A stretch of 64,000 bases of DNA from Verrucomicrobiota bacterium. Lineage in GTDB: Bacteria; Verrucomicrobiota; Verrucomicrobiia; Limisphaerales; J093. Both the position numbers and the translations under genes were made by a program. This document shows, one piece after another, positions 1 through 64,000 of this stretch (within the stretch, counting starts at the first letter, position 1; each line of letters opens with the position of its first letter). A model generated the notes under the pieces. It searched no databases, had not been told where the DNA came from, and saw only the letters and a list, made by a program, of their open reading frames with translations. The stretch spans positions 1 through 64,000 of the forward strand of contig JAKLFY010000004.1 in NCBI GenBank assembly GCA_022710935.1, in the 5' to 3' direction.

Positions 1-1
1 G

Positions 2-52
2 ACCACCTGGCAGAACCTCTGCGAGCAGTGGCTCGAAGTCGTGATCCCCTAG
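2..52 (+). CDS. C-terminal end of an unidentified protein (partial at window edge)
   Basis: An open frame enters from the left edge and ends with a TAG at 50-52, giving the tail TTWQNLCEQWLEVVIP. Only 16 residues are visible, so no family can be assigned. It converges on the truncated gene that ends at 65, leaving only 12 bases between the two stops. It could be a chance open frame. Confidence 0.3.
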   Translation, partial: TTWQNLCEQWLEVVIP

Positions 53-64
53 CCCCCATCCGAT

Positions 65-748
65 TCATTCGCTGACCCCAGGGCCTGCGCTCCCACCTCG
101 TTCCCGCTTAGCTTGACCCGTATTGACCAACGGTCCCCGCTGCGTGCCCAGGTCGCTGATGAGCAGATAAAGATCGAGCCGGCCCTCGGTCGCCCGGGCG
201 GCGCGCGCGTAGTCTTCGAGGTAGAAATCGGTGAACTTGCGGCAAAGAAAGTGCGCCCACCCTGGCCGCTCGGCCATATCCACGAAGAACTCCTCCCAGC
301 CGCGCACCAGGGCGGGCCGCTGCCAGACATCCGCAAAGCCGTAAACCAAGGCGAACTCCTGGTGCCGGCAGACTTCCTGCGTCAACGGCGCGTAGTCGAA
401 GGCGTCGTTCGCCGGCCAATCGAACGCCTCCAACTCGACGAACGTCCGCGCGCCGCTCAGCGCCCCGCGGGCGTCCTCGCGCATCGGACCCCAGGGCGTC
501 GGTTGCCGCACGTAGCGTTCGCCCCAGAAGTTCTGAAACAGGCCCGCCGCGATCTCACGGTCCTTGGGGACGACGGCGTTCAGGTGGCGCAGGTCGATGC
601 CCAGGCGACAGAGAACCTCCTGGCGGTCCGTCAAGCCCAAGTGGGCCAGCAGTCGGTTCCAGGCCGGCTCTTCCGCCCAGAAGTCGCGCGGCGTGCGGTC
701 GGGCGTCCGGTGGGACAGCGCGGTGAGAACGCGTTCGCGAGGTGTCAT
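65..748 (-). pseudogene. Uroporphyrinogen-decarboxylase (URO-D) family protein, truncated at the C-terminus
   Basis: The N-terminus reads MTPRERVLTALSHRTPDRTP, the classic opening of URO-D/methyltransferase-like proteins that act on corrinoid or porphyrin substrates. I chose the ATG at 748 because family members begin there; an in-frame ATG at 760 would add four residues. About 227 residues remain, against roughly 340-400 in the family. Similarity runs to the DLGTQRGPLV segment, which normally lies in the middle of the barrel. The last 20 or so residues are low-complexity and unlike the family, so the second half of the barrel is missing. It is probably a broken gene; a very divergent short version is the alternative. 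Confidence 0.7.
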
Positions 749-938
749 GCGTGCGGGCATTCGTAGCGCCCCACCGCGCCCGGCTCAACTCAAATGGACG
801 ATCCTTCTCCGCGGGTGCCACCGGGCGTCCCCACCGGTGTCTGTTCTCGGCCTGCAATCAGCCGCATAGAACGGAAAGAACCCTGATGACGCAAACCTTT
901 GACACCGGGGAAGACGTTCGCCCATCTTCGGGGCCGTC
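749..938. other. Divergent intergenic region
   Basis: These 190 bases separate the minus-strand URO-D-type gene from the plus-strand Tat-exported protein and should hold both promoters. No convincing -35/-10 pair, riboswitch or repeat was seen. Confidence 0.4.
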
Positions 939-1874
939 ATGAACAACCACTCGGAACTCCCTCGCTCCGGCCTGGCCTCTTTCGCACACTCGAACCGCCG
1001 CGCCTTCATCCAGGCGGCCGGACTCGCCCTGGGCGGGCTGGGCCTGGGCGCGGGCGCCGGTCGCGCGGCCGAATCGGCGGCGGGCGCCTCGTCTCCGGCC
1101 GGCAGACAGTCGAAGATGCGGCTGGGCCTGGTCACCTACAACCTCGCCAAGGACTGGGATGTGCCGACCATCATCAAGAACTGCGCGGCGTCGAAATTCG
1201 AGGGGGTCGAGTTGCGGACCACGCACGCGCACAAGGTCGAGGTGGCGCTGAGCAATGCCGAACGGGCCGAGGTGAAGAAGCGATTCGAGGACTCGCCGGT
1301 GGTCCTGATGGGTTTGGGCAGCGCCTTCGATTACCACACGCCGGACGCCGCCAAGCTGCGGAAAGACATCGAGGCCACCAAGGAGTACATCGTTCTTGCG
1401 CACGACGTGGGCGCCAGCGGCGTGAAGGTGCGTCCGAATGGCCTGCCCACGGAGGTGCCGGTCGAAAAGACGCTCGAACAGATTGGGAAAGCCCTCCTCG
1501 AACTGGGCGGGTTTGCCGCGGGCCACGGCCAGATGATCCGGCTCGAGGTGCACGGGGCGGGCACATCCCAATTGCCGCACATCCGCCGCATCATGGATGT
1601 CGCCCGCCACCCGAATGTCGGCGTGTGCTGGAACTCGAATCAGAGCGATCTCGATGGCGCGGGCTTCGAGGCCAATTTCGATTCAGTCAAGGACCGGATT
1701 GTGGCGGTGCACATGCGCGACCTTGACCTCGAGGAGTATCCGTGGCGGCGGCTATTGACGCGGCTGAACGACGCGAGTTTTGCCGGTTACTGCCTGGCGG
1801 AGATTCCGGAGAGCGCCGATCCGCTGCGCGTGATGCGCTACTATCGCGCCCTATGGCTCGCCTATCAGGCGTGA
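939..1874 (+). CDS. Tat-exported sugar phosphate isomerase/epimerase-like TIM-barrel protein
   Basis: This 311-residue protein has a twin-arginine signal near its start (SNRRAFIQAAG, then a Gly/Ala/Leu-rich stretch and an AxA-type site around residue 45). The mature part follows the xylose-isomerase-like TIM barrel (AP endonuclease 2 fold), with typical strands such as RLGLVTYNLAK, MIRLEVHGAG and a late IVAVHMRDLDL. Family members isomerise or epimerise sugars or related polyols using a divalent metal. Here the likely place of action is the periplasm. No neighbour reveals the substrate. The ATG at 939 places the RR motif correctly. Confidence 0.8.
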   Translation: MNNHSELPRSGLASFAHSNRRAFIQAAGLALGGLGLGAGAGRAAESAAGASSPAGRQSKMRLGLVTYNLAKDWDVPTIIKNCAASKFEGVELRTTHAHKVEVALSNAERAEVKKRFEDSPVVLMGLGSAFDYHTPDAAKLRKDIEATKEYIVLAHDVGASGVKVRPNGLPTEVPVEKTLEQIGKALLELGGFAAGHGQMIRLEVHGAGTSQLPHIRRIMDVARHPNVGVCWNSNQSDLDGAGFEANFDSVKDRIVAVHMRDLDLEEYPWRRLLTRLNDASFAGYCLAEIPESADPLRVMRYYRALWLAYQA

Positions 1875-1927
1875 AAACGCTTGCGCGCCCTCGCCGGCGG
1901 CTTCGCACCTCGCCAAGCGCCTTGACA

Positions 1928-2048
1928 GGGGACGTCTTCGTCCCCGCCCAATGAAGTCGCAGAATGTGCTCGTGGGCGACGAGGACGTCGCCCCTCCCGT
2001 GCTCTGCTGGCACAGACGATAACGCGCGATCGCCGGCTTGCAGCCGGC
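1928..2048. repeat. Cluster of three short hairpins between convergent genes
   Basis: Three GC-rich inverted repeats follow each other. GGGGACG/CGTCCCC spans 1928-1945, GGGCGAC/GTCGCCC spans 1974-1993, and GCCGGCT/AGCCGGC spans 2032-2048. They sit between the stops of the Tat-exported protein (1874) and the S46 peptidase (2065). A terminating or REP-like role is likely; none is followed by a clear U-tract. Confidence 0.55.
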
Positions 2049-2064
2049 TTAACGCGCCCGCCTC

Positions 2065-4146
2065 TCACTTGAGCCGGCCGGCGACCAATTCGTCCGCCAA
2101 TGCCCGGGCACCGCAGACGCGCCGAAGCGATTCGAGGATGGCGGAGGAATGGACCGACACGGCGCGCGCGACGTCGTCGGTGAAGTAGAAATCAAGGACC
2201 AGGGACTGGATATTGCCGTCGAAGATGATCCCGACGAATTCTCCAGCGCGGTTGACGACGGGGCTGCCGGAGTTCCCGCCGATGATATCCGCGGTGCAGA
2301 CGAAATTGAGAGGGGTATCGAGGTTGAGGGCGTTCTTGCGCTTGAGCCAGCGGGGCGGCAGGTCGAAGGGCGGGCGTCCCTGTTGGTCCTCCCAGCGCTG
2401 ATAGAGGCCGGCGAAGGTTGTTTGGAAGGGGACGTGCTGTCCCGCGTCCTCGTATCCTTTGACCTGGCCGAACGCCAATCTGAGCGTGAAGGTGGCATCG
2501 GGATACGTGTTGGCGCCGTCGATGGCGAAGCGGGCTTTTGCGATCTGCGCGTGGGCTTGGCGCTTGATTTCATCCTGGGTCTCGAGTGTCTTGCGCAACG
2601 CGCGCGCCTCGGCATCGATTGACCTCGCCAGGTCGATCATCGGATCGGAGGCGGCGGCCATGACGCTTTTGCCGCCCTTGTAGAGTTCCTTGCGCCGGGC
2701 GACGTCCTTGACCGTCGCGCCGCGGACCAGGTCGGCTGCGCGCTGTCGGGGCGATTTGCCATCGAGGACGCGTTGGACCAGGGGGTTCGAGTAACCCAAT
2801 TGTTCGACCAGCCACGTGAGGGAATCGGCGAGCCGGACCTGCTCGTAATCGTCGTAGACCGGGCGGGTCGAGAACAGATCGAGTTCGAGCGACTCGCGGT
2901 TCGAGTCGCGGAACTCGCGCAGGCGCTCGCCATCCGGCTTGGCGTGTTCCTCAGCCGCCCGCAACACCGTGCGGGCGATGCCAAACCACTCGCTGTTGAA
3001 TCCGTGGCCGGCTTCGAGCAGGCGGTACATCCGCGCGTGCTCGGCCATGACCGCCTGTGCCGCCGCGATGCGGTCCCAGGCGTCGCGGGCCTCCTGGAAA
3101 CGGGCGTCGCCCGACACAGCGGCCCGGAGCCTCTGTTCGGCGGCTCGTTTGGATGCGATGAACGCCGGATCGAGCAGGCCGGCCAGGCCGCCTTCGCGTG
3201 CTTTGCGGCTGTTCTGGACGCCGAAGAGGTCGTCCCTGACCTTGCGGGCGTTCTCGGCATTGCGCTGGCCCCACGCATCGAGCACCACCTCGCGCCGATG
3301 CAGCAACTGGAGCGTGTACGGGTACTGCACGTCCCGCAGATACTCGAGTTCGGCCACCGTCAGCATCCGATCCGTGCGCCCGGGATGGCCCGACACGAAC
3401 ACCAGTTCGCCATCCGCCGCGCCGGCCTTGCTCCAGCGGAGGGCGTGCGGCACCTTGGCCGGCTTGCCGTTCTCGTAGACGCGGAAGAAGCAGATATCCA
3501 GGTTGTAACGCGGGTACTCGAAGTTGTCCGGATCGCCGCCGAAGAAGGCGACCTGCTGTTCGGGGGCGAAGACGAGGCGGACGTCGGTGTAGCGTTTGAA
3601 GCGGTAGAGATGGTAGAGGCCGCCCTGGTAGAGCGTCACCACGTCGCTGCGCAGGCCGGTGGTGTCGAGCGATTCCTTCTCGATTTGGGCCATGACCTTG
3701 CGACGGGCGAGAAACGCCTCCTCGGCGCTGAGACCGGGCGTGACGGCCGCATTCACGCGCCCGGTCACATCCTCGATGCTCATCAGGACGTTCAGTTCGA
3801 GGTCGTGGCACTGCTTCTCCTCGGCCAGGGTTCGGGCATGGAACCCGTCCCGCAGGTAATTGTGGTCCTTGTCGCCGAACTTTTGGAGGGCGTCGGCGCC
3901 GACGTGATGATTCGAGGCCACGAGGCCGTCTTCGGACACGAACGAGCCGGACCCGCCGCTGTTGAACCGGACGGAAGCCTTCTGGAGATGTTCGAGCCAG
4001 GCGTCGGAGGGCTCGAATCCGTAGCGTTCGCGCAAGATGTGGCGCGGGGGGTTGTTGAACAGCCACATTCCTTCGTCGGAATGCGCGGAGCCGCCGGTCA
4101 TCGTCGCGGCGGCGAGAAGGACAGTCTGCATGAGTATTCGTTGCAT
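2065..4146 (-). CDS. S46 family serine peptidase (dipeptidyl-peptidase 7/11 type), secreted
   Basis: The 693-residue protein has a short Sec signal (LLAAATMTGGSAHS) and starts its mature part with the family hallmark DEGMWLFNNPP. S46 enzymes are periplasmic dipeptidyl aminopeptidases with a chymotrypsin-like double barrel and a helical lid. The catalytic His region is visible as ASNHHVG (residues 77-83) and the nucleophile as GNSGSPVVNRAG near the C-terminus. The length agrees with DPP7/DPP11 (about 700). The motif NHHVG replaces the usual NHHCG, a small departure. It is probably transcribed alone, because hairpins separate it from the upstream ychF. Its role is likely peptide scavenging. Confidence 0.92.
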   Translation of the reverse strand: MQRILMQTVLLAAATMTGGSAHSDEGMWLFNNPPRHILRERYGFEPSDAWLEHLQKASVRFNSGGSGSFVSEDGLVASNHHVGADALQKFGDKDHNYLRDGFHARTLAEEKQCHDLELNVLMSIEDVTGRVNAAVTPGLSAEEAFLARRKVMAQIEKESLDTTGLRSDVVTLYQGGLYHLYRFKRYTDVRLVFAPEQQVAFFGGDPDNFEYPRYNLDICFFRVYENGKPAKVPHALRWSKAGAADGELVFVSGHPGRTDRMLTVAELEYLRDVQYPYTLQLLHRREVVLDAWGQRNAENARKVRDDLFGVQNSRKAREGGLAGLLDPAFIASKRAAEQRLRAAVSGDARFQEARDAWDRIAAAQAVMAEHARMYRLLEAGHGFNSEWFGIARTVLRAAEEHAKPDGERLREFRDSNRESLELDLFSTRPVYDDYEQVRLADSLTWLVEQLGYSNPLVQRVLDGKSPRQRAADLVRGATVKDVARRKELYKGGKSVMAAASDPMIDLARSIDAEARALRKTLETQDEIKRQAHAQIAKARFAIDGANTYPDATFTLRLAFGQVKGYEDAGQHVPFQTTFAGLYQRWEDQQGRPPFDLPPRWLKRKNALNLDTPLNFVCTADIIGGNSGSPVVNRAGEFVGIIFDGNIQSLVLDFYFTDDVARAVSVHSSAILESLRRVCGARALADELVAGRLK

Positions 4147-4203
4147 AGCTTGTTGGATTGGCAGCGGCGGCGTTCTCTACAGAGCGACATGAATGTTCAG
4201 CAC

Positions 4204-4238
4204 CGGGTCAGGCGACCCGGCCTCCAAACCTGGAGGCC
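4204..4238 (-). terminator. Two abutting hairpins downstream of ychF
   Basis: CGGGTC/GACCCG (4204-4219) abuts GGCCTCCA/TGGAGGCC with a 4-base loop (4219-4238). They lie between the ychF stop and the S46 peptidase start, both on the minus strand, so they could terminate ychF transcription. No U-tract is evident. Confidence 0.4.
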
Positions 4239-4361
4239 GCGCGCCTTCACGCGACGGAACTTCTGACGCTGTGTATTGCCCGCATCGGTCCGCCTCTTCG
4301 AGGTTTCGGGTTCGCGGTGGTTACAACTGCATGACCCATCCGGGATTGTTCGCCGGCTTGT

Positions 4362-5465
4362 TCACACGCTGAATTTGAAAAGGAGCACGTCGCCGTCCCG
4401 CACCACATAGTCGCGGCCCTCGTGGGAGTAGTGCCCCGTCTCGCGCGCGTGGGCCACCGACCCGCACCGGACGAGGTCGGCGCAGCTCACGCGCTCGGCT
4501 TTGATGAAGCCCTTCTCGAAATCGGTGTGGACGGTTCCGGCCGCGCGCAGTGCGGTCTCGCCGCCGCGGAGGGTCCAGGCCCGCGCTTCCTTTTCATTGA
4601 AGGTGAAGAAGGTGCGGAGTCCCAGCAACTGATAGGTGCTGCGGATCAGGGCATCGAGCCCGGATTCCTTGACGCCCAATTCCTCGAGGTAGAGCCTCGC
4701 CTCTTCAGGTGTCAGATCGGCAGCTTCGCTCTCCAACTGGGCACAGACGACCACGGTGTCGCAGGCATGGTGGCGCCGGGCGTAATCGCGCACCTGGGCC
4801 ACGTACGGGTTCTCGTCGAGACGCGGCAGATCGGCTTCCTTGACATTGGCGGCGAAGATGGTCGGGCGCGTGGTCAGGAGGCAAGAGGGGCGCGCCAGGT
4901 CCCATTCCTCCCTGGCGAGGTTGAGCGTGAGGGCGGGGTGGCCCGCGTTGAGATGCGGCTCGAGCTTGTCGAGGACATGAGTTTCCGCCAGCGCGTGTTT
5001 CTCGAGGGCCCGGACCTCCTTGAGGATGCGCTCGCGCCGCCGCTTGAGGGCTTCGAGATCCGCCAGCACCAGCTCGGTGGTCACGATCTCGATGTCGCGG
5101 ACCGGATCGACGCTGCCGGTGACATGCACGATGTCGGGGTCGTCGAAGCAGCGCACGACGTGGACCAGGGCGTCGACTTCGCGGATGTGGCTGAGGAACT
5201 TGTTGCCCAGGCCTTCGCCCTGGGATGCGCCCTTGACCAGGCCGGCGATGTCCACAAACTCGACCGCCGGCGGAATGGTCGTGGGCACTTTGGCGATGCG
5301 GGCGAGGGCTTCGAGGCGCGGCTCCGGCACGTTCACGACGCCCAGGTTGGGCTCGATCGTGCAGAACGGGTAGTTTTCCGCCGGGGCCTTGCGGGAACGC
5401 GTCAGGGCGTTGAACAGCGTGGATTTGCCGACGTTGGGCAAACCGAGGATTCCGGCTTTGAGCAT
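4362..5465 (-). CDS. ychF: Ribosome-associated ATPase YchF/OLA1
   Basis: The start at 5465 gives [20 protein letters not shown], the invariant YchF opening with its P-loop, and a 367-residue product (E. coli YchF is 363). An upstream in-frame extension was rejected because it precedes the universal start. The nucleotide-specificity motif is NVKE rather than NKxD, which marks the ATP-preferring OLA1 branch of the Obg GTPases. A C-terminal TGS domain ([17 protein letters not shown] to the FKFSV end) completes the family layout. YchF binds ribosomes and affects stress responses and translation. It diverges from the efflux operon. Confidence 0.97.
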
Positions 5466-5557
5466 GGGCGTCTTGTACGGCTTCAGCCGGGAAATGAACA
5501 TCCAAAAAATCGCTGTTCGACTTTTTGCGAGGATGTGACACAGTGCGCGCAACGCCT

Positions 5558-6799
5558 ATGCAACCAGGTTCGTTGTGCCTGACAGATCGAGCCACCGCGT
5601 CGCTGTGCCCCGGACCGTCGGGTCGATGGCGCCGGGTGCTTTCCTGGGGAGCCTTTCTCGCGACGGTGCTGTTTGTGCCGGGATGCACAAAGCCGCCCTC
5701 GCCCTCCTCGCTGCCGCCGCCGGTGGTCCTGATCGCCGAGGTCACGGCCAGCAATGTGCCGGTGGTAATCGAGTACATCGGACAACTCGATTCCCCCCAG
5801 AACGTCGAGGTGCGCGCGCGGGTCGAGGCCTTTGTCGAGAAGATCCTGTTCACCGAGGGGGCGACGGTGAACCAGGGAGACCCGCTCTATCTGCTCGACA
5901 CCAAGCCGTTTCTCGAACGGCTCGAGGCCGCCAAGGGCGGGCTGGCCGAGGCCCGGGCCGCCTTGAACAAGTACGAGAAGGACGTGGCCCGCCTCCGACC
6001 GCTGGCCGAGAAACGCGCGATCCCGCAGCAGGATCTCGACAATGCGATTGCCTCGGTGGATGTCGGCCGGGCGAACGTTCAAACCGCCGAGGCGCGGCTC
6101 AAGTCGTCGGAACTGGACCTCTCCTATTGCGACGTGCGCGCGCCGGCCTCGGGTCGGATCGGGGCGAAGGAGGTTTCGGTGGGCGAGCTGGTGGGCAAGG
6201 GGCAGCCGACGTTGTTGGCCACGATTTCGCAACTGGATCCCATCTGGTTCTATGGCAGCATCAGCGAGGTGGACTATCTGCGCGGATTGGAAGTCGAGCG
6301 CCGATTCGGTCTGCGGTTCATTGATGTCCCCCTCACCCTGATCCTGGCCGACGGCTCCGAACACGCCGAGCCGGGCAAGTGGGTCTTCGCCGACCGCGCG
6401 GTCGACACCACCACCGGCACACTGCGTGCGCGCGCCGTGTTCCCCAACCCCGGCGGCGCGCTGCGGCCCGGGATGTTTGGCCGGGTCCGCATGGTCCTGA
6501 GGATCGACCGTCCGAGCCTTCTGGTTCCGCAACGCGCCGTGCAGGAACTGCAGGGCAAACACTTTGTCTGGGTGGTGGACGACGCGAAGACCGCCATGCA
6601 GCGCCCGGTGAAGGCCGGGGTGCGCTTCGGCAGCGCCTGGGTGATCGACGAGGGCCTCAAGGCCGGCGAACGCATCATCGTCGAGGGCGCGCAGAAAGCG
6701 CGGCAGGGCGCGCCTGTGCAGCCCATGACGGCCGAGGAGATGGCCCAGGCCGCCGCCGCGCGGCAGGCCGGCGCTCAGAAACCCGTCGCCAAGGAGTAG
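5558..6799 (+). CDS. RND efflux periplasmic adaptor (membrane fusion protein) lipoprotein
   Basis: About 413 residues from the ATG at 5558. The N-terminus has a hydrophobic stretch ending in a lipobox-like VPGC, so the adaptor is probably lipid-anchored in the periplasm. The order is standard for AcrA/MexA proteins: a lipoyl-type half (VEVRARVEAFVEKILF), a coiled-coil hairpin (KGGLAEARAALNKYEKD and KRAIPQQDLDNAIASVD), a second lipoyl half, then beta-barrel and membrane-proximal domains. It bridges the inner-membrane pump and the outer-membrane channel encoded next. The spacing to the pump gene is 3 bases. A TTG at 5525 in the same frame is a weaker start. Confidence 0.93.
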   Translation: MQPGSLCLTDRATASLCPGPSGRWRRVLSWGAFLATVLFVPGCTKPPSPSSLPPPVVLIAEVTASNVPVVIEYIGQLDSPQNVEVRARVEAFVEKILFTEGATVNQGDPLYLLDTKPFLERLEAAKGGLAEARAALNKYEKDVARLRPLAEKRAIPQQDLDNAIASVDVGRANVQTAEARLKSSELDLSYCDVRAPASGRIGAKEVSVGELVGKGQPTLLATISQLDPIWFYGSISEVDYLRGLEVERRFGLRFIDVPLTLILADGSEHAEPGKWVFADRAVDTTTGTLRARAVFPNPGGALRPGMFGRVRMVLRIDRPSLLVPQRAVQELQGKHFVWVVDDAKTAMQRPVKAGVRFGSAWVIDEGLKAGERIIVEGAQKARQGAPVQPMTAEEMAQAAAARQAGAQKPVAKE

Positions 6800-6802
6800 C
6801 GC

Positions 6803-9800
6803 ATGGCCGACTTTTTCATTCGCCGCCCGATTGTGGCGATGGTGATTTCGATCGTCATCGTCCTGGTGGGCCTGATCTCCCTGACGCGCCTGCCCATTGC
6901 GGAGTATCCGGCCGTGAGCCCGACCCTGATCCAGGCGACCGCGACTTACCGCGGCGCGGCGGCCGAGGCGGTCATGGACTCCGTGGCGACGCCGATCGAA
7001 TCGCAGGTCAACGGCGTCGACAAGATGCTCTACCTCCAGTCGGTCAGCGCCAATGACGGCAAGATGACGCTCAATGTCACGTTCGATGTGGGGACGGACG
7101 TGGACATCATGCAAGTCAACACGCAGAACCGGGTGTCGCTGGCCACGCCGCAGCTCCCCGACGCCGTCAAGCGCGAGGGGGTGACCGTCAAGCGTTCGAG
7201 CCCGGACGTCCTCCTGGTGATCGGGCTGTTCTCTCCGGAGCGGACGTGGGACTCGGTGTTTCTCGGCAACTATGCCAACATCAACCTGGTCGACGCCATC
7301 AAACGCGTGCCCGGCGTGGGGGACGTGAACAACTTCACCGCCCAGGACTACGCCATGCGCGTCTGGCTGCGTCCGGACAAACTGGCCATTCTGGGTCTGA
7401 CGCCCGACGACGTCAGCTCGGCCATCCGCGAGCAGAATGCGCAGTCGCCCGCCGGGGTCATCGGGGCCGAGCCCGCCCCGCCCGGCCAGGAACTCCAGTA
7501 CAACGTCCGCACCCTCGGCCTGCTCCGCGAGGCGTCCGAGTTCGAGGAGATCATCGTCCGCTCGAACCCTGACGGCTCGCATGTGAAGATCAAGGACATC
7601 GCCCGGGTGGAACTCGGGGCGCAGACCTACGCCATCCGGGCCCGTCTGAACCAGAAGAGCTGCGCCGCGCTCGGCGTCTACCTGGCGCCCGGCGCCAACG
7701 CGCTGGCGACCGCCGATGCGATCAAGCGTCTGCTCGAGGACCGGAAGGCGCAGTTCCCGCCGGACATGGACTACGAGATCACGCTGGACTCGACGCTGCC
7801 GATCAAGGCGTCGATGAACGAGATTGTCCACACGCTGTTCGAGGCGCTGGTGCTGGTGCTCCTGGTGGTGTTCATCTTCCTGCAGAGCGTCCGGGCCACG
7901 ATCATACCCATGCTGACGGTCCCGGTCTCGCTGCTGGGGGTGTTCATCGCCTTCCCGCTGCTCGGGTTCAGCGTGAACACGCTGACCCTCTTCGGCCTGG
8001 TGCTGGCAATCGGGATCGTGGTCGACGACGCCATCGTGGTGGTGGAAGCGGTGCAGCATCACATCGAGCGCGGGCTGACGCCTGTCGAGGCCACGCGGCA
8101 AGCGATGCGTGAAGTCTCCGGGCCGGTCGTGGCGATCGCCCTGGTTCTCTGCGCGGTGTTCGTGCCGGTGGCCTTCATGGGGGGCGTGACGGGCCGTCTC
8201 TACCAGCAGTTTGCCATCACCATTGCGGTGTCGGTCGTTTTCTCGGCCTTGAACGCCCTGACCCTCAGCCCGGCGTTGAGCGCGATGCTCCTGCGCAAGC
8301 CGACGCCCGGACGCGGGCCGGTGGGCGCCTTCTTTCAATGGTTCAACGGCGCCTTTGACCGCGTCACCCACGGCTACACCGCCATCGTTCGCTTCCTGGT
8401 CCGCAAGGCCGCGCGCTCGATGCTGCTGCTCGTGGCCGCCGTCGGCGGCATCCTGATTCTCTCCCGGGTTGTCCCGGGCGGGTTTATTCCGGACGAGGAC
8501 AAGGGCTACCTGTTTCTGGCGCTCGAGTTGCCGGAAGGCAGCTCGCTGCAGCGGACCGACGAGGTGCTCGAGAAGGCGGAGGCGGTCGTCATGGCCACGC
8601 ACGGCGTGCGGTCCGCGGTCGCGATCTCGGGCTTCAATCTCCTCAACAGCCTCAACAGCCCGAATGCCGCCCTGATGTTCATCGGTCTCGATGACTGGGA
8701 GGAACGCAAGACGCCTGCACTCCATGCCAGCGCCATCGCGCGGCAGTGGAACCGGACATTCTTCGCGTTCCCGTCGGCGCGGGTTTTCGCGTTCGGTCCG
8801 CCCGCTCTTCCGGGGTACGGGAATGTGTCGGGGTTCTCGCTTCAGTTCCAGGACCGGTCGGGCGGATCGGTGGATCACCTGTCGTCCGGCGTGCAGCAGT
8901 TCATCACCGAGGCTTCGAAGCGCCCCGAGATCGGGCGGTTGTCGACGACGTTCCAGCCGGTGACCCCGCAGGTGCGGGTCGAGCTCGATCGCGAGAAGGC
9001 GCGCACGCTGGGTGTGAAGGTCGACAGCGTGTTCTCGACCCTGCAAGCCTACCTGAGCGGGCTCTACGTGAACGACTTTGTCCGATTCGGACGCGTGTTC
9101 AAGGTGTTCGTGGCCGCCGAACCCCGGTTTGCCAGCCGCCCGGACCAGATCGGCGACCTCTACGTGCGCAACGGCGACGGGAAAATGGTGCCGCTCGACA
9201 GCCTGGTCCGAATCGAGCCGATGTCCGGGCCGAACTTCGCCGCCCGTTTCAATCTGTATCCGGCCGCGGAAGTCTTGGGCGCGCCGGCGCCTGGCTACAG
9301 CTCCGCCCAGGCCCTGCGCGCCATCGAGGATGTCGCGCGCCAACTGCCGCGCGAATACGGCTACGAGTGGTCCGGACTCACCCTGCAGCAGAAGCGGGCC
9401 GAGGGCGAGGCCGGCGTCGTCTTCGGCATGGCGATCGTCTTTGTGTTTCTGCTGCTCGCGGCGCAGTACGAAAGCTGGGCCCTGCCCTTCTCCGTGCTGC
9501 TGGCGACGCCGCTGGTCGTGCTCGGCACTTTCACCGGCCTGCTGGCCCGGCAGTTTGACCTCAACGTCTATGCCCAGATCGGTCTCGTGATGCTCATCGG
9601 CCTGGCCGCCAAAAACGCCATCCTCATCGTCGAGTTCGCCAAAATGCGGCGCGAGGAGGGCCACGAGATCATCGAGGCCGCCGTTGCGGGATCGCAGCTC
9701 CGATTGCGCCCGATTCTCATGACCTCCTTCGCCTTCATCCTGGGCTGCGTGCCGTTGATGCTGGCCTCGGGTTCCGGCGCCGCCGCGCGCAGCACGATGG

Positions 9801-9967
9801 GGACAGGCGTCGTCTTCGGCATGACCGTGGCCACCGCGGTCGGGGTGTTCCTCGTGCCGGTCTGCTATGTGTTCGTGCAAACCCTGGCCGCGCGGGAAGG
9901 CAAGACCGCCCCGCTGCCGGCGCGTGCGGTGGCGGCTGGCGGCGAATCGGAAGGAGCGGTCCCATGA
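6803..9967 (+). CDS. RND multidrug efflux pump, inner-membrane HAE1 family (AcrB/MexB type)
   Basis: This 1054-residue protein begins MADFFIRRPIVAMVISIVI, the typical HAE1 start with TM1. It has two large periplasmic loops and twelve expected membrane segments. The proton-relay aspartates are visible in TM4 as GIVVDDAIVVVE. The second half carries the matching LLLAAQYESWALPFSVLL and MLIGLAAKNAILIVEFA segments. Pumps of this type form trimers that use the proton gradient to expel drugs, bile salts or dyes. The product sits between the adaptor upstream and the channel downstream, whose ATG overlaps its stop. Confidence 0.97.
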   Translation: MADFFIRRPIVAMVISIVIVLVGLISLTRLPIAEYPAVSPTLIQATATYRGAAAEAVMDSVATPIESQVNGVDKMLYLQSVSANDGKMTLNVTFDVGTDVDIMQVNTQNRVSLATPQLPDAVKREGVTVKRSSPDVLLVIGLFSPERTWDSVFLGNYANINLVDAIKRVPGVGDVNNFTAQDYAMRVWLRPDKLAILGLTPDDVSSAIREQNAQSPAGVIGAEPAPPGQELQYNVRTLGLLREASEFEEIIVRSNPDGSHVKIKDIARVELGAQTYAIRARLNQKSCAALGVYLAPGANALATADAIKRLLEDRKAQFPPDMDYEITLDSTLPIKASMNEIVHTLFEALVLVLLVVFIFLQSVRATIIPMLTVPVSLLGVFIAFPLLGFSVNTLTLFGLVLAIGIVVDDAIVVVEAVQHHIERGLTPVEATRQAMREVSGPVVAIALVLCAVFVPVAFMGGVTGRLYQQFAITIAVSVVFSALNALTLSPALSAMLLRKPTPGRGPVGAFFQWFNGAFDRVTHGYTAIVRFLVRKAARSMLLLVAAVGGILILSRVVPGGFIPDEDKGYLFLALELPEGSSLQRTDEVLEKAEAVVMATHGVRSAVAISGFNLLNSLNSPNAALMFIGLDDWEERKTPALHASAIARQWNRTFFAFPSARVFAFGPPALPGYGNVSGFSLQFQDRSGGSVDHLSSGVQQFITEASKRPEIGRLSTTFQPVTPQVRVELDREKARTLGVKVDSVFSTLQAYLSGLYVNDFVRFGRVFKVFVAAEPRFASRPDQIGDLYVRNGDGKMVPLDSLVRIEPMSGPNFAARFNLYPAAEVLGAPAPGYSSAQALRAIEDVARQLPREYGYEWSGLTLQQKRAEGEAGVVFGMAIVFVFLLLAAQYESWALPFSVLLATPLVVLGTFTGLLARQFDLNVYAQIGLVMLIGLAAKNAILIVEFAKMRREEGHEIIEAAVAGSQLRLRPILMTSFAFILGCVPLMLASGSGAAARSTMGTGVVFGMTVATAVGVFLVPVCYVFVQTLAAREGKTAPLPARAVAAGGESEGAVP

Positions 9968-11424
9968 CCCATCGATCTCGCATCCCCGGGTCCTTGTGTC
10001 TGGCGGCCGCCCTGTTGGCCGGCTGCGCCGTCGGACCGCGCTACCAACGTCCCCCTCTCGATACGCCTGCCGCCTATCGCCCAGCGCAGTCGGACAGCCG
10101 GGATTTGACGGCCCCCGAGTCGCTGGGGGACCTCGACTGGTGGGAGGTGATGCCCGACCCGCAGCTTCGGGCGTACGTGGCCGAGGCGCTCATCAACAGT
10201 TGGGATATCAAGGCCGCCGCCGCCCGTGTCCTGCAAGCCGAGGCCGCCGCGCGCGCGGCCCGGTCCCAGTTCCTGCCTGCGGTGGGCGTGGGCGGCGACT
10301 GGACCACCGCCCGCAGTTCGCAACGGGGCGCCGCCGCCATCCCGCGGGGCGTGGATCCGGAGGCCGAGCAGTTCAGCGCCTACGCCACGATGGCCAGCTA
10401 CGAACTGGATCTGTGGGGCCGCATTCGCCGGGCCAACGAGGCGGCCCGGGCCCGGTTGCTGGCCACCGAAGCGGCGCGGCAGACCGTTCTCCAGACGCTC
10501 GTCGCCCAGGTCGCCACGGCGTACCTGAGCCTGCTCGAACTCGACTACGAACTCGAAATCGCGCGGAACACACTCGAGGCCAGCAGTGATTCCCTCGCCC
10601 TCACCACGGCGCGCGAGGAAGGCGGGGTGGCCTCCATGCAGGATGTCCAGCAGGCGCGCATCCTCGTCGCCACGGCCCAGGCCGCCATCGCCGAAACCCA
10701 TCGCCGCATCGAGCAAAAGGAGAACGAGCTGAGCCTGCTCCTCGGACGCAACCCGGGTTCGCCGGCGCGCGGCGAGGGATTGCTGCGCCAGAAACTCGAC
10801 GTCGCCGTGCCGCCCGGATTGCCGTCGTCGCTGATCGACCGGCGACCGGACATTCGCGCGGCGGAACAGGCTCTCGTCGCCGCCAACGCCGACATCGGCC
10901 AGGCCAAGGCGGCATTTTTTCCCCAGGTGACGCTGACAGGCCTCTACGGCTATCAGGCCGTCGCTCTTTCGGATCTGTTCAGCGCCCCGGCGCGGACCTG
11001 GCAGTTCGGGCCCGCGGTTTCGGCGCCTGTGTTCACCGGCGGGGCACTGCGGGCCAACCTGAGGCTCGCGCGTGCTCAGTTCGACGAAGCGCTGGCGCAA
11101 TACCGGCGGACCGTGCAGACGGCTTTTCACGAGGTCTCGGACGCGCTCATCGCCTACCAGCGGACCCGCGAGTTTCGGGTTCGGCAGGAGGAACGCACGG
11201 AGGCGCATCGCAGCGCGACTGATCTGGCCAACACGCGCTACGAAGGCGGAGTCACCAGCTATCTCGAAGTGCTCTACAACGAGCAGGAACTGTTCACGGC
11301 CGAATTGGCGCTGGCCCAAGCCCGCCTCAACGAACTCCTGAGCGTCGTCCAGCTCTACCGGGCCCTGGGAGGAGGGTGGCAGGAGCCGGCGGCGCCACTC
11401 GAGACCTCGCGGGAGCGGAATTGA
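9964..11424 (+). CDS. Outer-membrane efflux channel lipoprotein (OprM/NodT, TolC family)
   Basis: The 486-residue product starts four bases before the pump gene ends (ATGA overlap), so translation is coupled. It has a lipoprotein signal with lipobox LLAGC followed by AVGPRYQRPP, the hallmark of the NodT subfamily. Two TolC repeats are visible, each with long alpha-helical hairpins (for example VLQAEAAARAARSQFLPAVG and LVAANADIGQAKAAFFPQVT). It forms a trimeric channel that completes the efflux system. No local regulator gene is present. Confidence 0.95.
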   Translation: MTHRSRIPGSLCLAAALLAGCAVGPRYQRPPLDTPAAYRPAQSDSRDLTAPESLGDLDWWEVMPDPQLRAYVAEALINSWDIKAAAARVLQAEAAARAARSQFLPAVGVGGDWTTARSSQRGAAAIPRGVDPEAEQFSAYATMASYELDLWGRIRRANEAARARLLATEAARQTVLQTLVAQVATAYLSLLELDYELEIARNTLEASSDSLALTTAREEGGVASMQDVQQARILVATAQAAIAETHRRIEQKENELSLLLGRNPGSPARGEGLLRQKLDVAVPPGLPSSLIDRRPDIRAAEQALVAANADIGQAKAAFFPQVTLTGLYGYQAVALSDLFSAPARTWQFGPAVSAPVFTGGALRANLRLARAQFDEALAQYRRTVQTAFHEVSDALIAYQRTREFRVRQEERTEAHRSATDLANTRYEGGVTSYLEVLYNEQELFTAELALAQARLNELLSVVQLYRALGGGWQEPAAPLETSRERN

Positions 11425-11506
11425 AGTTCGGTCTTGCCGGCTGGGGACGAAACCGGTTTTCCTGGTCCGCAGTTCTCTGCAGGAATCTTCAAATACGCCG
11501 ACTCGG

Positions 11507-12523
11507 ATGCCTATGATCACCTGCGCCGTCTTTGACGCACGCCCCTACGACACCGACGCTCTGCGACAAGCCTCGGCTGATCGCGGGATCGACTGGCGTT
11601 TCCTCGAGTTCCGGCTGACCGACGACACCGCGCCCGCGGCCCGGGGCGCCCAGGCCGTTTGCGCCTTCGTCAACGACAAGGTGGATCGCCCGTGCCTCGA
11701 GGCGCTGGCGGCCGAGGGGGTCAAGCTCGTGGCCCTGCGGGGCACCGGCTTCAACAACGTGGATGTCGCCGCGGCGAGGGAGTTGGGCATCCTCGTCACC
11801 CGGGTGCCGGTCTACTCGCCCTACGCCGTGGCCGAGCACGCGGTCGCCCTGCTGCTGACGCTCAATCGCCGGATTCACCGCGCCTTCAACCGCGTGCGCG
11901 AGCTGAACTTCTCGCTCAACGGGCTGGTCGGATTCGACCTGCATGGGAAGACGGCGGGCATCCTCGGGACGGGCAAGATCGGACGCGTCACAGCCCAGAT
12001 CCTGCGCGGTTTCGGCATGACGGTGCTGGCGCATGACCCATTCAAGGAGCGGGAGTGGGCCGCACGGGAGGGTGTCGAGTACGTGGACGCGTCTTCGCTT
12101 CTGGGCCTGAGCGATGTCATCTCCCTGCACCTGCCGCTGACACCGGAGACCCGGCACCTCATGCGCGCCGAAACGCTCGATCTGGTCAAGCCCGGCGCCA
12201 TCCTGATCAACGTCAGCCGCGGCGCACTCATCGATACCACCGGGCTCATCGACGCGCTCAAGACCGGGCGGTTGGGCGGGGTGGCGTTGGACGTCTACGA
12301 GGAGGAGGAAGGGGTGTTTTTCGAGGACCTCTCCAACCAGGTTCTCCAGGACGACGAACTGGCGCGGCTGTTGACGTTTCCGAATGTGCTGATCACCTCG
12401 CACCAGGCGTTCCTGACGCGCGAGGCGCTGGCCGACATCGCGCGCACAACCGTCGCCAACCTCGAGGCGCTGGCGGGCGGACACCCGTTTGCGGAAGGCT
12501 CCCTGCTCACACAGGCAGGTTGA
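11507..12523 (+). CDS. D-2-hydroxyacid dehydrogenase (D-lactate dehydrogenase type)
   Basis: A 338-residue NAD-dependent dehydrogenase. The Rossmann signature GILGTGKIGRVTAQILRGFG is followed by the catalytic region: Arg in NVSRGALIDT, Glu in DVYEEEEGVFFED, and His in LITSHQAFLT. The extended DVYEEEEG(V/L)FFED segment is characteristic of fermentative D-lactate dehydrogenase (LdhA) rather than phosphoglycerate dehydrogenase. It would interconvert pyruvate and D-lactate in the cytoplasm. It follows the efflux operon after about 80 bases and its stop codon merges into a heptad repeat. Specificity for lactate is inferred. Confidence 0.88.
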   Translation: MPMITCAVFDARPYDTDALRQASADRGIDWRFLEFRLTDDTAPAARGAQAVCAFVNDKVDRPCLEALAAEGVKLVALRGTGFNNVDVAAARELGILVTRVPVYSPYAVAEHAVALLLTLNRRIHRAFNRVRELNFSLNGLVGFDLHGKTAGILGTGKIGRVTAQILRGFGMTVLAHDPFKEREWAAREGVEYVDASSLLGLSDVISLHLPLTPETRHLMRAETLDLVKPGAILINVSRGALIDTTGLIDALKTGRLGGVALDVYEEEEGVFFEDLSNQVLQDDELARLLTFPNVLITSHQAFLTREALADIARTTVANLEALAGGHPFAEGSLLTQAG

Positions 12524-12569
12524 GCGTCGAGCGTCGAGCGTTGAGCGTTGAGCGTTGAACGTTGAACGC
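12521..12569. repeat. Array of seven 7-bp repeats (TGAGCGT/TGAACGT)
   Basis: Seven consecutive heptads run from the dehydrogenase stop codon: TGAGCGT, CGAGCGT twice, TGAGCGT twice, TGAACGT and TGAACGC. Two more copies of the same unit occur at 42796-42809. Arrays of this kind are scattered between genes in some Verrucomicrobia, from memory; I cannot count copies genome-wide here. Confidence 0.85.
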
Positions 12570-12601
12570 TTCCGGTTCGTGGTCCCCATCTGCATTGACC
12601 A

Positions 12602-12621
12602 GTTGAATGTCAACGCTTCCC
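12602..12621. repeat. 20-bp dispersed repeat, copy 1
   Basis: GTTGAATGTCAACGCTTCCC here is identical to the copy at 24337-24356. The first 13 bases form a small hairpin (GTTGA-ATG-TCAAC). Confidence 0.75.
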
Positions 12622-12653
12622 CAGGCGCAACCTGAGCGCGACCGACTCGCTCA

Positions 12654-13475
12654 TCACTCGTCGGCCGACTCCAACACCTCGAGAATTCGACTGAAAGCGC
12701 CGCGCATTTCGCCATAGGTGACCAGATTCACCGTGAACCGACCGTCGGTGTTCCGGCGCGAGAGGACATGCCCGTCGCTGTAGAGGACGTTCACGAACCT
12801 CTGCCGGTGGTGGGTGCGAGGCTTCACGTTGAACGACTCGAGGCCGGGCGGACAGAGAAACTGGGTGTCCATCGCCAGGGCCCGGATGGGCAGCCCCTTG
12901 CGGTTGTTGCCCAGGCTGGTCAGCCGCGGCGGTGAGGATCCCGACACTGTCGTCGGGTCGTCAAACAACTGCGTGTTGCTGCCATGTCGGTAATAATAAC
13001 TCGCCTGCACCTGGCGCTTGCCCACATTCGCCAGTTCCGCTCCGGCATCTACGGATTGGTCCGGCCCAGGGCAAAAGAGGACGCGCGGCTGATCGGACAG
13101 GTATTGCGACAGGAGCAACCCGAGCCCAACAGGAGCGCCGCCTTGCAGGCCGATGAGGCTGGTTGGCGTGCCGGTCGAGGGATAGAAGCTCGCGGGACTG
13201 GTGAAAGGCGGGGCCTGAGGGCCATAGGGGATCGCGCCATCGTACTCCTCGGCGTAACTGTGGATGGCGAGGCCGATCTGGCGAAGGTTGGACGAGCAGA
13301 CAGCCCGGCGTCCCGCCTCCTTCGCAGCAGCCAGACCGGGAAGCAGCAGGGAGGCAAGCACCGCGACGATCGCGATCACCACGAGCAATTCGACAAGCGT
13401 GAACGCGTCTCGAGCGTGCCCGCCCATGCCCGCCACAAGCCCCCGCGTGAACCGTCTTCGCGAATGGTTGGTCAT
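12654..13475 (-). CDS. Prepilin-like protein with type IV N-terminal methylation motif (DUF1559-like)
   Basis: From the ATG at 13475 the product is 273 residues. After a short basic leader comes the type IV pilin cleavage/methylation motif, [21 protein letters not shown] conserved [21 protein letters not shown] follows. The C-terminus carries [14 protein letters not shown], the H-X9/10-DG block of the DUF1559-type pseudopilins that are hugely expanded in Planctomycetes and Verrucomicrobia. The protein is expected at the inner membrane or in an envelope fibre; its role is unknown. It begins 14 bases after the upstream secreted protein ends, so the two are probably co-transcribed. An in-frame GTG at 13487 is an alternative start. 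Confidence 0.85.
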
Positions 13476-13489
13476 CAACACGACCACCC

Positions 13490-14539
13490 CTACTCGACCT
13501 GGCGCGCCCGGTAGAAACGACGGTCCACCGTCGGGCTTTCATCCTTGAACGCGATGCTGCCGGTGGCGCTGGTCAGCGTTGCCAGGCTGGTCCAGTTCGA
13601 CAGAGGCAGGCTCGCGTCCGAAGCGGCCAGGATCTCGAACTTCGCCCCCGGCGCGCTTTGAAGGGTGAAGCCGAACTTGCCATCGAAAAACCCCGGAGCC
13701 AGCAGCACCGGCTCCCCGACGGCCTCGAGGCGCACGTTGTCCACATCCCAGAAACCGCCCGCCAGGGAGGGATCGATCGTGGACAGCAGCCGGATCCCGA
13801 TGTGCTGCCCCGCCCAGGGCGCGCCGGCCGGCACGGTCGGGACCTCGACCGTCACATCGACAAACCGCTTGGCGCCGGGAACCGGAGGCGGCGCGTAGAC
13901 GAAAGTCGATGCCGCGACCGACACCTGGTTGCTCGAGCCGTCGCGGTAATACAGTTCCACCAGGAGGCTGGCACCCGCCTGCATGTTGCCGCCTCCGCCC
14001 AGGACGCCCACGGTGAGCTGATAAGACTTGCCGGCTTCATACCTGACGTCGAAGGCGTGCAGCGGCGAGGTGCTGGACCAGTCCGTCGATTCGTAGTCCT
14101 GGAAGAAGCCAGCCTGGGGGACGGCGAAGATCCAGACCGCTTGGTTGCCGTCGCAGTTCTCGATGCGCCCGGGATCACCCACCGGGAGATTCAGATAGAG
14201 ACCGGTCAGTTGGTCCCAGAGCTGCCCTCCGCTCTCGTCGAACCAGTCGGGCTTGGGCGTTTTCTGCCACGAATCGAGGCGGATATCGACAAACTCGGTC
14301 GCGGGCGATTCAAACGAGCCGTTGGGGACGGGGATCTTGGCGGCTCGAACCGTGCCGAGGCCGACCGTCGCCGCGACCAGAAGTGCGCCGACTCGGAGCC
14401 CTGGGCGGGCGCAACCCGCAAACCACCAGGCATGCGGAATTCCCCGGCGTCCGCGTCCCGCCGTTTCTCGTGTGCTGTCAACCACCCTGTCCGGTCGTGA
14501 ACCGGCACCCTCATGATGCTCGAACGCTTGTGTCCTCAT
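13490..14539 (-). CDS. Secreted protein of unknown function (NGSFESP-type)
   Basis: A 349-residue product from the ATG at 14539, with a hydrophobic stretch ([17 protein letters not shown]) near residues 50-66 that looks like a signal peptide after an unusually long basic leader; the true start may be a later GTG. The mature part starts [18 protein letters not shown] and resembles jelly-roll carbohydrate-binding-like domains of secreted Verrucomicrobial proteins. A C-terminal block ([18 protein letters not shown] to [10 protein letters not shown]) is typical of the tail of exported proteins in this group. Its location just upstream of a pseudopilin hints at an envelope role. No enzyme motif is visible. 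Confidence 0.65.
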
Positions 14540-14735
14540 TCAATAAGCATCCAGCTTGTCACGACCCGGACAGTCCGGCAAGTCACGGGCTGAACATTGG
14601 GCTTCATCCCAGCCCGTCCGCGTGCCACCCTGAGGCCATGTCGAACCGCGTTCGGGACAGACTCATTGAGGGCCCCGTTGGCCCGGCTTCCTCACGAGGC
14701 GCCGCGCGTTTCTTCCTTTCCCTCTGACTGCTGCT

Positions 14736-16172
14736 GTGCCATTTCCCACTCACAAAACCAAGATCGTCGCGACCATCGGGCCGGCTTCGGAATCGGCGAA
14801 CATGCTCGAACGGCTGATTCGCGCCGGGCTGAACGTCGCGCGGCTCAACTTCTCTCATGGCGAGTTCCTCGAGCACGCGGAGCGCATCCGCCGCATCCGC
14901 GCCGCCGAACGGGCCACGGGACGGCGTGTTGCCGTCATGGCCGATCTGCCGGGCCCCAAGATGCGGATCGGCAGGATTGACCCCGAGCCGATCCAACTGC
15001 AGGCCGGCGACCCTTTCACGCTGACCCGAGCCGATATCGTCGGCGACCGGCAACGGGTGTCGATGAGCTTCGACCGGCTGCCGCGGGTCGTCAGGCCGGG
15101 CGACCGCCTCTTCCTCAACGACGGACTGGTCCAACTGGTTGTCGAGCGGATCGAGGGGGACGACGTGCGCTGCCACGTGGCGGTCGGCGGCGAGCTCCGC
15201 TCGAGGAAAGGCCTCAATCTGCCCGGCATCGATCTGGGCATGAGCGCGTTCACCGATCACGACCGCGCCTGCCTGGCATTCGCGCTCGAACACGGCGTGG
15301 ACGCCGTGAGCCAGTCGTTCGTCGAGACGCCGGCGGATCTCGAAGCCGTGCGGGACGCGGCCCGGGCTCTGGGCAAGACGCCATTCCTCATCGCCAAGAT
15401 CGAGCGCGCCGGGGCACTCAGGCACCTGGACGGCATCCTGAAGGCGGCGGATGGTGTGATGGTGGCGCGGGGCGACTTGGGAGTCGAGGTGCCGATCGAG
15501 GAAATGGCCCTTCTCCAGAAGCAAATGATCGCCAAGGCCAGTCTCGTGGGCAAACCGGTCATCACGGCCACCCAGATGCTCGAATCGATGGTCGCACACC
15601 GCCTGCCCACGCGCGCCGAGGCCACCGACGTCGCCAATGCCGTCCTCGATGGCACCGATTGCCTGATGCTGTCGGGCGAGTCGGCCATCGGCAGGTATCC
15701 CGAGGAAGCCGTGGCGATGCTCGCGCGGATCGCGGCCTTCACCGAGGCGCACCGCTCGCCCGTGCGGCTTGACGATCTCAAGGCGATGTCCAATCCGGAC
15801 CTGCCGGCCGCGGCGTCGGAAGCCATCGCCTCGGTGGTGGAACACGCGCTCGAGACGGTTCCGTGCGCCGCTGTCTTCGTGCCGACGCGCACGGGGACAA
15901 CGGCCCGGATGATCTCGCGCTTCAATCCGCGCGTCTGGATCGTGGCCCTGAGCGGCGATCGCGCGGTCTGTCAGGGGCTGGCCTTCTCCTATGGCGTTCA
16001 TCCCATCGAGCTGGCCGACGAGCCCGAGCATTGGCCGGACTTTGCCCGACAGTGGCTGCGCGCGCATCGGGTCCCGGGCGCACTGGCCGCGCTGGTCGCC
16101 GGACCGTCGGGACGCAACCCGCACGCCAATCATCGCCTCGAATTCCTCCGGCTCGACGAGGCCCCGGGATGA
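14736..16172 (+). CDS. pyk: Pyruvate kinase
   Basis: The GTG at 14736 gives PFPTHKTKIVATIGPAS, the standard pyruvate kinase opening, and a 478-residue product of normal bacterial length. Visible active-site blocks include NVARLNFSHGE, ADLPGPKMRIG, FLIAKIERAGAL, the MVARGDLGVEVP signature and ATQMLESM. A C-terminal regulatory domain with RTGTTARMISRFNP is present. It makes pyruvate and ATP from phosphoenolpyruvate in glycolysis. It lies 134 bases before the Fe-S/radical SAM gene set on the same strand; whether it shares their transcript is not clear. Confidence 0.96.
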   Translation: MPFPTHKTKIVATIGPASESANMLERLIRAGLNVARLNFSHGEFLEHAERIRRIRAAERATGRRVAVMADLPGPKMRIGRIDPEPIQLQAGDPFTLTRADIVGDRQRVSMSFDRLPRVVRPGDRLFLNDGLVQLVVERIEGDDVRCHVAVGGELRSRKGLNLPGIDLGMSAFTDHDRACLAFALEHGVDAVSQSFVETPADLEAVRDAARALGKTPFLIAKIERAGALRHLDGILKAADGVMVARGDLGVEVPIEEMALLQKQMIAKASLVGKPVITATQMLESMVAHRLPTRAEATDVANAVLDGTDCLMLSGESAIGRYPEEAVAMLARIAAFTEAHRSPVRLDDLKAMSNPDLPAAASEAIASVVEHALETVPCAAVFVPTRTGTTARMISRFNPRVWIVALSGDRAVCQGLAFSYGVHPIELADEPEHWPDFARQWLRAHRVPGALAALVAGPSGRNPHANHRLEFLRLDEAPG

Positions 16173-16306
16173 TTCGAGGTGCTCGTTGTTCGCAGTCTGT
16201 GGCCCATGAGTCACATCTCCAAGCAGCGCTCTGACATGCGCGGGGGTTCCGGCGGCAAACCGGACAGCCTGAGCATGCGCCTCGTGCTGGGGAAGGAAAC
16301 GTCTTG

Positions 16307-17149
16307 ATGCAGACAGGCCTGATCATCTGCCAATGCGCCCACGCCGGGTTGATCGCGCCCGAGACGCTGGGCAGCCTGGTCTCCAGCCTCCGGGCTCATG
16401 GGACTCCGTTCGACCTGGTGCCGGATCTGTGCGAGTTGGCGGCGCGTCACGATCCGCGCCTCGAGGCCTTGGCCCGCGCGCCGCGTCCGACGGTTCTGGC
16501 CTGCCATGAACGCGCGGTCAGGAGCCTGTTCCACATGGCCGCTGCGCCGCTGGATCCGGCGGGGACGCTGCTGCTCGATGTGCGGACTGGATCGGCTGAC
16601 GAGGCGCTGGCGCGCCTGGGAATCCCGCGGGCCGCGCCCGGCAGTCTCGCGGAGGCCGCCCCGGCGGGCGTGGCGGAGGCGGGCTGGATTCCGTGGTTTC
16701 CGGTGATTGACGGGGAGCGCTGCACCAACTGCCAGCAATGCCTCGGGTTCTGCCTGTTCGGCGTCTACGACCTCTCGCCCGAAGGCCGTGTCCGGGTGGC
16801 CAACCCGCAAGCCTGCAAAACCAACTGTCCGGCGTGTGCGCGCATCTGCCCCGAAGTGGCGATCATCTTCCCGAAATACCAGGAGTCGCCGATCAACGGC
16901 GGGCCGTGCCTGGACGAGGCGAAGGAGAAGGCGCGGATCAAGGCCGATCTCGAGGCCGTTTTGGGTTCGGAGGTCTACGCCAAGCTGGCCGCACGCCGCG
17001 CGAAGGTGGAGCAGAAGCGCCTGCTGCGACAGAACGTGGAACTGGCCGGCGCCGAACGCCAACGGCACCAGGCCGCGGATCCCGCCAAGGGCCTCCGCTC
17101 CCAGGAGCAACCGGCCTGTGACCAAGGCCGCGCCGGAGTGACGTCGTGA
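16307..17149 (+). CDS. Two-[4Fe-4S] ferredoxin-domain protein of an isoprenoid gene set
   Basis: A 280-residue protein from the ATG at 16307, preceded by a good ribosome site (GGAAGGAAA). The N-terminus has a CQC pair (residues 8-10) and a TVLACHERAV segment like those in heterodisulfide-reductase-associated proteins. Two [4Fe-4S] motifs follow: C139, C142, C145, C149 and C170, C174, C177, C181. The C-terminal 90 residues are charged and helical. It likely passes electrons within the cytoplasm, most simply to the radical SAM enzyme whose GTG start overlaps its stop by four bases. Its exact partner and donor are unknown. Confidence 0.82.
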   Translation: MQTGLIICQCAHAGLIAPETLGSLVSSLRAHGTPFDLVPDLCELAARHDPRLEALARAPRPTVLACHERAVRSLFHMAAAPLDPAGTLLLDVRTGSADEALARLGIPRAAPGSLAEAAPAGVAEAGWIPWFPVIDGERCTNCQQCLGFCLFGVYDLSPEGRVRVANPQACKTNCPACARICPEVAIIFPKYQESPINGGPCLDEAKEKARIKADLEAVLGSEVYAKLAARRAKVEQKRLLRQNVELAGAERQRHQAADPAKGLRSQEQPACDQGRAGVTS

Positions 17150-18339
17150 TCCCTGCTTTGTTCAACCGGCTGGTGCGCGAGGTAGATCTCGGTCTGTTGG
17201 CCAAGTGCGCCTGGACACTCGGGTTGGGCGGCGTGCGCAGCGTGCGCGCATTCCAGAAGCGCCTGCGGCGGGGCCGGTTGTTTCCGGCGTTCCTGTTTCT
17301 CTCCGTGACCAACCGGTGCAACCTGAAGTGCCAGGGCTGCTGGGTGACGGCGACCACGCCGCCTGGGGAGCTGGAACCGGCACTGCTGGACCGCATCATC
17401 GCCCAGGCCAAGCGCGAACAATGCCGCTTCTTCGGCATCCTGGGCGGGGAGCCCCTGCTGCATCCGCACCTGCTCGATGTCCTGGGCCGGCACCGGGACT
17501 GCTACTTCCAGGTGTTCACCAACGGCACGGTGCTGGACGGCGAGGCCGCGCGGGCGATGCGCCGCCTGGGCAACGTCACGCCTTTGATCAGCGTCGAGGG
17601 GGGCGAGGCGGTCAGCGACGAACGCCGCGGCGGCACGCGCGTTTACCGGCGGAGTTTGGAAGGGATCGAGTGCTGCCGACGCGAGCGACTGCTTATCGGA
17701 GTCGCCACCAGCATCTGCAAATCGAATTTCCGCGATCTGGTGTCGGAGGCCTTCGTCCGCGAAGTGATCGGGCGGGGGGTCCATTACCTGTGGTATTACA
17801 TTTACCGGCCCATGGGGGCGCAGCCGACGGCGGACCTGTGCTTGTCGGCGGACGAGATCCTGGCGCTGCGGCGCTTCATCGTCGAGATCCGCGGTCGGTT
17901 TCCGCTGATCATCGTCGACGCGTACTGGGACGCCGAGGGGCGCGCCCTGTGCCCGGCGGCCACCGGCATCAGCCATCACATCGGACCATGCGGCGACATC
18001 GAGCCGTGTCCGCCTGTCCAGTTTGCCTGCGAGAACGCGCGCGATGGGGACGACGCAGTCGCGCTCATCGAACGGTCGGCTTTCCTTGATGCGTTTCGGC
18101 GTCTTGCGAGGTCGCAAACACGCGGGTGTCTGTTGCTCGAGTGTCCGGGCGCGCTGCGCGACTTGATGGTTGCCCAGGGGGTCCGCGACACCTCGGGCCG
18201 CGGCACGGCGTTGGCGGAACTGGCTGCGATGCGGTGTCGACCCGGGCATCACATGCCCGGACGGGAGATTCCCGAGAAGCATTGGGCCTACCGGCTCGCC
18301 AAGAAATACTGGTTCTTCGGATTTGGCGCCTATGGCTGA
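17146..18339 (+). CDS. Radical SAM enzyme of an isoprenoid gene set
   Basis: 397 residues, GTG start overlapping the previous stop (GTGA). The radical SAM cluster ligands are C58, C62 and C65 in SVTNRCNLKCQGC. ILGGEPLLHP is the GGE SAM-binding motif. Further cysteines in a C-terminal block (IGPCGDIEPCPP, GCLLLECPG) may bind auxiliary Fe-S clusters, as in SPASM-like proteins. The family cleaves S-adenosylmethionine to a 5'-deoxyadenosyl radical; the substrate here is unknown. It does not look like HpnH, which has a different opening and motif context. Its place between a ferredoxin-type gene and a prenyl synthase suggests it modifies an isoprenoid or its precursor; that is inference. Confidence 0.88.
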   Translation: MIPALFNRLVREVDLGLLAKCAWTLGLGGVRSVRAFQKRLRRGRLFPAFLFLSVTNRCNLKCQGCWVTATTPPGELEPALLDRIIAQAKREQCRFFGILGGEPLLHPHLLDVLGRHRDCYFQVFTNGTVLDGEAARAMRRLGNVTPLISVEGGEAVSDERRGGTRVYRRSLEGIECCRRERLLIGVATSICKSNFRDLVSEAFVREVIGRGVHYLWYYIYRPMGAQPTADLCLSADEILALRRFIVEIRGRFPLIIVDAYWDAEGRALCPAATGISHHIGPCGDIEPCPPVQFACENARDGDDAVALIERSAFLDAFRRLARSQTRGCLLLECPGALRDLMVAQGVRDTSGRGTALAELAAMRCRPGHHMPGREIPEKHWAYRLAKKYWFFGFGAYG

Positions 18340-20011
18340 ACCTTCGCCTCAACCTGTGGCGTCTTTCCCCGCGACCGGAAGGCCGTCGCGCCTCGTGCAG
18401 CGCGTGCCGGAGCAGAAGCCGCTGCGCGAGCTCCTGCGGGCTGCGGCCCGCGACCATGTCGCGCGCCAGCGGCTTGTCCCTCCGCTCACGCTCGAAGAGT
18501 TGCGCGCGCATGCCCGCGCGGTGATCGACGCGCTCGGCCAGGATCCGGGCTACAGCGATTTCACGACGGTCATGCTCGGGAACGAGACGTGGCGCGAAAC
18601 GCTGGCGGGCATTCCATTCGACCGGCGCGTGGTCTTGCTGCCGCAGTGCCTGCGCACGCGCGCCGTGTGTCCGGCGGAGATGGACGAGTTCGGCCTGCTG
18701 TGCGAGCAGTGCGGGCGCTGTCTGATCGGGGAGTTGCAGGCGGAGGCCCAGGCGCTGGGGTGCGTCGCGCTCGTCGCCGAAGGCACGACCGTGGTCACCC
18801 GGCTGCTCGAACAGGGCCGGGTCGACGCGGTGATCGGCGTGAGCTGCCTGCACGTGCTCGAACGCGCCTTTCCCCACGCGGCCATGCACGCCATCCCGGG
18901 CATCGCGATCCCCTTGTTCCGCGACGGATGCGACACGACCGGCGTGGATGCGGACTGGGTGCGCGAGGCGATGCGGCTCAAGTCCGACGTCCGGTGGCCC
19001 GGGCGGCTGGACATCGACGCGCTGCGGCGCGAGGTGGAACGGTGGTTTCAAAAAGATGCCCTCCAGAGCGTCCTGGGCTGCGGAGGCACGTTCACGGAAC
19101 TCACGGCCCTCGAGTGGCTGGCGCAGGCGGGCAAGCGCTGGCGTCCGCTGCTTGCCGTCTGCGTCCACAACACGCTCGCGGGCCTGGGGGACGCCGATTC
19201 CCTGCCCGACTTCGTGCGCAAGGTGGCCCTGGCGACGGAGTGCTTCCACAAGGCCTCCCTCCTGCACGACGATATCGAAGACGGCGACGAGTTCCGGTAC
19301 GGCGCCCCGACACTGGCCCGCCAGCACGGCATGCCCGTCGCGCTGAACCTGGGCGACTACCTGATCGGCGAGGGCTACCGCTTGCTGGCCGAGAGCGGAC
19401 TCACCCCCTTCCAACAGGCACGCGCCCTGAAGATCGCCGCCGAAGGCCATCGTTCCCTCTGCCTGGGACAAGGCGCCGAGTTGAATTGGATGCGCTCCTC
19501 CTCGCCCCTGTCCACCCCGCAGGTGCTCGATCTGTTCCGGCGCAAGACGGCGCCCGCGTTCGAGGTCGCACTGCGCCTGGGGGCCGTGTGTGCGGACGCG
19601 GACGAGGCGCTGGAAGAGCCGCTGCAGCGCTTCAGCGCCGCCGTGGGCATCGCCTATCAAATCCGGGACGACCTCGAAGACGCTTTCGATCCCCAGGCCC
19701 CCGGCGACGCCGCGGCCCGGCGCCCCTCGATCCTGGTCTCCATCGCCTGCGAACAGGCCTCCGGCGACGCCCGTGCCCGGCTGCAACTGGCCCTCGACGC
19801 GCAGGCATCCGCCCCCACCCGCAGAGAGATCTTCCGCGACGTCTTTCTCATGTTGCGCACCGAGGACAAGGCCCGCCAACTGCTCGAACACTATCGCAAC
19901 CAAGCCCAGCGCTCGCTCAGCCCGCTTCGGAACGCCCATCTCAAAGGCCTGCTGCGGCGGCTGGTCGGGCGGCTCCTCGGCCCCCCGGCAACCTCGGCTG
20001 CCAAGGCATGA
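18332..20011 (+). CDS. DUF116-polyprenyl diphosphate synthase fusion
   Basis: 559 residues from the ATG at 18332, which overlaps the radical SAM stop by eight bases. Residues 95-205 match DUF116: VVLLPQCLRTRAVCPAE and a Cys cluster (C106, C113, C124, C127, C130, C144, C172, C200) able to hold Fe-S or zinc. Residues 255-559 are a trans-isoprenyl diphosphate synthase with GKRWRPLL, a first aspartate-rich motif DDIED (313-317) and a second DDLED (446-450). The residues four and five places before the first motif are Ser and Ala, the pattern of long-chain synthases rather than FPP synthase. It should elongate allylic diphosphates with IPP. Its fusion to DUF116 is unusual, and the role of that half is unknown. 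Confidence 0.88.
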   Translation: MAEPSPQPVASFPATGRPSRLVQRVPEQKPLRELLRAAARDHVARQRLVPPLTLEELRAHARAVIDALGQDPGYSDFTTVMLGNETWRETLAGIPFDRRVVLLPQCLRTRAVCPAEMDEFGLLCEQCGRCLIGELQAEAQALGCVALVAEGTTVVTRLLEQGRVDAVIGVSCLHVLERAFPHAAMHAIPGIAIPLFRDGCDTTGVDADWVREAMRLKSDVRWPGRLDIDALRREVERWFQKDALQSVLGCGGTFTELTALEWLAQAGKRWRPLLAVCVHNTLAGLGDADSLPDFVRKVALATECFHKASLLHDDIEDGDEFRYGAPTLARQHGMPVALNLGDYLIGEGYRLLAESGLTPFQQARALKIAAEGHRSLCLGQGAELNWMRSSSPLSTPQVLDLFRRKTAPAFEVALRLGAVCADADEALEEPLQRFSAAVGIAYQIRDDLEDAFDPQAPGDAAARRPSILVSIACEQASGDARARLQLALDAQASAPTRREIFRDVFLMLRTEDKARQLLEHYRNQAQRSLSPLRNAHLKGLLRRLVGRLLGPPATSAAKA

Positions 20012-20946
20012 AACCGGCCGCGCCTGACCCCCGCGCTCCGAGTCTCCGCACCCGCTGTGCCCCTGCGCTCGAGCAGGCCCTGGCCCGCGCCGCCGCAAGC
20101 CTCGACACCCAGGCCCGCACCGCCCTGCGCGCATTCGTTCGCGCCCAGTTGGCCGCGGATGGGGGATTTCGCGGGCGAAGCGGGGATGGAGACCTCTATT
20201 ACACCGTATTCGGTCTGGAGTGCGCCCGCGCGCTCGAGATCGATGTGCCGGTCGAACCCATTCGCCGCTTCGTCGAGTCCCGGCTCGATGCCTCGTTGGA
20301 CTTCGTGCACCTGACTTGTCTGGTGCGCTGCATCGAGATCCTCGCCCCCGACGGCGCGCCGCTGGCGTGCGGCGCAGGCCTCAGCGAACGGCTTGCGCGC
20401 CATGCATGCGCCGAAGGCGGCTATCATCGGCACCCCGCCCGGCGCAGAGGGAGCGTCTACGAGAGTTTCATCGGCGCCCTGGCGGCCGAGTCCCTGCGCG
20501 AAGCGCTTCCGAATCCGGGCGGCCTGGGCGCGATTCTGGCCGGCCTGGGGAAAGCCTCCGGAGGGTTCGTCAACAGTGAGGGATGGGGAGTCGCGAGTAC
20601 GCCGGCAAGCGCCGCAGCGCTGCTGTTGCTGCACGAGCTGGGGGAGCCGTTGCCGCCCAAGAGCGTCGCGTGGCTCCTGGGCCAGCAGCGGGCAGGGGGC
20701 GGTTTCGCGGCGGCGCCGCTGGCGCCCATATCGGATCTGCTCTCGACCGCGACCGCGCTGCACGCCTTGAACCGGATCGGCGCGCTGCAGGGCGTCGCAA
20801 TCGATCGCTGCCTCGATTTCGTGACCGGGTGCTGGGACGATTCGGGCGGGTTCCACGCGCACGCGTTCGATCGAAGACCGGATTGCGAATACGCCTTTTA
20901 CGGTCTCCTGGCGCTTGGCAACCTGGTCGCCCCGGGTGGCATCTGA
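20008..20946 (+). CDS. Alpha/alpha-toroid protein of the prenyltransferase-beta/squalene cyclase superfamily
   Basis: The ATG at 20008 overlaps the preceding stop (ATGA); the product is 312 residues. It consists of repeated toroid units such as DGDLYYTVFGLECARAL, VYESFIGALAAESL, TPASAAALLLLHEL, DLLSTATALHALNRIG and CEYAFYGLLALG, with Gly-rich turns between. The overall size matches protein geranylgeranyl/farnesyl transferase beta subunits. However, the zinc-binding Cys and His seen in DVC and YHT of true beta subunits are replaced (SDLLS, EYAFY). It may therefore bind or hold a prenyl chain rather than prenylate proteins. It lies directly before the class II cyclase gene. Confidence 0.75.
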   Translation: MKPAAPDPRAPSLRTRCAPALEQALARAAASLDTQARTALRAFVRAQLAADGGFRGRSGDGDLYYTVFGLECARALEIDVPVEPIRRFVESRLDASLDFVHLTCLVRCIEILAPDGAPLACGAGLSERLARHACAEGGYHRHPARRRGSVYESFIGALAAESLREALPNPGGLGAILAGLGKASGGFVNSEGWGVASTPASAAALLLLHELGEPLPPKSVAWLLGQQRAGGGFAAAPLAPISDLLSTATALHALNRIGALQGVAIDRCLDFVTGCWDDSGGFHAHAFDRRPDCEYAFYGLLALGNLVAPGGI

Positions 20947-20960
20947 CCCGCTGCAACGCT

Positions 20961-22790
20961 ATGTCCGCCAACCCCCTGGATCGCCAGAGCATCGCCGCGG
21001 CGGCGCGCAATGCCCGGCGCGCCCTTCTGGAGCGGATGACGCCCGATGGCCATTGGACGGGGCATTTGTCCAGCAGCGCACTGTCCACGGCCGTGGCCGC
21101 GGCCGCGTTGGGGCTTGTGGATGCCAAGGCGCACGCCGGCCTGGTCAGCCGCGGCCTGATCTGGCTGGCAGAACATCAACGTGCGGACGGCGGGTGGGGC
21201 GACACGCCTTCCAGCCCGGCCAATCTCAGCACGACGCTGCTGAGCTGGGCCGCGTTCGATCACGCCGCGGACGGGACCGTCCACCGGGGCGCTTGCGAGC
21301 GTGCGCAGCGGTGGCTGGAGAAGCGGCTGGGCAGCCTGGCCCCGGATCAGATCGCCGATCGCGTGCTCGAGGCGTACGGAAAGGACCGCACCTTCTCGGT
21401 GCCGATCCTCACGTTCTGCGCGCTGTGTGGTCGGTTGGGCGATTCGGACCTGGCCTGGACCGCCGTTCCCCAGTTGCCTTTCGAGCTGGCCGCCCTGCCG
21501 CATCGGTTCTTCAAGTGGCTGCGCCTCCCCGTGGTCAGCTACGCAGTGCCCGCGCTGATCGCGATCGGCCTGGCCCGCCACGAGCACACGGGGCATGGGG
21601 TCCGCCCCTTGCACCGCCTGCGCGACGCGCTCAAACCACGCGTTCTCAGAATCCTCAGGGACATCCAGCCCGCCGGCGGCGGATTCCTCGAAGCGATCCC
21701 CCTGACCGGTTTCGTCGTCTCGGCTCTGGCGGGGTGCGGATTGCGCTCGCATCCCGTGGCGATTGCGGGCGCGGATTTCCTGGCCCGCACGGTGCGTGCG
21801 GACGGCAGTTGGCCGATCGACGTCAACCTGAGCACATGGGTCACCACGTTAAGCATCGGCGCCTTTGGCTGCGGCTCGGAACCGCTCGCGGGTCTGGATT
21901 CGGGCCGGCGACGCGCCCTCTTGAACTGGCTGCTGGGGCAGCAGCACCAGGCCGAGCATCCCTTCACCCACGCGGCCCCGGGCGGCTGGGCGTGGACCGA
22001 CCTTGCCGGGGGCGTGCCCGATGCCGACGATACGGCCGGCGCGCTCCTGGCTCTGGATGCGCTGGACCCGAACTCGCCTGAGGCGCGCGCCGCCGCCGGG
22101 CGCGGCATTCAGTGGCTGCTCGACCTGCAGAATCGCGACGGCGGCATTCCGACGTTCTGCCGCGGCTGGTCGAATCTGCCGTTTGATCGCAGTTGTCCGG
22201 ACATCACCGCCCATGCCCTGGCGGCCTGGGCGGCCTGGCAACCGCGCCTCGACGCGCGCCTGCGGGCGCACGTGGACCGCGCCGCCCACCGCGCGCTCGA
22301 ATCCCTGCTCCGCGCCCAGCGTCGGGACGGAGCCTGGATTCCGTTGTGGTTCGGCAACCAGCACGCCGCGCGGCTCGAGAATCCTGTGTACGGGACATCG
22401 CGCGTCCTGCTGGCCCTGCAGCGGGTTCGCGGCCGATTCGGAGCCGGGGTTCAGGCCGCCATCGCGCGCGGCGGGGCGTGGCTGCGGCAGAGCCAGCAGG
22501 CGGACGGGGGTTGGGGGGGATCAGCCGGAGCCCCGGCGACAGTCGAGGAGACGGCCCTGGCCTTGCAGGCCGCGATGGGCGGCCAGGACGCCGGGAGTGG
22601 AACCGTGGGCCGCGGCCTGGCGTGGTTGGCGGGCGCGACGCAGGGCGGCACGGTCTTTCCCTCCTCCCCCATCGGGCTGTATTTCGCGGCGTTGTGGTAC
22701 GCCGAAGAGCTCTATCCGATCATCTTCAGTTGTGCGGCCTTCGGATGCGCGGAAGCGCTCGACGGCTCGACAGGCGCCTTGCAGCGCTGA
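20961..22790 (+). CDS. Class II terpene cyclase, squalene-hopene cyclase-like
   Basis: 609 residues from the ATG at 20961, 14 bases after the previous gene. The class II protonation motif is intact as D354-A-D-D357 ([11 protein letters not shown]). QW-type repeats are present: [25 protein letters not shown] and QADGGWGG. The length is close to the squalene-hopene cyclase norm of about 630. These enzymes protonate a terminal double bond and fold a linear polyprene into rings at the membrane surface. The usual hopanoid partners (hpnC, hpnD, hpnE) are not in the window, so the substrate may be a product of the neighbouring prenyl synthase rather than squalene; that is inference. Confidence 0.9.
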
Positions 22791-22834
22791 TAGTGTCCGC
22801 GGCCGTCCGGATTGAACGGCTCGATTCTTTGCCT

Positions 22835-24199
<1,365 letters not shown>

Positions 24200-24213
24200 C
24201 GAGGCGCTTCCCA

Positions 24214-24314
24214 TGAACCGTGGTTGCGTAGCCGCCGTCGTGAGACGGCGCCATCTCGCTCCGTCGAAGGCAGGAATCAGCGCCGACTCACGTCGGCGGC
24301 TACAGACCGGTTCA
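24214..24314. repeat. 101-bp imperfect inverted repeat (long hairpin)
   Basis: The left arm starts TGAACCG and contains GTAGCCGCCGTCGTGAGACG. The right arm contains the matching CGACTCACGTCGGCGGCTAC and ends GGTTCA. The arms pair over about 35 bases with a few mismatches around a central loop of about 30 bases. It lies between asnS and tcdA and resembles dispersed palindromic repeats of Verrucomicrobia more than a simple terminator. Confidence 0.8.
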
Positions 24315-24336
24315 CGGTCCTCGTGCGCATTCAACT

Positions 24337-24356
24337 GTTGAATGTCAACGCTTCCC
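24337..24356. repeat. 20-bp dispersed repeat, copy 2
   Basis: An exact copy of the sequence at 12602-12621, with the same GTTGA-ATG-TCAAC hairpin. It ends directly at the ATG of tcdA, so it forms that gene's 5' leader. Confidence 0.75.
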
Positions 24357-25205
24357 ATGACCGACCTTGACCCACGCTTCGGCGGCGTCGCGCGCCTGCT
24401 GGGCCCCGAGGCTCTGGCGCGCCTGGGCCGCGCTCACGTCTGCATCGTCGGCCTCGGCGGCGTCGGCTCGTGGGCCGTCGAGGCCCTGGCGCGGTCGGGC
24501 GTCGGGCGAATGACCCTGGTGGACTTCGACGTCGTGAGTGTCAGCAACATCAATCGCCAGATCCATGCGCTCGAACCGACCGTCGGCCAGCCCAAGGCCC
24601 AGGTGCTGGCGGACCGGGTCCGGCTCATCCACCCGCACATCGAGATCGAGATCGTTCCGGCGCGCTTCAGCGAGGAAACCGCCGCCCGGATTCTCGAAAC
24701 GCCTTACGACTGCCTGTTGGACGCCATCGACGGCGCCGCAAACAAAAGCCGCCTCATCGCCGGTTGCTGTGCCCGGCACATCCCCGTTGTCACCAGCGGC
24801 GGCGCGGGAGGGCGCCGTAACCCCGCCCGGGTGCGAATCGACGACCTCGCGTTCAGCAGCCATGACCGCCTCTTGGCCCAGGTCCGCGCCATCCTTCGGC
24901 AGGACCACGCTTTTCCCCGAGGACAGTCGCCCTTCGGCGTGCCCTGCGTCCATTCCACCGAGCCGGCTGTGTCCGCCCAGACGCCTGAGCCCGCCGCCGC
25001 TCCGCAGGCCGGAGCCGGACGGGCGTCCGACGATTGCGATCCCGCCAACCCCGTGTTCGGAACGGCGGTGTTCGTGACCGGGACGTTCGGATTCGCCCTC
25101 GCGAGCCTGGCCGTGAAGCGGATCGCTGGTTCTAGCCCGCATGTTTCATGGAGTTGTGACCGAGGCGGAGCCGATAACTCCAAAATGCGTAGCGCTGCGC
25201 GCTAG
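24357..25205 (+). CDS. tcdA: tRNA threonylcarbamoyladenosine dehydratase (TcdA/CsdL, E1-like)
   Basis: A 282-residue ThiF/MoeB/E1-superfamily enzyme. The ATG at 24357 gives MTDLDPRFGGVARLLG, matching the TcdA opening RFGG-ARL. The ATP-binding motif is IVGLGGVGSWAVEALARSG; NINRQIHAL and CLLDAIDGAANKSRLI follow. TcdA converts t6A37 to cyclic t6A in tRNAs that read ANN codons, using ATP. An in-frame ATG at 24342 lies inside the 20-bp repeat and was rejected. The last 20 or so residues are unlike the family and end inside a hairpin, so the natural C-terminus may have been altered. Confidence 0.9.
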   Translation: MTDLDPRFGGVARLLGPEALARLGRAHVCIVGLGGVGSWAVEALARSGVGRMTLVDFDVVSVSNINRQIHALEPTVGQPKAQVLADRVRLIHPHIEIEIVPARFSEETAARILETPYDCLLDAIDGAANKSRLIAGCCARHIPVVTSGGAGGRRNPARVRIDDLAFSSHDRLLAQVRAILRQDHAFPRGQSPFGVPCVHSTEPAVSAQTPEPAAAPQAGAGRASDDCDPANPVFGTAVFVTGTFGFALASLAVKRIAGSSPHVSWSCDRGGADNSKMRSAAR

Positions 25206-25249
25206 CCCGGCTAAGGTCCCTCGCGAAGCGTGTGCAATAGCCGGGCTAG
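25202..25249. terminator. Perfect 12-bp inverted repeat between convergent genes (bidirectional terminator)
   Basis: CTAGCCCGGCTA (25202-25213) pairs exactly with TAGCCGGGCTAG (25238-25249) across a 24-base loop. Each arm contains the TAG stop of one of the converging genes: tcdA at 25203-25205 and homospermidine synthase at 25246-25248. A two-way terminator is the simplest reading. Confidence 0.65.
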
Positions 25250-26694
25250 GGATGGAACAGGAAGTTCTTGAACTGCCAGGGATCGCTCTGATCGGGCTGC
25301 GCCTGCGGGTTCTCGTCGAAGTAGACCCGATGCCGCCGCAATGGGGTCCAGTCCGTGGGCTGCGAGACCAAGCGGCCCAGGTAGGGGCGCGCCCAGCGGA
25401 GGACCTCCTGGTGCGAGAGGTCCTCGGGGAAGCAGACCCCGCGCCGCGGATTGCGGACTGCCCACAAGACCGCGCCCAGGACGCCCGCGGCCACCTGCAT
25501 GGCCGTGGCGTTGAGGTGCGGCAGCTTGCGCCGCGCGCCGCCGATGCTGAGCATGCTCCCGGTCCACCAGGACTGATACCGATGCCCCATGATCAACGCC
25601 CCGACGACGTCCATGCCCTCGACAATCTCGTCGGTGAGGATCCGCTGTTTGGGATGCAGCTCATAGTTGCGGCAGCGCAGCTCGTGCAGGGAGACGATCG
25701 AGTCGTTGCACGGCATGTAGGCGTAGTGAACCGTCGGGCGATAGACCGGCCGGCCCTCTTCCCGGACAGTCAGGGCGTGGGAGAGGCCGAACGACTCGCC
25801 GTGGGTTACGATCATGCCGACGATTTCCTGGTCGGGCACCCAGGAGCGCACCCAGGTGTTGAGCCCCATCTGCGAGAGGATGATCTGGTTGGCGGTTCCG
25901 GCCTGCGGCCTAATCGAGAACGGCGGCAGCCACTTCTCGTGCGTGCCCCACCCCAGTTCGCTGGGCGAAATCGACTCCTCCCACATGCCTTCGACGCTCC
26001 AGGTGGCCACGAACTCGTCCGGACGCTTGGGACGCGCTGCGCGCTGCGTGTCCCATTCGCTGCAATGGATGACCCGCACGCCGAGCGCGCGCGCCAGTCC
26101 CGCAAAGTCGCCCGCCTTCGTCAGCCGCCTGAGCCGCGTGGCGTGACCCCGCGGCAGATCGGGTTCCCGCACGACCTTGGCCCCGATGTCGAGCAAACCC
26201 TGCTTGACGAAGTGCGAGACCAGGCCCGGATTGGCGCCGTGGTCGATGACCGCCGTCACGCCGTCACGCCACCGCGCCGCCAGCGGCAGGAGCTTCTGGT
26301 AGCGGGCATAGAGGGATTTCTCGAGAGACGACTTGCTGTGCATGTCCGACGCGGGGTCCCACGATTCGAGCGACGCGTTGACGTAAAGCACCTCGTTGTT
26401 GTGCGCCCACTCGAGCATGTCGAAACAATCGATGCTCCAGGCCAGATCGATGATCAGGCCGCCCCGCCCCACGTGCGTGGACAAGAGTCGAGGCAGGTTC
26501 AACGGAGTGACACGTTCGCGCACGAAGCGCAGCCCCTTGTTCATCCAGGGACGCAGCTCCTCCTCGCGGTCCGCAAAGTCGATCACCGTGATCTGTCTCA
26601 AAGGGATGCGCAGATGGTCGAGCAACATCGGCAGCGTGGCCTGGGCCACCACGCCAAAGCCGGTCATGAGAACTCTCGAGTCAAAATCAATCAT
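25246..26694 (-). CDS. hss: Homospermidine synthase
   Basis: 482 residues from the ATG at 26694, with a good ribosome site (GGAGGGA) just upstream. The saccharopine-dehydrogenase-type Rossmann start is LMTGFGVVAQATLPMLL, and the family hallmark is visible as VIDHGANPGLVSHFVKQGLL. The enzyme uses NAD as a prosthetic group to join putrescine units (or putrescine and spermidine) into sym-homospermidine, a polyamine of some bacteria. The length agrees with the Blastochloris and Rhodopseudomonas enzymes (about 477). No other polyamine gene is adjacent. Confidence 0.93.
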   Translation of the reverse strand: MIDFDSRVLMTGFGVVAQATLPMLLDHLRIPLRQITVIDFADREEELRPWMNKGLRFVRERVTPLNLPRLLSTHVGRGGLIIDLAWSIDCFDMLEWAHNNEVLYVNASLESWDPASDMHSKSSLEKSLYARYQKLLPLAARWRDGVTAVIDHGANPGLVSHFVKQGLLDIGAKVVREPDLPRGHATRLRRLTKAGDFAGLARALGVRVIHCSEWDTQRAARPKRPDEFVATWSVEGMWEESISPSELGWGTHEKWLPPFSIRPQAGTANQIILSQMGLNTWVRSWVPDQEIVGMIVTHGESFGLSHALTVREEGRPVYRPTVHYAYMPCNDSIVSLHELRCRNYELHPKQRILTDEIVEGMDVVGALIMGHRYQSWWTGSMLSIGGARRKLPHLNATAMQVAAGVLGAVLWAVRNPRRGVCFPEDLSHQEVLRWARPYLGRLVSQPTDWTPLRRHRVYFDENPQAQPDQSDPWQFKNFLFHP

Positions 26695-26819
26695 GGCATC
26701 CCTCCGTCCGCCGCCGCGTTCGCGGCATTGTGACAGACGGTTTGGCCGGGGTCAAAGTCCAATGCCCTTCAAACCCTTGCCCCGGCTCACCGGGAAGATG
26801 GCCGGTGGTGTCCAGCACA

Positions 26820-27062
26820 GGCGAGGAGCGGGCGAATGCGATCCGGTGACCCTGAACCGTGGCGGCCACCGGGAAGCGATGTTTCACGGTGACCGGGACG
26901 GGGGGTTGTTTCTCGCCATGCTGGCCGAGGGATGCGGGCGGCTACACGGTGGTGGCGTCGAACTTCCTGGGCATGGTCACCCGGGTTGTCGCCAATGTCT
27001 CGATCTCGCAGGGCCCGGTCGGCTCTTGCCGGATGAGCCTGGCTATGGAACAGTCCGCCTGA
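26820..27062 (+). pseudogene. Remnant of an Ig-like domain of a secreted protein
   Basis: One frame reads VAATGKRCFTVTGTG and then DAGGYTVVASNFLGMVTRVV. This is the YTVV-SN-G-VTS core of the Ig-like repeats common in large exported Verrucomicrobial proteins. The strands between the two blocks are missing and no start is present, so this is debris. The rest of the 428-base region between homospermidine synthase and the peroxidase holds no gene and must contain both divergent promoters. Confidence 0.5.
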
Positions 27063-27122
27063 TCGAACGCGGTGAACGGGCTCCTTCTGATCGAGTTCGG
27101 GGCCTGACAAAAAAGGCGAATT

Positions 27123-28502
27123 ATGCGAAAGAGACTCCTGATTCTGGTCTGCATCCTCGTCGTGGCCGCACTGGCGGTTCCTATCATCAACATGATCGCT
27201 GGCAAACCCAGCGGAACCGCGCTGGTCACCCAGTTGGCGGAAGACCCCGAGATGGCGCGCTTGGCGGCGTTGTTCGAGGCGAAGTGCGCCCACTGTCATG
27301 TGCCGGGGACACCCTCGCCGTTCTACGCGAAACTCCCTGTGGCCTCGACGGTGATCGCCAAAGACATCGATGGCGGCTTGCGCAACATGGACCTGGTCGC
27401 CGAATTGCGCCCCGGCGAGAATGCGAGAGTCTCGGAGCCCGCCCTGGCGAAGATCGAGCGGGAAGTCACCCTCGGACACATGCCGCCGGCGACCTACCTG
27501 GCCGCCCACTGGACCAGCAGCCTGACTGCTGCCGAGAAGGCCGAGATCAGGGAATGGATTGCCAAGAGCCGCGCCCGGCATCATGCGTGGGCCGGCATGC
27601 CGGAAGAGCTGCGCACTGCGCTGATCCCCCCCCTGCCGGAGGCGTTGCCAGTGGATCCCAAGAAGGCGGAGTTGGGCCGCAAGCTCTATCATGACAAACG
27701 GCTGTCCGGCGACGACACGGTTTCATGCGCCTCATGCCACGACCTCGCCAAGGGCGGCACGGACCAGGAGAAAGTCTCGGACGGCGTCCGCGGCCAGAAA
27801 GGCGGCATCAATGCCCCGACGACGTTCAACGCGGCCTTTCAGTTCACCCAGTTCTGGGATGGCCGCGCGGCGACGCTCGAGGCCCAGGCCGGCGGCCCGC
27901 CCACCAACCCCATCGAGATGGACTCGAATTGGCCGCAGATCGTGAGCAAGCTCGAGGCCGACGCGGCCTTTGCTCAGGAGTTCAAGGCGACTTACCCCGA
28001 GGGCCTCAGCGAGAAGACAATCACCGATGCCATCGCCTCCTTCGAGCGCACTCTGCTGACGCCACATTCGCGGTTCGACAAGTACCTGGCGGGCGATGCC
28101 CAGGCGCTTGAGGCAAATGAGAAGCGGGGTTACAAGCTGTTCCTCGACACGGGATGCGCCACCTGCCACTCCGGCGTGCTGCTCGGGGGCGGCTCCTTCG
28201 AACGCATGGGCCGCCACCTCGATTACTTCAGGGACCGTGGCGGTCCGGTGACGGACGCCGACAAGGGCCGGATCAGCGTCTCGAAGTCGGAGAAGGATTT
28301 GCATAAGTTCAAGGTGCCCACCCTGCGGAACGTGGCCAAGACGTTTCCCTATTTCCACGACGGCTCGACCCCGGAGCTGCAGGAGGCGGTGCGCGTCATG
28401 GCCAAATACCAGAATGGCAAGACATTCACACCGGATGAGTACGCCGCCGTGGTCGCGTTTCTGCACAGCCTCACCGGCGAATACCAGGGAAAACCGCTCT
28501 GA
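27123..28502 (+). CDS. Tri-heme cytochrome c peroxidase (YhjA-like)
   Basis: 459 residues with an N-terminal membrane anchor (LLILVCILVVAALAVPIINM). Three c-type haem motifs are visible: CAHCH at 55-59, CASCH at 202-206 and CATCH at 345-349. The last two belong to the classic di-haem peroxidase/MauG fold (DTVSCASCHD, then the DTGCATCHSG block). The first lies in an extra N-terminal domain, as in E. coli YhjA (about 465 residues). The protein faces the periplasm and reduces hydrogen peroxide with electrons from the quinol pool or a small cytochrome. It is transcribed alone; a methyltransferase fragment follows directly. Confidence 0.9.
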   Translation: MRKRLLILVCILVVAALAVPIINMIAGKPSGTALVTQLAEDPEMARLAALFEAKCAHCHVPGTPSPFYAKLPVASTVIAKDIDGGLRNMDLVAELRPGENARVSEPALAKIEREVTLGHMPPATYLAAHWTSSLTAAEKAEIREWIAKSRARHHAWAGMPEELRTALIPPLPEALPVDPKKAELGRKLYHDKRLSGDDTVSCASCHDLAKGGTDQEKVSDGVRGQKGGINAPTTFNAAFQFTQFWDGRAATLEAQAGGPPTNPIEMDSNWPQIVSKLEADAAFAQEFKATYPEGLSEKTITDAIASFERTLLTPHSRFDKYLAGDAQALEANEKRGYKLFLDTGCATCHSGVLLGGGSFERMGRHLDYFRDRGGPVTDADKGRISVSKSEKDLHKFKVPTLRNVAKTFPYFHDGSTPELQEAVRVMAKYQNGKTFTPDEYAAVVAFLHSLTGEYQGKPL

Positions 28503-28504
28503 GA

Positions 28505-28696
28505 CCGGGCGCGAGCATCGCCGCCAAGGCGGAGTTCGAGTTCCTCTACGACAAACCGTACGGTGACAGGTCCAAGGCCCGCGTGGCAGGGCCGTTCACG
28601 GTCGAGAGCCTGTCGCCGCATCGGGTGCTGACGGTGAACGAAAACGACAACGTGGTGGACGGCTGGAGGCTTTCGGAGTCGTCGTGCATGGCATGA
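28505..28696 (+). pseudogene. Internal fragment of a type III-like DNA methyltransferase (Mod)
   Basis: In frame after the peroxidase stop the sequence reads AEFEFLYDKPYGDRSKARVA, then GPFTVESLSPHRVL and a tail to TGA at 28694-28696. The LYD-PY and GPFTVESLSPHR blocks are typical of the central part of long N6-adenine methyltransferases of the Mod type. No start codon, catalytic motif or C-terminus remains. The intact-looking N-terminal part of such a protein is encoded at 57847-58869. Confidence 0.7.
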
Positions 28697-29039
28697 TTGG
28701 AGGTGCCTGTGATCACACCCTTCCCGCCCACGTGATCGGGTTCTTTGATGGTCGAAGTACTGAAGCAAATGGTCGGTCGCGTGGGTTCGAGCGAGAGTGA
28801 TTCTGAGGCGTTGGGGGTCACGGAGGGTGAGCAGCAGGTGGCGGAAGGTCCAACGGTTTGGAGCGGTTTGGATCAAGGCGAGGAGAGCGCCGTGGAGAAA
28901 CCGACGCCAGGGGGCCCGACTCGCGGCCCGCCGGCGGGAGGGCTGGGCAAAGCGCCCGGAGCGGATGTGCAGAAGGCGGGGTTTTGTGGTCAGTGCTTTG
29001 CTCTACCGCATTCAAATGGCATATGGCAGAATTGTTGCC
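28697..29039. other. Non-coding gap upstream of an AbrB-type gene
   Basis: No recognisable gene. Open frames here are Arg- or Pro-rich and unlike any family. The stretch probably holds decayed DNA plus the promoter of the AbrB-type gene at its right end. Confidence 0.4.
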
Positions 29040-29432
29040 ATGAAAGCAACAATGGTTCCCATCGACAAAGCGGGCCGGGTAGTCATCCCGAAATGGGTCC
29101 GGGAGGGGGTGAACCTGCAGGCCGGTGATGAACTGAAGGTGAGCGTGGAAGGGCAGCGAATTCAGCTTGAGCTCGTGGGCGAGGACGCGAGCTTGGTGCG
29201 CAAGGGCCATGCCTTGGTATTCCGGGGTGGCAGCGGGAAGACGATTACCTCTGACCTTGTGGAGAATCTGCGTGATGAAAGGCTCGCCTCCCTGGTGTGT
29301 GCGGCAAGGAATACGGCGAACTCATCGTTGGGGCGGGCAAAAGAGGACTCGTTGGTGGCCTTCTTTACGACGCGCTCCATGTGGCCTGCGCGGAAAAAGG
29401 CCGGGTTGACCGGCTCTACTCGTGGAGCGTAG
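29040..29432 (+). CDS. AbrB/MazE-type antitoxin with a frameshifted tail
   Basis: From the ATG at 29040 the first 86 residues form a SpoVT-AbrB swapped-hairpin protein: KATMVPIDKAGRVVIPKWVR, LQAGDELKV, and a typical acidic end. Such proteins bind DNA as dimers and neutralise a partner PIN toxin while repressing the operon. After residue 86 the frame runs into 44 residues (to STRGA) that resemble nothing. The shift coincides with the join to a PIN toxin remnant, so the natural stop has been lost by a deletion. The DNA-binding half may still work. Confidence 0.75.
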   Translation: MKATMVPIDKAGRVVIPKWVREGVNLQAGDELKVSVEGQRIQLELVGEDASLVRKGHALVFRGGSGKTITSDLVENLRDERLASLVCAARNTANSSLGRAKEDSLVAFFTTRSMWPARKKAGLTGSTRGA

Positions 29433-29488
29433 CCCATCTGCAGACAGTTGCCTCAGAAGAATTCCGCTCCCGGATCATGGTTCCATGA
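29297..29488 (+). pseudogene. C-terminal remnant of a PIN-domain toxin (VapC)
   Basis: In the frame that differs from the upstream antitoxin, the sequence reads KRGLVGGLLYDALHVACAEK, then DRLYSWSVAHLQTVA to the stop. This is the last third of a PIN ribonuclease: the Y/DAL-ACA helix and the LYTWN-HF-type segment with the C-terminal acidic residues. The N-terminal half, with the first catalytic Asp, is absent and the antitoxin frame abuts directly. The toxin is therefore dead. Confidence 0.75.
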
Positions 29489-29918
29489 TTGTACGGTTGG
29501 ACCTTTCGGCCCTGGGATGGGAATCGCGCCAAGCACAAAAGGCGGACGAGTGGATTCGGGTACGGGGCGGATTCTTAAGAACAGGCCGGCAGGGCAGGGA
29601 AGATCGGGGCATGGCGTTTCCAGCACCAGACACCGGCGGCCGCGCAGTCTTTTGGACGCTCCCTCAACTTGAGGCGGGAATGCCCACGTCCGGTTTCACC
29701 GAAATCCACTGGTTCAGGGCTTCAACGTCAAGAAGTTGCTGGTGGATCGGGAGTGGATGGAGACAGGCGACGACGATTCCCGTCTCACCGCTTCAGCCAA
29801 GTGCGGAGTGGGAGGAAAACTACGAATTCCGCCGCAAGGCCGTCCGCGAGTTCTACACGCTCCGCCCCGTTGCGGACTTCGAGCGCCAACTGACTGTTGG
29901 GAGTCAGTCTGTGAACAA
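29489..29918. other. Gene debris with no recognisable intact frame
   Basis: Short frames such as ENYEFRRKAVREFYTL (near 29820) and KLLVDREWMETGDDD (near 29735) look protein-like but are in different frames and have no start or family. Decay of one former gene is likely. Confidence 0.35.
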
Positions 29919-30008
29919 TGGCGGAAGGGGAGGGATTCGAACCCCCGGTAGCCTTGCGACTACGCCTGATTTCGAGTCAGGTGCCTTTAACCACTCAGCC
30001 ACCCTTCC
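29919..30008 (-). tRNA. tRNA-Ser (anticodon CGA)
   Basis: On the minus strand a 90-base tRNA folds with acceptor GGAAGGG pairing CCCTTCC, a D arm with GAGTGGTTAAAGG, and an anticodon stem-loop CTGACTCGAAATCAG giving CGA. It has a long variable arm (GTAGTCGCAAGGCTAC), typical of type II tRNAs, and a T loop GGTTCGAATCC. CCA is encoded at 29919-29921. It would read UCG serine codons. It sits inside the decayed 28.5-34.6 kb region, a usual spot for integration and deletion. Confidence 0.97.
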
Positions 30009-30299
30009 AACTGATTACCAATGACTTGCGCATCACCAAGCGGGCTCAGGTTCGCCGCTGTATCCCGCTTTTGTATCCCAGGCGCCCAAACCCGGGCCGA
30101 TCATCCTCTCGCACGCGGATCGAGTATGCCACATGACAATCCGGCATCAAGTCCTTTAAGCCGGCCATCCGCAGCGACTTCGGTGAGAGGACACGAGCCC
30201 GACGGCCTCACGGGGGTTCGCACGTGGTTGCGTCGCGCTTGCCCTCGAATCAGGTGCCCTCAAGCCAAGCGGCCCGTCGTCCCCGAAGGCAGGTCGCTG
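30009..30299. other. Non-coding stretch upstream of tRNA-Ser
   Basis: About 290 bases with no recognisable gene. It must contain the promoter for the minus-strand tRNA. Confidence 0.4.
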
Positions 30300-30686
30300 T
30301 CAGGATTCCGGGGTCTTTCGCCGTGGCGGCGCCTGGGCTCCTTCGATCGTGGCGAGGGCCTTGTGCTGAGCTGGCGATGCTTTGCGGCGTGCGATGACGA
30401 GCATTTTGTCGCGGCCGTAGTGGTAATGGTGCGATAGCAACTCCAGGATCCGTTCGGCATCTCCTCCGCCGGTGCCGTGGCGGAGAGGACCTCGAACCAA
30501 GCCGGTAACACCTTGTCCCAGTCGACGCCGACTTGCCACGAGCCGCCCTCGTCCGCGAAGAAGATGACGTCATCGTGGCACTCATCGATGTGGTCAAGCA
30601 GGCCGAAGAAAGATGTACTCGTTGCCGAGCTTGCGAATCGCGGCGCGTAGCTTGTCGCGGTCGATCTGGATGGGTTCCTGTCTCAT
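30300..30686 (-). pseudogene. Frameshifted hypothetical gene, coupled to the gene at 30683
   Basis: Starting at the ATG at 30686, the frame gives MRQEPIQIDRDKLRAAIRK. One base too many near 30612 then breaks it. The second frame continues FFGLLDHIDECHDDVIFFAD and WQVGVDWDKVLPAWFEVL. Another shift near 30460 leads to RILELLSHHYHYGRDKM and a final KTPES before TGA at 30302. Read together they make one protein of about 128 residues. The family is unknown. Its start overlaps the stop of the upstream gene (ATGA), so the two were once translated together. Confidence 0.6.
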
Positions 30687-30973
30687 GGTTGCCTCCCCCG
30701 TGCCCAGCGCCGAAACGCATCGATCCATTCCGCGCCCTGCGGCGGAGGATTGGGCAGAGGCAGATCCAAAACGGAGATGCGCTGCCGCGACTTCCCGCGT
30801 GAGCAGACGGCGACGATCTGCTCGTCTTCGGTCACGTCAAGACTCTCGACCGTGACTTCGATCCCCAGCACTTCGATGTTGAACGGCAATTGGAGGTGCT
30901 CTTCGAGCAGGCAGAAGAAGCCCGTGATTTGTTCGGAGTCCCCATAGGCGTCCACGGTGGCTTCCTCGATCAT
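30683..30973 (-). CDS. Small conserved protein of unknown function (calcium-binding-like by annotation habit)
   Basis: 96 residues beginning MIEEATVDAYGDSEQITGFF. The conserved-looking core includes LPFNIEVLGIEVTVESLD and IVAVCSRGKSRQRISVLDLP, ending with PQGAEWIDAFRRWARG. Relatives I recall are often labelled calcium-binding proteins, without a known role. The coding potential continues about 18 residues upstream (KDPAWSLSKAKLDE) to a TGA with no ATG, GTG or TTG, so the original start has probably been lost and translation would begin at the internal ATG. It overlaps the frameshifted gene downstream. Confidence 0.6.
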   Translation of the reverse strand: MIEEATVDAYGDSEQITGFFCLLEEHLQLPFNIEVLGIEVTVESLDVTEDEQIVAVCSRGKSRQRISVLDLPLPNPPPQGAEWIDAFRRWARGRQP

Positions 30974-31054
30974 CTCATCGAGCTTGGCCTTGGACAGACT
31001 CCAGGCGGGGTCTTTGGCGTTTCGATTTCATCATACCTCGATACGGGCCGCACT

Positions 31055-31326
31055 TCAGAGATTCCCGATTCTCCGCATCATTGCCGAGCGACGCGCGTAC
31101 CGCGCGCGGAAGGCGGCCAGCTTTTCCCGGAATTTGGCGTCCTTGCCGGCCTGCGCGTGCGCGTCGCGCAGTTCTTGGAGTTGGGCCGCCGCCTGGTTGT
31201 AGGCTGAAGCGATCTTCTGATCCATCAGCGCGTCCAGACCCGCCCAAATCGTGTCGGCGCGCTGCAGGACGGTTGTGAGATGGCGTCGCCGTGCCTCTTC
31301 CTCGCGTTTTCGCTTTACCGCTATTC
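31055..31326 (-). pseudogene. Start-less remnant of a helical protein
   Basis: An open frame without a start codon reads LTTVLQRADTIWAGLDALMD, then YNQAAAQLQELRDAHAQAG and KLAAFRARYARRSAMMRRI before TGA at 31057. The heptad-like pattern suggests a coiled coil. It is the C-terminal part of a gene whose 5' end is missing; it ends just before the 96-residue gene. Confidence 0.5.
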
Positions 31327-31334
31327 ACTCATGG

Positions 31335-31685
31335 CTACTGTTTCTCTCCGTCGTCCGTCCACGGTTCGTGCGCCCGGACGTCGTCGATCAGAAATCGCAC
31401 GCCTTGGTTGTCGTCGGGATTGAGCCCGAGCATCCGGTCGAAGACGTGTTCAGCCTCGGCGAAGCGGTTGAGGCGCCACAGGCACAGACCGAACCCCTTC
31501 ATGCAGCGCAGGAACGGTCGGTTGTTGATGTAACCCCACGGCAACAAGTCGTCGAAATCTGGATCAAGCGACAACTCGCCGATGCGGAAACCGACCTCGA
31601 AGTGCCGGAGGGCGTCCTTTGCACTGAAGTCGAACAGATCGTGGCCGAGATAACAGGTTGGGACCCGGCGAGGGACGTGGCGTCA
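31335..31685 (-). pseudogene. Remnant of a TPR-like protein
   Basis: A continuous frame reads LGHDLFDFSAKDALRHFEVG, then NRPFLRCMKGFGLCLWRLNR, FAEAEHVFDRMLGLNPDDNQ and GVRFLIDDV. This is the C-terminal tetratricopeptide-like portion of a family I recall as TPR/SEC-C-associated proteins. It has no start: the preceding DNA switches frame (RLEQQKREARRVAKQQRRA near 31720-31770) and merges with the oppositely oriented VCBS gene. Confidence 0.6.
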
Positions 31686-33736
31686 TTGCATCCGGCCTCC
31701 GCACGCCGCTGTTGTTTGGCGACCCGACGGGCTTCCCTCTTCTGCTGCTCGAGGCGAGCGCGATCCTCGATGGAGGTCACCATTATCCTGGCCAGACCGG
31801 TCAGGCGTTCGAGCGGATCGTCTTCGACGAGAACACCGCCGGGGCGCACGACGTGCTCGTTGCGGACCTGGATGGGGACGACAAGCCTGACGTCGTTCTG
31901 ATGGGCGACGAACGCACGCAACTCAATTCGCTGTGCTGGTTCTCCATCCCAGCCGATCCACGGCAAACGTGGTCGCGGAATCGCATTGGCCCGCCGGTTC
32001 ATGGCGCGATCACCCCCAACGGCGCGGCGGACCTGGATGGCGATGGCGACCTGGATGTCCTGCGCGCGGACACCTGGTTCGAGAACCAGGATGGCCGAGG
32101 AAAACAATGGGTCGAGCACCGGAACATTCCCATGGGCCGGAAAGGCCCGTTTGGCGTCTGCGTGCGGACCGCGGTGGCAGACCTTGACGGCGACGGCCGG
32201 GCGGAAATCATCATCGCCGATGCCGACATCGTGGACTCGAAGGTCGCCGTGTTGAAGAACGCCGACGGAAAGGGAGGCCGGTGGGGCAAGACGGAATTGC
32301 CTCAGAGTTTCACGTACGGTTCGCTGCACTCGCTGGCCGTGGCCGATCTCAACGGGGACGGGCGACCCGACATCGTCGTCAATGAACAGGAGGAGTTGTT
32401 GCCGCCCGGACGCGAGAACCCGCGTTGGATCGTCTGGGAGAATCTGGGCGGCAACCAGTTCGCCGAACGCATTGTCCTCGACCGCAACCTGGGCGGGCAC
32501 GAACTCCAAGTCGGCGATGTGGATGGCGATGGTGACGTGGACATCGTCTCGAAGCCGTGGGGGCCGCGCCCGTGGAATGGCGCCGGTGGCGCGGTCCACG
32601 TGGACTTCCTGGAGAACCTGCTCAACCACACGAAGCCCGCCGCCGAAGGCAACACGGGACCCGCGACTGCGGAAGGAACCTCGATTGCGTTGGACGGGGG
32701 TTCTATAGCGGTGAAGCGGGTGGATGCGCTACCCTACGTCGAGAGCGAGTACACGCGTCGATTCAAGTTCGACTCCGCCGAGAATCCCAAGCTTCGGGAA
32801 TTGCGCCGGCGGTATCAACTCGACGCGGTCGTGGCTGCGGGCCAAGACGAGTTCGACCGCCAGGTCCGGCTGCTCGATTGGGTCCATCATCGCTTCAAGA
32901 AGTTCGGTCGTCCGTCGGTTGAAGCGAGAGGGGCGCTGGAAATCTTGCGGGCCATCGACCAAGGGCACGCGTTCTTTTGCAGCCAGTACGCGCATGTGTT
33001 CGTGTCCGCCGCTGCCAGCCTGGGCTGGATTGACCGGGAACTGGCCTTGCGCCGGCATCGGGATCCGCCGGGCGGGGGGTCCAGCGAACACTCCACCACG
33101 GAGATCTGGTCCAACCAATATGGCAAGTGGATCATGATGGACCCTACCGCCAAGATGTACGTGGAGAAGGGCGGCCTGCCGTTGAACGCTTACGAAATAC
33201 GCCAGGAGTGGTTCGAGCGCGGAGGTCGGGATCTCGTGTTCGTGGTGGGGAAAGAGCGGACGCGTTACTGCAAGTCCGACCTGCCCATTTTCCTGGCGCG
33301 GTTCGAGGGGTTTGGCGATTTGACGGTGCCGGTCGATGAACTCGATAAGTACGGGTTCATTGGTTACATCCCGAACACCGACTTGATGGACGCAGGCCTG
33401 GATTATGGCCGGATGTTCATCGTGCAAGACCAGTTCTGCGAGGGAACTCGATGGCATGTGCGCACGGTGCCGACCAATCCGGCGGTGGATCCGTATTTCC
33501 CCCTCAACCAGGCGGCGGTCACGTTGGCTTCCGAGCAGGGCAAGGTCGCGGTGAAGCTCCGAACTATGACGCCGAATTTCCGAGCGTACGAAGTTCGGTT
33601 CGCTGGCGGTTCCTGGGGCGTGACTGACGCGAATCTGCTTTGGACCATTCGCCCGGGTCTGAACCGCTTGGAGGTTCGGACGGTGAACCGGTTTGGGGTG
33701 TATGGCCCAACCTCGACCATCGAGGTCGTGCAGTGA
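31658..33736 (+). CDS. FG-GAP/VCBS repeat protein joined to a transglutaminase-like domain, 5' end missing
   Basis: An open frame of 692 codons. Residues 60-320 carry at least four calcium-binding FG-GAP/VCBS blades (VADLDGDDKPDV, AADLDGDGDLDV, VADLDGDGRAEI, VGDVDGDGDVDI). Residues 370-600 look like a transglutaminase-type cysteine protease fold: a FFCSQYAHVFVSAA segment with the candidate Cys, then HSTTEIWSNQYGKWIMMDPT with His and Asp. The linker between the two (residues 325-350) is plain. There is only a TTG at the 5' end and no signal peptide, although VCBS proteins are exported. The beginning therefore seems lost, and the gene may be inactive or a chimera made by deletion. Confidence 0.65.
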   Translation: MGPGEGRGVIASGLRTPLLFGDPTGFPLLLLEASAILDGGHHYPGQTGQAFERIVFDENTAGAHDVLVADLDGDDKPDVVLMGDERTQLNSLCWFSIPADPRQTWSRNRIGPPVHGAITPNGAADLDGDGDLDVLRADTWFENQDGRGKQWVEHRNIPMGRKGPFGVCVRTAVADLDGDGRAEIIIADADIVDSKVAVLKNADGKGGRWGKTELPQSFTYGSLHSLAVADLNGDGRPDIVVNEQEELLPPGRENPRWIVWENLGGNQFAERIVLDRNLGGHELQVGDVDGDGDVDIVSKPWGPRPWNGAGGAVHVDFLENLLNHTKPAAEGNTGPATAEGTSIALDGGSIAVKRVDALPYVESEYTRRFKFDSAENPKLRELRRRYQLDAVVAAGQDEFDRQVRLLDWVHHRFKKFGRPSVEARGALEILRAIDQGHAFFCSQYAHVFVSAAASLGWIDRELALRRHRDPPGGGSSEHSTTEIWSNQYGKWIMMDPTAKMYVEKGGLPLNAYEIRQEWFERGGRDLVFVVGKERTRYCKSDLPIFLARFEGFGDLTVPVDELDKYGFIGYIPNTDLMDAGLDYGRMFIVQDQFCEGTRWHVRTVPTNPAVDPYFPLNQAAVTLASEQGKVAVKLRTMTPNFRAYEVRFAGGSWGVTDANLLWTIRPGLNRLEVRTVNRFGVYGPTSTIEVVQ

Positions 33737-33800
33737 CAAGGCTTCTGGATGGGGTGATGCGGTCACGCCTTGAACCGGGTCCAAACGCACAAGAGCCGCG

Positions 33801-33902
33801 ATGACACTCGCCGCAATCCAAATGGGTTCCATGCCGACCGAATATGCCGTGGGCTGGTTCACGTTGGCCCTGATCAATGCCGGGCTGGCTCAGAATCCTT
33901 GA
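33801..33902 (+). pseudogene. Truncated small membrane protein
   Basis: 33 codons reading MTLAAIQMGSMPTEYAVGWF, then TLALINAGLAQ and a stop. The YAVGWFTLALINAGLAQ helix looks like the first membrane segment of a short two-helix protein. The second half is missing where the polymerase fragment begins. Confidence 0.4.
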
Positions 33903-33942
33903 ATGGGACAGCCCGGATTTCCGGTTCAGCTTCCCGGTAATC

Positions 33943-34245
33943 GGAAATCCGGGCTTGCGCGGTAAGCCGGTCATCGTTGGCGCCCCGCCTACCCAACGCG
34001 GCGTGGTCTGCGCCGCCAGCTACGAGGCACGCAAGTTCGGCGTGTGTTCCGCCATGCCCAGCGCCACCGCCGGGTGCCTCTGCCCCAGGGGCGTCTTCGT
34101 CCGCCCGCGCATGGACCGCTACAAGGAGGAATCGGGGTTCATTCTCCGAATCATGGGCGAAACCGGTGCGGTGATCGAACCGATGTCCATCGACGAGGCG
34201 TACCTGGACCTGTCCGCTCGCTGCCAAGCCGAGGACGCCGAGCGC
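33943..34245 (+). pseudogene. Fragment of a Y-family DNA polymerase (DinB/Pol IV)
   Basis: The frame reads NPGLRGKPVIVGAPPTQRGV, VCAASYEARKFGVCSAMPSA, then FVRPRMDRYKEESG and VIEPMSIDEAYLDLS. These are the fingers/palm blocks of translesion polymerases, including the catalytic SIDEAYLD acidic residues. The first catalytic Asp region and everything after residue 110 or so are missing. The left end joins a membrane-protein scrap and the right end joins a transposase fragment, so it is not functional. Confidence 0.8.
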
Positions 34246-34619
34246 TCCTGAGTCGGGAGCAGGAGGAGGCTTTTATGGCCACCTGGAAGTCCCAGGCAGA
34301 GGCCGGCGAGTTGGTGGTGCTCACGCCTCTGCGGGCGGCGTTGGACCGGCAACTGGGCCGGCGGGTGAAGCCCTCGGTGGTGTATCGCTTGGTCCAACGG
34401 CACCGGTGGCGCAAAGTGGCCCCCGACACGCGCCATCCGAAGGCCGATCCCGCAGTGCAGGCCGAATGGAAAAAAACGCTCCCCGAGAAGTTGGCGACCG
34501 TGCTGACGCCCGAAAAACGCCTCGAAGAGGTCACCCTCGTGGACCAGTCCCTCCACCGCGCCTCGAAGCGCATCGCCCGGTTCACCACGGAGGTCGTCGG
34601 AACACCCGCAACAGGATGA
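34243..34619 (+). mobile_element. IS630-type transposase fragment
   Basis: A frame entering from the polymerase fragment reads LSREQEEAFMATWKSQAEAG, VVLTPLRAALDRQLGRRVKP and SVVYRLVQRHRWRKVAPDTR. This is the winged helix-turn-helix N-terminal part of IS630-family transposases. The DDE catalytic domain is absent; the frame ends at a TGA at 34619 after about 120 residues. No terminal inverted repeats were found. It interrupts the polymerase remnant. Confidence 0.7.
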
Positions 34620-34635
34620 TGCCCGGCGCTGGGCT

Positions 34636-35529
34636 TCAAGGCGCGATCACTCGAAGAGCGCGCGGCCGGACCGAGAAGCGGACCGGGAGCGGGCCGGCAT
34701 TGTCGCCGTCCACCTGAAACGGAACAGCCTCGTCGCTTGTCAGCGTGAACCGATCCGCACGCAGATGCCGTTCGCCCGGCACGACGAATCCGCCCCGGAA
34801 CAGCCAGGACAGGGCGAACCTGGCCAGGGTGAGAACGCCGACCCGGGGCAGCACCCGAATCTCGAGTAGCCCGTCGCGCAGGCTGGCGCCAGGGAACATC
34901 GTCACACACCCGCCATAGAGCGTTCCGTTGCCCACCAGCACCAGCTCTCCGCTCGACCTCGTGCCGTCCGGAAGCGTGACTGTCACCAGCGGTTGGAAGC
35001 CCCGCATCGCCCGCAAACCGGCGGCCGCATACGCCAACGAACCGATCCGTGTCTTCCACGTCCAGTCGACGAACTCGATGGCGCGCGAGTCCAGACCCGC
35101 CCCGGCGAGTTGTGCAAAGCAGCGACGGGCTGTTCGGCCCTCGACCTCGAATTCCGCCCAGGGCAGATCGACGGTGGTTTCATTGCCCTGGCGGACCAGG
35201 CGCCAGGCGGCGTCTGGGTTCAACGGCAAGCCAAGTTCCCGGGCGAAGACATTCATGGTCCCCAGCGGCAGGATGCCCAGACGCGCCCGTTCGAGGCCGT
35301 GTTCCACGCCGGCGATGCCGTTGAGAACTTCGTTGACCGTTCCGTCGCCGCCCGCTGCGACCACGGTGTCGAATCCCTGGCGCACGGCCTGGGCGGCCAG
35401 ATCGACGGCCACTCCAGGACCGGCGGTCGGCATCAGGACACATTCGCGCGCCAGGGCCTCGAGCCGTCGACGGAACCGCTTGGCCTTGTTGCCGCGCGCG
35501 GTCGGATTGAACACAACGCAAAGGCGCAT
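34636..35529 (-). CDS. YegS/DagK-type lipid kinase
   Basis: 297 residues starting MRLCVVFNPTARGNKAKRF, the diacylglycerol kinase catalytic domain opening. The nucleotide motif is VVAAGGDGTVNEVLNGIAG, and LGILPLGTMNVFARELGLP follows, as in bacterial lipid kinases (YegS, BmrU, DgkB). It would phosphorylate diacylglycerol or a related lipid or sphingoid base at the membrane. It is the last gene of the rhamnose/ETF operon, 19 bases after etfA. Its link to that pathway is not obvious and may be only positional. Confidence 0.9.
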   Translation of the reverse strand: MRLCVVFNPTARGNKAKRFRRRLEALARECVLMPTAGPGVAVDLAAQAVRQGFDTVVAAGGDGTVNEVLNGIAGVEHGLERARLGILPLGTMNVFARELGLPLNPDAAWRLVRQGNETTVDLPWAEFEVEGRTARRCFAQLAGAGLDSRAIEFVDWTWKTRIGSLAYAAAGLRAMRGFQPLVTVTLPDGTRSSGELVLVGNGTLYGGCVTMFPGASLRDGLLEIRVLPRVGVLTLARFALSWLFRGGFVVPGERHLRADRFTLTSDEAVPFQVDGDNAGPLPVRFSVRPRALRVIAP

Positions 35530-35548
35530 GGGGCGGCTCGCCAGGCTT

Positions 35549-36589
35549 TCAGGTTTTCGCCGCCAGCAGCTTGTTGGTCTCCCGCATCACGGCAAAGGCG
35601 TCGGCAACGTAAAGCACGTCGGCCTTGCCCCGCGCCCAGCCGCAGTTGGGATCGAGGCTGATGGCCCGGCGCTCGTTGATGAAACGCCAGCCGACGGTGT
35701 GGGGTTCCTCGCCGTGACAGCAGGTCGACAGCCCCTTGGGATGTCGCGGTGTCGCGCCCGTCTGGCCAATCTGGTTCAGGTGCGAGAGAAACGACAGGAC
35801 AGCCTGGCCCTCGCCGCCCAGATCGACCAGCGACTTGCTGCTGCCGAGCGAGGCGCGGCTGCGCTTGAGAAACTCGAGGATGATCTGTTCCGCCTCGGCC
35901 ACGTGCGCCTGGCCGTCAGCCTGCTTCTTGGTCCAGCCGGCGCCCGTCACGAACAGAAGGTTGGCGTCCGGCCGTATGGTCTGGGCATCGGCCGCCGGCG
36001 CCCGGACTCCGACGACGCTCGTTTTCCGGGCGGCTTCGGGCAGGTTCAACTCGATCATCTCCACTGTGGCGGTGTTGCCAGTCGAGCCGTCCCAGGGCGG
36101 CTGGCTGCCGGGATCGACGAGGATGATCCACGGACGTTGGGTCCGCTGGACGACCGCTTCCATCCGCTGCCGATAGTACCAGCGGTTCACGAAAGGCCGG
36201 TTCTCGCGGGCGCCGAGGGCGGTGACATGTGTGTCTGCTTGCCCTCCGGTGCGTTGAGCGACACCAGGCAGGCAACGCGACAGACGGCTGGTGCCCGGCG
36301 CGACCACCACCGTGGCCTGACTGGCGCGGACAAGCGCCTCGGCCGCCGCCGCGTCGCTCGCATAGCGCGCGGACCCGAAGTCCTGGCCGACCACACCCAG
36401 AAAACGCGTCGCGCCGCACCCGGCGATCCGATCGGCGGCGGTTTGGACCGATTGCCCCTGAAGGCCGACCGTCAGGCTGCAGCCGCCCAACGCGGCGGCG
36501 AGCGAACGCGCGGCGCCCAGCGCTTCCAAAGCGGATGGCGCGAGCGAGCCGTCCGGCTCGGTGGCTGCAAGAAACAGGAGAGTCTCCAT
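35549..36589 (-). CDS. etfA: Electron transfer flavoprotein alpha subunit, divergent
   Basis: The ATG at 36589 gives METLLFLAATEPDGSLAPSA and a 346-residue product. The N-terminal half has the ETF alpha/beta fold. The C-terminal FAD domain is recognisable by HLNQIGQTGATPRHPKG, which aligns with the GQTGK block, but the usual GISGAIQH and INKDP blocks are replaced by a different conserved-looking stretch (FINERRAISLDPNCGWARGK). It pairs with the etfB product encoded 8 bases upstream. ETFs carry electrons from a dehydrogenase to the quinone pool or bifurcate them. It belongs to the rhamnose operon; the dehydrogenase partner is not encoded here. Confidence 0.78.
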   Translation of the reverse strand: METLLFLAATEPDGSLAPSALEALGAARSLAAALGGCSLTVGLQGQSVQTAADRIAGCGATRFLGVVGQDFGSARYASDAAAAEALVRASQATVVVAPGTSRLSRCLPGVAQRTGGQADTHVTALGARENRPFVNRWYYRQRMEAVVQRTQRPWIILVDPGSQPPWDGSTGNTATVEMIELNLPEAARKTSVVGVRAPAADAQTIRPDANLLFVTGAGWTKKQADGQAHVAEAEQIILEFLKRSRASLGSSKSLVDLGGEGQAVLSFLSHLNQIGQTGATPRHPKGLSTCCHGEEPHTVGWRFINERRAISLDPNCGWARGKADVLYVADAFAVMRETNKLLAAKT

Positions 36590-36597
36590 GATGCACC

Positions 36598-37407
36598 TCA
36601 CTTCGAAATCCAATCGATAATCTCCCTGGCGATCTCCTCCGCGGACCGGTCCTTGACGATGCGCGTTTCCCGCAATTGCCTCGGCAAAACAACGGTGTCG
36701 AAGCTGAGCCCGGCGGCCGCCAGTTGAACCGCCCTGGCCTTTTGCAGGGCGGGCAACAGCGTGCGCATGTTGATCATGCCGATCTGCGGGTTGTTCTTCG
36801 GCTCGGGGAGATGGCCGGTGGCCCACCCGAAGAGGGCGGGCGGGCCGGCGCAACGCGAGACCTGGTGCTGTCCGCCTTCGAGTCGCTCGACCACCTCGAA
36901 GGACCCGTCATCCTGGATCTTGAGTTCATCGACGCCCTGGAATTGGTCGATGATGCCAAGCCGTTCGCCAACCATCGACATCGTCACGCCCGCCCCGCGG
37001 GACGCGGATTCCCATCCACCAAACACGAGCAGCTTCGAACGGTCGAGTCCGGGAATGCCCTGGATGCCTTCGGCGAGGGCCGCGGCGACCGCTGAGGCCT
37101 CGGCGAATCCGCTGGCCGAGCCGTCCAGGGGCACGAACTCGAACGGCGCCTTTTGAGCGACGGTCATCATGACCTGTTGCAGCTTTGCCTTAGGGCCGAG
37201 GCTGACCAGCCAGACCTTTGTGCCGGGCCGGTTCCTGGCGAGGTTCGCCGCTTCGTACAGGGCGTGTGCGGCCCAAGGATCCAAGACGAACGGGAGCATC
37301 GCCTCGTTCTTCAGCGCGGGCCCGGCGGGCCCGGCGACCGGTTCGAGGGTCTGGAGCGGGTCGGGCACCAGGCTGGCGCAGACGACCACGTGATAGGCTG
37401 TGCTCAT
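36598..37407 (-). CDS. etfB: Electron transfer flavoprotein beta subunit
   Basis: The ATG at 37407 gives MSTAYHVVVCASLVPDPLQT and a 269-residue product of normal ETF-beta size. Recognisable blocks are FVLDPWAAHALYEAANLA (the DP-ALEEALRL motif) and KVWLVSLGPKAKLQQVMM. Later come SRGAGVTMSMVGERLGI, corresponding to the nucleotide-binding GQVGP-like loop, and INMRTLLPALQKAR. It forms a heterodimer with the alpha subunit. It starts 8 bases after the RhaT-type symporter gene ends, so it is in the same operon. The motifs differ from FixA and from housekeeping ETFs, which suggests a separate branch. Confidence 0.82.
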   Translation of the reverse strand: MSTAYHVVVCASLVPDPLQTLEPVAGPAGPALKNEAMLPFVLDPWAAHALYEAANLARNRPGTKVWLVSLGPKAKLQQVMMTVAQKAPFEFVPLDGSASGFAEASAVAAALAEGIQGIPGLDRSKLLVFGGWESASRGAGVTMSMVGERLGIIDQFQGVDELKIQDDGSFEVVERLEGGQHQVSRCAGPPALFGWATGHLPEPKNNPQIGMINMRTLLPALQKARAVQLAAAGLSFDTVVLPRQLRETRIVKDRSAEEIAREIIDWISK

Positions 37408-37415
37408 AGGATTGC

Positions 37416-38546
37416 TCAAGGGCTTGCCGGGGCGACGCCCAGGTAGTTGCCGAGCCCGACCACAACGGTCGAGAAGATCAACATCAGGAGACCGAGAAAC
37501 AACAGGGTCTTCGTGAACCCGCTCGAACCTTTCCACTCCTTCAGCGCGATGCCCCAGAGCGAGCTGAAGATGATGATGCTGGCCATGTGCAGGGTCCAAC
37601 TCGAAAACTTGTAATCGCCCATCTGCGTCTCGCCCATGGTGTAGAAGAAGAACTGCATGTACCACGTCGTCCCCGCCAGGGCGCTGAAGAAATAGTTGCT
37701 CAGCCTCGGGACGGCGCTGGCGCCGGGCGCGACCGGGCCGCTGACGGTCTTTGCCGCGCTCTCGACGTGTTCCTCGCGCAGAGTCGGGCTGAAGTACTGG
37801 TAGCCCGTCCGGTTGCGCACGTTCAGGTAAGCGCACCAAATGAAGTTGGACGTGAACCCGCCGAGCAGGACCACGCAGAGTTTGGGCAGACCGGTCCAGA
37901 GCTCCGGCGTCCCGTGCTGGCGCGACAGGTCGGCGATCGGGGTGGCGGCATCCAGGCCATAGGCGAAGCAGGCGCTCATCACGCCCGAGAAGGTCGCCAT
38001 GAGAATGCCCTTCACGAAGTTGAACTCCTTGATCGCCGCGCGCTTCTGTTCATCGGACATCTCGCGTTCCTTCGACATGCCCGCCATGCCGGCGACGGCG
38101 ATGCCCAAAAGACAGATGCCCACCCCCACCAGGATGACCTGCCCCGAGACCGTCCCGAGGATCTTGGGGACGAACTCGCCATGAAAGATCGGAGGCATCA
38201 GCGTGCCAAACGCCGCGCAGTAGCCGAGCGCCACGCCCATCCCCAGCGACATCCCCAGATACCGCATCGTCAATCCAAACGTGAGCCCGCCCAACCCCCA
38301 CATGGCACCCCAAAAATAAGCCCAGCCAAGTGTCCCCGCCGGCGTCGAGGAAAGGACGCTCAGCAGATCGTTGGTCTTGAGCGACGCCAGGATCCAGGGC
38401 GCGAGAATCCACGAGAAAAACCCGCCCACCAGCCAGTAGACCTCCCATGACCACTTGCGGACGAAGCGGTACGGGACATAGAAACTGCCGGACGCCAGGC
38501 CGCCCAGCCAGTGAAACATCACGCCCAGGATCGGATTTGCATTCAT
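37416..38546 (-). CDS. rhaT: RhaT-type L-rhamnose:proton symporter
   Basis: 376 residues with about ten membrane segments, starting MNANPILGVMFHWLGGLASG and containing YVPYRFVRKWSWEVYWLVGG, a conserved RhaT block. Further hallmarks are WAYFWGAMWGLGGLTFGLTM and SNFIWCAYLNVRN. RhaT belongs to the drug/metabolite transporter superfamily and takes up L-rhamnose (or related deoxysugars) with protons at the inner membrane. Its start overlaps the stop of the 57-residue membrane protein gene (ATGA). With rhaA in the operon, rhamnose uptake is the likely function. Confidence 0.88.
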   Translation of the reverse strand: MNANPILGVMFHWLGGLASGSFYVPYRFVRKWSWEVYWLVGGFFSWILAPWILASLKTNDLLSVLSSTPAGTLGWAYFWGAMWGLGGLTFGLTMRYLGMSLGMGVALGYCAAFGTLMPPIFHGEFVPKILGTVSGQVILVGVGICLLGIAVAGMAGMSKEREMSDEQKRAAIKEFNFVKGILMATFSGVMSACFAYGLDAATPIADLSRQHGTPELWTGLPKLCVVLLGGFTSNFIWCAYLNVRNRTGYQYFSPTLREEHVESAAKTVSGPVAPGASAVPRLSNYFFSALAGTTWYMQFFFYTMGETQMGDYKFSSWTLHMASIIIFSSLWGIALKEWKGSSGFTKTLLFLGLLMLIFSTVVVGLGNYLGVAPASP

Positions 38547-38716
38547 TGCGAGCCACCTTTCATCCAGTGGGGAGAGAATACGAACCAGACGACAGCGGCC
38601 CCCAGCATCGTGGCCTTCATCGGCCCTTCCCCGATCGCCTTGAACAGGAAAAGCAGAGCTGGCACGACCGTTGCCGCGAGGGCCAGCGGGGCCAGGATTT
38701 TGGCAAGCGCTTTCAT
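38543..38716 (-). CDS. 57-residue membrane protein in the rhamnose operon
   Basis: The ATG at 38716 lies 7 bases after the permease stop, and the TGA at 38545-38543 overlaps the RhaT start as ATGA. The product starts MKALAKILAPLALAATVVPA and has two hydrophobic helices (about residues 9-27 and 36-50) around a short loop with the segment GEGPMKATM. It ends HWMKGGSQ. The tight coupling on both sides argues that it is real. Small two-helix proteins of this kind often serve as transporter subunits or assembly factors. I do not recognise a family; the function is unknown. Confidence 0.75.
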   Translation of the reverse strand: MKALAKILAPLALAATVVPALLFLFKAIGEGPMKATMLGAAVVWFVFSPHWMKGGSQ

Positions 38717-38723
38717 TCGTCGA

Positions 38724-40181
38724 TCAAGGACAGGACGGGTCGCTTGAAAGACCCGATCCCGCCCCCCTGTTCATCAGTTTCGAAAACAGAATGTAAAGGG
38801 CGCCGCAGGCGAGCCAGCAGGGGAGCGGCAGCATGAACGAATTGATGTCCTGCGTCCTGTAGATCGCCAGCCCAATCGCCACCGGGATCGCCCAGGCCAG
38901 CAGAACGGCCACGTTGAATCGAATCCCCTGCCGCTCCGCGTAGTCGGTGGCCAGCCCCAGTCTCCTGGCCAGGAAATGATCCACGACAATCACCGCCCCA
39001 ACAGGAGCCAGGATCGTGCCGTACAACCCAACGAAATCGAGAAGCTTCATCGCCACCGCCGGGAAGACCCCCGCGACGGTGCAGACCGCCCCGGCGATGA
39101 TCGTGGCGGTCGTGCGGGTCATCTTTGGGAACATCCCCTGAAAGGCCAATCCCGCCCGGTAGATCGTCGGGTTCGCCGTGGTCCATCCCGCCACGGCGAC
39201 GCAGAGCAGGCCGGTTACACCCACCGCGTCGAACACCATCGGACCGGGCATCGCCCCTTTTTGAGGGTCGACGCCGAACTGGCGCACCCAATAGACCAGC
39301 AGCAGCGCGGCGCAGATCCAGGCGACGTAATGGCCCAGGAACATCCCGGCCGCCGAGGCCCAGCCATACGACGGCTTGCGGGCGAAGCGCAGGATCGACA
39401 GATCCGACATTCCAAGATGCACCGCCGCGTTGCAGAACCAGGCGAAGAAGACGATGCCCCAGAAGCCGATCCGCCGCGGAGCCCCCTCCGGCGGGTCGAT
39501 CAACTCGAACAGATTGGTCGAATCGAGCTTGGCCAGCATCACCACGCCGCATGCCACAAAGACAAGCAACATCCAGGGCGCCGCCAGATGCCCCACGCGC
39601 GCCACAAAGCCGTATCCGCGCACCGCCACGAACGTCATCGCCGCGCCGATCGCGACGCAAAGGAGGCACCAAACAAACCCCGTTGGCCAGGTCTGGTCGA
39701 ACGTCGGCATCTTCACGCTTTCGCCGAAAGGCACGCCCACGGCCGTGGCCGAGACCGTGACCATGGCGCCCGCCAGGAAACAGAACAGGATGCCGTTGAA
39801 AAGGTTGTAGAGGACGACCAGATTGCGCCCGCAGATCTTCTCGAGCTGGTAATAGAGCGTCAACCGCCTGGCGGTGGCGATCTCCGCTGTCAGAAACCGC
39901 CACGTCAACACCGCCAGCAGATTGCCCAGCAGGAGGCCCAAGATCATGTCGAAGGCGCTGGCGCCCCACGCCACAAACAGCGGCCCGATCATGAACTCGG
40001 TGCCGGCCGTGTGCTCGCCGGCATACATCCCCCAAAATGCGCTCGAACCCTTGCGCGCCTTCTCGGGCACCGGCTCACGCTCGAACTCGCCGCCGGCCCC
40101 GCCTGGGATCTCCTCGCTCTCTAGAATCCTTGACCCCTTCAAAGCGGCACAGAAACTTGACTTGTTTACCACACGTTCCAC
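38724..40181 (-). CDS. NCS1-type permease (purine/cytosine permease-like)
   Basis: 485 residues with about twelve membrane segments. Blocks such as FWGMYAGEHTAGTEFMIGPL, NLLAVLTWRFLTAEIATARR, NLFNGILFCFLAGAMVTVSA and TTANPTIYRAGLAFQGMFP follow the LeuT-fold nucleobase:cation symporter-1 family. The family usually carries purines, cytosine, allantoin or hydantoins, so a sugar-operon setting is odd. The ATG at 40181 lies inside a hairpin just after the rhaA stop; the first 35 residues are not conserved in character, but no later start fits. It may import a rhamnose-derived or co-occurring compound; this is inference. Confidence 0.8.
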   Translation of the reverse strand: MERVVNKSSFCAALKGSRILESEEIPGGAGGEFEREPVPEKARKGSSAFWGMYAGEHTAGTEFMIGPLFVAWGASAFDMILGLLLGNLLAVLTWRFLTAEIATARRLTLYYQLEKICGRNLVVLYNLFNGILFCFLAGAMVTVSATAVGVPFGESVKMPTFDQTWPTGFVWCLLCVAIGAAMTFVAVRGYGFVARVGHLAAPWMLLVFVACGVVMLAKLDSTNLFELIDPPEGAPRRIGFWGIVFFAWFCNAAVHLGMSDLSILRFARKPSYGWASAAGMFLGHYVAWICAALLLVYWVRQFGVDPQKGAMPGPMVFDAVGVTGLLCVAVAGWTTANPTIYRAGLAFQGMFPKMTRTTATIIAGAVCTVAGVFPAVAMKLLDFVGLYGTILAPVGAVIVVDHFLARRLGLATDYAERQGIRFNVAVLLAWAIPVAIGLAIYRTQDINSFMLPLPCWLACGALYILFSKLMNRGAGSGLSSDPSCP

Positions 40182-40197
40182 CGGTCAAGGATTCTAG
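40121..40197 (-). promoter_or_regulatory. Perfect 15-bp inverted repeat spanning the rhaA stop and the permease start
   Basis: CTAGAATCCTTGACC (40121-40135) pairs exactly with GGTCAAGGATTCTAG (40183-40197) across 47 bases. In transcript order the first arm contains the rhaA TAG and the loop contains the permease ATG. Possible roles are partial termination (to make more rhaA than the rest), RNA processing or translational control. Confidence 0.6.
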
Positions 40198-41456
40198 CGT
40201 TTCGAGAGCACGGCGGCTTCGTACCGCTTGACCTCGGCCAGCCACGCCTCGCCCGCCGGCACGTCCGCCTGCAAGCACGCGTAGTCCCACACCGCGCCGA
40301 ACGGCAGCGACTTGGCCTCCTCCATCAGGGCGAGCCGGCTGGTGTAGTCGCGCTCGAGCTCGGCCCGCTTGAGCGCCGCGATCGGCGCCAGCATGGCCAG
40401 CAACAGCGCCCGGCGCATGTTGCGCGCGCCGATCACCCAGGCCGCCACCCGGTTGATGCTCGCGTCGAAGTAGTCGAGACCGATGTGCACGCGGTCCACA
40501 TAGCCGCCCCAGACAATCTCCTGCGCGATCGCCTCGAGATCGTCGGTCAGGGTGACGACGTGGTCGCTGTCCCAGCGCACGCCGCGGCTGACGTGCAGGG
40601 CAATCTCGGGCAGGAAACAGAGCACCGACGAGATCTTGTCCGCAATCCCCTCCGTCGGATGGAAATGGCCGGCATCGAGGGTAAGAAGCACCTTGCGGCT
40701 GACCGCGTAGCCCAGGTAAAACTCGTGCGACCCCGGGGTGTAGCTCTCGGCCCCAATCCCGAAAAGCTTCGGCTCGACCGTATCGAGATTGTGGGCCGGA
40801 TTGATCTTCGGCGCGTAAATGGCATCGAGCGATTCCGCCAGCCGTTGCCGCGGCCCGCGCCGGTCCGCCGGCGTGTCCTTCATGCCGTCCGGAATCCAGA
40901 GGTTGGTGAGACAGGTCTTTCCGAGCGCCTTTCCGAACGCCGCCCCGATCTCGCGACAGCGCTTCCCGTGCTCGATCCAGAACCGCCGGATCCCCTTGTC
41001 CGGATGCGTCAGTGTCAGCCCGCCGTCCACCTTCGGATGCGAGAAGTAGGTCTGGTTGAAATCCAGCGCGATCCTGCGCGCCTTGGCCCAGGCAATCCAG
41101 TTCTTGAACTGCGCCGCGCTCAGCGCGTCGCGGTCGACACGCCGCCCGCCCATCTCCGCATAGCACGCATGCAGGTTGAACCGCTGCGTGCCTGGGACCA
41201 GCGCCAGGACCTTCTCGAAATCCGCCCGCAACTGGTCCGCCGTGCGCGCTTTGCCCGGGTAATTCCCCGTGACGGCCAAGCCGTCTCCGAGCGTGCCCCC
41301 GGCCGTTTCGAACCCCCCGACGTCGTCGCCCTGCCAGCAATGAATCGACAGGGGGATGCGTGCCAGGCGCCTGATGGCCTGCTCGGTGTCAATCCCCAGT
41401 TCGGCATAGCGTTCGCGGGCCAGTGCGTACGCGCGTTCGACAGACTTTGCTTTCAT
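40194..41456 (-). CDS. rhaA: L-rhamnose isomerase
   Basis: The ATG at 41456 gives MKAKSVERAYALARERYAEL and a 420-residue product, the usual size (417-425). Hallmarks are IPLSIHCWQGDDVGGFE, FNLHACYAEMGG, KINPAHNLDTVEPKLFGIG and the metal-binding LLTLDAGHFHPTEG and WDSDHVVTL segments. It converts L-rhamnose to L-rhamnulose using Mn/Zn in a TIM barrel. It is the first gene of a seven-gene minus-strand operon that contains two transporters and an ETF. Rhamnulokinase and aldolase genes are not in the window, so they must lie elsewhere. Confidence 0.96.
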   Translation of the reverse strand: MKAKSVERAYALARERYAELGIDTEQAIRRLARIPLSIHCWQGDDVGGFETAGGTLGDGLAVTGNYPGKARTADQLRADFEKVLALVPGTQRFNLHACYAEMGGRRVDRDALSAAQFKNWIAWAKARRIALDFNQTYFSHPKVDGGLTLTHPDKGIRRFWIEHGKRCREIGAAFGKALGKTCLTNLWIPDGMKDTPADRRGPRQRLAESLDAIYAPKINPAHNLDTVEPKLFGIGAESYTPGSHEFYLGYAVSRKVLLTLDAGHFHPTEGIADKISSVLCFLPEIALHVSRGVRWDSDHVVTLTDDLEAIAQEIVWGGYVDRVHIGLDYFDASINRVAAWVIGARNMRRALLLAMLAPIAALKRAELERDYTSRLALMEEAKSLPFGAVWDYACLQADVPAGEAWLAEVKRYEAAVLSKR

Positions 41457-41575
41457 GATTCTCTGTGGTTCCGGGCGCGCCTCAGCAAGGCGCGGGATCC
41501 CTGGATCGCTCTTCCCGATCCAGTGGCTACCCGTCCGGATCATGCCAGCAGGCCGCACCCGATTGCCAAGGAAAA

Positions 41576-42641
41576 ACAGCGTCATTCCATCTCTGGCCGA
41601 CCCTGACCTGGCTTTGCGTGAGAAGCAAATCCAGCAGAACTACCGCCCGATCGTGGCAGTCCACAAGTGGTTTGCTCGACGCCCGGGGACCTTGTTCCGT
41701 GGTCTGCTTCTTTCGGAGTTTCTCGATGCGCCCCTTCGCGAGACGTTCTACAAGGGCCAGTCCCTCCCGGACCTCAGGAGCCTTGATCCGTTCATGGGTG
41801 GAGGCACTACCCTGCCTGGGTAATCGAAAAGTGCAGGTCCCCATTGACGGCGAATGGATCGGCGACCGCCGAAACGGCGCGGGTCAGGCCGAAACCAAAC
41901 AGGTGAGGCTGGAGCGCGCGGATGCCACAGCAGTCAGCTTCGACGGCATGAAGTTCGACGCGATCTTCACCGACCCGCCTTACTTTAGGAGCGTCCAGTA
42001 TGCCGAGTTGATGGACTTCTGCTACGTGTGGCTCCGCAGGCTGACCCGGGCTAATCATCCCGAATTCGCTCCCCTGACCACCCGCCACGCCAACGAGTTG
42101 ACGGGCAATGACAACATGGGGCGAACGCTCGAACATTTCACCGAGGGAATGTCACGTGTGTTTCAGATGATGGCGAGCGCGTTGAAGCCCGGTTCGCCCC
42201 TTGCCTTCACCTACCACCACAACCGCCTGGATGCCTATTACCCGGTCGCCGTGGCAATGCTTGATTCGGGGTTGGTCTGTTCCGCGTCTCTCCCCTGCCC
42301 CGCCGAAATGGGGGCTTCGATACACATCAACGGCACCAGTTCTTCCATTATTCGAATTCAACCCAAAGGTGATCATCGAAGCCAAGACCACAGAGGACGA
42401 TGGCACGGCCCGCGACAAGGTCACGCGCATCCAACACCTTGGAGAGCTGAGCGTGGGCGGCGCCGCTGGGGGCAAACAGAAGTATCAGGTTATCGCTTGC
42501 ATTGCCGGGCGGGGCTTTGGTGTGCGCCGTGAAGACATGAAGAAGATGCTGTTGGCCACACGGGGGAAGGTCTTCACGCTTAAGACACTCGATCAACTGG
42601 TCGAGTATTCAAATCTGCGGAAGTTCAAGACCAAGGTGTGA
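41576..42641 (+). pseudogene. Decayed DUF1156-type DNA methylase joined to a restriction-nuclease tail
   Basis: Three pieces in changing frames. The first, to the TAA at 41820, reads QQNYRPIVAVHKWFARRPGT, then LFRGLLLSEF, DPFMGGGTTLPG. The second (about 41825-42350) reads FDAIFTDPPYFRSVQYAELM, with the catalytic DPPY motif, then DFCYVWLRRL. The third (about 42345-42641) reads NPKVIIEAKTTEDDGTARDK, QKYQVIACIAGRGFGVRRED and a KVFTLKTLDQLVEY end; the E-K pair in IIEAK looks like a PD-(D/E)XK nuclease core. The order suggests deletion and fusion of a methylase and a nuclease gene. It is inactive. Confidence 0.75.
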
Positions 42642-42960
42642 GTGACGCCAGCACCAGGAAGATCTCCGCTGTGGGGCCTCGGGCGCTCAGCCGCGAGGCC
42701 GCCAGGGCAATGGGATGGGGGGTTCATGGGCGCAATGGGTTCCTGCTCATTGTTGCGCAATTCACTGATAATCACCCAGAACGTCCAACGAAGGTTGAGC
42801 GTTGAACGTTTCGCTTCCAGTCCCTGCTTCACAGGGCAACCGCGAATCGAGGGAGGAACGGGAGGGATGGCGGAAATCGCCGCCACTCAGGTATGGCCAA
42901 GCGCGGGAAAAGGGAGTAGGAGAGACGCATGTTCGATGCCGCGCAACCGACCAGGCGATC
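42642..42960. other. Non-coding region upstream of the UspA gene, with two heptad repeats
   Basis: This 319-base stretch contains TGAGCGT-TGAACGT at 42796-42809, the same unit as the seven-copy array at 12521-12569. A purine-rich stretch (GGGAGGAACGGGAGGGATGG) follows near 42850. No gene is recognised. The promoter of the UspA gene should be here. Confidence 0.5.
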
Positions 42961-44310
42961 ATGACAACAGTCTGTGGAACAGATTTCTCGATCCACGCGG
43001 CGGAGGCCGCCACCGTGGCCGCAATCCTCACCGCCCGCGCCGGCGGGACGCTGACGCTGGTCCACGCCTCCGAATGCGCCGGGATCGACACGCGATCGCC
43101 GGACGCCCTGGCGGCGCTCGAAGAACGCGGAAGGGCGCAATTGAACACCGAAGCCGAGCGGCTCCGCAAACTCGGCGCAACGGTCCGGACCAGGCATCTG
43201 CCGGGATCGCCGTCCTCCGTGCTGCTGGATGTCGCGGCTCAGTCCAAGGCACGCCTTATGGTCGTGTCGTCGCTGGGCCATTTCCCCCCAAGCCGCTGGC
43301 TGGTGGGCAGCGTGGCCGAGCGGTTGGCCCAGAACTCGACCATCCCGACCCTCGTGGTGCGGGCAGACAAGCCGTTCGCAGCATGGGCCGCCGGCAAACG
43401 CGCGTTGCGAGTGCTGGTGGGCTATGATTTTTCGGCCAGTGCGGACGCGGCGTTGGGATGGGTGGAGGCGCTGGGGCGTATTGGCCGGTGCCGGATCACG
43501 GTGGCTTACCTGGCCTGGGCGCCGGAGGAGAGTTGGCGGCTGGGTGTGCGGGACGATTGGGCCATCACGGACAATGCGGCTGAAATCACGAAGTACATCA
43601 AGCGTGATCTGAAGGAGAGATGCCGGGATATCCTGGGCACAACCAATGTCCAAATCCGGATCGGCGATGGCTGGGGCCCCGCCGGCCCGGAACTCGTCGC
43701 CCTGGCCAAGGCCGAGTCCGCCGACCTGATTGTTGTCGGAACCAACCAGCGTCGTGGACTCGAACGCCTGTGGCTCGGGTCGGTGTCGCGGGCTGTGTTG
43801 CACCGGGCCCCCGTGAGTGTGGCGTGCATTCCCCTGCCGTCCGCCGAGGAACCGCCCGCGGGGACTGTCCCTGAGGTCCGGCGCGTGCTGGTGCCGACGG
43901 ATTTCTCGACTCTGGGAAACCAGGCGATCCCGTATGCGTACGCGGCGCTTCGGCGGGGCGGGGAAGTCTGCCTCATGCACGTGGCGCCTCCGCTCGCGCG
44001 CCGCGGTGGCAGGCACGAGCAGCTCGAATCCCAGCGGGCGGCGCGCGAGTCCAGTCTGTCTGCCAGGTTGCGCCAACTCATCCCGCCGCAGGCCAAAGCG
44101 CTCGGGTTGCGCACGCACGTGCAGGTCGTGGACCACGCAAATCCCGCGACGGCCATTTGCCAGGCAGCCGAACGCTTCGGCGCCAGCCTGATCTGCATGA
44201 GTTCCCGCGGCCGGTCTCGCGTCGCCAAGGCGCTCCTCGGTTCCGTGGCTCAGGCTGTCATGACCGGCAGCCGCCGCCCCGTCCTCATTCTACGCGATTA
44301 TGAATCCTGA
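42961..44310 (+). CDS. Universal stress protein with three UspA domains
   Basis: The ATG at 42961 gives 449 residues made of three Usp domains, about residues 1-132, 148-292 and 305-449. Each shows the Usp beta-alpha fold start (TVCGTDFSIHAAEAA; RVLVGYDFSASADAA; RVLVPTDFSTLGNQA). Each ends in a phosphate-loop region: VGSVAERLAQ, VGTNQRRGLERLWLGSVSRA and SSRGRSRVAKALLGSVAQA. Domains 2 and 3 keep an ATP-loop-like spacing, while domain 1 has SLGHFPPSRW and may not bind ATP. Tandem two-domain Usps are common; three are rare. The role is likely stress sensing in the cytoplasm. The next gene overlaps by 11 bases. Confidence 0.88.
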   Translation: MTTVCGTDFSIHAAEAATVAAILTARAGGTLTLVHASECAGIDTRSPDALAALEERGRAQLNTEAERLRKLGATVRTRHLPGSPSSVLLDVAAQSKARLMVVSSLGHFPPSRWLVGSVAERLAQNSTIPTLVVRADKPFAAWAAGKRALRVLVGYDFSASADAALGWVEALGRIGRCRITVAYLAWAPEESWRLGVRDDWAITDNAAEITKYIKRDLKERCRDILGTTNVQIRIGDGWGPAGPELVALAKAESADLIVVGTNQRRGLERLWLGSVSRAVLHRAPVSVACIPLPSAEEPPAGTVPEVRRVLVPTDFSTLGNQAIPYAYAALRRGGEVCLMHVAPPLARRGGRHEQLESQRAARESSLSARLRQLIPPQAKALGLRTHVQVVDHANPATAICQAAERFGASLICMSSRGRSRVAKALLGSVAQAVMTGSRRPVLILRDYES

Positions 44311-45334
44311 CCATCACCAACCGGCGCGAAAGCGGCTCCTCCGCCTCGCTCTCCTCATCGCCCTCCCTCTCGCCACCGCGTGTGCGGCATCCGGCGCGTC
44401 CATCCGGGTCGGCATGATCGGCCTGGACGCCCATGCGGTGCCTTGGACGCAGATCATGCACGGGCCCAATGCGGCCCGCCCGATCTCGGACATGCGGGTG
44501 GTGGCGGCGGTGCCTGCCTTCAGCGCCGATGTGCCCTTTAGCAACGACAACATCGCGAAGAACATCGCGGCCATGCGCGATTTGGGCGTCGAGATCTGCG
44601 ACACCATCGAGGCGATGCTCGGGCGGGTGGACGCCGTGATGCTGCTCAGCATCGACGGACGCCCGCACCTCGATCAGGCGCGTCCGGTCTTTGCCGCCCG
44701 CAAACCGCTGTTCATCGACAAACCGGTCGCGGCGACGCTCGCCGACATCATCCGGATCTTCCGCGAGGCCGAATCGAGCCGCACGCCCTGCTTCTCGAAC
44801 TCGTCGCTTCGCTACAGCCCCGGGATCGCCGCCATGGCCAAGGATTCCAAGGTGGGCCGCGTCCTGGGCTGCGACGCGTACAGCAACAACCAGTCCATCC
44901 TGCCCGGACACCCCGACCTCTATTACTACGGCATTCACGGCTGCGAGATCCTCTTCACAATCATGGGCCCCGGCTGTCGCACTGTCAGCCGTGTCAAGGG
45001 CGAGACGGCCGACATCGCCGTCGGCACCTGGAACGACGGACGCGTCGGCTCTTTCCGGGGCATCCTGCGGGGGCAGACCGGCTTCGGCGCGCTGGTTTTC
45101 GGCGAGAAAGGCATCGCCCCCTCCGGCCCGTTTGAAGGCTACGAGCCTCTTCTGGTCGAGATCGCGAAGTTCTTCCAGACTGGCAAGCCGCCCATGTCCG
45201 CCCTGGACACGATCGAGATCTACGCTTTCATGGAAGCCGCCGACGAGAGCCTGCGCCAGGAAGGCCGCCCGGTCTCTATCAACAGCGTCCTCGAGAAGGC
45301 GCGGAAGCAGGCGGACGCGCCCGTCAACCCTTGA
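44300..45334 (+). CDS. Gfo/Idh/MocA-family oxidoreductase, exported
   Basis: 344 residues, starting 11 bases before the UspA gene ends. An N-terminal signal (LLRLALLIALPLATACAASG) contains a lipobox-like LATAC, so the protein is probably exported and lipid-anchored. The Rossmann part begins SIRVGMIGLDAHAVPWTQIM, lacking the classic GxGxxG. The conserved KPLFIDKPVAATLADIIRIF corresponds to the EKP motif, with Asp for Glu. The C-terminal part has the usual beta-sheet domain. Members oxidise or reduce sugars with NAD(P); for an exported one the cofactor may be tightly bound. The substrate is unknown. Confidence 0.82.
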   Translation: MNPDHHQPARKRLLRLALLIALPLATACAASGASIRVGMIGLDAHAVPWTQIMHGPNAARPISDMRVVAAVPAFSADVPFSNDNIAKNIAAMRDLGVEICDTIEAMLGRVDAVMLLSIDGRPHLDQARPVFAARKPLFIDKPVAATLADIIRIFREAESSRTPCFSNSSLRYSPGIAAMAKDSKVGRVLGCDAYSNNQSILPGHPDLYYYGIHGCEILFTIMGPGCRTVSRVKGETADIAVGTWNDGRVGSFRGILRGQTGFGALVFGEKGIAPSGPFEGYEPLLVEIAKFFQTGKPPMSALDTIEIYAFMEAADESLRQEGRPVSINSVLEKARKQADAPVNP

Positions 45335-45998
45335 TCGGCGCGGCGCCCCGGGGCAGCCGGCCCGTCCCTTCCAGCTCGAGAAGCAGAGGTTTGCGCCAGA
45401 CGCCCCCGCTGTATCCGCTGAGCGCCCCACTCTTGGCGATGACGCGGTGGCAGGGCACGATCAGGCAGAGCCGGTTCGTGGCATTGGCCCGCGCGACGGC
45501 CCGCGCGCCCGTGGGCGAGCCGATGCGTTGCGCGACAGCCTCGTAGCTCGATGTCGCGCCGTACGGGATCCGCTGCAACTCGCCCCAGACACGCTCCTGG
45601 AATTCCGTGCCCCGCATCTCGATGGGCACGGTGAAGGCCCGGCCCGTGCCGCGGAAGTAATCCCGCAGCTCGACGCGCAGGCGATCGAGCACCGGATTTG
45701 CCCCGGACACCATGCAGACACCGAACCTGCGCTGCATTTCAGCGCGACTCCGTTCGAGTTCTCGATGTCGAGCGAATTCGAGCCAGCAGACCGCCCGGTC
45801 GCTCGCAGCGGCCAGCATCGGTCCCAGGGGAGTCTCGAGAAGAACAACCCGTCGATAGGAGATCGAGGCGTTGTCCGGACGGTCCCGGCCAAACACCTCT
45901 TCGAACTCGACGCGCAAGGCGCTGGCCGTGGCATCGCCCTCTGCCGGCATGGCGCTGTCCCCTTTCCGCTCTGGGGTGTCGGATTTGCTGTGGCGCAT
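45324..45998 (-). CDS. ogt: Methylated-DNA--protein-cysteine methyltransferase (Ogt, Ada C-terminal type)
   Basis: 224 residues from the ATG at 45998. The acceptor cysteine is in LIVPCHRVIAKSGALSGYSG; the preceding FQERVWGELQRIPYGATSSY and AVARANATNRL blocks are family features. The protein transfers alkyl groups from O6-alkylguanine to its own Cys. Residues 1-45 (to FEEVFGRDRP) resemble the end of the AraC-type helix-turn-helix that precedes this domain in Ada. The zinc-containing AdaA part and most of the HTH are absent, so it is a shortened Ada relative. It converges with and overlaps the Gfo/Idh/MocA gene end by 11 bases. Confidence 0.9.
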   Translation of the reverse strand: MRHSKSDTPERKGDSAMPAEGDATASALRVEFEEVFGRDRPDNASISYRRVVLLETPLGPMLAAASDRAVCWLEFARHRELERSRAEMQRRFGVCMVSGANPVLDRLRVELRDYFRGTGRAFTVPIEMRGTEFQERVWGELQRIPYGATSSYEAVAQRIGSPTGARAVARANATNRLCLIVPCHRVIAKSGALSGYSGGVWRKPLLLELEGTGRLPRGAAPIKG

Positions 45999-46242
45999 GA
46001 CCCGCACTCTATCGCCCCCTCAGCCGTTGAACAACGCCGGACACACGATACGGACACATGCGTATATGCCGGCACCGTCAGCATCCACGGCTTGTAGCAG
46101 GCCGGGTCCCCTGACCCGTCGCTTGCACCGATGCCTGTCGTGGCGCCGCGTGCGGGCACGCGGCCTGCGGCGGGAGTCTCGATCCGTTCAAGGCCCGGTG
46201 CTGCCATGTGTGCCAGCAAAGTGACGCCCTCGAGAGCGCCCG

Positions 46243-46623
46243 TCACTTTCTGGGCCGCTGCAGGAAGAAACAACGATTCGTCCAGTCCGCGTCTCCCAGG
46301 AGTTTCCACAGCGCGCAGAGCGACCGAGCCAGTCCGCCGACGTCGTTCTGAGGGATGCTTTTCTCATCGACGAAGATGAGCCCGCCGTGATCGATGCCTT
46401 GTTCGCCGCAGGCGCGCAGCAGCGGCGGAATCGTCCGCAAGTCGAAGGAAACAAGGGTCAACTGCTTACGCGCCGCCTCGCGGAGGATCTCCCCGTCGGG
46501 TGCGCTGACGAAGTGGCTCTCCATCCATTCAAAGAGTGGCGTGATGGGGATGCCGCGGCAGAGCCTTCGCGCCGCCACGGCCACGTCAGGCGAAATCTGT
46601 TCATCGGTGAGGATCTGAAGCAT
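46243..46623 (-). CDS. DUF5615 PIN-like toxin
   Basis: 126 residues starting MLQILTDEQISPDVAVAARR, the opening of DUF5615 (Mut7-C-like PIN) proteins, with the acidic residue pair near the start and LTLVSFDLRTIPPLL in the middle. It begins 3 bases after the upstream antitoxin-type gene ends. It is a probable ribonuclease toxin of a type II toxin-antitoxin pair. The whole reading frame is open and looks intact. Confidence 0.78.
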   Translation of the reverse strand: MLQILTDEQISPDVAVAARRLCRGIPITPLFEWMESHFVSAPDGEILREAARKQLTLVSFDLRTIPPLLRACGEQGIDHGGLIFVDEKSIPQNDVGGLARSLCALWKLLGDADWTNRCFFLQRPRK

Positions 46624-46626
46624 CGG

Positions 46627-47055
46627 CTATTCCTGGGAATCTTCGAAGCGCTGGATCCCGGGAAGCAGTCGCGAGAGTTTCTGAAAGTCGACGGAGGCGT
46701 TATCCCGGATGGCTTCCTCGATCTCATCCGGGAAGGCTTTGGCGTAGGCCACGGCGGCGTGCATTTTGGCCTCGGGCCACCGGAGATGGGCGGCCGCCTT
46801 CAGCACGTCGCCCTCGAAGGCTCGGAGCACTGAAATGGCTTGCCAGACGGCCAGGCGCGTCCCTTGGATGAAGGCCTGTCGGCCGGCAGCCGAGTTCCGA
46901 AACTCGATAAACGCGAAGTCTGCCCGGCGAAGACTTTCCGCAACCAGTTCTGCGCCGACCTCGCTGGCGCTGCGTCCTAGACGGCGGGCCATCTGGCGGA
47001 GGCGTTCGGCTTGGTCTGGCGGGAGGCGGAGACTGACAACGGTGGAAGCGGCCAT
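46627..47055 (-). CDS. Ribbon-helix-helix/DUF433-type antitoxin
   Basis: The ATG at 47055 gives 142 residues. The N-terminus MAASTVVSLRLPPDQAERLR with RRLGRSASEVGAELVAESL is a ribbon-helix-helix DNA-binding domain. The C-terminal half (FIQGTRLAVWQAISVLRAF, then EAKMHAAVAYAKAFPDEIEE) matches DUF433, a known partner of DUF5615. It should bind and block the toxin encoded next and repress the operon. A dyad just upstream (47062-47091) could be its operator. Confidence 0.8.
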   Translation of the reverse strand: MAASTVVSLRLPPDQAERLRQMARRLGRSASEVGAELVAESLRRADFAFIEFRNSAAGRQAFIQGTRLAVWQAISVLRAFEGDVLKAAAHLRWPEAKMHAAVAYAKAFPDEIEEAIRDNASVDFQKLSRLLPGIQRFEDSQE

Positions 47056-47061
47056 ACGTAC

Positions 47062-47091
47062 ACAGTTAATCAAAGTGTATTCACTGTAACT
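47062..47091 (-). promoter_or_regulatory. Candidate operator/promoter of the DUF433-DUF5615 pair
   Basis: AT-rich DNA directly before the antitoxin start contains AGTGTATTCACT (a near-perfect palindrome at 47074-47085) flanked by ACAGT and ACTGT. RHH antitoxins usually bind short dyads of this sort over their own promoter. The assignment rests on position and symmetry only. Confidence 0.45.
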
Positions 47092-47117
47092 CGTTTCCGG
47101 AGCGAGGTCAATACGCT

Positions 47118-47243
47118 TTGGACGGTCGGAAATGGGTCGCGATCGAAAACCGGGCGCTGGACCTCCGGCACAGAGACCTCCCGGCAGCCATCGAGGAGGA
47201 CGGAGCCGCCTTGGGGTTCGCTTACGAGCGCTGGCTACGTTGA
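47118..47243 (+). pseudogene. Possible short gene remnant
   Basis: A 41-codon frame reads LDGRKWVAIENRALDLRHRD, then AAIEEDGAALGFAYERWLR and TGA. The composition is protein-like but only a TTG could start it, and no family is recognised. It may be the tail of a lost gene in the 327-base gap between the toxin-antitoxin pair and tonB. The rest of that gap shows nothing. Confidence 0.3.
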
Positions 47244-47382
47244 GCACGAATCTTGCCCTAGTCGTCGAGTCCTGTTCGTCCATCGACACCAACACAGACT
47301 GGCTTCCGGCCCGACTCGATATGCGGGCTAGATGCTCAACTTTGTTTTGACTGTCGAGTGGGGATCTTGACAATCGGTCAGG

Positions 47383-48129
47383 GTGAGCAGGAATTTCGAC
47401 ACGTCCGGCGAAGTGGCGACGGGCGCCGTGTTCGCACTGGTGCTCTGGGTCGGGTGTCTGGTGATCGGGTTGCTCGGCCTGACTCTCGCCTACCAACGCC
47501 CCCGCCCCGCCGTTCGAGCGTCCGCGCCCATCCCGATGGTCGAGATGATTGAAGTCGAGGTTGCGAATCTCCCGCTCTCACTGCCCGCCCCCTCACAAGG
47601 CCGTGCCGCAGCCGCCATGCCGACGCCCCCTGCTCGATCGACACCCGCGCCTCCGCCCTCCCCGGCCCCGATCGAGATTCCCCCGGCTCCACCGTTCCTG
47701 GCTGTCGACACGGCGCCTCTCGCCGCACCGTCTCGAGCCCCCGCCCCCGCAGTCGCTTTCCCCGTGCCGATCGAGACACCGGACCGATCCGCATCGCCGA
47801 CGCCGGCCGCACATTCCGGGTCTGCAACCTCCACGGCGGCCTTCGCCCCGCCTTTCGCCGTCCATTCGCTGACGGTCGGGCGGGCCGAGGGGCGACAGCC
47901 TGCGCCCGAGTACCCGCCTGCCGCCATGCGCGGGGGACAGGAGGGCACCGTCCGCATTGGTTTTGGCGTGGGCGCGCACGGGCGGGTCGTGGATGCGGCG
48001 GTTGTGGCTCCGTCGCCGTGGCCGCTATTGAACCAGGCGGCACTGCGGACGGTGCGTGACCGGTGGCGTTTCCACCCGGGCGGCGTGCGCCGCTTCGAGG
48101 TGTCGATCCACTTTCGTCTCGAGAAATAG
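47383..48129 (+). CDS. tonB: TonB-family energy transducer
   Basis: 248 residues from a GTG at 47383, preceded by an AGGG ribosome site. One membrane anchor (ALVLWVGCLVIGLLGLTL) is followed by a Pro/Ala-rich spacer of about 100 residues able to span the periplasm. A TonB C-terminal domain follows: PAPEYPPAAMRGGQEGTVRI and LLNQAALRTVRDRWRFHPGG. With the ExbB and ExbD proteins encoded next it transmits proton-motive force to outer-membrane receptors. No receptor gene is adjacent. The spacing to exbB is 3 bases. Confidence 0.9.
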   Translation: MSRNFDTSGEVATGAVFALVLWVGCLVIGLLGLTLAYQRPRPAVRASAPIPMVEMIEVEVANLPLSLPAPSQGRAAAAMPTPPARSTPAPPPSPAPIEIPPAPPFLAVDTAPLAAPSRAPAPAVAFPVPIETPDRSASPTPAAHSGSATSTAAFAPPFAVHSLTVGRAEGRQPAPEYPPAAMRGGQEGTVRIGFGVGAHGRVVDAAVVAPSPWPLLNQAALRTVRDRWRFHPGGVRRFEVSIHFRLEK

Positions 48130-48132
48130 CCC

Positions 48133-48846
48133 GTGAATCCCATGCTCGGCAATGTGGTCTACGATTTGTTTCTCCGCGGAGGGCCGGTCATGTGGCCGCT
48201 GCTTCTGGCCCTGCTCGCGGCGCTGGTCGTCATCATCGAGCGTTCGCTCTGGTGGTGGAGCCTGCAGCGGCGCGCGGGCGCGGCGCCTGTGCAGGATGCG
48301 TTCGACGCGATTGCGTCCGGCGAGTTCGAGCGCGCGGTGCGGATCGCCAACGGATCCGATGATCCCTTTCTGGCCACCGTGCGCGACGGTTTGGCGCACG
48401 CCCACAGCTCGATGCTCGGCGCCATGCAACTGCGGGCTTCGGACACCCTCGAGCAAGCCGAGCGTCTCCAGTGGGTGCTCGGGACCCTTATCACGCTGGC
48501 GCCGCTCCTGGGCCTGCTCGGCACGGTCACGGGCATCATGCACTCGTTCAACTTCGTCGGCGACGACCAGCTTGCGCCCGCCCAGGTCAGCGGGGGCATC
48601 GCCGAGGCGCTGATCGCCACCGCGTGCGGGCTCGGCATCGCCATCCTGTCCCTGCTGCCCTACAACTATTTCAATCGCCGCCTGGCCCGCCTGCGCTCAC
48701 AGCTCGAACGCACCATCAACCACGTGGAACTCCTGGTCGAGTCCGCCAGGCATCACGGCCACGACCTCGAAGCCTTCGCCCGTCAGCGCGCAGTGCATCC
48801 ACCGGGCCGGACGCCCGGTGCCTCGACCCCGGCTGCGAACACCTGA
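48133..48846 (+). CDS. exbB: ExbB/TolQ-type proton channel subunit
   Basis: 237 residues from a GTG at 48133. Three membrane segments are visible: one at the N-terminus ([20 protein letters not shown]) and two later ([20 protein letters not shown] and [20 protein letters not shown]). The conserved [18 protein letters not shown] and the TACGLGIAI block define the MotA/TolQ/ExbB family. It forms the pentameric channel around the ExbD dimer in the inner membrane. It sits between tonB and exbD. Confidence 0.93.
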
Positions 48847-48893
48847 CGCCTCCCCCCCGAACACGCGCGCGCCTCACCCTGCCCACTCGCCTT

Positions 48894-49331
48894 ATGCCCG
48901 TCCAGCTTGGCTCCCGACTCCCCCCTGAACACGCCGAGGCGCGCATCGAGATCATTCCCCTCATCGACATCATGTTCTTCCTCCTCGCGGCCTTCATGCT
49001 CGTGAGCCTGAGCATGGTGAACCTCAAGAGCGTGAAGGTGAGTTTGCCGACGGCGACTCTTGCGGCCTCCGAAGCCGGGGATGGCATCGTGCAGATCTCG
49101 ATCGACAAGGCCGGCCTCGTCTTCCTCGACCGCAGTCCGATCGGGCACCATGAGCTCGCGGCGGCCCTGGCGTCCCGCCGCGCCACCAACGCCGCCGTGC
49201 GGGTTCTCCTGAGCGGCGACGCCGAAGCGCGCCACGGCGACATCATCCGCGTGCTCGACTGGATCCGCGCGGCGGGCATCGACAAGGTTGCCTTCCAGGT
49301 CCGCACCCCCGCTCCTACGGCGGCGCCATGA
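48894..49331 (+). CDS. exbD: ExbD/TolR-type proton channel subunit
   Basis: 145 residues from the ATG at 48894. The single membrane helix with the proton-carrying Asp is visible in IEIIPLIDIMFFLLAAFMLV (the PLID-MFFLL motif). The periplasmic domain is typical (IVQISIDKAGLVFLDRSPIG; VRVLLSGDAEARHGDIIRVL). It pairs with ExbB and TonB to power outer-membrane import. The next gene's ATG overlaps its stop. Confidence 0.93.
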   Translation: MPVQLGSRLPPEHAEARIEIIPLIDIMFFLLAAFMLVSLSMVNLKSVKVSLPTATLAASEAGDGIVQISIDKAGLVFLDRSPIGHHELAAALASRRATNAAVRVLLSGDAEARHGDIIRVLDWIRAAGIDKVAFQVRTPAPTAAP

Positions 49332-49798
49332 ACCGCTTCCTGAACTCGCTCAATCTGGTCGGCGTGTGCGCCTTGGCCCTGCTGTGCGTTGTGCAATGGC
49401 GCGTCAATCGCCGGTTGAATCTCGAATGGAACCGCCAGGAACAGATCCGCCTCGAACAGGCCGCTGCGCATGAGGAACAGGCCGGGATCATCGCCGGCCA
49501 GGCCGCCGACCTGGCCGCGCTGCGCGCTCACCTCGAACGCGTGACCGGCGAATTCGAGCAGACCGCAGCCCGCCTGGCCGCGGCCGACGAGGAACTGCGC
49601 CAGGCGGTCGAGGCGCGCGATCAGCTCAAGGCGAGCGTCTCGAACTGGGCGGCGGCTGTGACCGTGCGCGACGACCGCCTCAGGCAGGCCGCCAGCCAAC
49701 TGCAAACGGTCATCGCGGAGCGCAACGAGGCCGTCCGCCGCCACAACGATCTCACCGAGCGCTACAACACCCTGGTCAAGCAGATCGAAGCGCAGTGA
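49328..49798 (+). CDS. Membrane-anchored coiled-coil protein of the TonB operon
   Basis: 156 residues, ATG overlapping the exbD stop (ATGA). One N-terminal membrane helix (LVGVCALALLCVVQWRVN) is followed by an almost unbroken coiled coil of about 120 residues, rich in Ala, Gln, Glu and Arg. Examples are LRAHLERVTGEFEQTAARLA and QAASQLQTVIAERNEAVRRH. No enzyme motif is present. Translational coupling suggests a structural or accessory part of the TonB complex. I do not recognise a named family. Confidence 0.75.
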   Translation: MNRFLNSLNLVGVCALALLCVVQWRVNRRLNLEWNRQEQIRLEQAAAHEEQAGIIAGQAADLAALRAHLERVTGEFEQTAARLAAADEELRQAVEARDQLKASVSNWAAAVTVRDDRLRQAASQLQTVIAERNEAVRRHNDLTERYNTLVKQIEAQ

Positions 49799-50290
49799 GC
49801 GCCTGCACCTTGAAATGGTCACGCCACTCCATTTCTCACCTCATCTGTGATGGCCGGCGGCACCACGAAGTCATCGATCCGGCGCCCGGATTGTCCCGGA
49901 GGAGTACTTCGCCATCGATACGCTGCTGACGAACCGTTTCGCGGTGCGCATGCGGTCGGCGGATGCGGATGGGGTATCCGATCCATCCGCAACGGGGCCC
50001 AACGGCTGTTTCCAGATGGCGGCGGCCCCCACACGGTCATTCCGACCGAAGAACAAATGTTCTACCGCTTGCGGGCTGTCGATGGCCAGAGTGACTTGCG
50101 AACAATCGAATAGGAACCAATGAAGACGCCACAAGCCGATCATGCCATCCTCGTTCCACTCTCACCCAGTGGGGCGATTGGGGAGGGGACGCTCTCCGTC
50201 GCGGTCCGGCACGGGCGGCCGCGACTGGCGGACGTGGTGCGTTTCCCCAGGGAATCCCTCAGATGATGGCTAACCCCTAGCCCTCATGGT
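49799..50290. other. Non-coding region with traces of a decayed secreted protein
   Basis: Between the TonB operon and the convergent Pnkp gene, one short frame ends VIPTEEQMFYRLRAVDGQ (about 50039-50090), similar to the FYRLRQVD tails of exported Verrucomicrobial proteins. Other frames such as NRFAVRMRSADADGVSD are disconnected. No intact gene is seen. Confidence 0.4.
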
Positions 50291-52834
50291 TCACAGCCTT
50301 GGATCCACGGGCTCGCTTTCCATTGCCAGAACCCCAAACACGGCCTCATGCACCCGCCGGAGGGGTTCTTTGCGAACGAACCGCTCCAGCGACTCGACTC
50401 CCAGCGCAAACTCGCGCAGCGCCAGAGAACGCTTCGTGGACAGCCCTCGTGAGCGCAGGCGCTCGAGGTTCTCGGTCGCCGTGTATTCCGCGCCGTAGAT
50501 AATGCGCAGATACTCCCGGCCGCGACACTTGACAGCAGGCTGCACCAGGCCTCGCCGATTCCTGGCGATGAACTCCAGAGGCTTGACCACCATACCTTCT
50601 CCGCCCCGCCCGGTCACCTCTTCCCACCAACGAATGCCATCGGCTTCGCTCTCGCGGTCGGTCACGTCCACCGCGCGGAAGGGTGTGACCGTGAGAATAC
50701 CGCCCGCCAGCCGCCCCAGCGTCTGCATGTGCCAGTCGTGCGGCTTGTCCACGTGGACTTTTCCTTCCGTCGCGAGCAAGTGGAACGGGGCGAGCTTCAA
50801 ATCGTCCACGGCCTTCACCGGCCAGCAATAGCGGCGATAGGCCCGGATATAGTCCTGCACCATGCCGCGACGAGCCGTCGTCCGGGCCATGAGTTCTCCG
50901 ACGTCAAGACCCCTCGCGACCGCTTGCGTCACTGCGGTTTCCTCCGCCGCCAACGTGGCGTGCGCCGCGACTCCAACTGCGGCGTATTGCTGCTTCAACA
51001 ACTCCTGCGCCTTAACCGACCAAGGCATCAGTTCGCAGTCGAGGCAAAGCCAGTCGGTCTGAAACGCCTCCCAGAAGCCAGCCCTGGTGACAGCAGTCCG
51101 CACGTGATCGAGGAACTCGCACTCGAGAGGCGGGGTGTCGAAAAACCTCCTGCCAGTGCGGGTGTAGCAGATGCCGGCGCCCTCGCCTCTCACGCCGAAG
51201 GTCCTCCGGGCAGCCTCTTCGTGGCGGCACACAACCACGACCGCACGCGAGCCCATGTGCTTCTCTTCGCAAACGACGCGCGGGACGCCGGCGTGGCGGT
51301 AATAGGCAAACGCCTCAGCCGGATGTTCCAGGAATCCCGGCGCGTGGCTCGCCTCGCACGGAGACATCGTCGGCGGCAGATAGATGAGCCACTTGGGATT
51401 CGCTGCGAACCGGCTCATGACTTCCAGCGCGGCCGCCGCGTTCTCCTCGCGAATGGTCACGTTGCCGTGGAGACGCGTGCTGACGATGCGTTTGCCCGTA
51501 ACATCGGCAAGGTCGAGCAGGTCGTCATGCTGTTGCTGTGCCGACAATGCGGGCGCCCGGTCTTCGGGCGGCAGAAACGGTCTGCGAGGTTCGGCGTAAG
51601 TCTGGCTCGCGGGGACGGAGACGATTTCCTTCTCGGGATAGCGCAGGGCCGTCAGCCGTCCTCCATAGACGCAACCGGTATCGATGTTGATGGTGCGGTT
51701 CAGCCATTCGGGTTCCGGGACGGGCGTGTGGCCATACACGACCGTGGCCGCTCCGCGATACTCAGCCGCCCAGTTGTAGCGGACGGGCAGACCAAACTCG
51801 TCGGTCTCGCCGGTCGTTTCGCCGTAGAGGGCGAACTCGCGCACCGCGCCCGACCCGCGGCCTTGCATCGCCTCCTTCATACCCGCGTGCGCGACGACCA
51901 GCTTCCCATCGTCCAGCACGTAGTGGCTCACCAGATCATCAATGAACTCCGCCGCCTGGTTCCGGAATGCCTCCGATTCGCCGGCCAGTTGCGCCAGAGA
52001 CTCCGCCAGGCCGTGCGTAATCTGCGCGTCCCGCCCGCGCAGTTTGCGCATGAGTTTCGCGTCGTGATTGCCCGGGACACACAATGCCGCGCCATGGGCC
52101 ACCGCGTTCATCACCAGCTTGAGCACATGAGGGGTCTTCGGCCCGCGGTCCACGAGATCGCCGAGGAAGACGAGCTTGCGACCGGGGGCCGGCTGAATGG
52201 CGAAGGCCGCCTCGTCCACGACGCAACCCAGTAGCCGCAGGAGTGCGACGAGTTCATCGAAGCAGCCGTGGACATCGCCGATGATGTCGAAGGGGCCGTG
52301 CTCGTGCCTCAGATTGTTCCAGAGCGGCTGGCGCTCGATGACCGCTGCATCAATGTCTTCGGGCGTCCGCAGCAGATGCACATGGCGGAAACCCTCGCGA
52401 TCGAGCGCGCGCAGGGCGCGACGCAACTGCTGCGCCTGCTGCCGAATGACATGCGGGCCGAAATCCCGGTCGGGCCTCGCCCTGTTCCGGTCGTGCGCGA
52501 TTCGCTCCGGCACAGCGAGCACGATGGCCACCGGCAGGCAATGGAACTCCCGCGCGAGTGCCACCAGCGGCTTGCGGGCCTCCGCCTGGACGTTGGTGGC
52601 GTCAATAACCGTGAGCTTTCCCGCCGCCAACCGCTTCGAGGCGATGAAGTGCATCACTTCAAAAGCGTCCCTTGTGGCGGCCTGGTTGTTCTCGTCGTCC
52701 GAAACAAGGGCGCGGCAATCGTCCGACGACAGAATCTCGGTCCGCCTGAAGTGCTTTCGCGCAAATGTGCTCTTGCCCGAGCCGGAGACGCCGATGAGCA
52801 CGACAAGAGAGAGTTCGGGAATGGTGAGAGTCAT
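50291..52834 (-). CDS. pnkp: Pnkp: RNA kinase-phosphatase-ligase of the Hen1-Pnkp repair system
   Basis: The ATG at 52834 gives MTLTIPELSLVVLIGVSGSG and an 847-residue product (Clostridium Pnkp is 870). Three modules in order: a P-loop 5'-OH polynucleotide kinase (GVSGSGKST, residues 15-23), a metallophosphatase (DIIGDVHGCFDEL, LGDLVDRGPK, VPGNHDAK), and a C-terminal ligase/adenylyltransferase with candidate nucleophile Lys525 in EEKHMGSR. It heals and seals cleaved RNA together with Hen1, whose gene lies 37 bases upstream on the same strand. The acceptor Lys context (KHMG rather than KxDG) is a known bacterial Pnkp variation. A 156-residue in-frame upstream extension overlaps hen1 and was rejected. 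Confidence 0.94.
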   Translation of the reverse strand: MTLTIPELSLVVLIGVSGSGKSTFARKHFRRTEILSSDDCRALVSDDENNQAATRDAFEVMHFIASKRLAAGKLTVIDATNVQAEARKPLVALAREFHCLPVAIVLAVPERIAHDRNRARPDRDFGPHVIRQQAQQLRRALRALDREGFRHVHLLRTPEDIDAAVIERQPLWNNLRHEHGPFDIIGDVHGCFDELVALLRLLGCVVDEAAFAIQPAPGRKLVFLGDLVDRGPKTPHVLKLVMNAVAHGAALCVPGNHDAKLMRKLRGRDAQITHGLAESLAQLAGESEAFRNQAAEFIDDLVSHYVLDDGKLVVAHAGMKEAMQGRGSGAVREFALYGETTGETDEFGLPVRYNWAAEYRGAATVVYGHTPVPEPEWLNRTINIDTGCVYGGRLTALRYPEKEIVSVPASQTYAEPRRPFLPPEDRAPALSAQQQHDDLLDLADVTGKRIVSTRLHGNVTIREENAAAALEVMSRFAANPKWLIYLPPTMSPCEASHAPGFLEHPAEAFAYYRHAGVPRVVCEEKHMGSRAVVVVCRHEEAARRTFGVRGEGAGICYTRTGRRFFDTPPLECEFLDHVRTAVTRAGFWEAFQTDWLCLDCELMPWSVKAQELLKQQYAAVGVAAHATLAAEETAVTQAVARGLDVGELMARTTARRGMVQDYIRAYRRYCWPVKAVDDLKLAPFHLLATEGKVHVDKPHDWHMQTLGRLAGGILTVTPFRAVDVTDRESEADGIRWWEEVTGRGGEGMVVKPLEFIARNRRGLVQPAVKCRGREYLRIIYGAEYTATENLERLRSRGLSTKRSLALREFALGVESLERFVRKEPLRRVHEAVFGVLAMESEPVDPRL

Positions 52835-52871
52835 GGCGTTTCCCGGAGTGCTGCGAGAAGAATGGGGTCTG

Positions 52872-54275
52872 TCAGTCGATGTGAAACACCCCGATTTGCG
52901 TCGGCGAACCGACAGCCGGATCGTCCGGGCCGACCGGCAGGTAACGGACGTGATAGCCGAAGCGCGCGGCGACGCCGTCGGCCCACGCCTGGAACTCAGC
53001 ACGAGTCCACTCGAAACGGTGGTCCTTGTGGCGGAACTGGCCGGCCGGCAGCGTTTCCCACAGGACGTTGTATTCGCGATTGGGAGTCGAGATGACGACG
53101 GCTTTCGGCCTGGCACACTCGAAGAGCACCCGCTCGAACGCCGCCAGACGCGGCGCATCGAGGTGCTCGATGACTTCGGCAACGGCGGCAGCGTCAAAGC
53201 CCGCCAGACGTTGGTCGCGGTAGATGAGCGAGCCATGCAACAGACGCAGCCGCTGCTTCTGCACAGGCGGCAGGCGGTCGCAATGCAGCCGGTCGCGGGC
53301 AATCTCCAGCGCCCGATGCGACACGTCCATGCCGACGATTTCAGTGAACTGTCTTTCCTTCAGAAGGGCCTGGAGCAGGCGGCCCTCGCCGCACCCCAGG
53401 TCAAGAACGCGATTCGCGCCCGTGCTTTTCAGGGCGGCCGACACAGCACCAAGACGTTGCTCGTTCAGGTTGAGGCTCTGCTCCATGGCCTCTTCCTCGC
53501 GCGCATGCGACTCGGCGGACGAATCGGGATCGGGCTCGCTCTCATCAACCAGTCGCGCCAGCGCAGTATCCACAAGCTTGCGCTGGTGCTTGAGATAGCG
53601 GCGGGCGATGGCTTCGCGCGCCGGATGCAGGGGCAGCCAGCCTTCGCCATGACGGAGGAGTTTCTCCACCTCGTCGTCGCCAACCCAGTAGTGCTTGTCG
53701 TTGTCCAGCACCGGCACGAGCACGTAGAGATGGGAAAGGACTGCGTGCAGGGGCAGCAGAGCCTCCAACTCGACCTGGAAACACGAGCTCTCGCCCCACT
53801 CCGGGAATGTCTCGTCCAGCGGCAGACGACGCGCAGCCACTCGGTAGCCAAGAGGTTCAAAAAGACTCCGCAAGAACTTCTCCCCGCCCCGGCACGGCAA
53901 CGCGGCGAGCTTCACGTGCAGCGGCAAGGGCCTATCAACCAGTCCAGGGCGTTCCCTGCTCCTGCCGGAAAGCGCGCTCCCGAAGACATCGGCAATCGCC
54001 ACACTCAGAAACGAGGAGGCGGCATAGGGCCGGTCGTTGACGTATTGATCGAGGGCCCCACCCTCGCCCGACGGCCTCCGACGGTTGCGCACCAGACCGA
54101 CCATGTCCACTTCAACAAGCAGCACGACGGTGCATCGCTCCAGGGTCGCCTCGGGATAGAAGACATGGGCCGTTCCGAACGAAAGGCTGAACGACTGCGA
54201 GCGGGCCGGATTCTTGCGGAGCAGATAACCGAGGTCCGTCGCCGGTTGGTGCGTTGTGGTCAGCGTGAGCAACAT
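52872..54275 (-). CDS. hen1: Hen1: RNA 3'-terminal 2'-O-methyltransferase of the Hen1-Pnkp repair system
   Basis: 467 residues from the ATG at 54275. The N-terminal half (MLLTLTTTHQPATDLGYLLR; ARSQSFSLSFGTAHVFYPEA) is the Hen1-specific domain that supports the Pnkp ligase. The C-terminal half is a SAM methyltransferase with VLDLGCGEGRLLQALL and the metal-binding AEVIEHLD motif. It methylates the 2'-OH of the 3' end at a break before sealing, so that repaired RNA resists a second cut. The order hen1-pnkp matches the known operon. No ribotoxin gene is adjacent. Confidence 0.94.
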   Translation of the reverse strand: MLLTLTTTHQPATDLGYLLRKNPARSQSFSLSFGTAHVFYPEATLERCTVVLLVEVDMVGLVRNRRRPSGEGGALDQYVNDRPYAASSFLSVAIADVFGSALSGRSRERPGLVDRPLPLHVKLAALPCRGGEKFLRSLFEPLGYRVAARRLPLDETFPEWGESSCFQVELEALLPLHAVLSHLYVLVPVLDNDKHYWVGDDEVEKLLRHGEGWLPLHPAREAIARRYLKHQRKLVDTALARLVDESEPDPDSSAESHAREEEAMEQSLNLNEQRLGAVSAALKSTGANRVLDLGCGEGRLLQALLKERQFTEIVGMDVSHRALEIARDRLHCDRLPPVQKQRLRLLHGSLIYRDQRLAGFDAAAVAEVIEHLDAPRLAAFERVLFECARPKAVVISTPNREYNVLWETLPAGQFRHKDHRFEWTRAEFQAWADGVAARFGYHVRYLPVGPDDPAVGSPTQIGVFHID

Positions 54276-54742
54276 GGCCGCAGGAGTCTCAAGTGCGGAT
54301 GGCCGTTTTCACCTGGTGGGAGAGCGTGCGGAAGGATCCGGGAACTTGAGGCGCCCGTTTCTCAACTCGCTCTTGCCCGCCCCACAGCGTCCGCACGTTC
54401 CACGGCCAGAGAAGCTGGCGGCACGGGCATGCAAAGCCGCTTCCGCAGCGGCCTCGGAGAGGACCCGCTGTTCTGGGTTGGCATCGGTTGTTTCTGAGCT
54501 CAGGGTTGCAGGATATCCACAAACCCGTGGCCATCGCCAGCAAAGTTTCAAGGGAAGGGCCAGCTTGTTGGTCAGTGCGGGATGTCGGGAGAGGACGGAC
54601 ACTTCGCGTGCTTGTTGGCCGGATGATGCGCCGATCGCCAACCAGCTCGGCGATCAGAACTCTGGATTCTCGATTTGACAGGCAGCGGTTCCGCGAGTAG
54701 CGACAGCACGTGGAACACACTGCGCGCCATAGACCTGACCCC
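54276..54742. other. Intergenic region between hen1 and the hydrolase fusion
   Basis: No gene is recognised in these 467 bases; frames such as GRGTCGRCGAGKSELRNGRL on the minus strand are weak. An AGACCTGACCCCAT motif (54730-54743) directly precedes and includes the first base of the next start. Divergent promoters should lie here. Confidence 0.4.
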
Positions 54743-56941
54743 ATGGTGACGGGCAATCCCCCATCGCGTTTCTGGTTTGTCCTTATCGCCCTTCTCGGCT
54801 TCTGCCTGTTCGGCGCCGCGACGCGCGGAGCGTCCGCACCCGTCATTCTGGACACGGACATTGGCGACGACATCGATGACACGTGGGCCCTGGCCATGCT
54901 CTTGGGCATGCCTCAACTGGATCTCAAGCTCATCGTCACCGACTACGGCAACACCCCGGAACGAACCCGGCTCGTGGCGAAGATTCTCGAACGCGCCGGC
55001 CGCACCGACGTTCCCGTGGGCACAGGAATCAAGACCGGAAACCAACCTCTGGCGCAAGAGCATTGGGTGGGCGCCTACGATTTGGGCGCATACCCGGGCA
55101 AGGTATATGCCGACGGCGTCGCGGCGCTCATAGACGCCATCCACGCGCAGCAGACCCCCATCACCCTCATCACCATCGGTCCCGTTCCCAACATCAGGGA
55201 GGCTCTCCGCCGAGACCCGAGCATCGCAGCCAAGGCCCGTATCGTCTGCACCGGCGGCAGGATCTACAAAGGCTATGCGAACGGCGGAAAACCCTCCGCG
55301 GATTGGAATGTCCGAGCCGACGCCGCTTCCTGGCAGGCGATGGTCGCCGCGGCATGGACGATCACCACCTCGCCGCTGGACGCTTCCGAGGAACTGGTGC
55401 TCCGCGGCGAGTCCTATGCCACCGTGGCAGCTTCGCATCATCCGCTCGCCCGCATCGTCATCGAAAACTACGATCTCTGGGGCCATCGGAGTGGCCACCC
55501 GCGGGATGCCAGCAGCATCCTGTACGATACCGCGGCGGTGTACCTGGCCTATTCGGAGCAATACGCCCGGATCGAGCCCTTGAGACTCGCCGTGGACGAC
55601 CAGGGCCACACACGCGTCACGTCCGATGGCAAAGAGGTGCGCTGCCAACTAGGCTGGAAAGACCGCCAGGCCTTTGACGCGTTCCTCGTCAAGACGCTGA
55701 CGGCATCGTCCGGCGCCGAACGCCATGCCAAACCACAACTGGTTCGGGAGGTGTTGGCGGGCAAGCGGCATGAGGCCCGCGTGTCGTGGTGGGGATTCGA
55801 TCCCGAGGATTCCACGGCGCACCTGCAGGAGGCCATCGACTCGAGAGTCAAGCGGCTGATTCTGGACCGGCAATCGTCGCCCTGGATCACACGGCCATTG
55901 GTCGGGTCGAGCAACCAGGAGATTGTGTTCGAGGCGGGAACGGAACTGGTGGCGTTGAAGGGCGCCTTTCGCAACAAAGGCGACTGCCTGCTCTCGTTCC
56001 CCCAATGCGAGGATGTCGTTCTCCGGGGCGACCGGTCGGATGGCGGGCAATCGGCGCGCATCCGCATGCACAAGCTCGACTATCAATCCGCCCCCTACGA
56101 GAAATCGGAATGGCGGCATGGTTTGGCCATCCTGGGATGCCGCAACGTGCTGATCCAGGACCTCACGATCGAACAGACGGGCGGCGACGGCATCTACCTG
56201 GGCGCGGCGGCAGGACAGATTCCCAACCGGCAGGTGACAATCCGGCGCGTCGACTGCAACGCCAACCACCGGCAAGGCATCAGCGTCATCAGCGCGCAAG
56301 ACCTGCTGATCGAGGACTGCCGTCTGCGCCACACCGAGGGCACGGCCCCGCAGGCAGGCATTGATTTCGAGCCGAACCATCCCGCGGATTCCCTGGTCCG
56401 CTGCGTGATGCGCCGCTGCACGGCCGAATCCAACGCAGGAACCGGTTTCCAGATCTGCCCGCAATCCCTGGACGACACGTCCAGCCCCATCTCGATCCAT
56501 CTCGATCAATGCACGTCCCGCAGCAACGGGCAGCATGCCATCCACCTTTGCAGCGCTCCGAAATCCCCCCCGGTCGGACACCTGCGGATCACGCGGTTCT
56601 TCGCCGAAAAAGACGCCATGGCCGGTCTCTCCGTGCAGTTCAATCCCTACAACGCGGTGCGCATTGAGATCGAGGACTCGGTCCTTCGCGATTGCGCACT
56701 CACGGACCGGTTCTTCCCGCCGCTTTACGTGCAAGGTCTCGAGGCGGACAGCCGCCCAGCCGGCAATCTCCACTTCAGGAATGTCACGGTGAAGGACGAT
56801 CGCGACCGTCCGATCCTGAGGATCCGCGACCGGCATGGCAACGGAGTCAAGGCGATCACCGGAGACATCATCCTCGAACGCAACGGACAAAGAACACCCA
56901 TCGCCATCGACGACGCCTGGCTGGACACGATGCGAGAATGA
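54743..56941 (+). CDS. Secreted nucleoside hydrolase fused to a right-handed beta-helix
   Basis: The ATG at 54743 gives 732 residues with a Sec signal (FVLIALLGFCLFGAATRGAS). Residues 33-320 are an inosine/uridine-type nucleoside hydrolase: the calcium-binding VILDTDIGDDIDDTWALAML motif, ITIGPVPNIREAL and a C-terminal substrate-region Asn/Asp block. Residues 350-732 form a parallel beta-helix (Beta_helix/PbH1-like) with turns such as LIQDLTIEQTGGDGIYLGA and LLIEDCRLRHTEGTAPQAGI. These usually bind or cleave polysaccharides. I see no break between the halves, so this is a natural fusion rather than two genes. The substrate is unknown; action in the periplasm or outside the cell is likely. Confidence 0.85.
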   Translation: MVTGNPPSRFWFVLIALLGFCLFGAATRGASAPVILDTDIGDDIDDTWALAMLLGMPQLDLKLIVTDYGNTPERTRLVAKILERAGRTDVPVGTGIKTGNQPLAQEHWVGAYDLGAYPGKVYADGVAALIDAIHAQQTPITLITIGPVPNIREALRRDPSIAAKARIVCTGGRIYKGYANGGKPSADWNVRADAASWQAMVAAAWTITTSPLDASEELVLRGESYATVAASHHPLARIVIENYDLWGHRSGHPRDASSILYDTAAVYLAYSEQYARIEPLRLAVDDQGHTRVTSDGKEVRCQLGWKDRQAFDAFLVKTLTASSGAERHAKPQLVREVLAGKRHEARVSWWGFDPEDSTAHLQEAIDSRVKRLILDRQSSPWITRPLVGSSNQEIVFEAGTELVALKGAFRNKGDCLLSFPQCEDVVLRGDRSDGGQSARIRMHKLDYQSAPYEKSEWRHGLAILGCRNVLIQDLTIEQTGGDGIYLGAAAGQIPNRQVTIRRVDCNANHRQGISVISAQDLLIEDCRLRHTEGTAPQAGIDFEPNHPADSLVRCVMRRCTAESNAGTGFQICPQSLDDTSSPISIHLDQCTSRSNGQHAIHLCSAPKSPPVGHLRITRFFAEKDAMAGLSVQFNPYNAVRIEIEDSVLRDCALTDRFFPPLYVQGLEADSRPAGNLHFRNVTVKDDRDRPILRIRDRHGNGVKAITGDIILERNGQRTPIAIDDAWLDTMRE

Positions 56942-57161
56942 GCACGTGCCGCTCTTCACACCACCACGTCCCCTGCTCAGCAGTCAATTCGCACTCTGGA
57001 CGGGATCATCTCGGCCAACGGCGGTCGCGCCGCGCAGGAGGGAGTTCTCGGAGCGGCATTCTCAGCGGAAGGACAAGGGTACGGGCAGGGGGCCGGGCCC
57101 GGCGCCAGAATCCTCAACCGTCGCGCCAAGCCCCCGAGCTTCTCCAACCGGATCCCATATG

Positions 57162-57275
57162 TCAATAATACGGATCTGACCCTATTGCCTTTTGTGACCC
57201 TATTGCCTTTTTCTGCCGGAAGAAATCGCGGAGCGAACCCAGAACGCGGTGTTGGTAGTCCTTGAGGGCGATCAT
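57162..57275 (-). pseudogene. N-terminal stub of a type III restriction enzyme (Res)
   Basis: The ATG at 57275 overlaps the ORF6N stop. The 37-codon frame reads MIALKDYQHRVLGSLRDFFR, the start of type III Res helicase-nuclease proteins, and then repeats QKAIGS twice before TGA at 57162-57164. The rest of Res (about 900 residues) is missing. The repeated hexapeptide comes from the tandem DNA repeat at 57177-57211. Confidence 0.7.
57177..57211. repeat. Tandem 18-bp repeat (two copies)
   Basis: TGACCCTATTGCCTTTT occurs at 57177-57193 and again at 57195-57211 with one base between. It lies at the point where the res gene is cut off, so it may mark the deletion endpoint. Confidence 0.75.
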
Positions 57276-57850
57276 TCATCCTTGGGGTTGAATCCCCTAA
57301 TGCGCCGCGGCGGTGCTGCTGGTGCTGCCAACAGCGGCTGCAACCTTGTCCAGATGCTGCGCAACGCCGAGTCATGTTCGAGCAGCGTCTTGTCAATTTC
57401 CGACAGCCGTTTGAGGATCGCCGCGTTGGCGACCAGTTGCTCTCGCATCTGCATAAAGGCCCGCACCACAAACACGCTCATCGCCACGGCTTCGGGACTG
57501 TTCAACACGGTTGCTGCCATGATGGCACCGTGTTCGGTGAAGGCGTAAGGACGATAAGCTGCGCCTCGGTGCTTTTGGGAACTGGTCACAAATTGTGACC
57601 AGTTCGTCAGAGTTCGCTCCTTTTGAGACACTTCCACATTTAAAGTCACAATTTGGGACTTCAGGTTGGCCCATTCCGAAGCTGTGAGTTGAAAGCAGAA
57701 ATCCGCGGGAAAGCGGTCGGGGTTGCGCTTGACAGCCTGGTTGAACACCTTCGTCGGCACGCCGTAAAGTTCCGCCAGGTCGGCATCGAGGATCACCTTG
57801 ATGCCCCGGAGCGTCAGGATCAGGGATTCGACGGGCTTCCTGGGTTTCAT
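57272..57850 (-). CDS. ORF6N-domain DNA-binding protein of a type III restriction locus
   Basis: 192 residues from the ATG at 57850. The ORF6N domain (KilA-N-associated) is clear: ILTLRGIKVILDADLAELYG, VKRNPDRFPADFCFQLTASE and YRPYAFTEHGAIMAATVLNS. Such proteins are often encoded with phages or restriction systems, and their role is uncertain, probably DNA binding and regulation. The gene is joined by ATGA overlaps both to the mod remnant before it and to the res stub after it, so it belonged to a mod-ORF6N-res operon. It appears intact. Confidence 0.85.
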   Translation of the reverse strand: MKPRKPVESLILTLRGIKVILDADLAELYGVPTKVFNQAVKRNPDRFPADFCFQLTASEWANLKSQIVTLNVEVSQKERTLTNWSQFVTSSQKHRGAAYRPYAFTEHGAIMAATVLNSPEAVAMSVFVVRAFMQMREQLVANAAILKRLSEIDKTLLEHDSALRSIWTRLQPLLAAPAAPPRRIRGFNPKDE

Positions 57851-58869
57851 GAGACTCTTATCTCGTAGGGGGTCTGGCGGACGATGATGCGCTCCAAGAG
57901 CCTAATCGGTTTCGGTGTGTCGAACGGGGAGGTGCCAAAGACGTTCTTGAGTTCTTGATTTGCTTGACGTGTGGTGCCGACGTCCTCTCCAAACCAGATA
58001 GACTCAGGCGGTCGGCCCTCCTGGTTCTTCAAGTAGATCTTCCGGAGGATCTTCGTTTCACCCGAACGGAAAACAACCTCTCCCGAGGCAATCTTCGCGG
58101 CCATCGTCTCTTTGCTCCAGCGCCAGCCCTTGGCTGGCGGCTTTATAGTCTTGCCGGCGGGGGTAACGAGGTCATAAATCAAGTTGGGTCTGTAAAGAGC
58201 GTTGCGAACGTCGCCTGCACGCCAGGGCCCATTCGGGTCATTGTCTGGGTTAGCATAGTTCACATTGTGCTCTTCTCCCCGTGGAATATCACGAAAGGTA
58301 AAGCCCGGAGATTTGGCAAATGCCAAGAGGTAGTTGTGATGCACAGAGATTCTCCCCGAATAGCCTTTGGGTTGCACGCTGTGCTGCCAAACAATGGTAG
58401 CCCGATTGTTCCCGCGCCCAAACACATCGTTGCCGACCATCAGCGCATGTTCGATCTCGGCATCATCAATAGCAAAGAAGAGAATGCCGTCCTCACGCAG
58501 AAACAGCCTCAACAGGGCCAGCCGTGGATACATCATGCACAACCACCGGTCATGGCGGTCGAGCGTTTCGCCCTCCTTGCCAACGACGTTGCCGAGCCAT
58601 TCGCGGATGATGGGGCTGTTGACGTTATCGTTATAGACCCAGTTCTCGTTTCCGGTGTTGTAAGGCGGGTCGATGTAAATGCATTTGACCTGACCGGCGT
58701 AATAGGGAAGGAGCGCCTTGAGGGCGATGAGGTTGTCGCCCTGAACAATGAGGTTGCCTGTGCCGGGGTCGCCGCAGGCGAGGTCGCGCACGTCCTTGAG
58801 CAGGTGGAACGGAACCTGTTGGTGGTGATTCACCACGGCTTCCTTGCCGATCCAGTTCAGCGTGGGCAT
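57847..58869 (-). CDS. Type III-like adenine methyltransferase (Mod), internally deleted
   Basis: 340 residues from the ATG at 58869 (MPTLNWIGKEAVVNHHQQVP). The N-terminal catalytic part is intact: IQGDNLIAL-type motif I seen as LIVQGDNLIALKALLPYYAG, and motif IV IYIDPPYNTGNENW with the catalytic DPPY. After TPKPIRLLERI, where the remaining SAM-binding and target-recognition parts should follow, the sequence jumps to VRQTPYEIRVS and stops. The family is usually 600-1000 residues. Because the stop still overlaps the next start (ATGA), an in-frame internal deletion is likely. It is probably inactive. Confidence 0.8.
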   Translation of the reverse strand: MPTLNWIGKEAVVNHHQQVPFHLLKDVRDLACGDPGTGNLIVQGDNLIALKALLPYYAGQVKCIYIDPPYNTGNENWVYNDNVNSPIIREWLGNVVGKEGETLDRHDRWLCMMYPRLALLRLFLREDGILFFAIDDAEIEHALMVGNDVFGRGNNRATIVWQHSVQPKGYSGRISVHHNYLLAFAKSPGFTFRDIPRGEEHNVNYANPDNDPNGPWRAGDVRNALYRPNLIYDLVTPAGKTIKPPAKGWRWSKETMAAKIASGEVVFRSGETKILRKIYLKNQEGRPPESIWFGEDVGTTRQANQELKNVFGTSPFDTPKPIRLLERIIVRQTPYEIRVS

Positions 58870-59295
58870 AAGGTCGACAGGGCGAACGGGTCCGGATGGG
58901 ACCGGAAGGCACGAGAACTGTGCGTGCTCACGGAGACTGCCGAGATTGTGGATCGCTCCTCCGAACGTGTCCCTGGCCTCACGCACATCGGAGACTTTTC
59001 TGGTTCGAGCATCGCCACGGCCTTTTGACTATACGAGGACACAGAGCAGGGTCAGTCCATTGAAGCCCCTTTACTGCGAGCAGCTTCGATTCACCGATCG
59101 CCTACGATTTCCCTCCCGCCCCAGTTGGGCACGCGTCGGCAACGCAGCTCCGCAGCAGAACCACAACAGCAACCGCCTCCCAGGGCGGTGCTCCTGAATC
59201 GACCTTCCCGACTTTGCGAGAACCGTGCCTTGAGCTTTCTCCACCGGCTCCGCACTCGATCCGTCCCTGTTTCGGCTTTGATGCCCCTGGCTGTG
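58870..59295. other. Intergenic region, no gene recognised
   Basis: This 426-base gap lies upstream of mod and downstream of the sugar-isomerase-like gene (all minus strand). Nothing beyond the expected promoter for the restriction locus is suggested. Confidence 0.4.
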
Positions 59296-60840
59296 TCAGC
59301 GATCTCTCTCAACGACCGGGATCCCGAGGAACACGCCGACGTCCTTGATCTGCTGTCGCAGGTCGCCAAGGGTCGCGTTGCGGTGAATTCCATACAGGTA
59401 GGGCCGGAACTCGCGCTGGAGTTGCGCGGCGTTCTCGATGCGCGCGACGACTTTGGCCGTGCACATGACGTTGTCCAGATCCTCGGACCCGCCGTAGATC
59501 TCCTTGCCGTTCACGATTTGGCCGGTGTGCAACCGGATCTCACGGTTGAGCGCATGCACCTCCCAGAGGGTCACGGGCTCGCCGACGGGCCATTCGGCGG
59601 TGATTCCTGTCGAGGACCCGGGCTCTTCGGGTTTGTCCCGGACCGGGCTTTCGGCATGTGGGCGGATGGTGTAGGGCATGATGCGGTCGCCCCCATAGGG
59701 ATTGACCGGGATTCCGCAATGCAGGATCACCTCGACGAAGTTGTGGGTGTCGTAGAAGAAATCGCCCAGCATGCTGGGGCGGCCGGTGAGCAGGTAGCCG
59801 AGCACCTGGCCGACCAGGAGGTCGGGATAGTTCTGGCAGATAGCCTGAATTCCCCGTCGCTTGAAGCCCAACTCGAGCCCCAGCCCGGGATTATACAGGT
59901 CTTCGAGTTTCCCGCTTCCGGTGACCGTCCTGAGGTGGGTGGACACTGCATTGCACTCGTACTTGGTTCGCAGAAAGTCGAGAGCGAGGTAGCCCCGCGC
60001 GGTCTTGATGATCTCCCGCCGGGCCGCTTCGACTTTGCGGGCGCCCTTGATCCATTCCTCGGCGACCTCTTCGGCCCGCTTCGGATCGACGTTCTTATAG
60101 GCTTCGTAAAACTCCGTGGCCTCGACCGGGATGACCTCGACGCCGAAAAGCTCCTTCAGGTTGCGTATGTAGCGGTCGTTGTGATCGGGCGGGAACGTCT
60201 GGTTGATGTCCCCGCGGTAATTGACGCTCGCGATGATCTCGTTCGCATCGTTCTTCACCATGAGGATTCTGGTCGTCTTCAACTCAGCCACCACCCGCAT
60301 GAGCCTGATCTTGTCGACCAGGTCCTGGAACATCGCTTCCCGAACCGATGGCGCCGAGAGGTTCCTGCGGTCCAGTTGCGCGGTCAGGATCCTCCCGCCG
60401 GAGTAGTTTGTTCCATTCTTGAGGACGTTGTTCTGCTCATCGGTTTGGCCTGTGGCAAACAGGTGATAAGGATGGGCGTCCATGAACTCGAACAGATTGT
60501 AGACCACAATGGTCGGCAGTCCCGTGAAGGCTAGCCGGTAGTCTCCGGACATCCTGCCAACAATCAGAACGCCATCGTATTTCCCGGCGTGATTCTTCAC
60601 TTCGTCATAACCGGCCCCGGCCGCGCCCTCCCACCGGATGAAGTCGACGCCGGTGCATGCGGCCTGGAGGTTCTTGAGAACCTCCTCATGCGTCATGAAG
60701 TTCGCGGGGGCGCCTCCCGACCCGGTGCATCCGCACCCCCCCGAGGTGAAGATTGTGAACACTTTGACCGGGGTGCTCTGGGCGAGCGCGGCGCATAGAG
60801 GGAACGCGATCAATGCGATCAGGAGCGATAGGGTTTTCAT
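59296..60840 (-). CDS. Secreted L-fucose/L-arabinose isomerase-like protein
   Basis: 514 residues from the ATG at 60840, with a clear Sec signal (LSLLIALIAFPLCAALAQ). The body resembles the isomerase-fold proteins grouped as COG2407: GVLIVGRMSGDYRLAFTGLP in the first domain and NFVEVILHCGIPVNPYGGDR, with the metal-type His region PYTIRPHAESP, near the C-terminus. A Gly/Cys-rich SGGCGCTGSGGAP follows the signal and is unusual. Cytoplasmic members isomerise aldoses; an exported one would be atypical, so it may bind or modify a sugar outside the cytoplasm. The family call is moderate. Confidence 0.55.
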   Translation of the reverse strand: MKTLSLLIALIAFPLCAALAQSTPVKVFTIFTSGGCGCTGSGGAPANFMTHEEVLKNLQAACTGVDFIRWEGAAGAGYDEVKNHAGKYDGVLIVGRMSGDYRLAFTGLPTIVVYNLFEFMDAHPYHLFATGQTDEQNNVLKNGTNYSGGRILTAQLDRRNLSAPSVREAMFQDLVDKIRLMRVVAELKTTRILMVKNDANEIIASVNYRGDINQTFPPDHNDRYIRNLKELFGVEVIPVEATEFYEAYKNVDPKRAEEVAEEWIKGARKVEAARREIIKTARGYLALDFLRTKYECNAVSTHLRTVTGSGKLEDLYNPGLGLELGFKRRGIQAICQNYPDLLVGQVLGYLLTGRPSMLGDFFYDTHNFVEVILHCGIPVNPYGGDRIMPYTIRPHAESPVRDKPEEPGSSTGITAEWPVGEPVTLWEVHALNREIRLHTGQIVNGKEIYGGSEDLDNVMCTAKVVARIENAAQLQREFRPYLYGIHRNATLGDLRQQIKDVGVFLGIPVVERDR

Positions 60841-61322
60841 GCGGTGTGGAAGGCGGTGATTCACGGTTGGGTTGGGGTGTCGATCGGGAGGGTCCTGGCA
60901 CAGGATGACCTGGCGTGTCTCCGCGCAGAGGATCGCAACGCGTCCCCGCGCGGCTTTGGCACTTGGGCTCATTCCAGGCCTGTGAAGGCGTGATGCGGAC
61001 TCGATCGCACTTCGCATTTCGTTCGGGCTGAGCTGTCCGGGACCAGAGTGCGCTTCCTCGGCCAAAGGAGGCAGCGCCTGATCCGCAAACGACACCCGTG
61101 GCTGCGAGGGCGATCTTAGGCAAACGCCAGCCGTGTGCAAATCAATCCTGCGGCAATGCATCGCGCGCAACCATAGAACGTCAGGCCTGATGCCTGGTTT
61201 CATGAAAAGGTCTTTTGAAAAGCCTTGGCACTGGGGGTGAAAACGATAGGCTCGACCGCCAAAAATCCGTCTATCAACCGATCGCCTTGTGCGCGTGCAG
61301 AAGGCCAAACGTCTTCGTCGCA
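60841..61322. other. Divergent intergenic region
   Basis: About 480 bases between the isomerase-like gene and the histidine kinase gene, with no recognised gene. It should hold both promoters. No repeat was found. Confidence 0.4.
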
Positions 61323-63179
61323 ATGAGAGCGGGCCCGACCATCGAAGCGCTGAGCGCGGTGGCTTTGTTTGTCGTGACCATGCCCGGGCTCTCGGGTGCA
61401 CCAGCCGACGCTCCTGCCAGCGCGCCGAAGCGTGTGCTGATCGTGGAGTCGTTCGGGGGCGACATTGCGCCCTGGAACTCGATCGCACCCGCCTTCAAGA
61501 CACGCCTGACACAGCAGTTGCAGGCGCCGGTCGAATTCCACGAGCCCGCGCTCGAGACGGCTCGGGAGAACCGACCCCGGGCGGAGCTGGCGTTTGCGGC
61601 GTATCTGCGCGAGCTCTATGCGGCGCGGCAGCCGGACCTGGTCGTGCCGATCGGCTGGCCCGCAACACAGTTTTGGCATCGTCATCGCGACGAGCTGTTT
61701 CCATCCGCTCCCGTGGTGGTTGCCGGGCTTGAAGGCCGCATGCTCAGCCTGCTGGCGGCAGGCTCGAACCAGACCGCGGTGACTTTTGAATTCGACCTGC
61801 GCGCCGGACCCGAGAGCCTCTTTCAGCTCTTCCCGGCAACGACAAATGTGGCGGTCATCGTCGGCGACTCGGTGCTCGAGCGTTTCTGGATCGCCGAGTT
61901 CGAGCGGGTCTGGGCCGCCTTCACCAACCGGGCCGCCCTGGTCTGGTTCAATACGCTGCCCTTTGCGGAGATGTGCCGGCGGGCCGCCACCCTTCCGCCC
62001 CGTTCCGCTCTCATCTATGCTTCCCTGGCCGTGGACGCCACGGGGGTCCGGCATGGGCAAATGGAGGCACTGGACCAGATTCGCGCGGTGGCGAATGCGC
62101 CGCTCTTCGGCCCGATGGAGGAATATCTGGGGCACGGCATTCTCGGCGGACGGCTCATTTCGAGCCGCTCCTTTGGACGTCAAGCGGCCGACATTGCAGC
62201 GCGCGTGATTCGTGGCGAAGCGGCGGGGTCCATCGCCCCCGCGGCGATCAAGCCGGGGCCGCCCACCTACGACTGGCGCGAGCTGCAACGATGGAATGTC
62301 GACGCGCGGCGGTTGCCAGCCGGCAGCACCATCCTCTTCCGGCAACCTCGAGTGTGGGAGCGGTACCGCGGCTACATCGCCGCGGCCATTGCGATCATGG
62401 CCGCGCAGGCGGCGACGATCGCAGCGTTGGTGGTGCAGCGCGCCCGACGCCGCCGGGCCGAGGCTTCGGCCTACGAGCTCGCAGGCCGCCTGATCTCGGT
62501 GCAGGAGAAGGAGCGCCAACGCCTCGCGGGCGAACTGCACGACGGTTTGAGCCAGGACCTGCTGGTCATCGCCAACCAGGCCCAGTTGAGCCTCACCCAA
62601 ACCGCCGAGACGCCCAGCATCGCCGCGCGGTTGACCGAGATCTCCCAATCGGCCCACAGCGCCCTGCAACAGGCCCGGCGCCTGGTGCACAACCTGCGCC
62701 CCGGCCTTCTCGAGGAACTGGGGCTCACCGAAGCGATTCAAGCCAGCGCCGAGAAGATTGCCCAGGCCGGCGGCCTCTCCGCAAAGCTCGAAATCGCGGA
62801 CATCGATGGCCTGTTGCCAGCCGAGTCCGAACTGAACCTGTTTCGCATCGTTCAGGAAGCGCTCAACAACATCCTCAAACATGCCGACGCTTCCGAAGTC
62901 AGAATCGTCCTGACCCGCGAGTCGACCGCTTTGCGACTGCTGGTGGAGGACAATGGCCGCGGCTTCGACCTGCGCCGGTTCACTTCGCCGTCGCCTGACC
63001 AACCGGGTTTGGGGATGCGCCAGATGTCCGAGCGCATCCGCATGATGGGTGCGCGCATGGACCTCGAGTCCCACCCCGGCCGGGGCACGCGGTTGATCGT
63101 CACCGTGCCGCTGCCCGAAGAGCCGATCACGCGCAGCCTTGTCAAATGTCCGAGCTCGAGGAATCCCGATCCGCGATGA
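61323..63179 (+). CDS. NarX-type sensor histidine kinase with a periplasmic-binding-like sensor domain
   Basis: The ATG at 61323 gives 618 residues; upstream in-frame codons were rejected because a signal helix (TIEALSAVALFVVTMPGLSG) starts here. Residues 35-340 resemble an ABC-type solute-binding fold (KRVLIVESFGGDIAPWNSIA). A membrane helix lies near 350-375 (YIAAAIAIMAAQAATIAALV). A HisKA_3 domain follows, with phospho-acceptor His406 in RLAGELHDGLSQDLLV, and a HATPase domain (RIVQEALNNILKHADASEV; EDNGRGFD). It should sense a periplasmic ligand and phosphorylate the regulator encoded next. Confidence 0.9.
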   Translation: MRAGPTIEALSAVALFVVTMPGLSGAPADAPASAPKRVLIVESFGGDIAPWNSIAPAFKTRLTQQLQAPVEFHEPALETARENRPRAELAFAAYLRELYAARQPDLVVPIGWPATQFWHRHRDELFPSAPVVVAGLEGRMLSLLAAGSNQTAVTFEFDLRAGPESLFQLFPATTNVAVIVGDSVLERFWIAEFERVWAAFTNRAALVWFNTLPFAEMCRRAATLPPRSALIYASLAVDATGVRHGQMEALDQIRAVANAPLFGPMEEYLGHGILGGRLISSRSFGRQAADIAARVIRGEAAGSIAPAAIKPGPPTYDWRELQRWNVDARRLPAGSTILFRQPRVWERYRGYIAAAIAIMAAQAATIAALVVQRARRRRAEASAYELAGRLISVQEKERQRLAGELHDGLSQDLLVIANQAQLSLTQTAETPSIAARLTEISQSAHSALQQARRLVHNLRPGLLEELGLTEAIQASAEKIAQAGGLSAKLEIADIDGLLPAESELNLFRIVQEALNNILKHADASEVRIVLTRESTALRLLVEDNGRGFDLRRFTSPSPDQPGLGMRQMSERIRMMGARMDLESHPGRGTRLIVTVPLPEEPITRSLVKCPSSRNPDPR

Positions 63180-63835
63180 AACCCGTTTCTCCCGTCACCG
63201 TTCTGATCGCCGATGACCATCCGATCTTCCGGCGGGGTCTCTGCGGGATCATCGCCGGCGACTCCTCGTTGCGACTGGTCGGCGAGGCCGCGGATGGCGA
63301 GCAGGCGTGGCGCCTGATCCAGGAACTGCGGCCGACGCTGGCCGTGTTGGACAACCACATGCCCAGGCTCACCGGGCTGCAAGTGGGGCGCCTCGTCTTC
63401 CAGCACCGCGTGCCGGTCGGGTTGATCATGCTGACCGTCGACACGGAGGAAGCGCTGTTGAACAAGGCGCTGAACCTGGGCTTCAAAGGCTACCTGCTCA
63501 AGGAAACCGCCGCCGCGGATTTGTTGCACGCGGTGCATGCCGTGGCGAAGGGCAACGCCTATGTCACGCCGGCCCTCTCCGATGCCCTGATCCGCCGGCA
63601 GCGCGCCAGCAGCGAGTTGCGGGGGCAAAAGCCGGGTCTGGACAAACTTAGTCCCAGCGAGCGCGCGGTCCTGAAACTCATCGCCGAGGATCGCACCAGC
63701 AAGGAAATCGCCGCTCTTCTGGGCTGCAGCCATCGCACGGTGGATACGCACCGCCAACACATCTCCCAGAAACTCGAGCTGAGCGGCACCCACAGCCTGC
63801 TCCGTTTCGCCTTCGACCACAAATCAGAGCTCTAA
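63176..63835 (+). CDS. NarL/FixJ-type response regulator
   Basis: 219 residues, ATG overlapping the kinase stop (ATGA). The receiver domain starts VTVLIADDHPIFRRGLCGII and has phospho-acceptor Asp59 in LAVLDNHMP. A LuxR-type helix-turn-helix closes the protein (LSPSERAVLKLIAEDRTSKE; RTVDTHRQHISQKLEL). It would activate genes in response to the upstream kinase. Possible target promoters nearby are the isomerase-like gene and its own operon. Confidence 0.94.
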   Translation: MKPVSPVTVLIADDHPIFRRGLCGIIAGDSSLRLVGEAADGEQAWRLIQELRPTLAVLDNHMPRLTGLQVGRLVFQHRVPVGLIMLTVDTEEALLNKALNLGFKGYLLKETAAADLLHAVHAVAKGNAYVTPALSDALIRRQRASSELRGQKPGLDKLSPSERAVLKLIAEDRTSKEIAALLGCSHRTVDTHRQHISQKLELSGTHSLLRFAFDHKSEL

Positions 63836-63925
63836 CAAGACCTCGCCTTGGACCGACGAGGCGCGTGCCTTCCTGGCCCTTCGAGTCTTGATACCAGCCT
63901 CGTCGGTCCAAGGCGAAGTCTTGTT
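63834..63925. repeat. 29-bp inverted repeat after the response regulator
   Basis: The arm at 63834-63862 (starts AACAAGACCTCGCC) pairs with 63897-63925 (ends GGCGAAGTCTTGTT) with one mismatch around a 34-base loop. It starts within the stop codon of the response regulator gene. It could terminate transcription, but the long arms look more like a dispersed palindromic repeat. The remaining 75 bases to the window edge show no gene. Confidence 0.75.
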
Positions 63926-64000
63926 GAGCATTCCGTGGCCGTGTTGCGCAATCGGAGAGCTCCGTTTGCCTGAGCTCGGCGAGGCTCTGCCTCGTGCCAA

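Follow-up and report, generated by a model that had tools for sequence, protein, structure and literature searches.

What is a cysteine-rich DUF116 domain doing on a polyprenyl synthase, and which pathway would such a protein serve? The question is raised by a single gene in the window, that is, the whole 64,000-nucleotide stretch of a Verrucomicrobiota contig analysed here. The gene and its recognisable parts are as follows.

18332-20011, + strand: DUF116-polyprenyl synthase fusion, 559 aa in one stop-free frame
18401-19003, + strand: DUF116 part, residues 24-224 (Pfam, AlphaFold2 model, cysteine conservation)
19268-19282, + strand: first aspartate-rich motif, DDIED, residues 313-317, inside ECFHKASLLHDDIED
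19667-19681, + strand: second aspartate-rich motif, DDLED, residues 446-450

Architecture and distribution of the fusion

The first-pass annotation, which described DUF116 and a synthase in one continuous frame, was right wherever the sequence can check it. Both Pfam domains were recognised above their curated cut-offs in the 559-residue translation, DUF116 (PF01976) at residues 64-214 (108.3 bits against a cut-off of 25, E 3e-31) and polyprenyl_synt (PF00348) at residues 263-492 (135.8 bits against 27, E 2e-39). Both aspartate-rich motifs are intact, Ala and Ser stand at positions -5 and -4 of the first (A308 and S309), and the Cys-rich region running from C106 to C200 comprises C106, C113, C124, C127, C130, C172 and C200. 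A sequencing or frame error fusing two genes is ruled out by full-length conservation across other genomes; in 40 other loci the protein is kept whole, with about 38-88% identity and all seven cysteines invariant, and is therefore neither an artefact nor a chance arrangement.

The fusion was found in 34 of 58 related genomes (the window's own counted), mostly at 47-88% identity over 530-560 residues, the match being split in a few of them and in one case lying across two contigs. It was also found in 32 of 194 genomes sampled across the phylum, one of these being a partial match only. In a scan of genome contigs, relatives were encoded at 551 places; by record name, the 80 best of these belong to Verrucomicrobia, Kiritimatiellae, Lentisphaeria, Planctomycetota, Acidobacteria and others, and include the cultured Chthoniobacter flavus Ellin428. 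Nearly all DUF116 genes within the class lie in a long open frame, as a fusion would predict, and about 50 of 66 do so within the phylum.

Among the 41 fusions from the whole-protein search, variation is absent or almost absent at the seven cysteines and along the stretch ECFHKASLxHDDIEDxD. The same cysteines are identical in all 110 aligned fusion copies. So are K307, A308, S309, D313, D314, D317, D446 and D447 and the residues from -4 to -7 ahead of the first motif, with F305 (position -8) kept in 109, although for the Asp-motif stretch this set is biased, having been partly retrieved by patterns taken from that stretch.

The fusion itself is already in print. Makarova et al. (2015; PMC5898192) gave one sentence to a DUF116-polyprenyl synthetase fusion, Psta_0175 of Pirellula staleyi, which has the same two-domain architecture, and also inferred a flavodoxin-like, Cys-rich, electron-transfer DUF116. 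All neighbouring genes are labelled energy-conversion genes in that paper, which, unlike the present study, describes neither an operon nor a link to a radical SAM protein or cyclase and gives no conservation analysis. What is new here is the conserved operon of the fusion and its co-occurrence with a radical SAM protein.

The DUF116 domain

The cysteine set of the DUF116 part consists of a CxxCxxC array (C124xxC127xxC130) and four further residues, and the same seven were found in two standalone DUF116 proteins at only 26-27% identity. Their retention in standalone proteins makes them a property of the DUF116 family. DUF116 is probably an iron-sulfur domain, with both its metal content and a role in electron transfer suggested purely by the conservation of these cysteines; a literature search turned up no biochemistry on DUF116.

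Modelled alone with AlphaFold2, the DUF116 part gave a pLDDT of 91.6. Three helices at the N-terminus precede an alpha/beta core, which is flavodoxin-like and has the seven invariant cysteines. A flavodoxin-like fold had been proposed for DUF116 from HHpred (PMC5898192). The assignment to a known solved fold was dropped, as Foldseek found nothing below E 0.001 and the best VIA match reached a Z of 7.2, which is typical of common alpha/beta arrangements.

The whole-protein model has a mean pLDDT of 85 and lower confidence around residues 101-130. This dip would fit a cofactor loop predicted without its cofactor, and the invariant cysteines sit on an enzyme that is not itself a redox enzyme, both of which are in keeping with DUF116 acting as a redox or iron sensor in which oxidative loss of the cluster alters synthase activity or partner binding. 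We consider a sensor quite unlikely, since it leaves unexplained both the strict co-occurrence of the fusion with a radical SAM gene and the link of standalone DUF116 with IspH and desaturase genes, which are described below.

The synthase domain and its product

Residues 226-553 of the fusion model match GGPP and FPP synthases with Z scores of about 34, and residues 226-552 superpose on the GGPP synthase 3qqv with a Z of 33.9 and an rmsd of 2.7 over 321 residues; the model thus has the isoprenoid-synthase fold of the PF00348 class. The domain resembles the trans-polyprenyl synthases (PF00348; IspB-, HepT- and GGPP-synthase types) in its fold, in its FARM and SARM motifs and in its GKRWRP region, and the long-chain members in the small residue at -5. 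It differs from them in its N-terminal DUF116, in the invariant ECFHKAS signature and in the Phe at -8.

A bulky residue at -8 can make a deeper floor to the chain pocket. In the alignments the FPP and GGPP synthases have Tyr or Phe at -5 (3p8r, 1wy0 and 5jfq, with Tyr in 1wy0 and Phe in 5jfq), as does a paralogue in the same genome (L002, Tyr). The fusion has Ala there, as does the long-chain comparator 3oyr, a Caulobacter trans-isoprenyl synthase with Ile at -8. Mutating the -5 residue gives a longer product (reviewed in PMC4244643). The small residue therefore argues for a product of C20 or longer, and this part of the earlier claim stands; the comparison made there with octaprenyl-type residues fits at -5, but the nearly invariant Phe at -8 is bulkier than the Ile of 3oyr, so that an octaprenyl length should not be assumed. 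The fusion scores far below the cut-off of every product-specific NCBIfam model, including the octaprenyl (55.0 against 412) and solanesyl (55.9 against 383) equivalogs. Judged from these residues, a C20-C30 product appears as likely as C40.

Genes surrounding the fusion

The fusion is the third of five genes in one direction, in the order ferredoxin-like, radical SAM, fusion, toroid and cyclase-like, and the same set recurs in relatives.

16304-17149, + strand: ferredoxin-like protein, N-terminal Cys domain (CxC) and 2[4Fe-4S] domain (Pfam Fer4_10)
17146-18339, + strand: radical SAM protein (PF04055, E 6e-18), CNLKCQGC at 17317-17340
20008-20946, + strand: alpha-alpha toroid protein, prenyltransferase/cyclase fold, without DXDD (PF00432, E 2e-7)
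20961-22790, + strand: squalene-hopene-cyclase-like protein, 609 aa (PF13243, E 7e-33)
22020-22034, + strand: DADDT (DXDD motif) of the cyclase-like protein

The genes across 16304-20946 overlap by 4-8 bases (the radical SAM gene overlaps the ferredoxin-like gene by 4 and the fusion by 8), and the cyclase-like gene begins 15 bases further on. A promoter scan of the region gave one weak site, at its far end, and a terminator scan gave fewer sites than chance. The eight ferredoxin cysteines are invariant (95% threshold) in 53 sequences of the ferredoxin-like protein; judging from match ranges, many relatives encode its N-terminal part and its ferredoxin part in separate genes. In 65 sequences of the radical SAM protein, the CxxxCxxC motif is kept at the same threshold along with C269, C288 and C328, the latter three being candidates for ligands of an auxiliary cluster. 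Among 31 aligned cyclase-like sequences the DADDT motif is likewise invariant at the 95% threshold, so that they carry the catalytic DXDD motif.

Among 47 relatives with sufficient upstream flank, the radical SAM gene lies upstream in 29 and the ferredoxin-like gene in 33; among 47 with sufficient downstream flank, the toroid gene was found in 32 and the cyclase-like gene in 20. Cyclisation may therefore be dispensable, given that the cyclase-like gene is near the fusion in under half of these relatives.

Upstream additions in many relatives encode a cysteine desulfurase, a GcvH-like protein and a CobW/HypB-type GTPase. All three resemble maturation-type proteins and would suit a DUF116 that helps to build one or more Fe-S clusters for the radical SAM partner, or to insert them, and is only kept in place by its attachment to the synthase. 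The genome of the window has no match to the CobW/HypB-type GTPase, though, and the desulfurase, GcvH-like and CobW-type genes are absent from many fusion loci, and such a maturation role seems very unlikely. In the extended operons (L047:4556-7341 and its equivalents, about 25 loci) the desulfurase is of the DndA/IscS type and all the added genes are co-directional with the radical SAM gene and the fusion. The GcvH-like protein has a Lys at its lipoyl-type site.

Co-occurrence with the radical SAM protein

That the neighbouring radical SAM protein is a partner of the fusion, as had been supposed in the first-pass annotation, was supported by the genomes of relatives. Of the 34 fusion-bearing genomes among the 58 relatives, 32 also encode the radical SAM orthologue, which the other 24 relatives all lack (Fisher p 2.5e-14, kinship ignored). 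Furthermore, 12 genomes were picked for having no radical SAM match beside the fusion, and 10 of them encode an orthologue elsewhere (47-53% identity). Several of these 12 loci are short contigs on which the neighbour could have been cut off, and five have ample flank on both sides with no cluster gene whatever. This co-occurrence is the strongest evidence that the fusion and the radical SAM protein act in one pathway, and the two together point to an undescribed bacterial terpenoid pathway.

Comparison with hopanoid biosynthesis

An isoprenoid pathway that combines a radical SAM protein with a DXDD-bearing protein of the cyclase type recalls, in outline, the hopanoid system with its squalene-hopene cyclase and HpnH. 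The proteins of the window differ from that system in falling far below the corresponding cut-offs, the cyclase-like protein scoring 92.4 against 431 for the hopene-cyclase equivalog and the radical SAM protein 33.9 against 225 for HpnH. An ordinary hopanoid operon was rejected, as the same genome has a hopene-cyclase-type gene (466 bits; L127, on G000:C86) and two squalene/phytoene synthase (SQS_PSY) genes (L125 and L126, on G000:C197), all on contigs away from the window. With a full squalene-hopene-cyclase-type gene elsewhere in the genome, the cyclase-like gene of the window is best regarded as a diverged relative.

Standalone DUF116 genes

Twelve standalone DUF116 genes from other classes of the same phylum were surveyed. 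The gene adjoins IspH in three of these loci (L184, L185 and L189; LYTB, E below 1e-87) and a CrtI-like flavin desaturase in five (L183, L187, L189, L190 and L191), the CrtI-like label resting on Amino_oxidase matches and a reading of the sequences rather than on a specific model. Taken together, seven of the twelve have one or both of these neighbours. At none of the 12 did BLAST find a radical SAM gene closer than about 3 kb. In the window's family, a different standalone DUF116 lies directly 5' of a radical SAM gene in all three genomes that were compared. A general partnership of DUF116 with radical SAM proteins was thus not upheld, as it applies to all three genomes from the window's family but to none of the 12 loci of other classes. 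Given the IspH, CrtI-like and radical SAM neighbours, DUF116 appears to associate with isoprenoid and Fe-S enzymes whether fused or unfused.

At the loci of the window's family (L148:3191-6960, on contig C23 of the same genome, L149 and L150), this second DUF116 is followed by a radical SAM/SPASM-like gene. The genes that come next in L148 encode an FAD protein resembling a reductase or lycopene cyclase, and a lipoate ligase.

IspH is a [4Fe-4S] reductase that requires an electron donor. DUF116 could accordingly be an electron donor or tether for this precursor-supply enzyme, with the fusion channelling IPP and DMAPP into elongation and the radical SAM protein serving another step of the same pathway. 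The standalone genes beside IspH in three loci and beside CrtI-like genes in five agree with this, as does the flavodoxin-like core of the DUF116 model, which would suit a small electron carrier (PMC5898192). The conserved neighbours of the fusion were not found to include IspH, however, and the radical SAM gene follows the fusion almost perfectly, and a role in precursor supply is held to be unlikely.

A proposed terpenoid pathway

The explanation tentatively preferred here, at a little under an even chance, is that the fusion makes the prenyl chain in a dedicated terpenoid pathway, in which DUF116 links the synthase to Fe-S partners and a radical SAM enzyme carries out a modification. The C-terminal domain would condense IPP to form an all-trans prenyl diphosphate at least C20 long. 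DUF116 would be a small Fe-S electron-transfer or docking module for isoprenoid enzymes, physically tying chain synthesis to the ferredoxin-like protein and the radical SAM enzyme. The cyclase-like protein, with its DXDD motif, and the accompanying toroid protein may act on the prenyl chain, and the radical SAM enzyme would modify either the chain or the cyclase product. The end product would be a membrane-associated terpenoid different from ordinary hopanoids. The domain make-up, the motif conservation, the order of the genes, the co-occurrence and the presence of another, full cyclase gene in this genome are observed; we infer the Fe-S content, the electron flow, the chain length, the cyclisation and the order of these steps. 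A bolder form of the proposal, which seems rather unlikely, would make DUF116 an isoprenoid-specific Fe-S carrier and the fusion the core of an undescribed pathway of Verrucomicrobia, Planctomycetota and Acidobacteria, in which freshly made prenyl chains, perhaps after cyclisation, are direct substrates of the radical SAM enzyme and end up as a new class of bacterial membrane terpenoids.

The enzyme classes of the system are well known, and it is their conserved combination that is new. The pairing of an isoprenoid enzyme with its own, adjacently encoded Fe-S protein has a parallel in the geranylgeranyl reductase of Methanosarcina, which requires an upstream ferredoxin for activity in E. coli (reviewed in PMC4244643). 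That system differs in that the enzyme is a reductase rather than a synthase and the proteins are separate and unfused. No literature was found describing the operon, or DUF116 together with a radical SAM protein or with IspH, which is weak evidence as subscription papers lay mostly outside the search.

If the preferred explanation is true, it would provide the first testable function for DUF116, a methanogen and bacterial family without an assigned role, and would add a terpenoid pathway common to environmental phyla whose lipids are poorly known. Chthoniobacter flavus is a cultured carrier of the fusion, so that deletion and lipid analysis are conceivable.

Other genes of the window

Directly 3' of the operon lies a class II aminoacyl-tRNA synthetase gene (D/K/N class by Pfam; 22835-24199, + strand), which is absent among the conserved neighbours of relatives. 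A prepilin-like protein with an N-terminal cleavage/methylation-type motif is encoded at 12654-13487 on the - strand.
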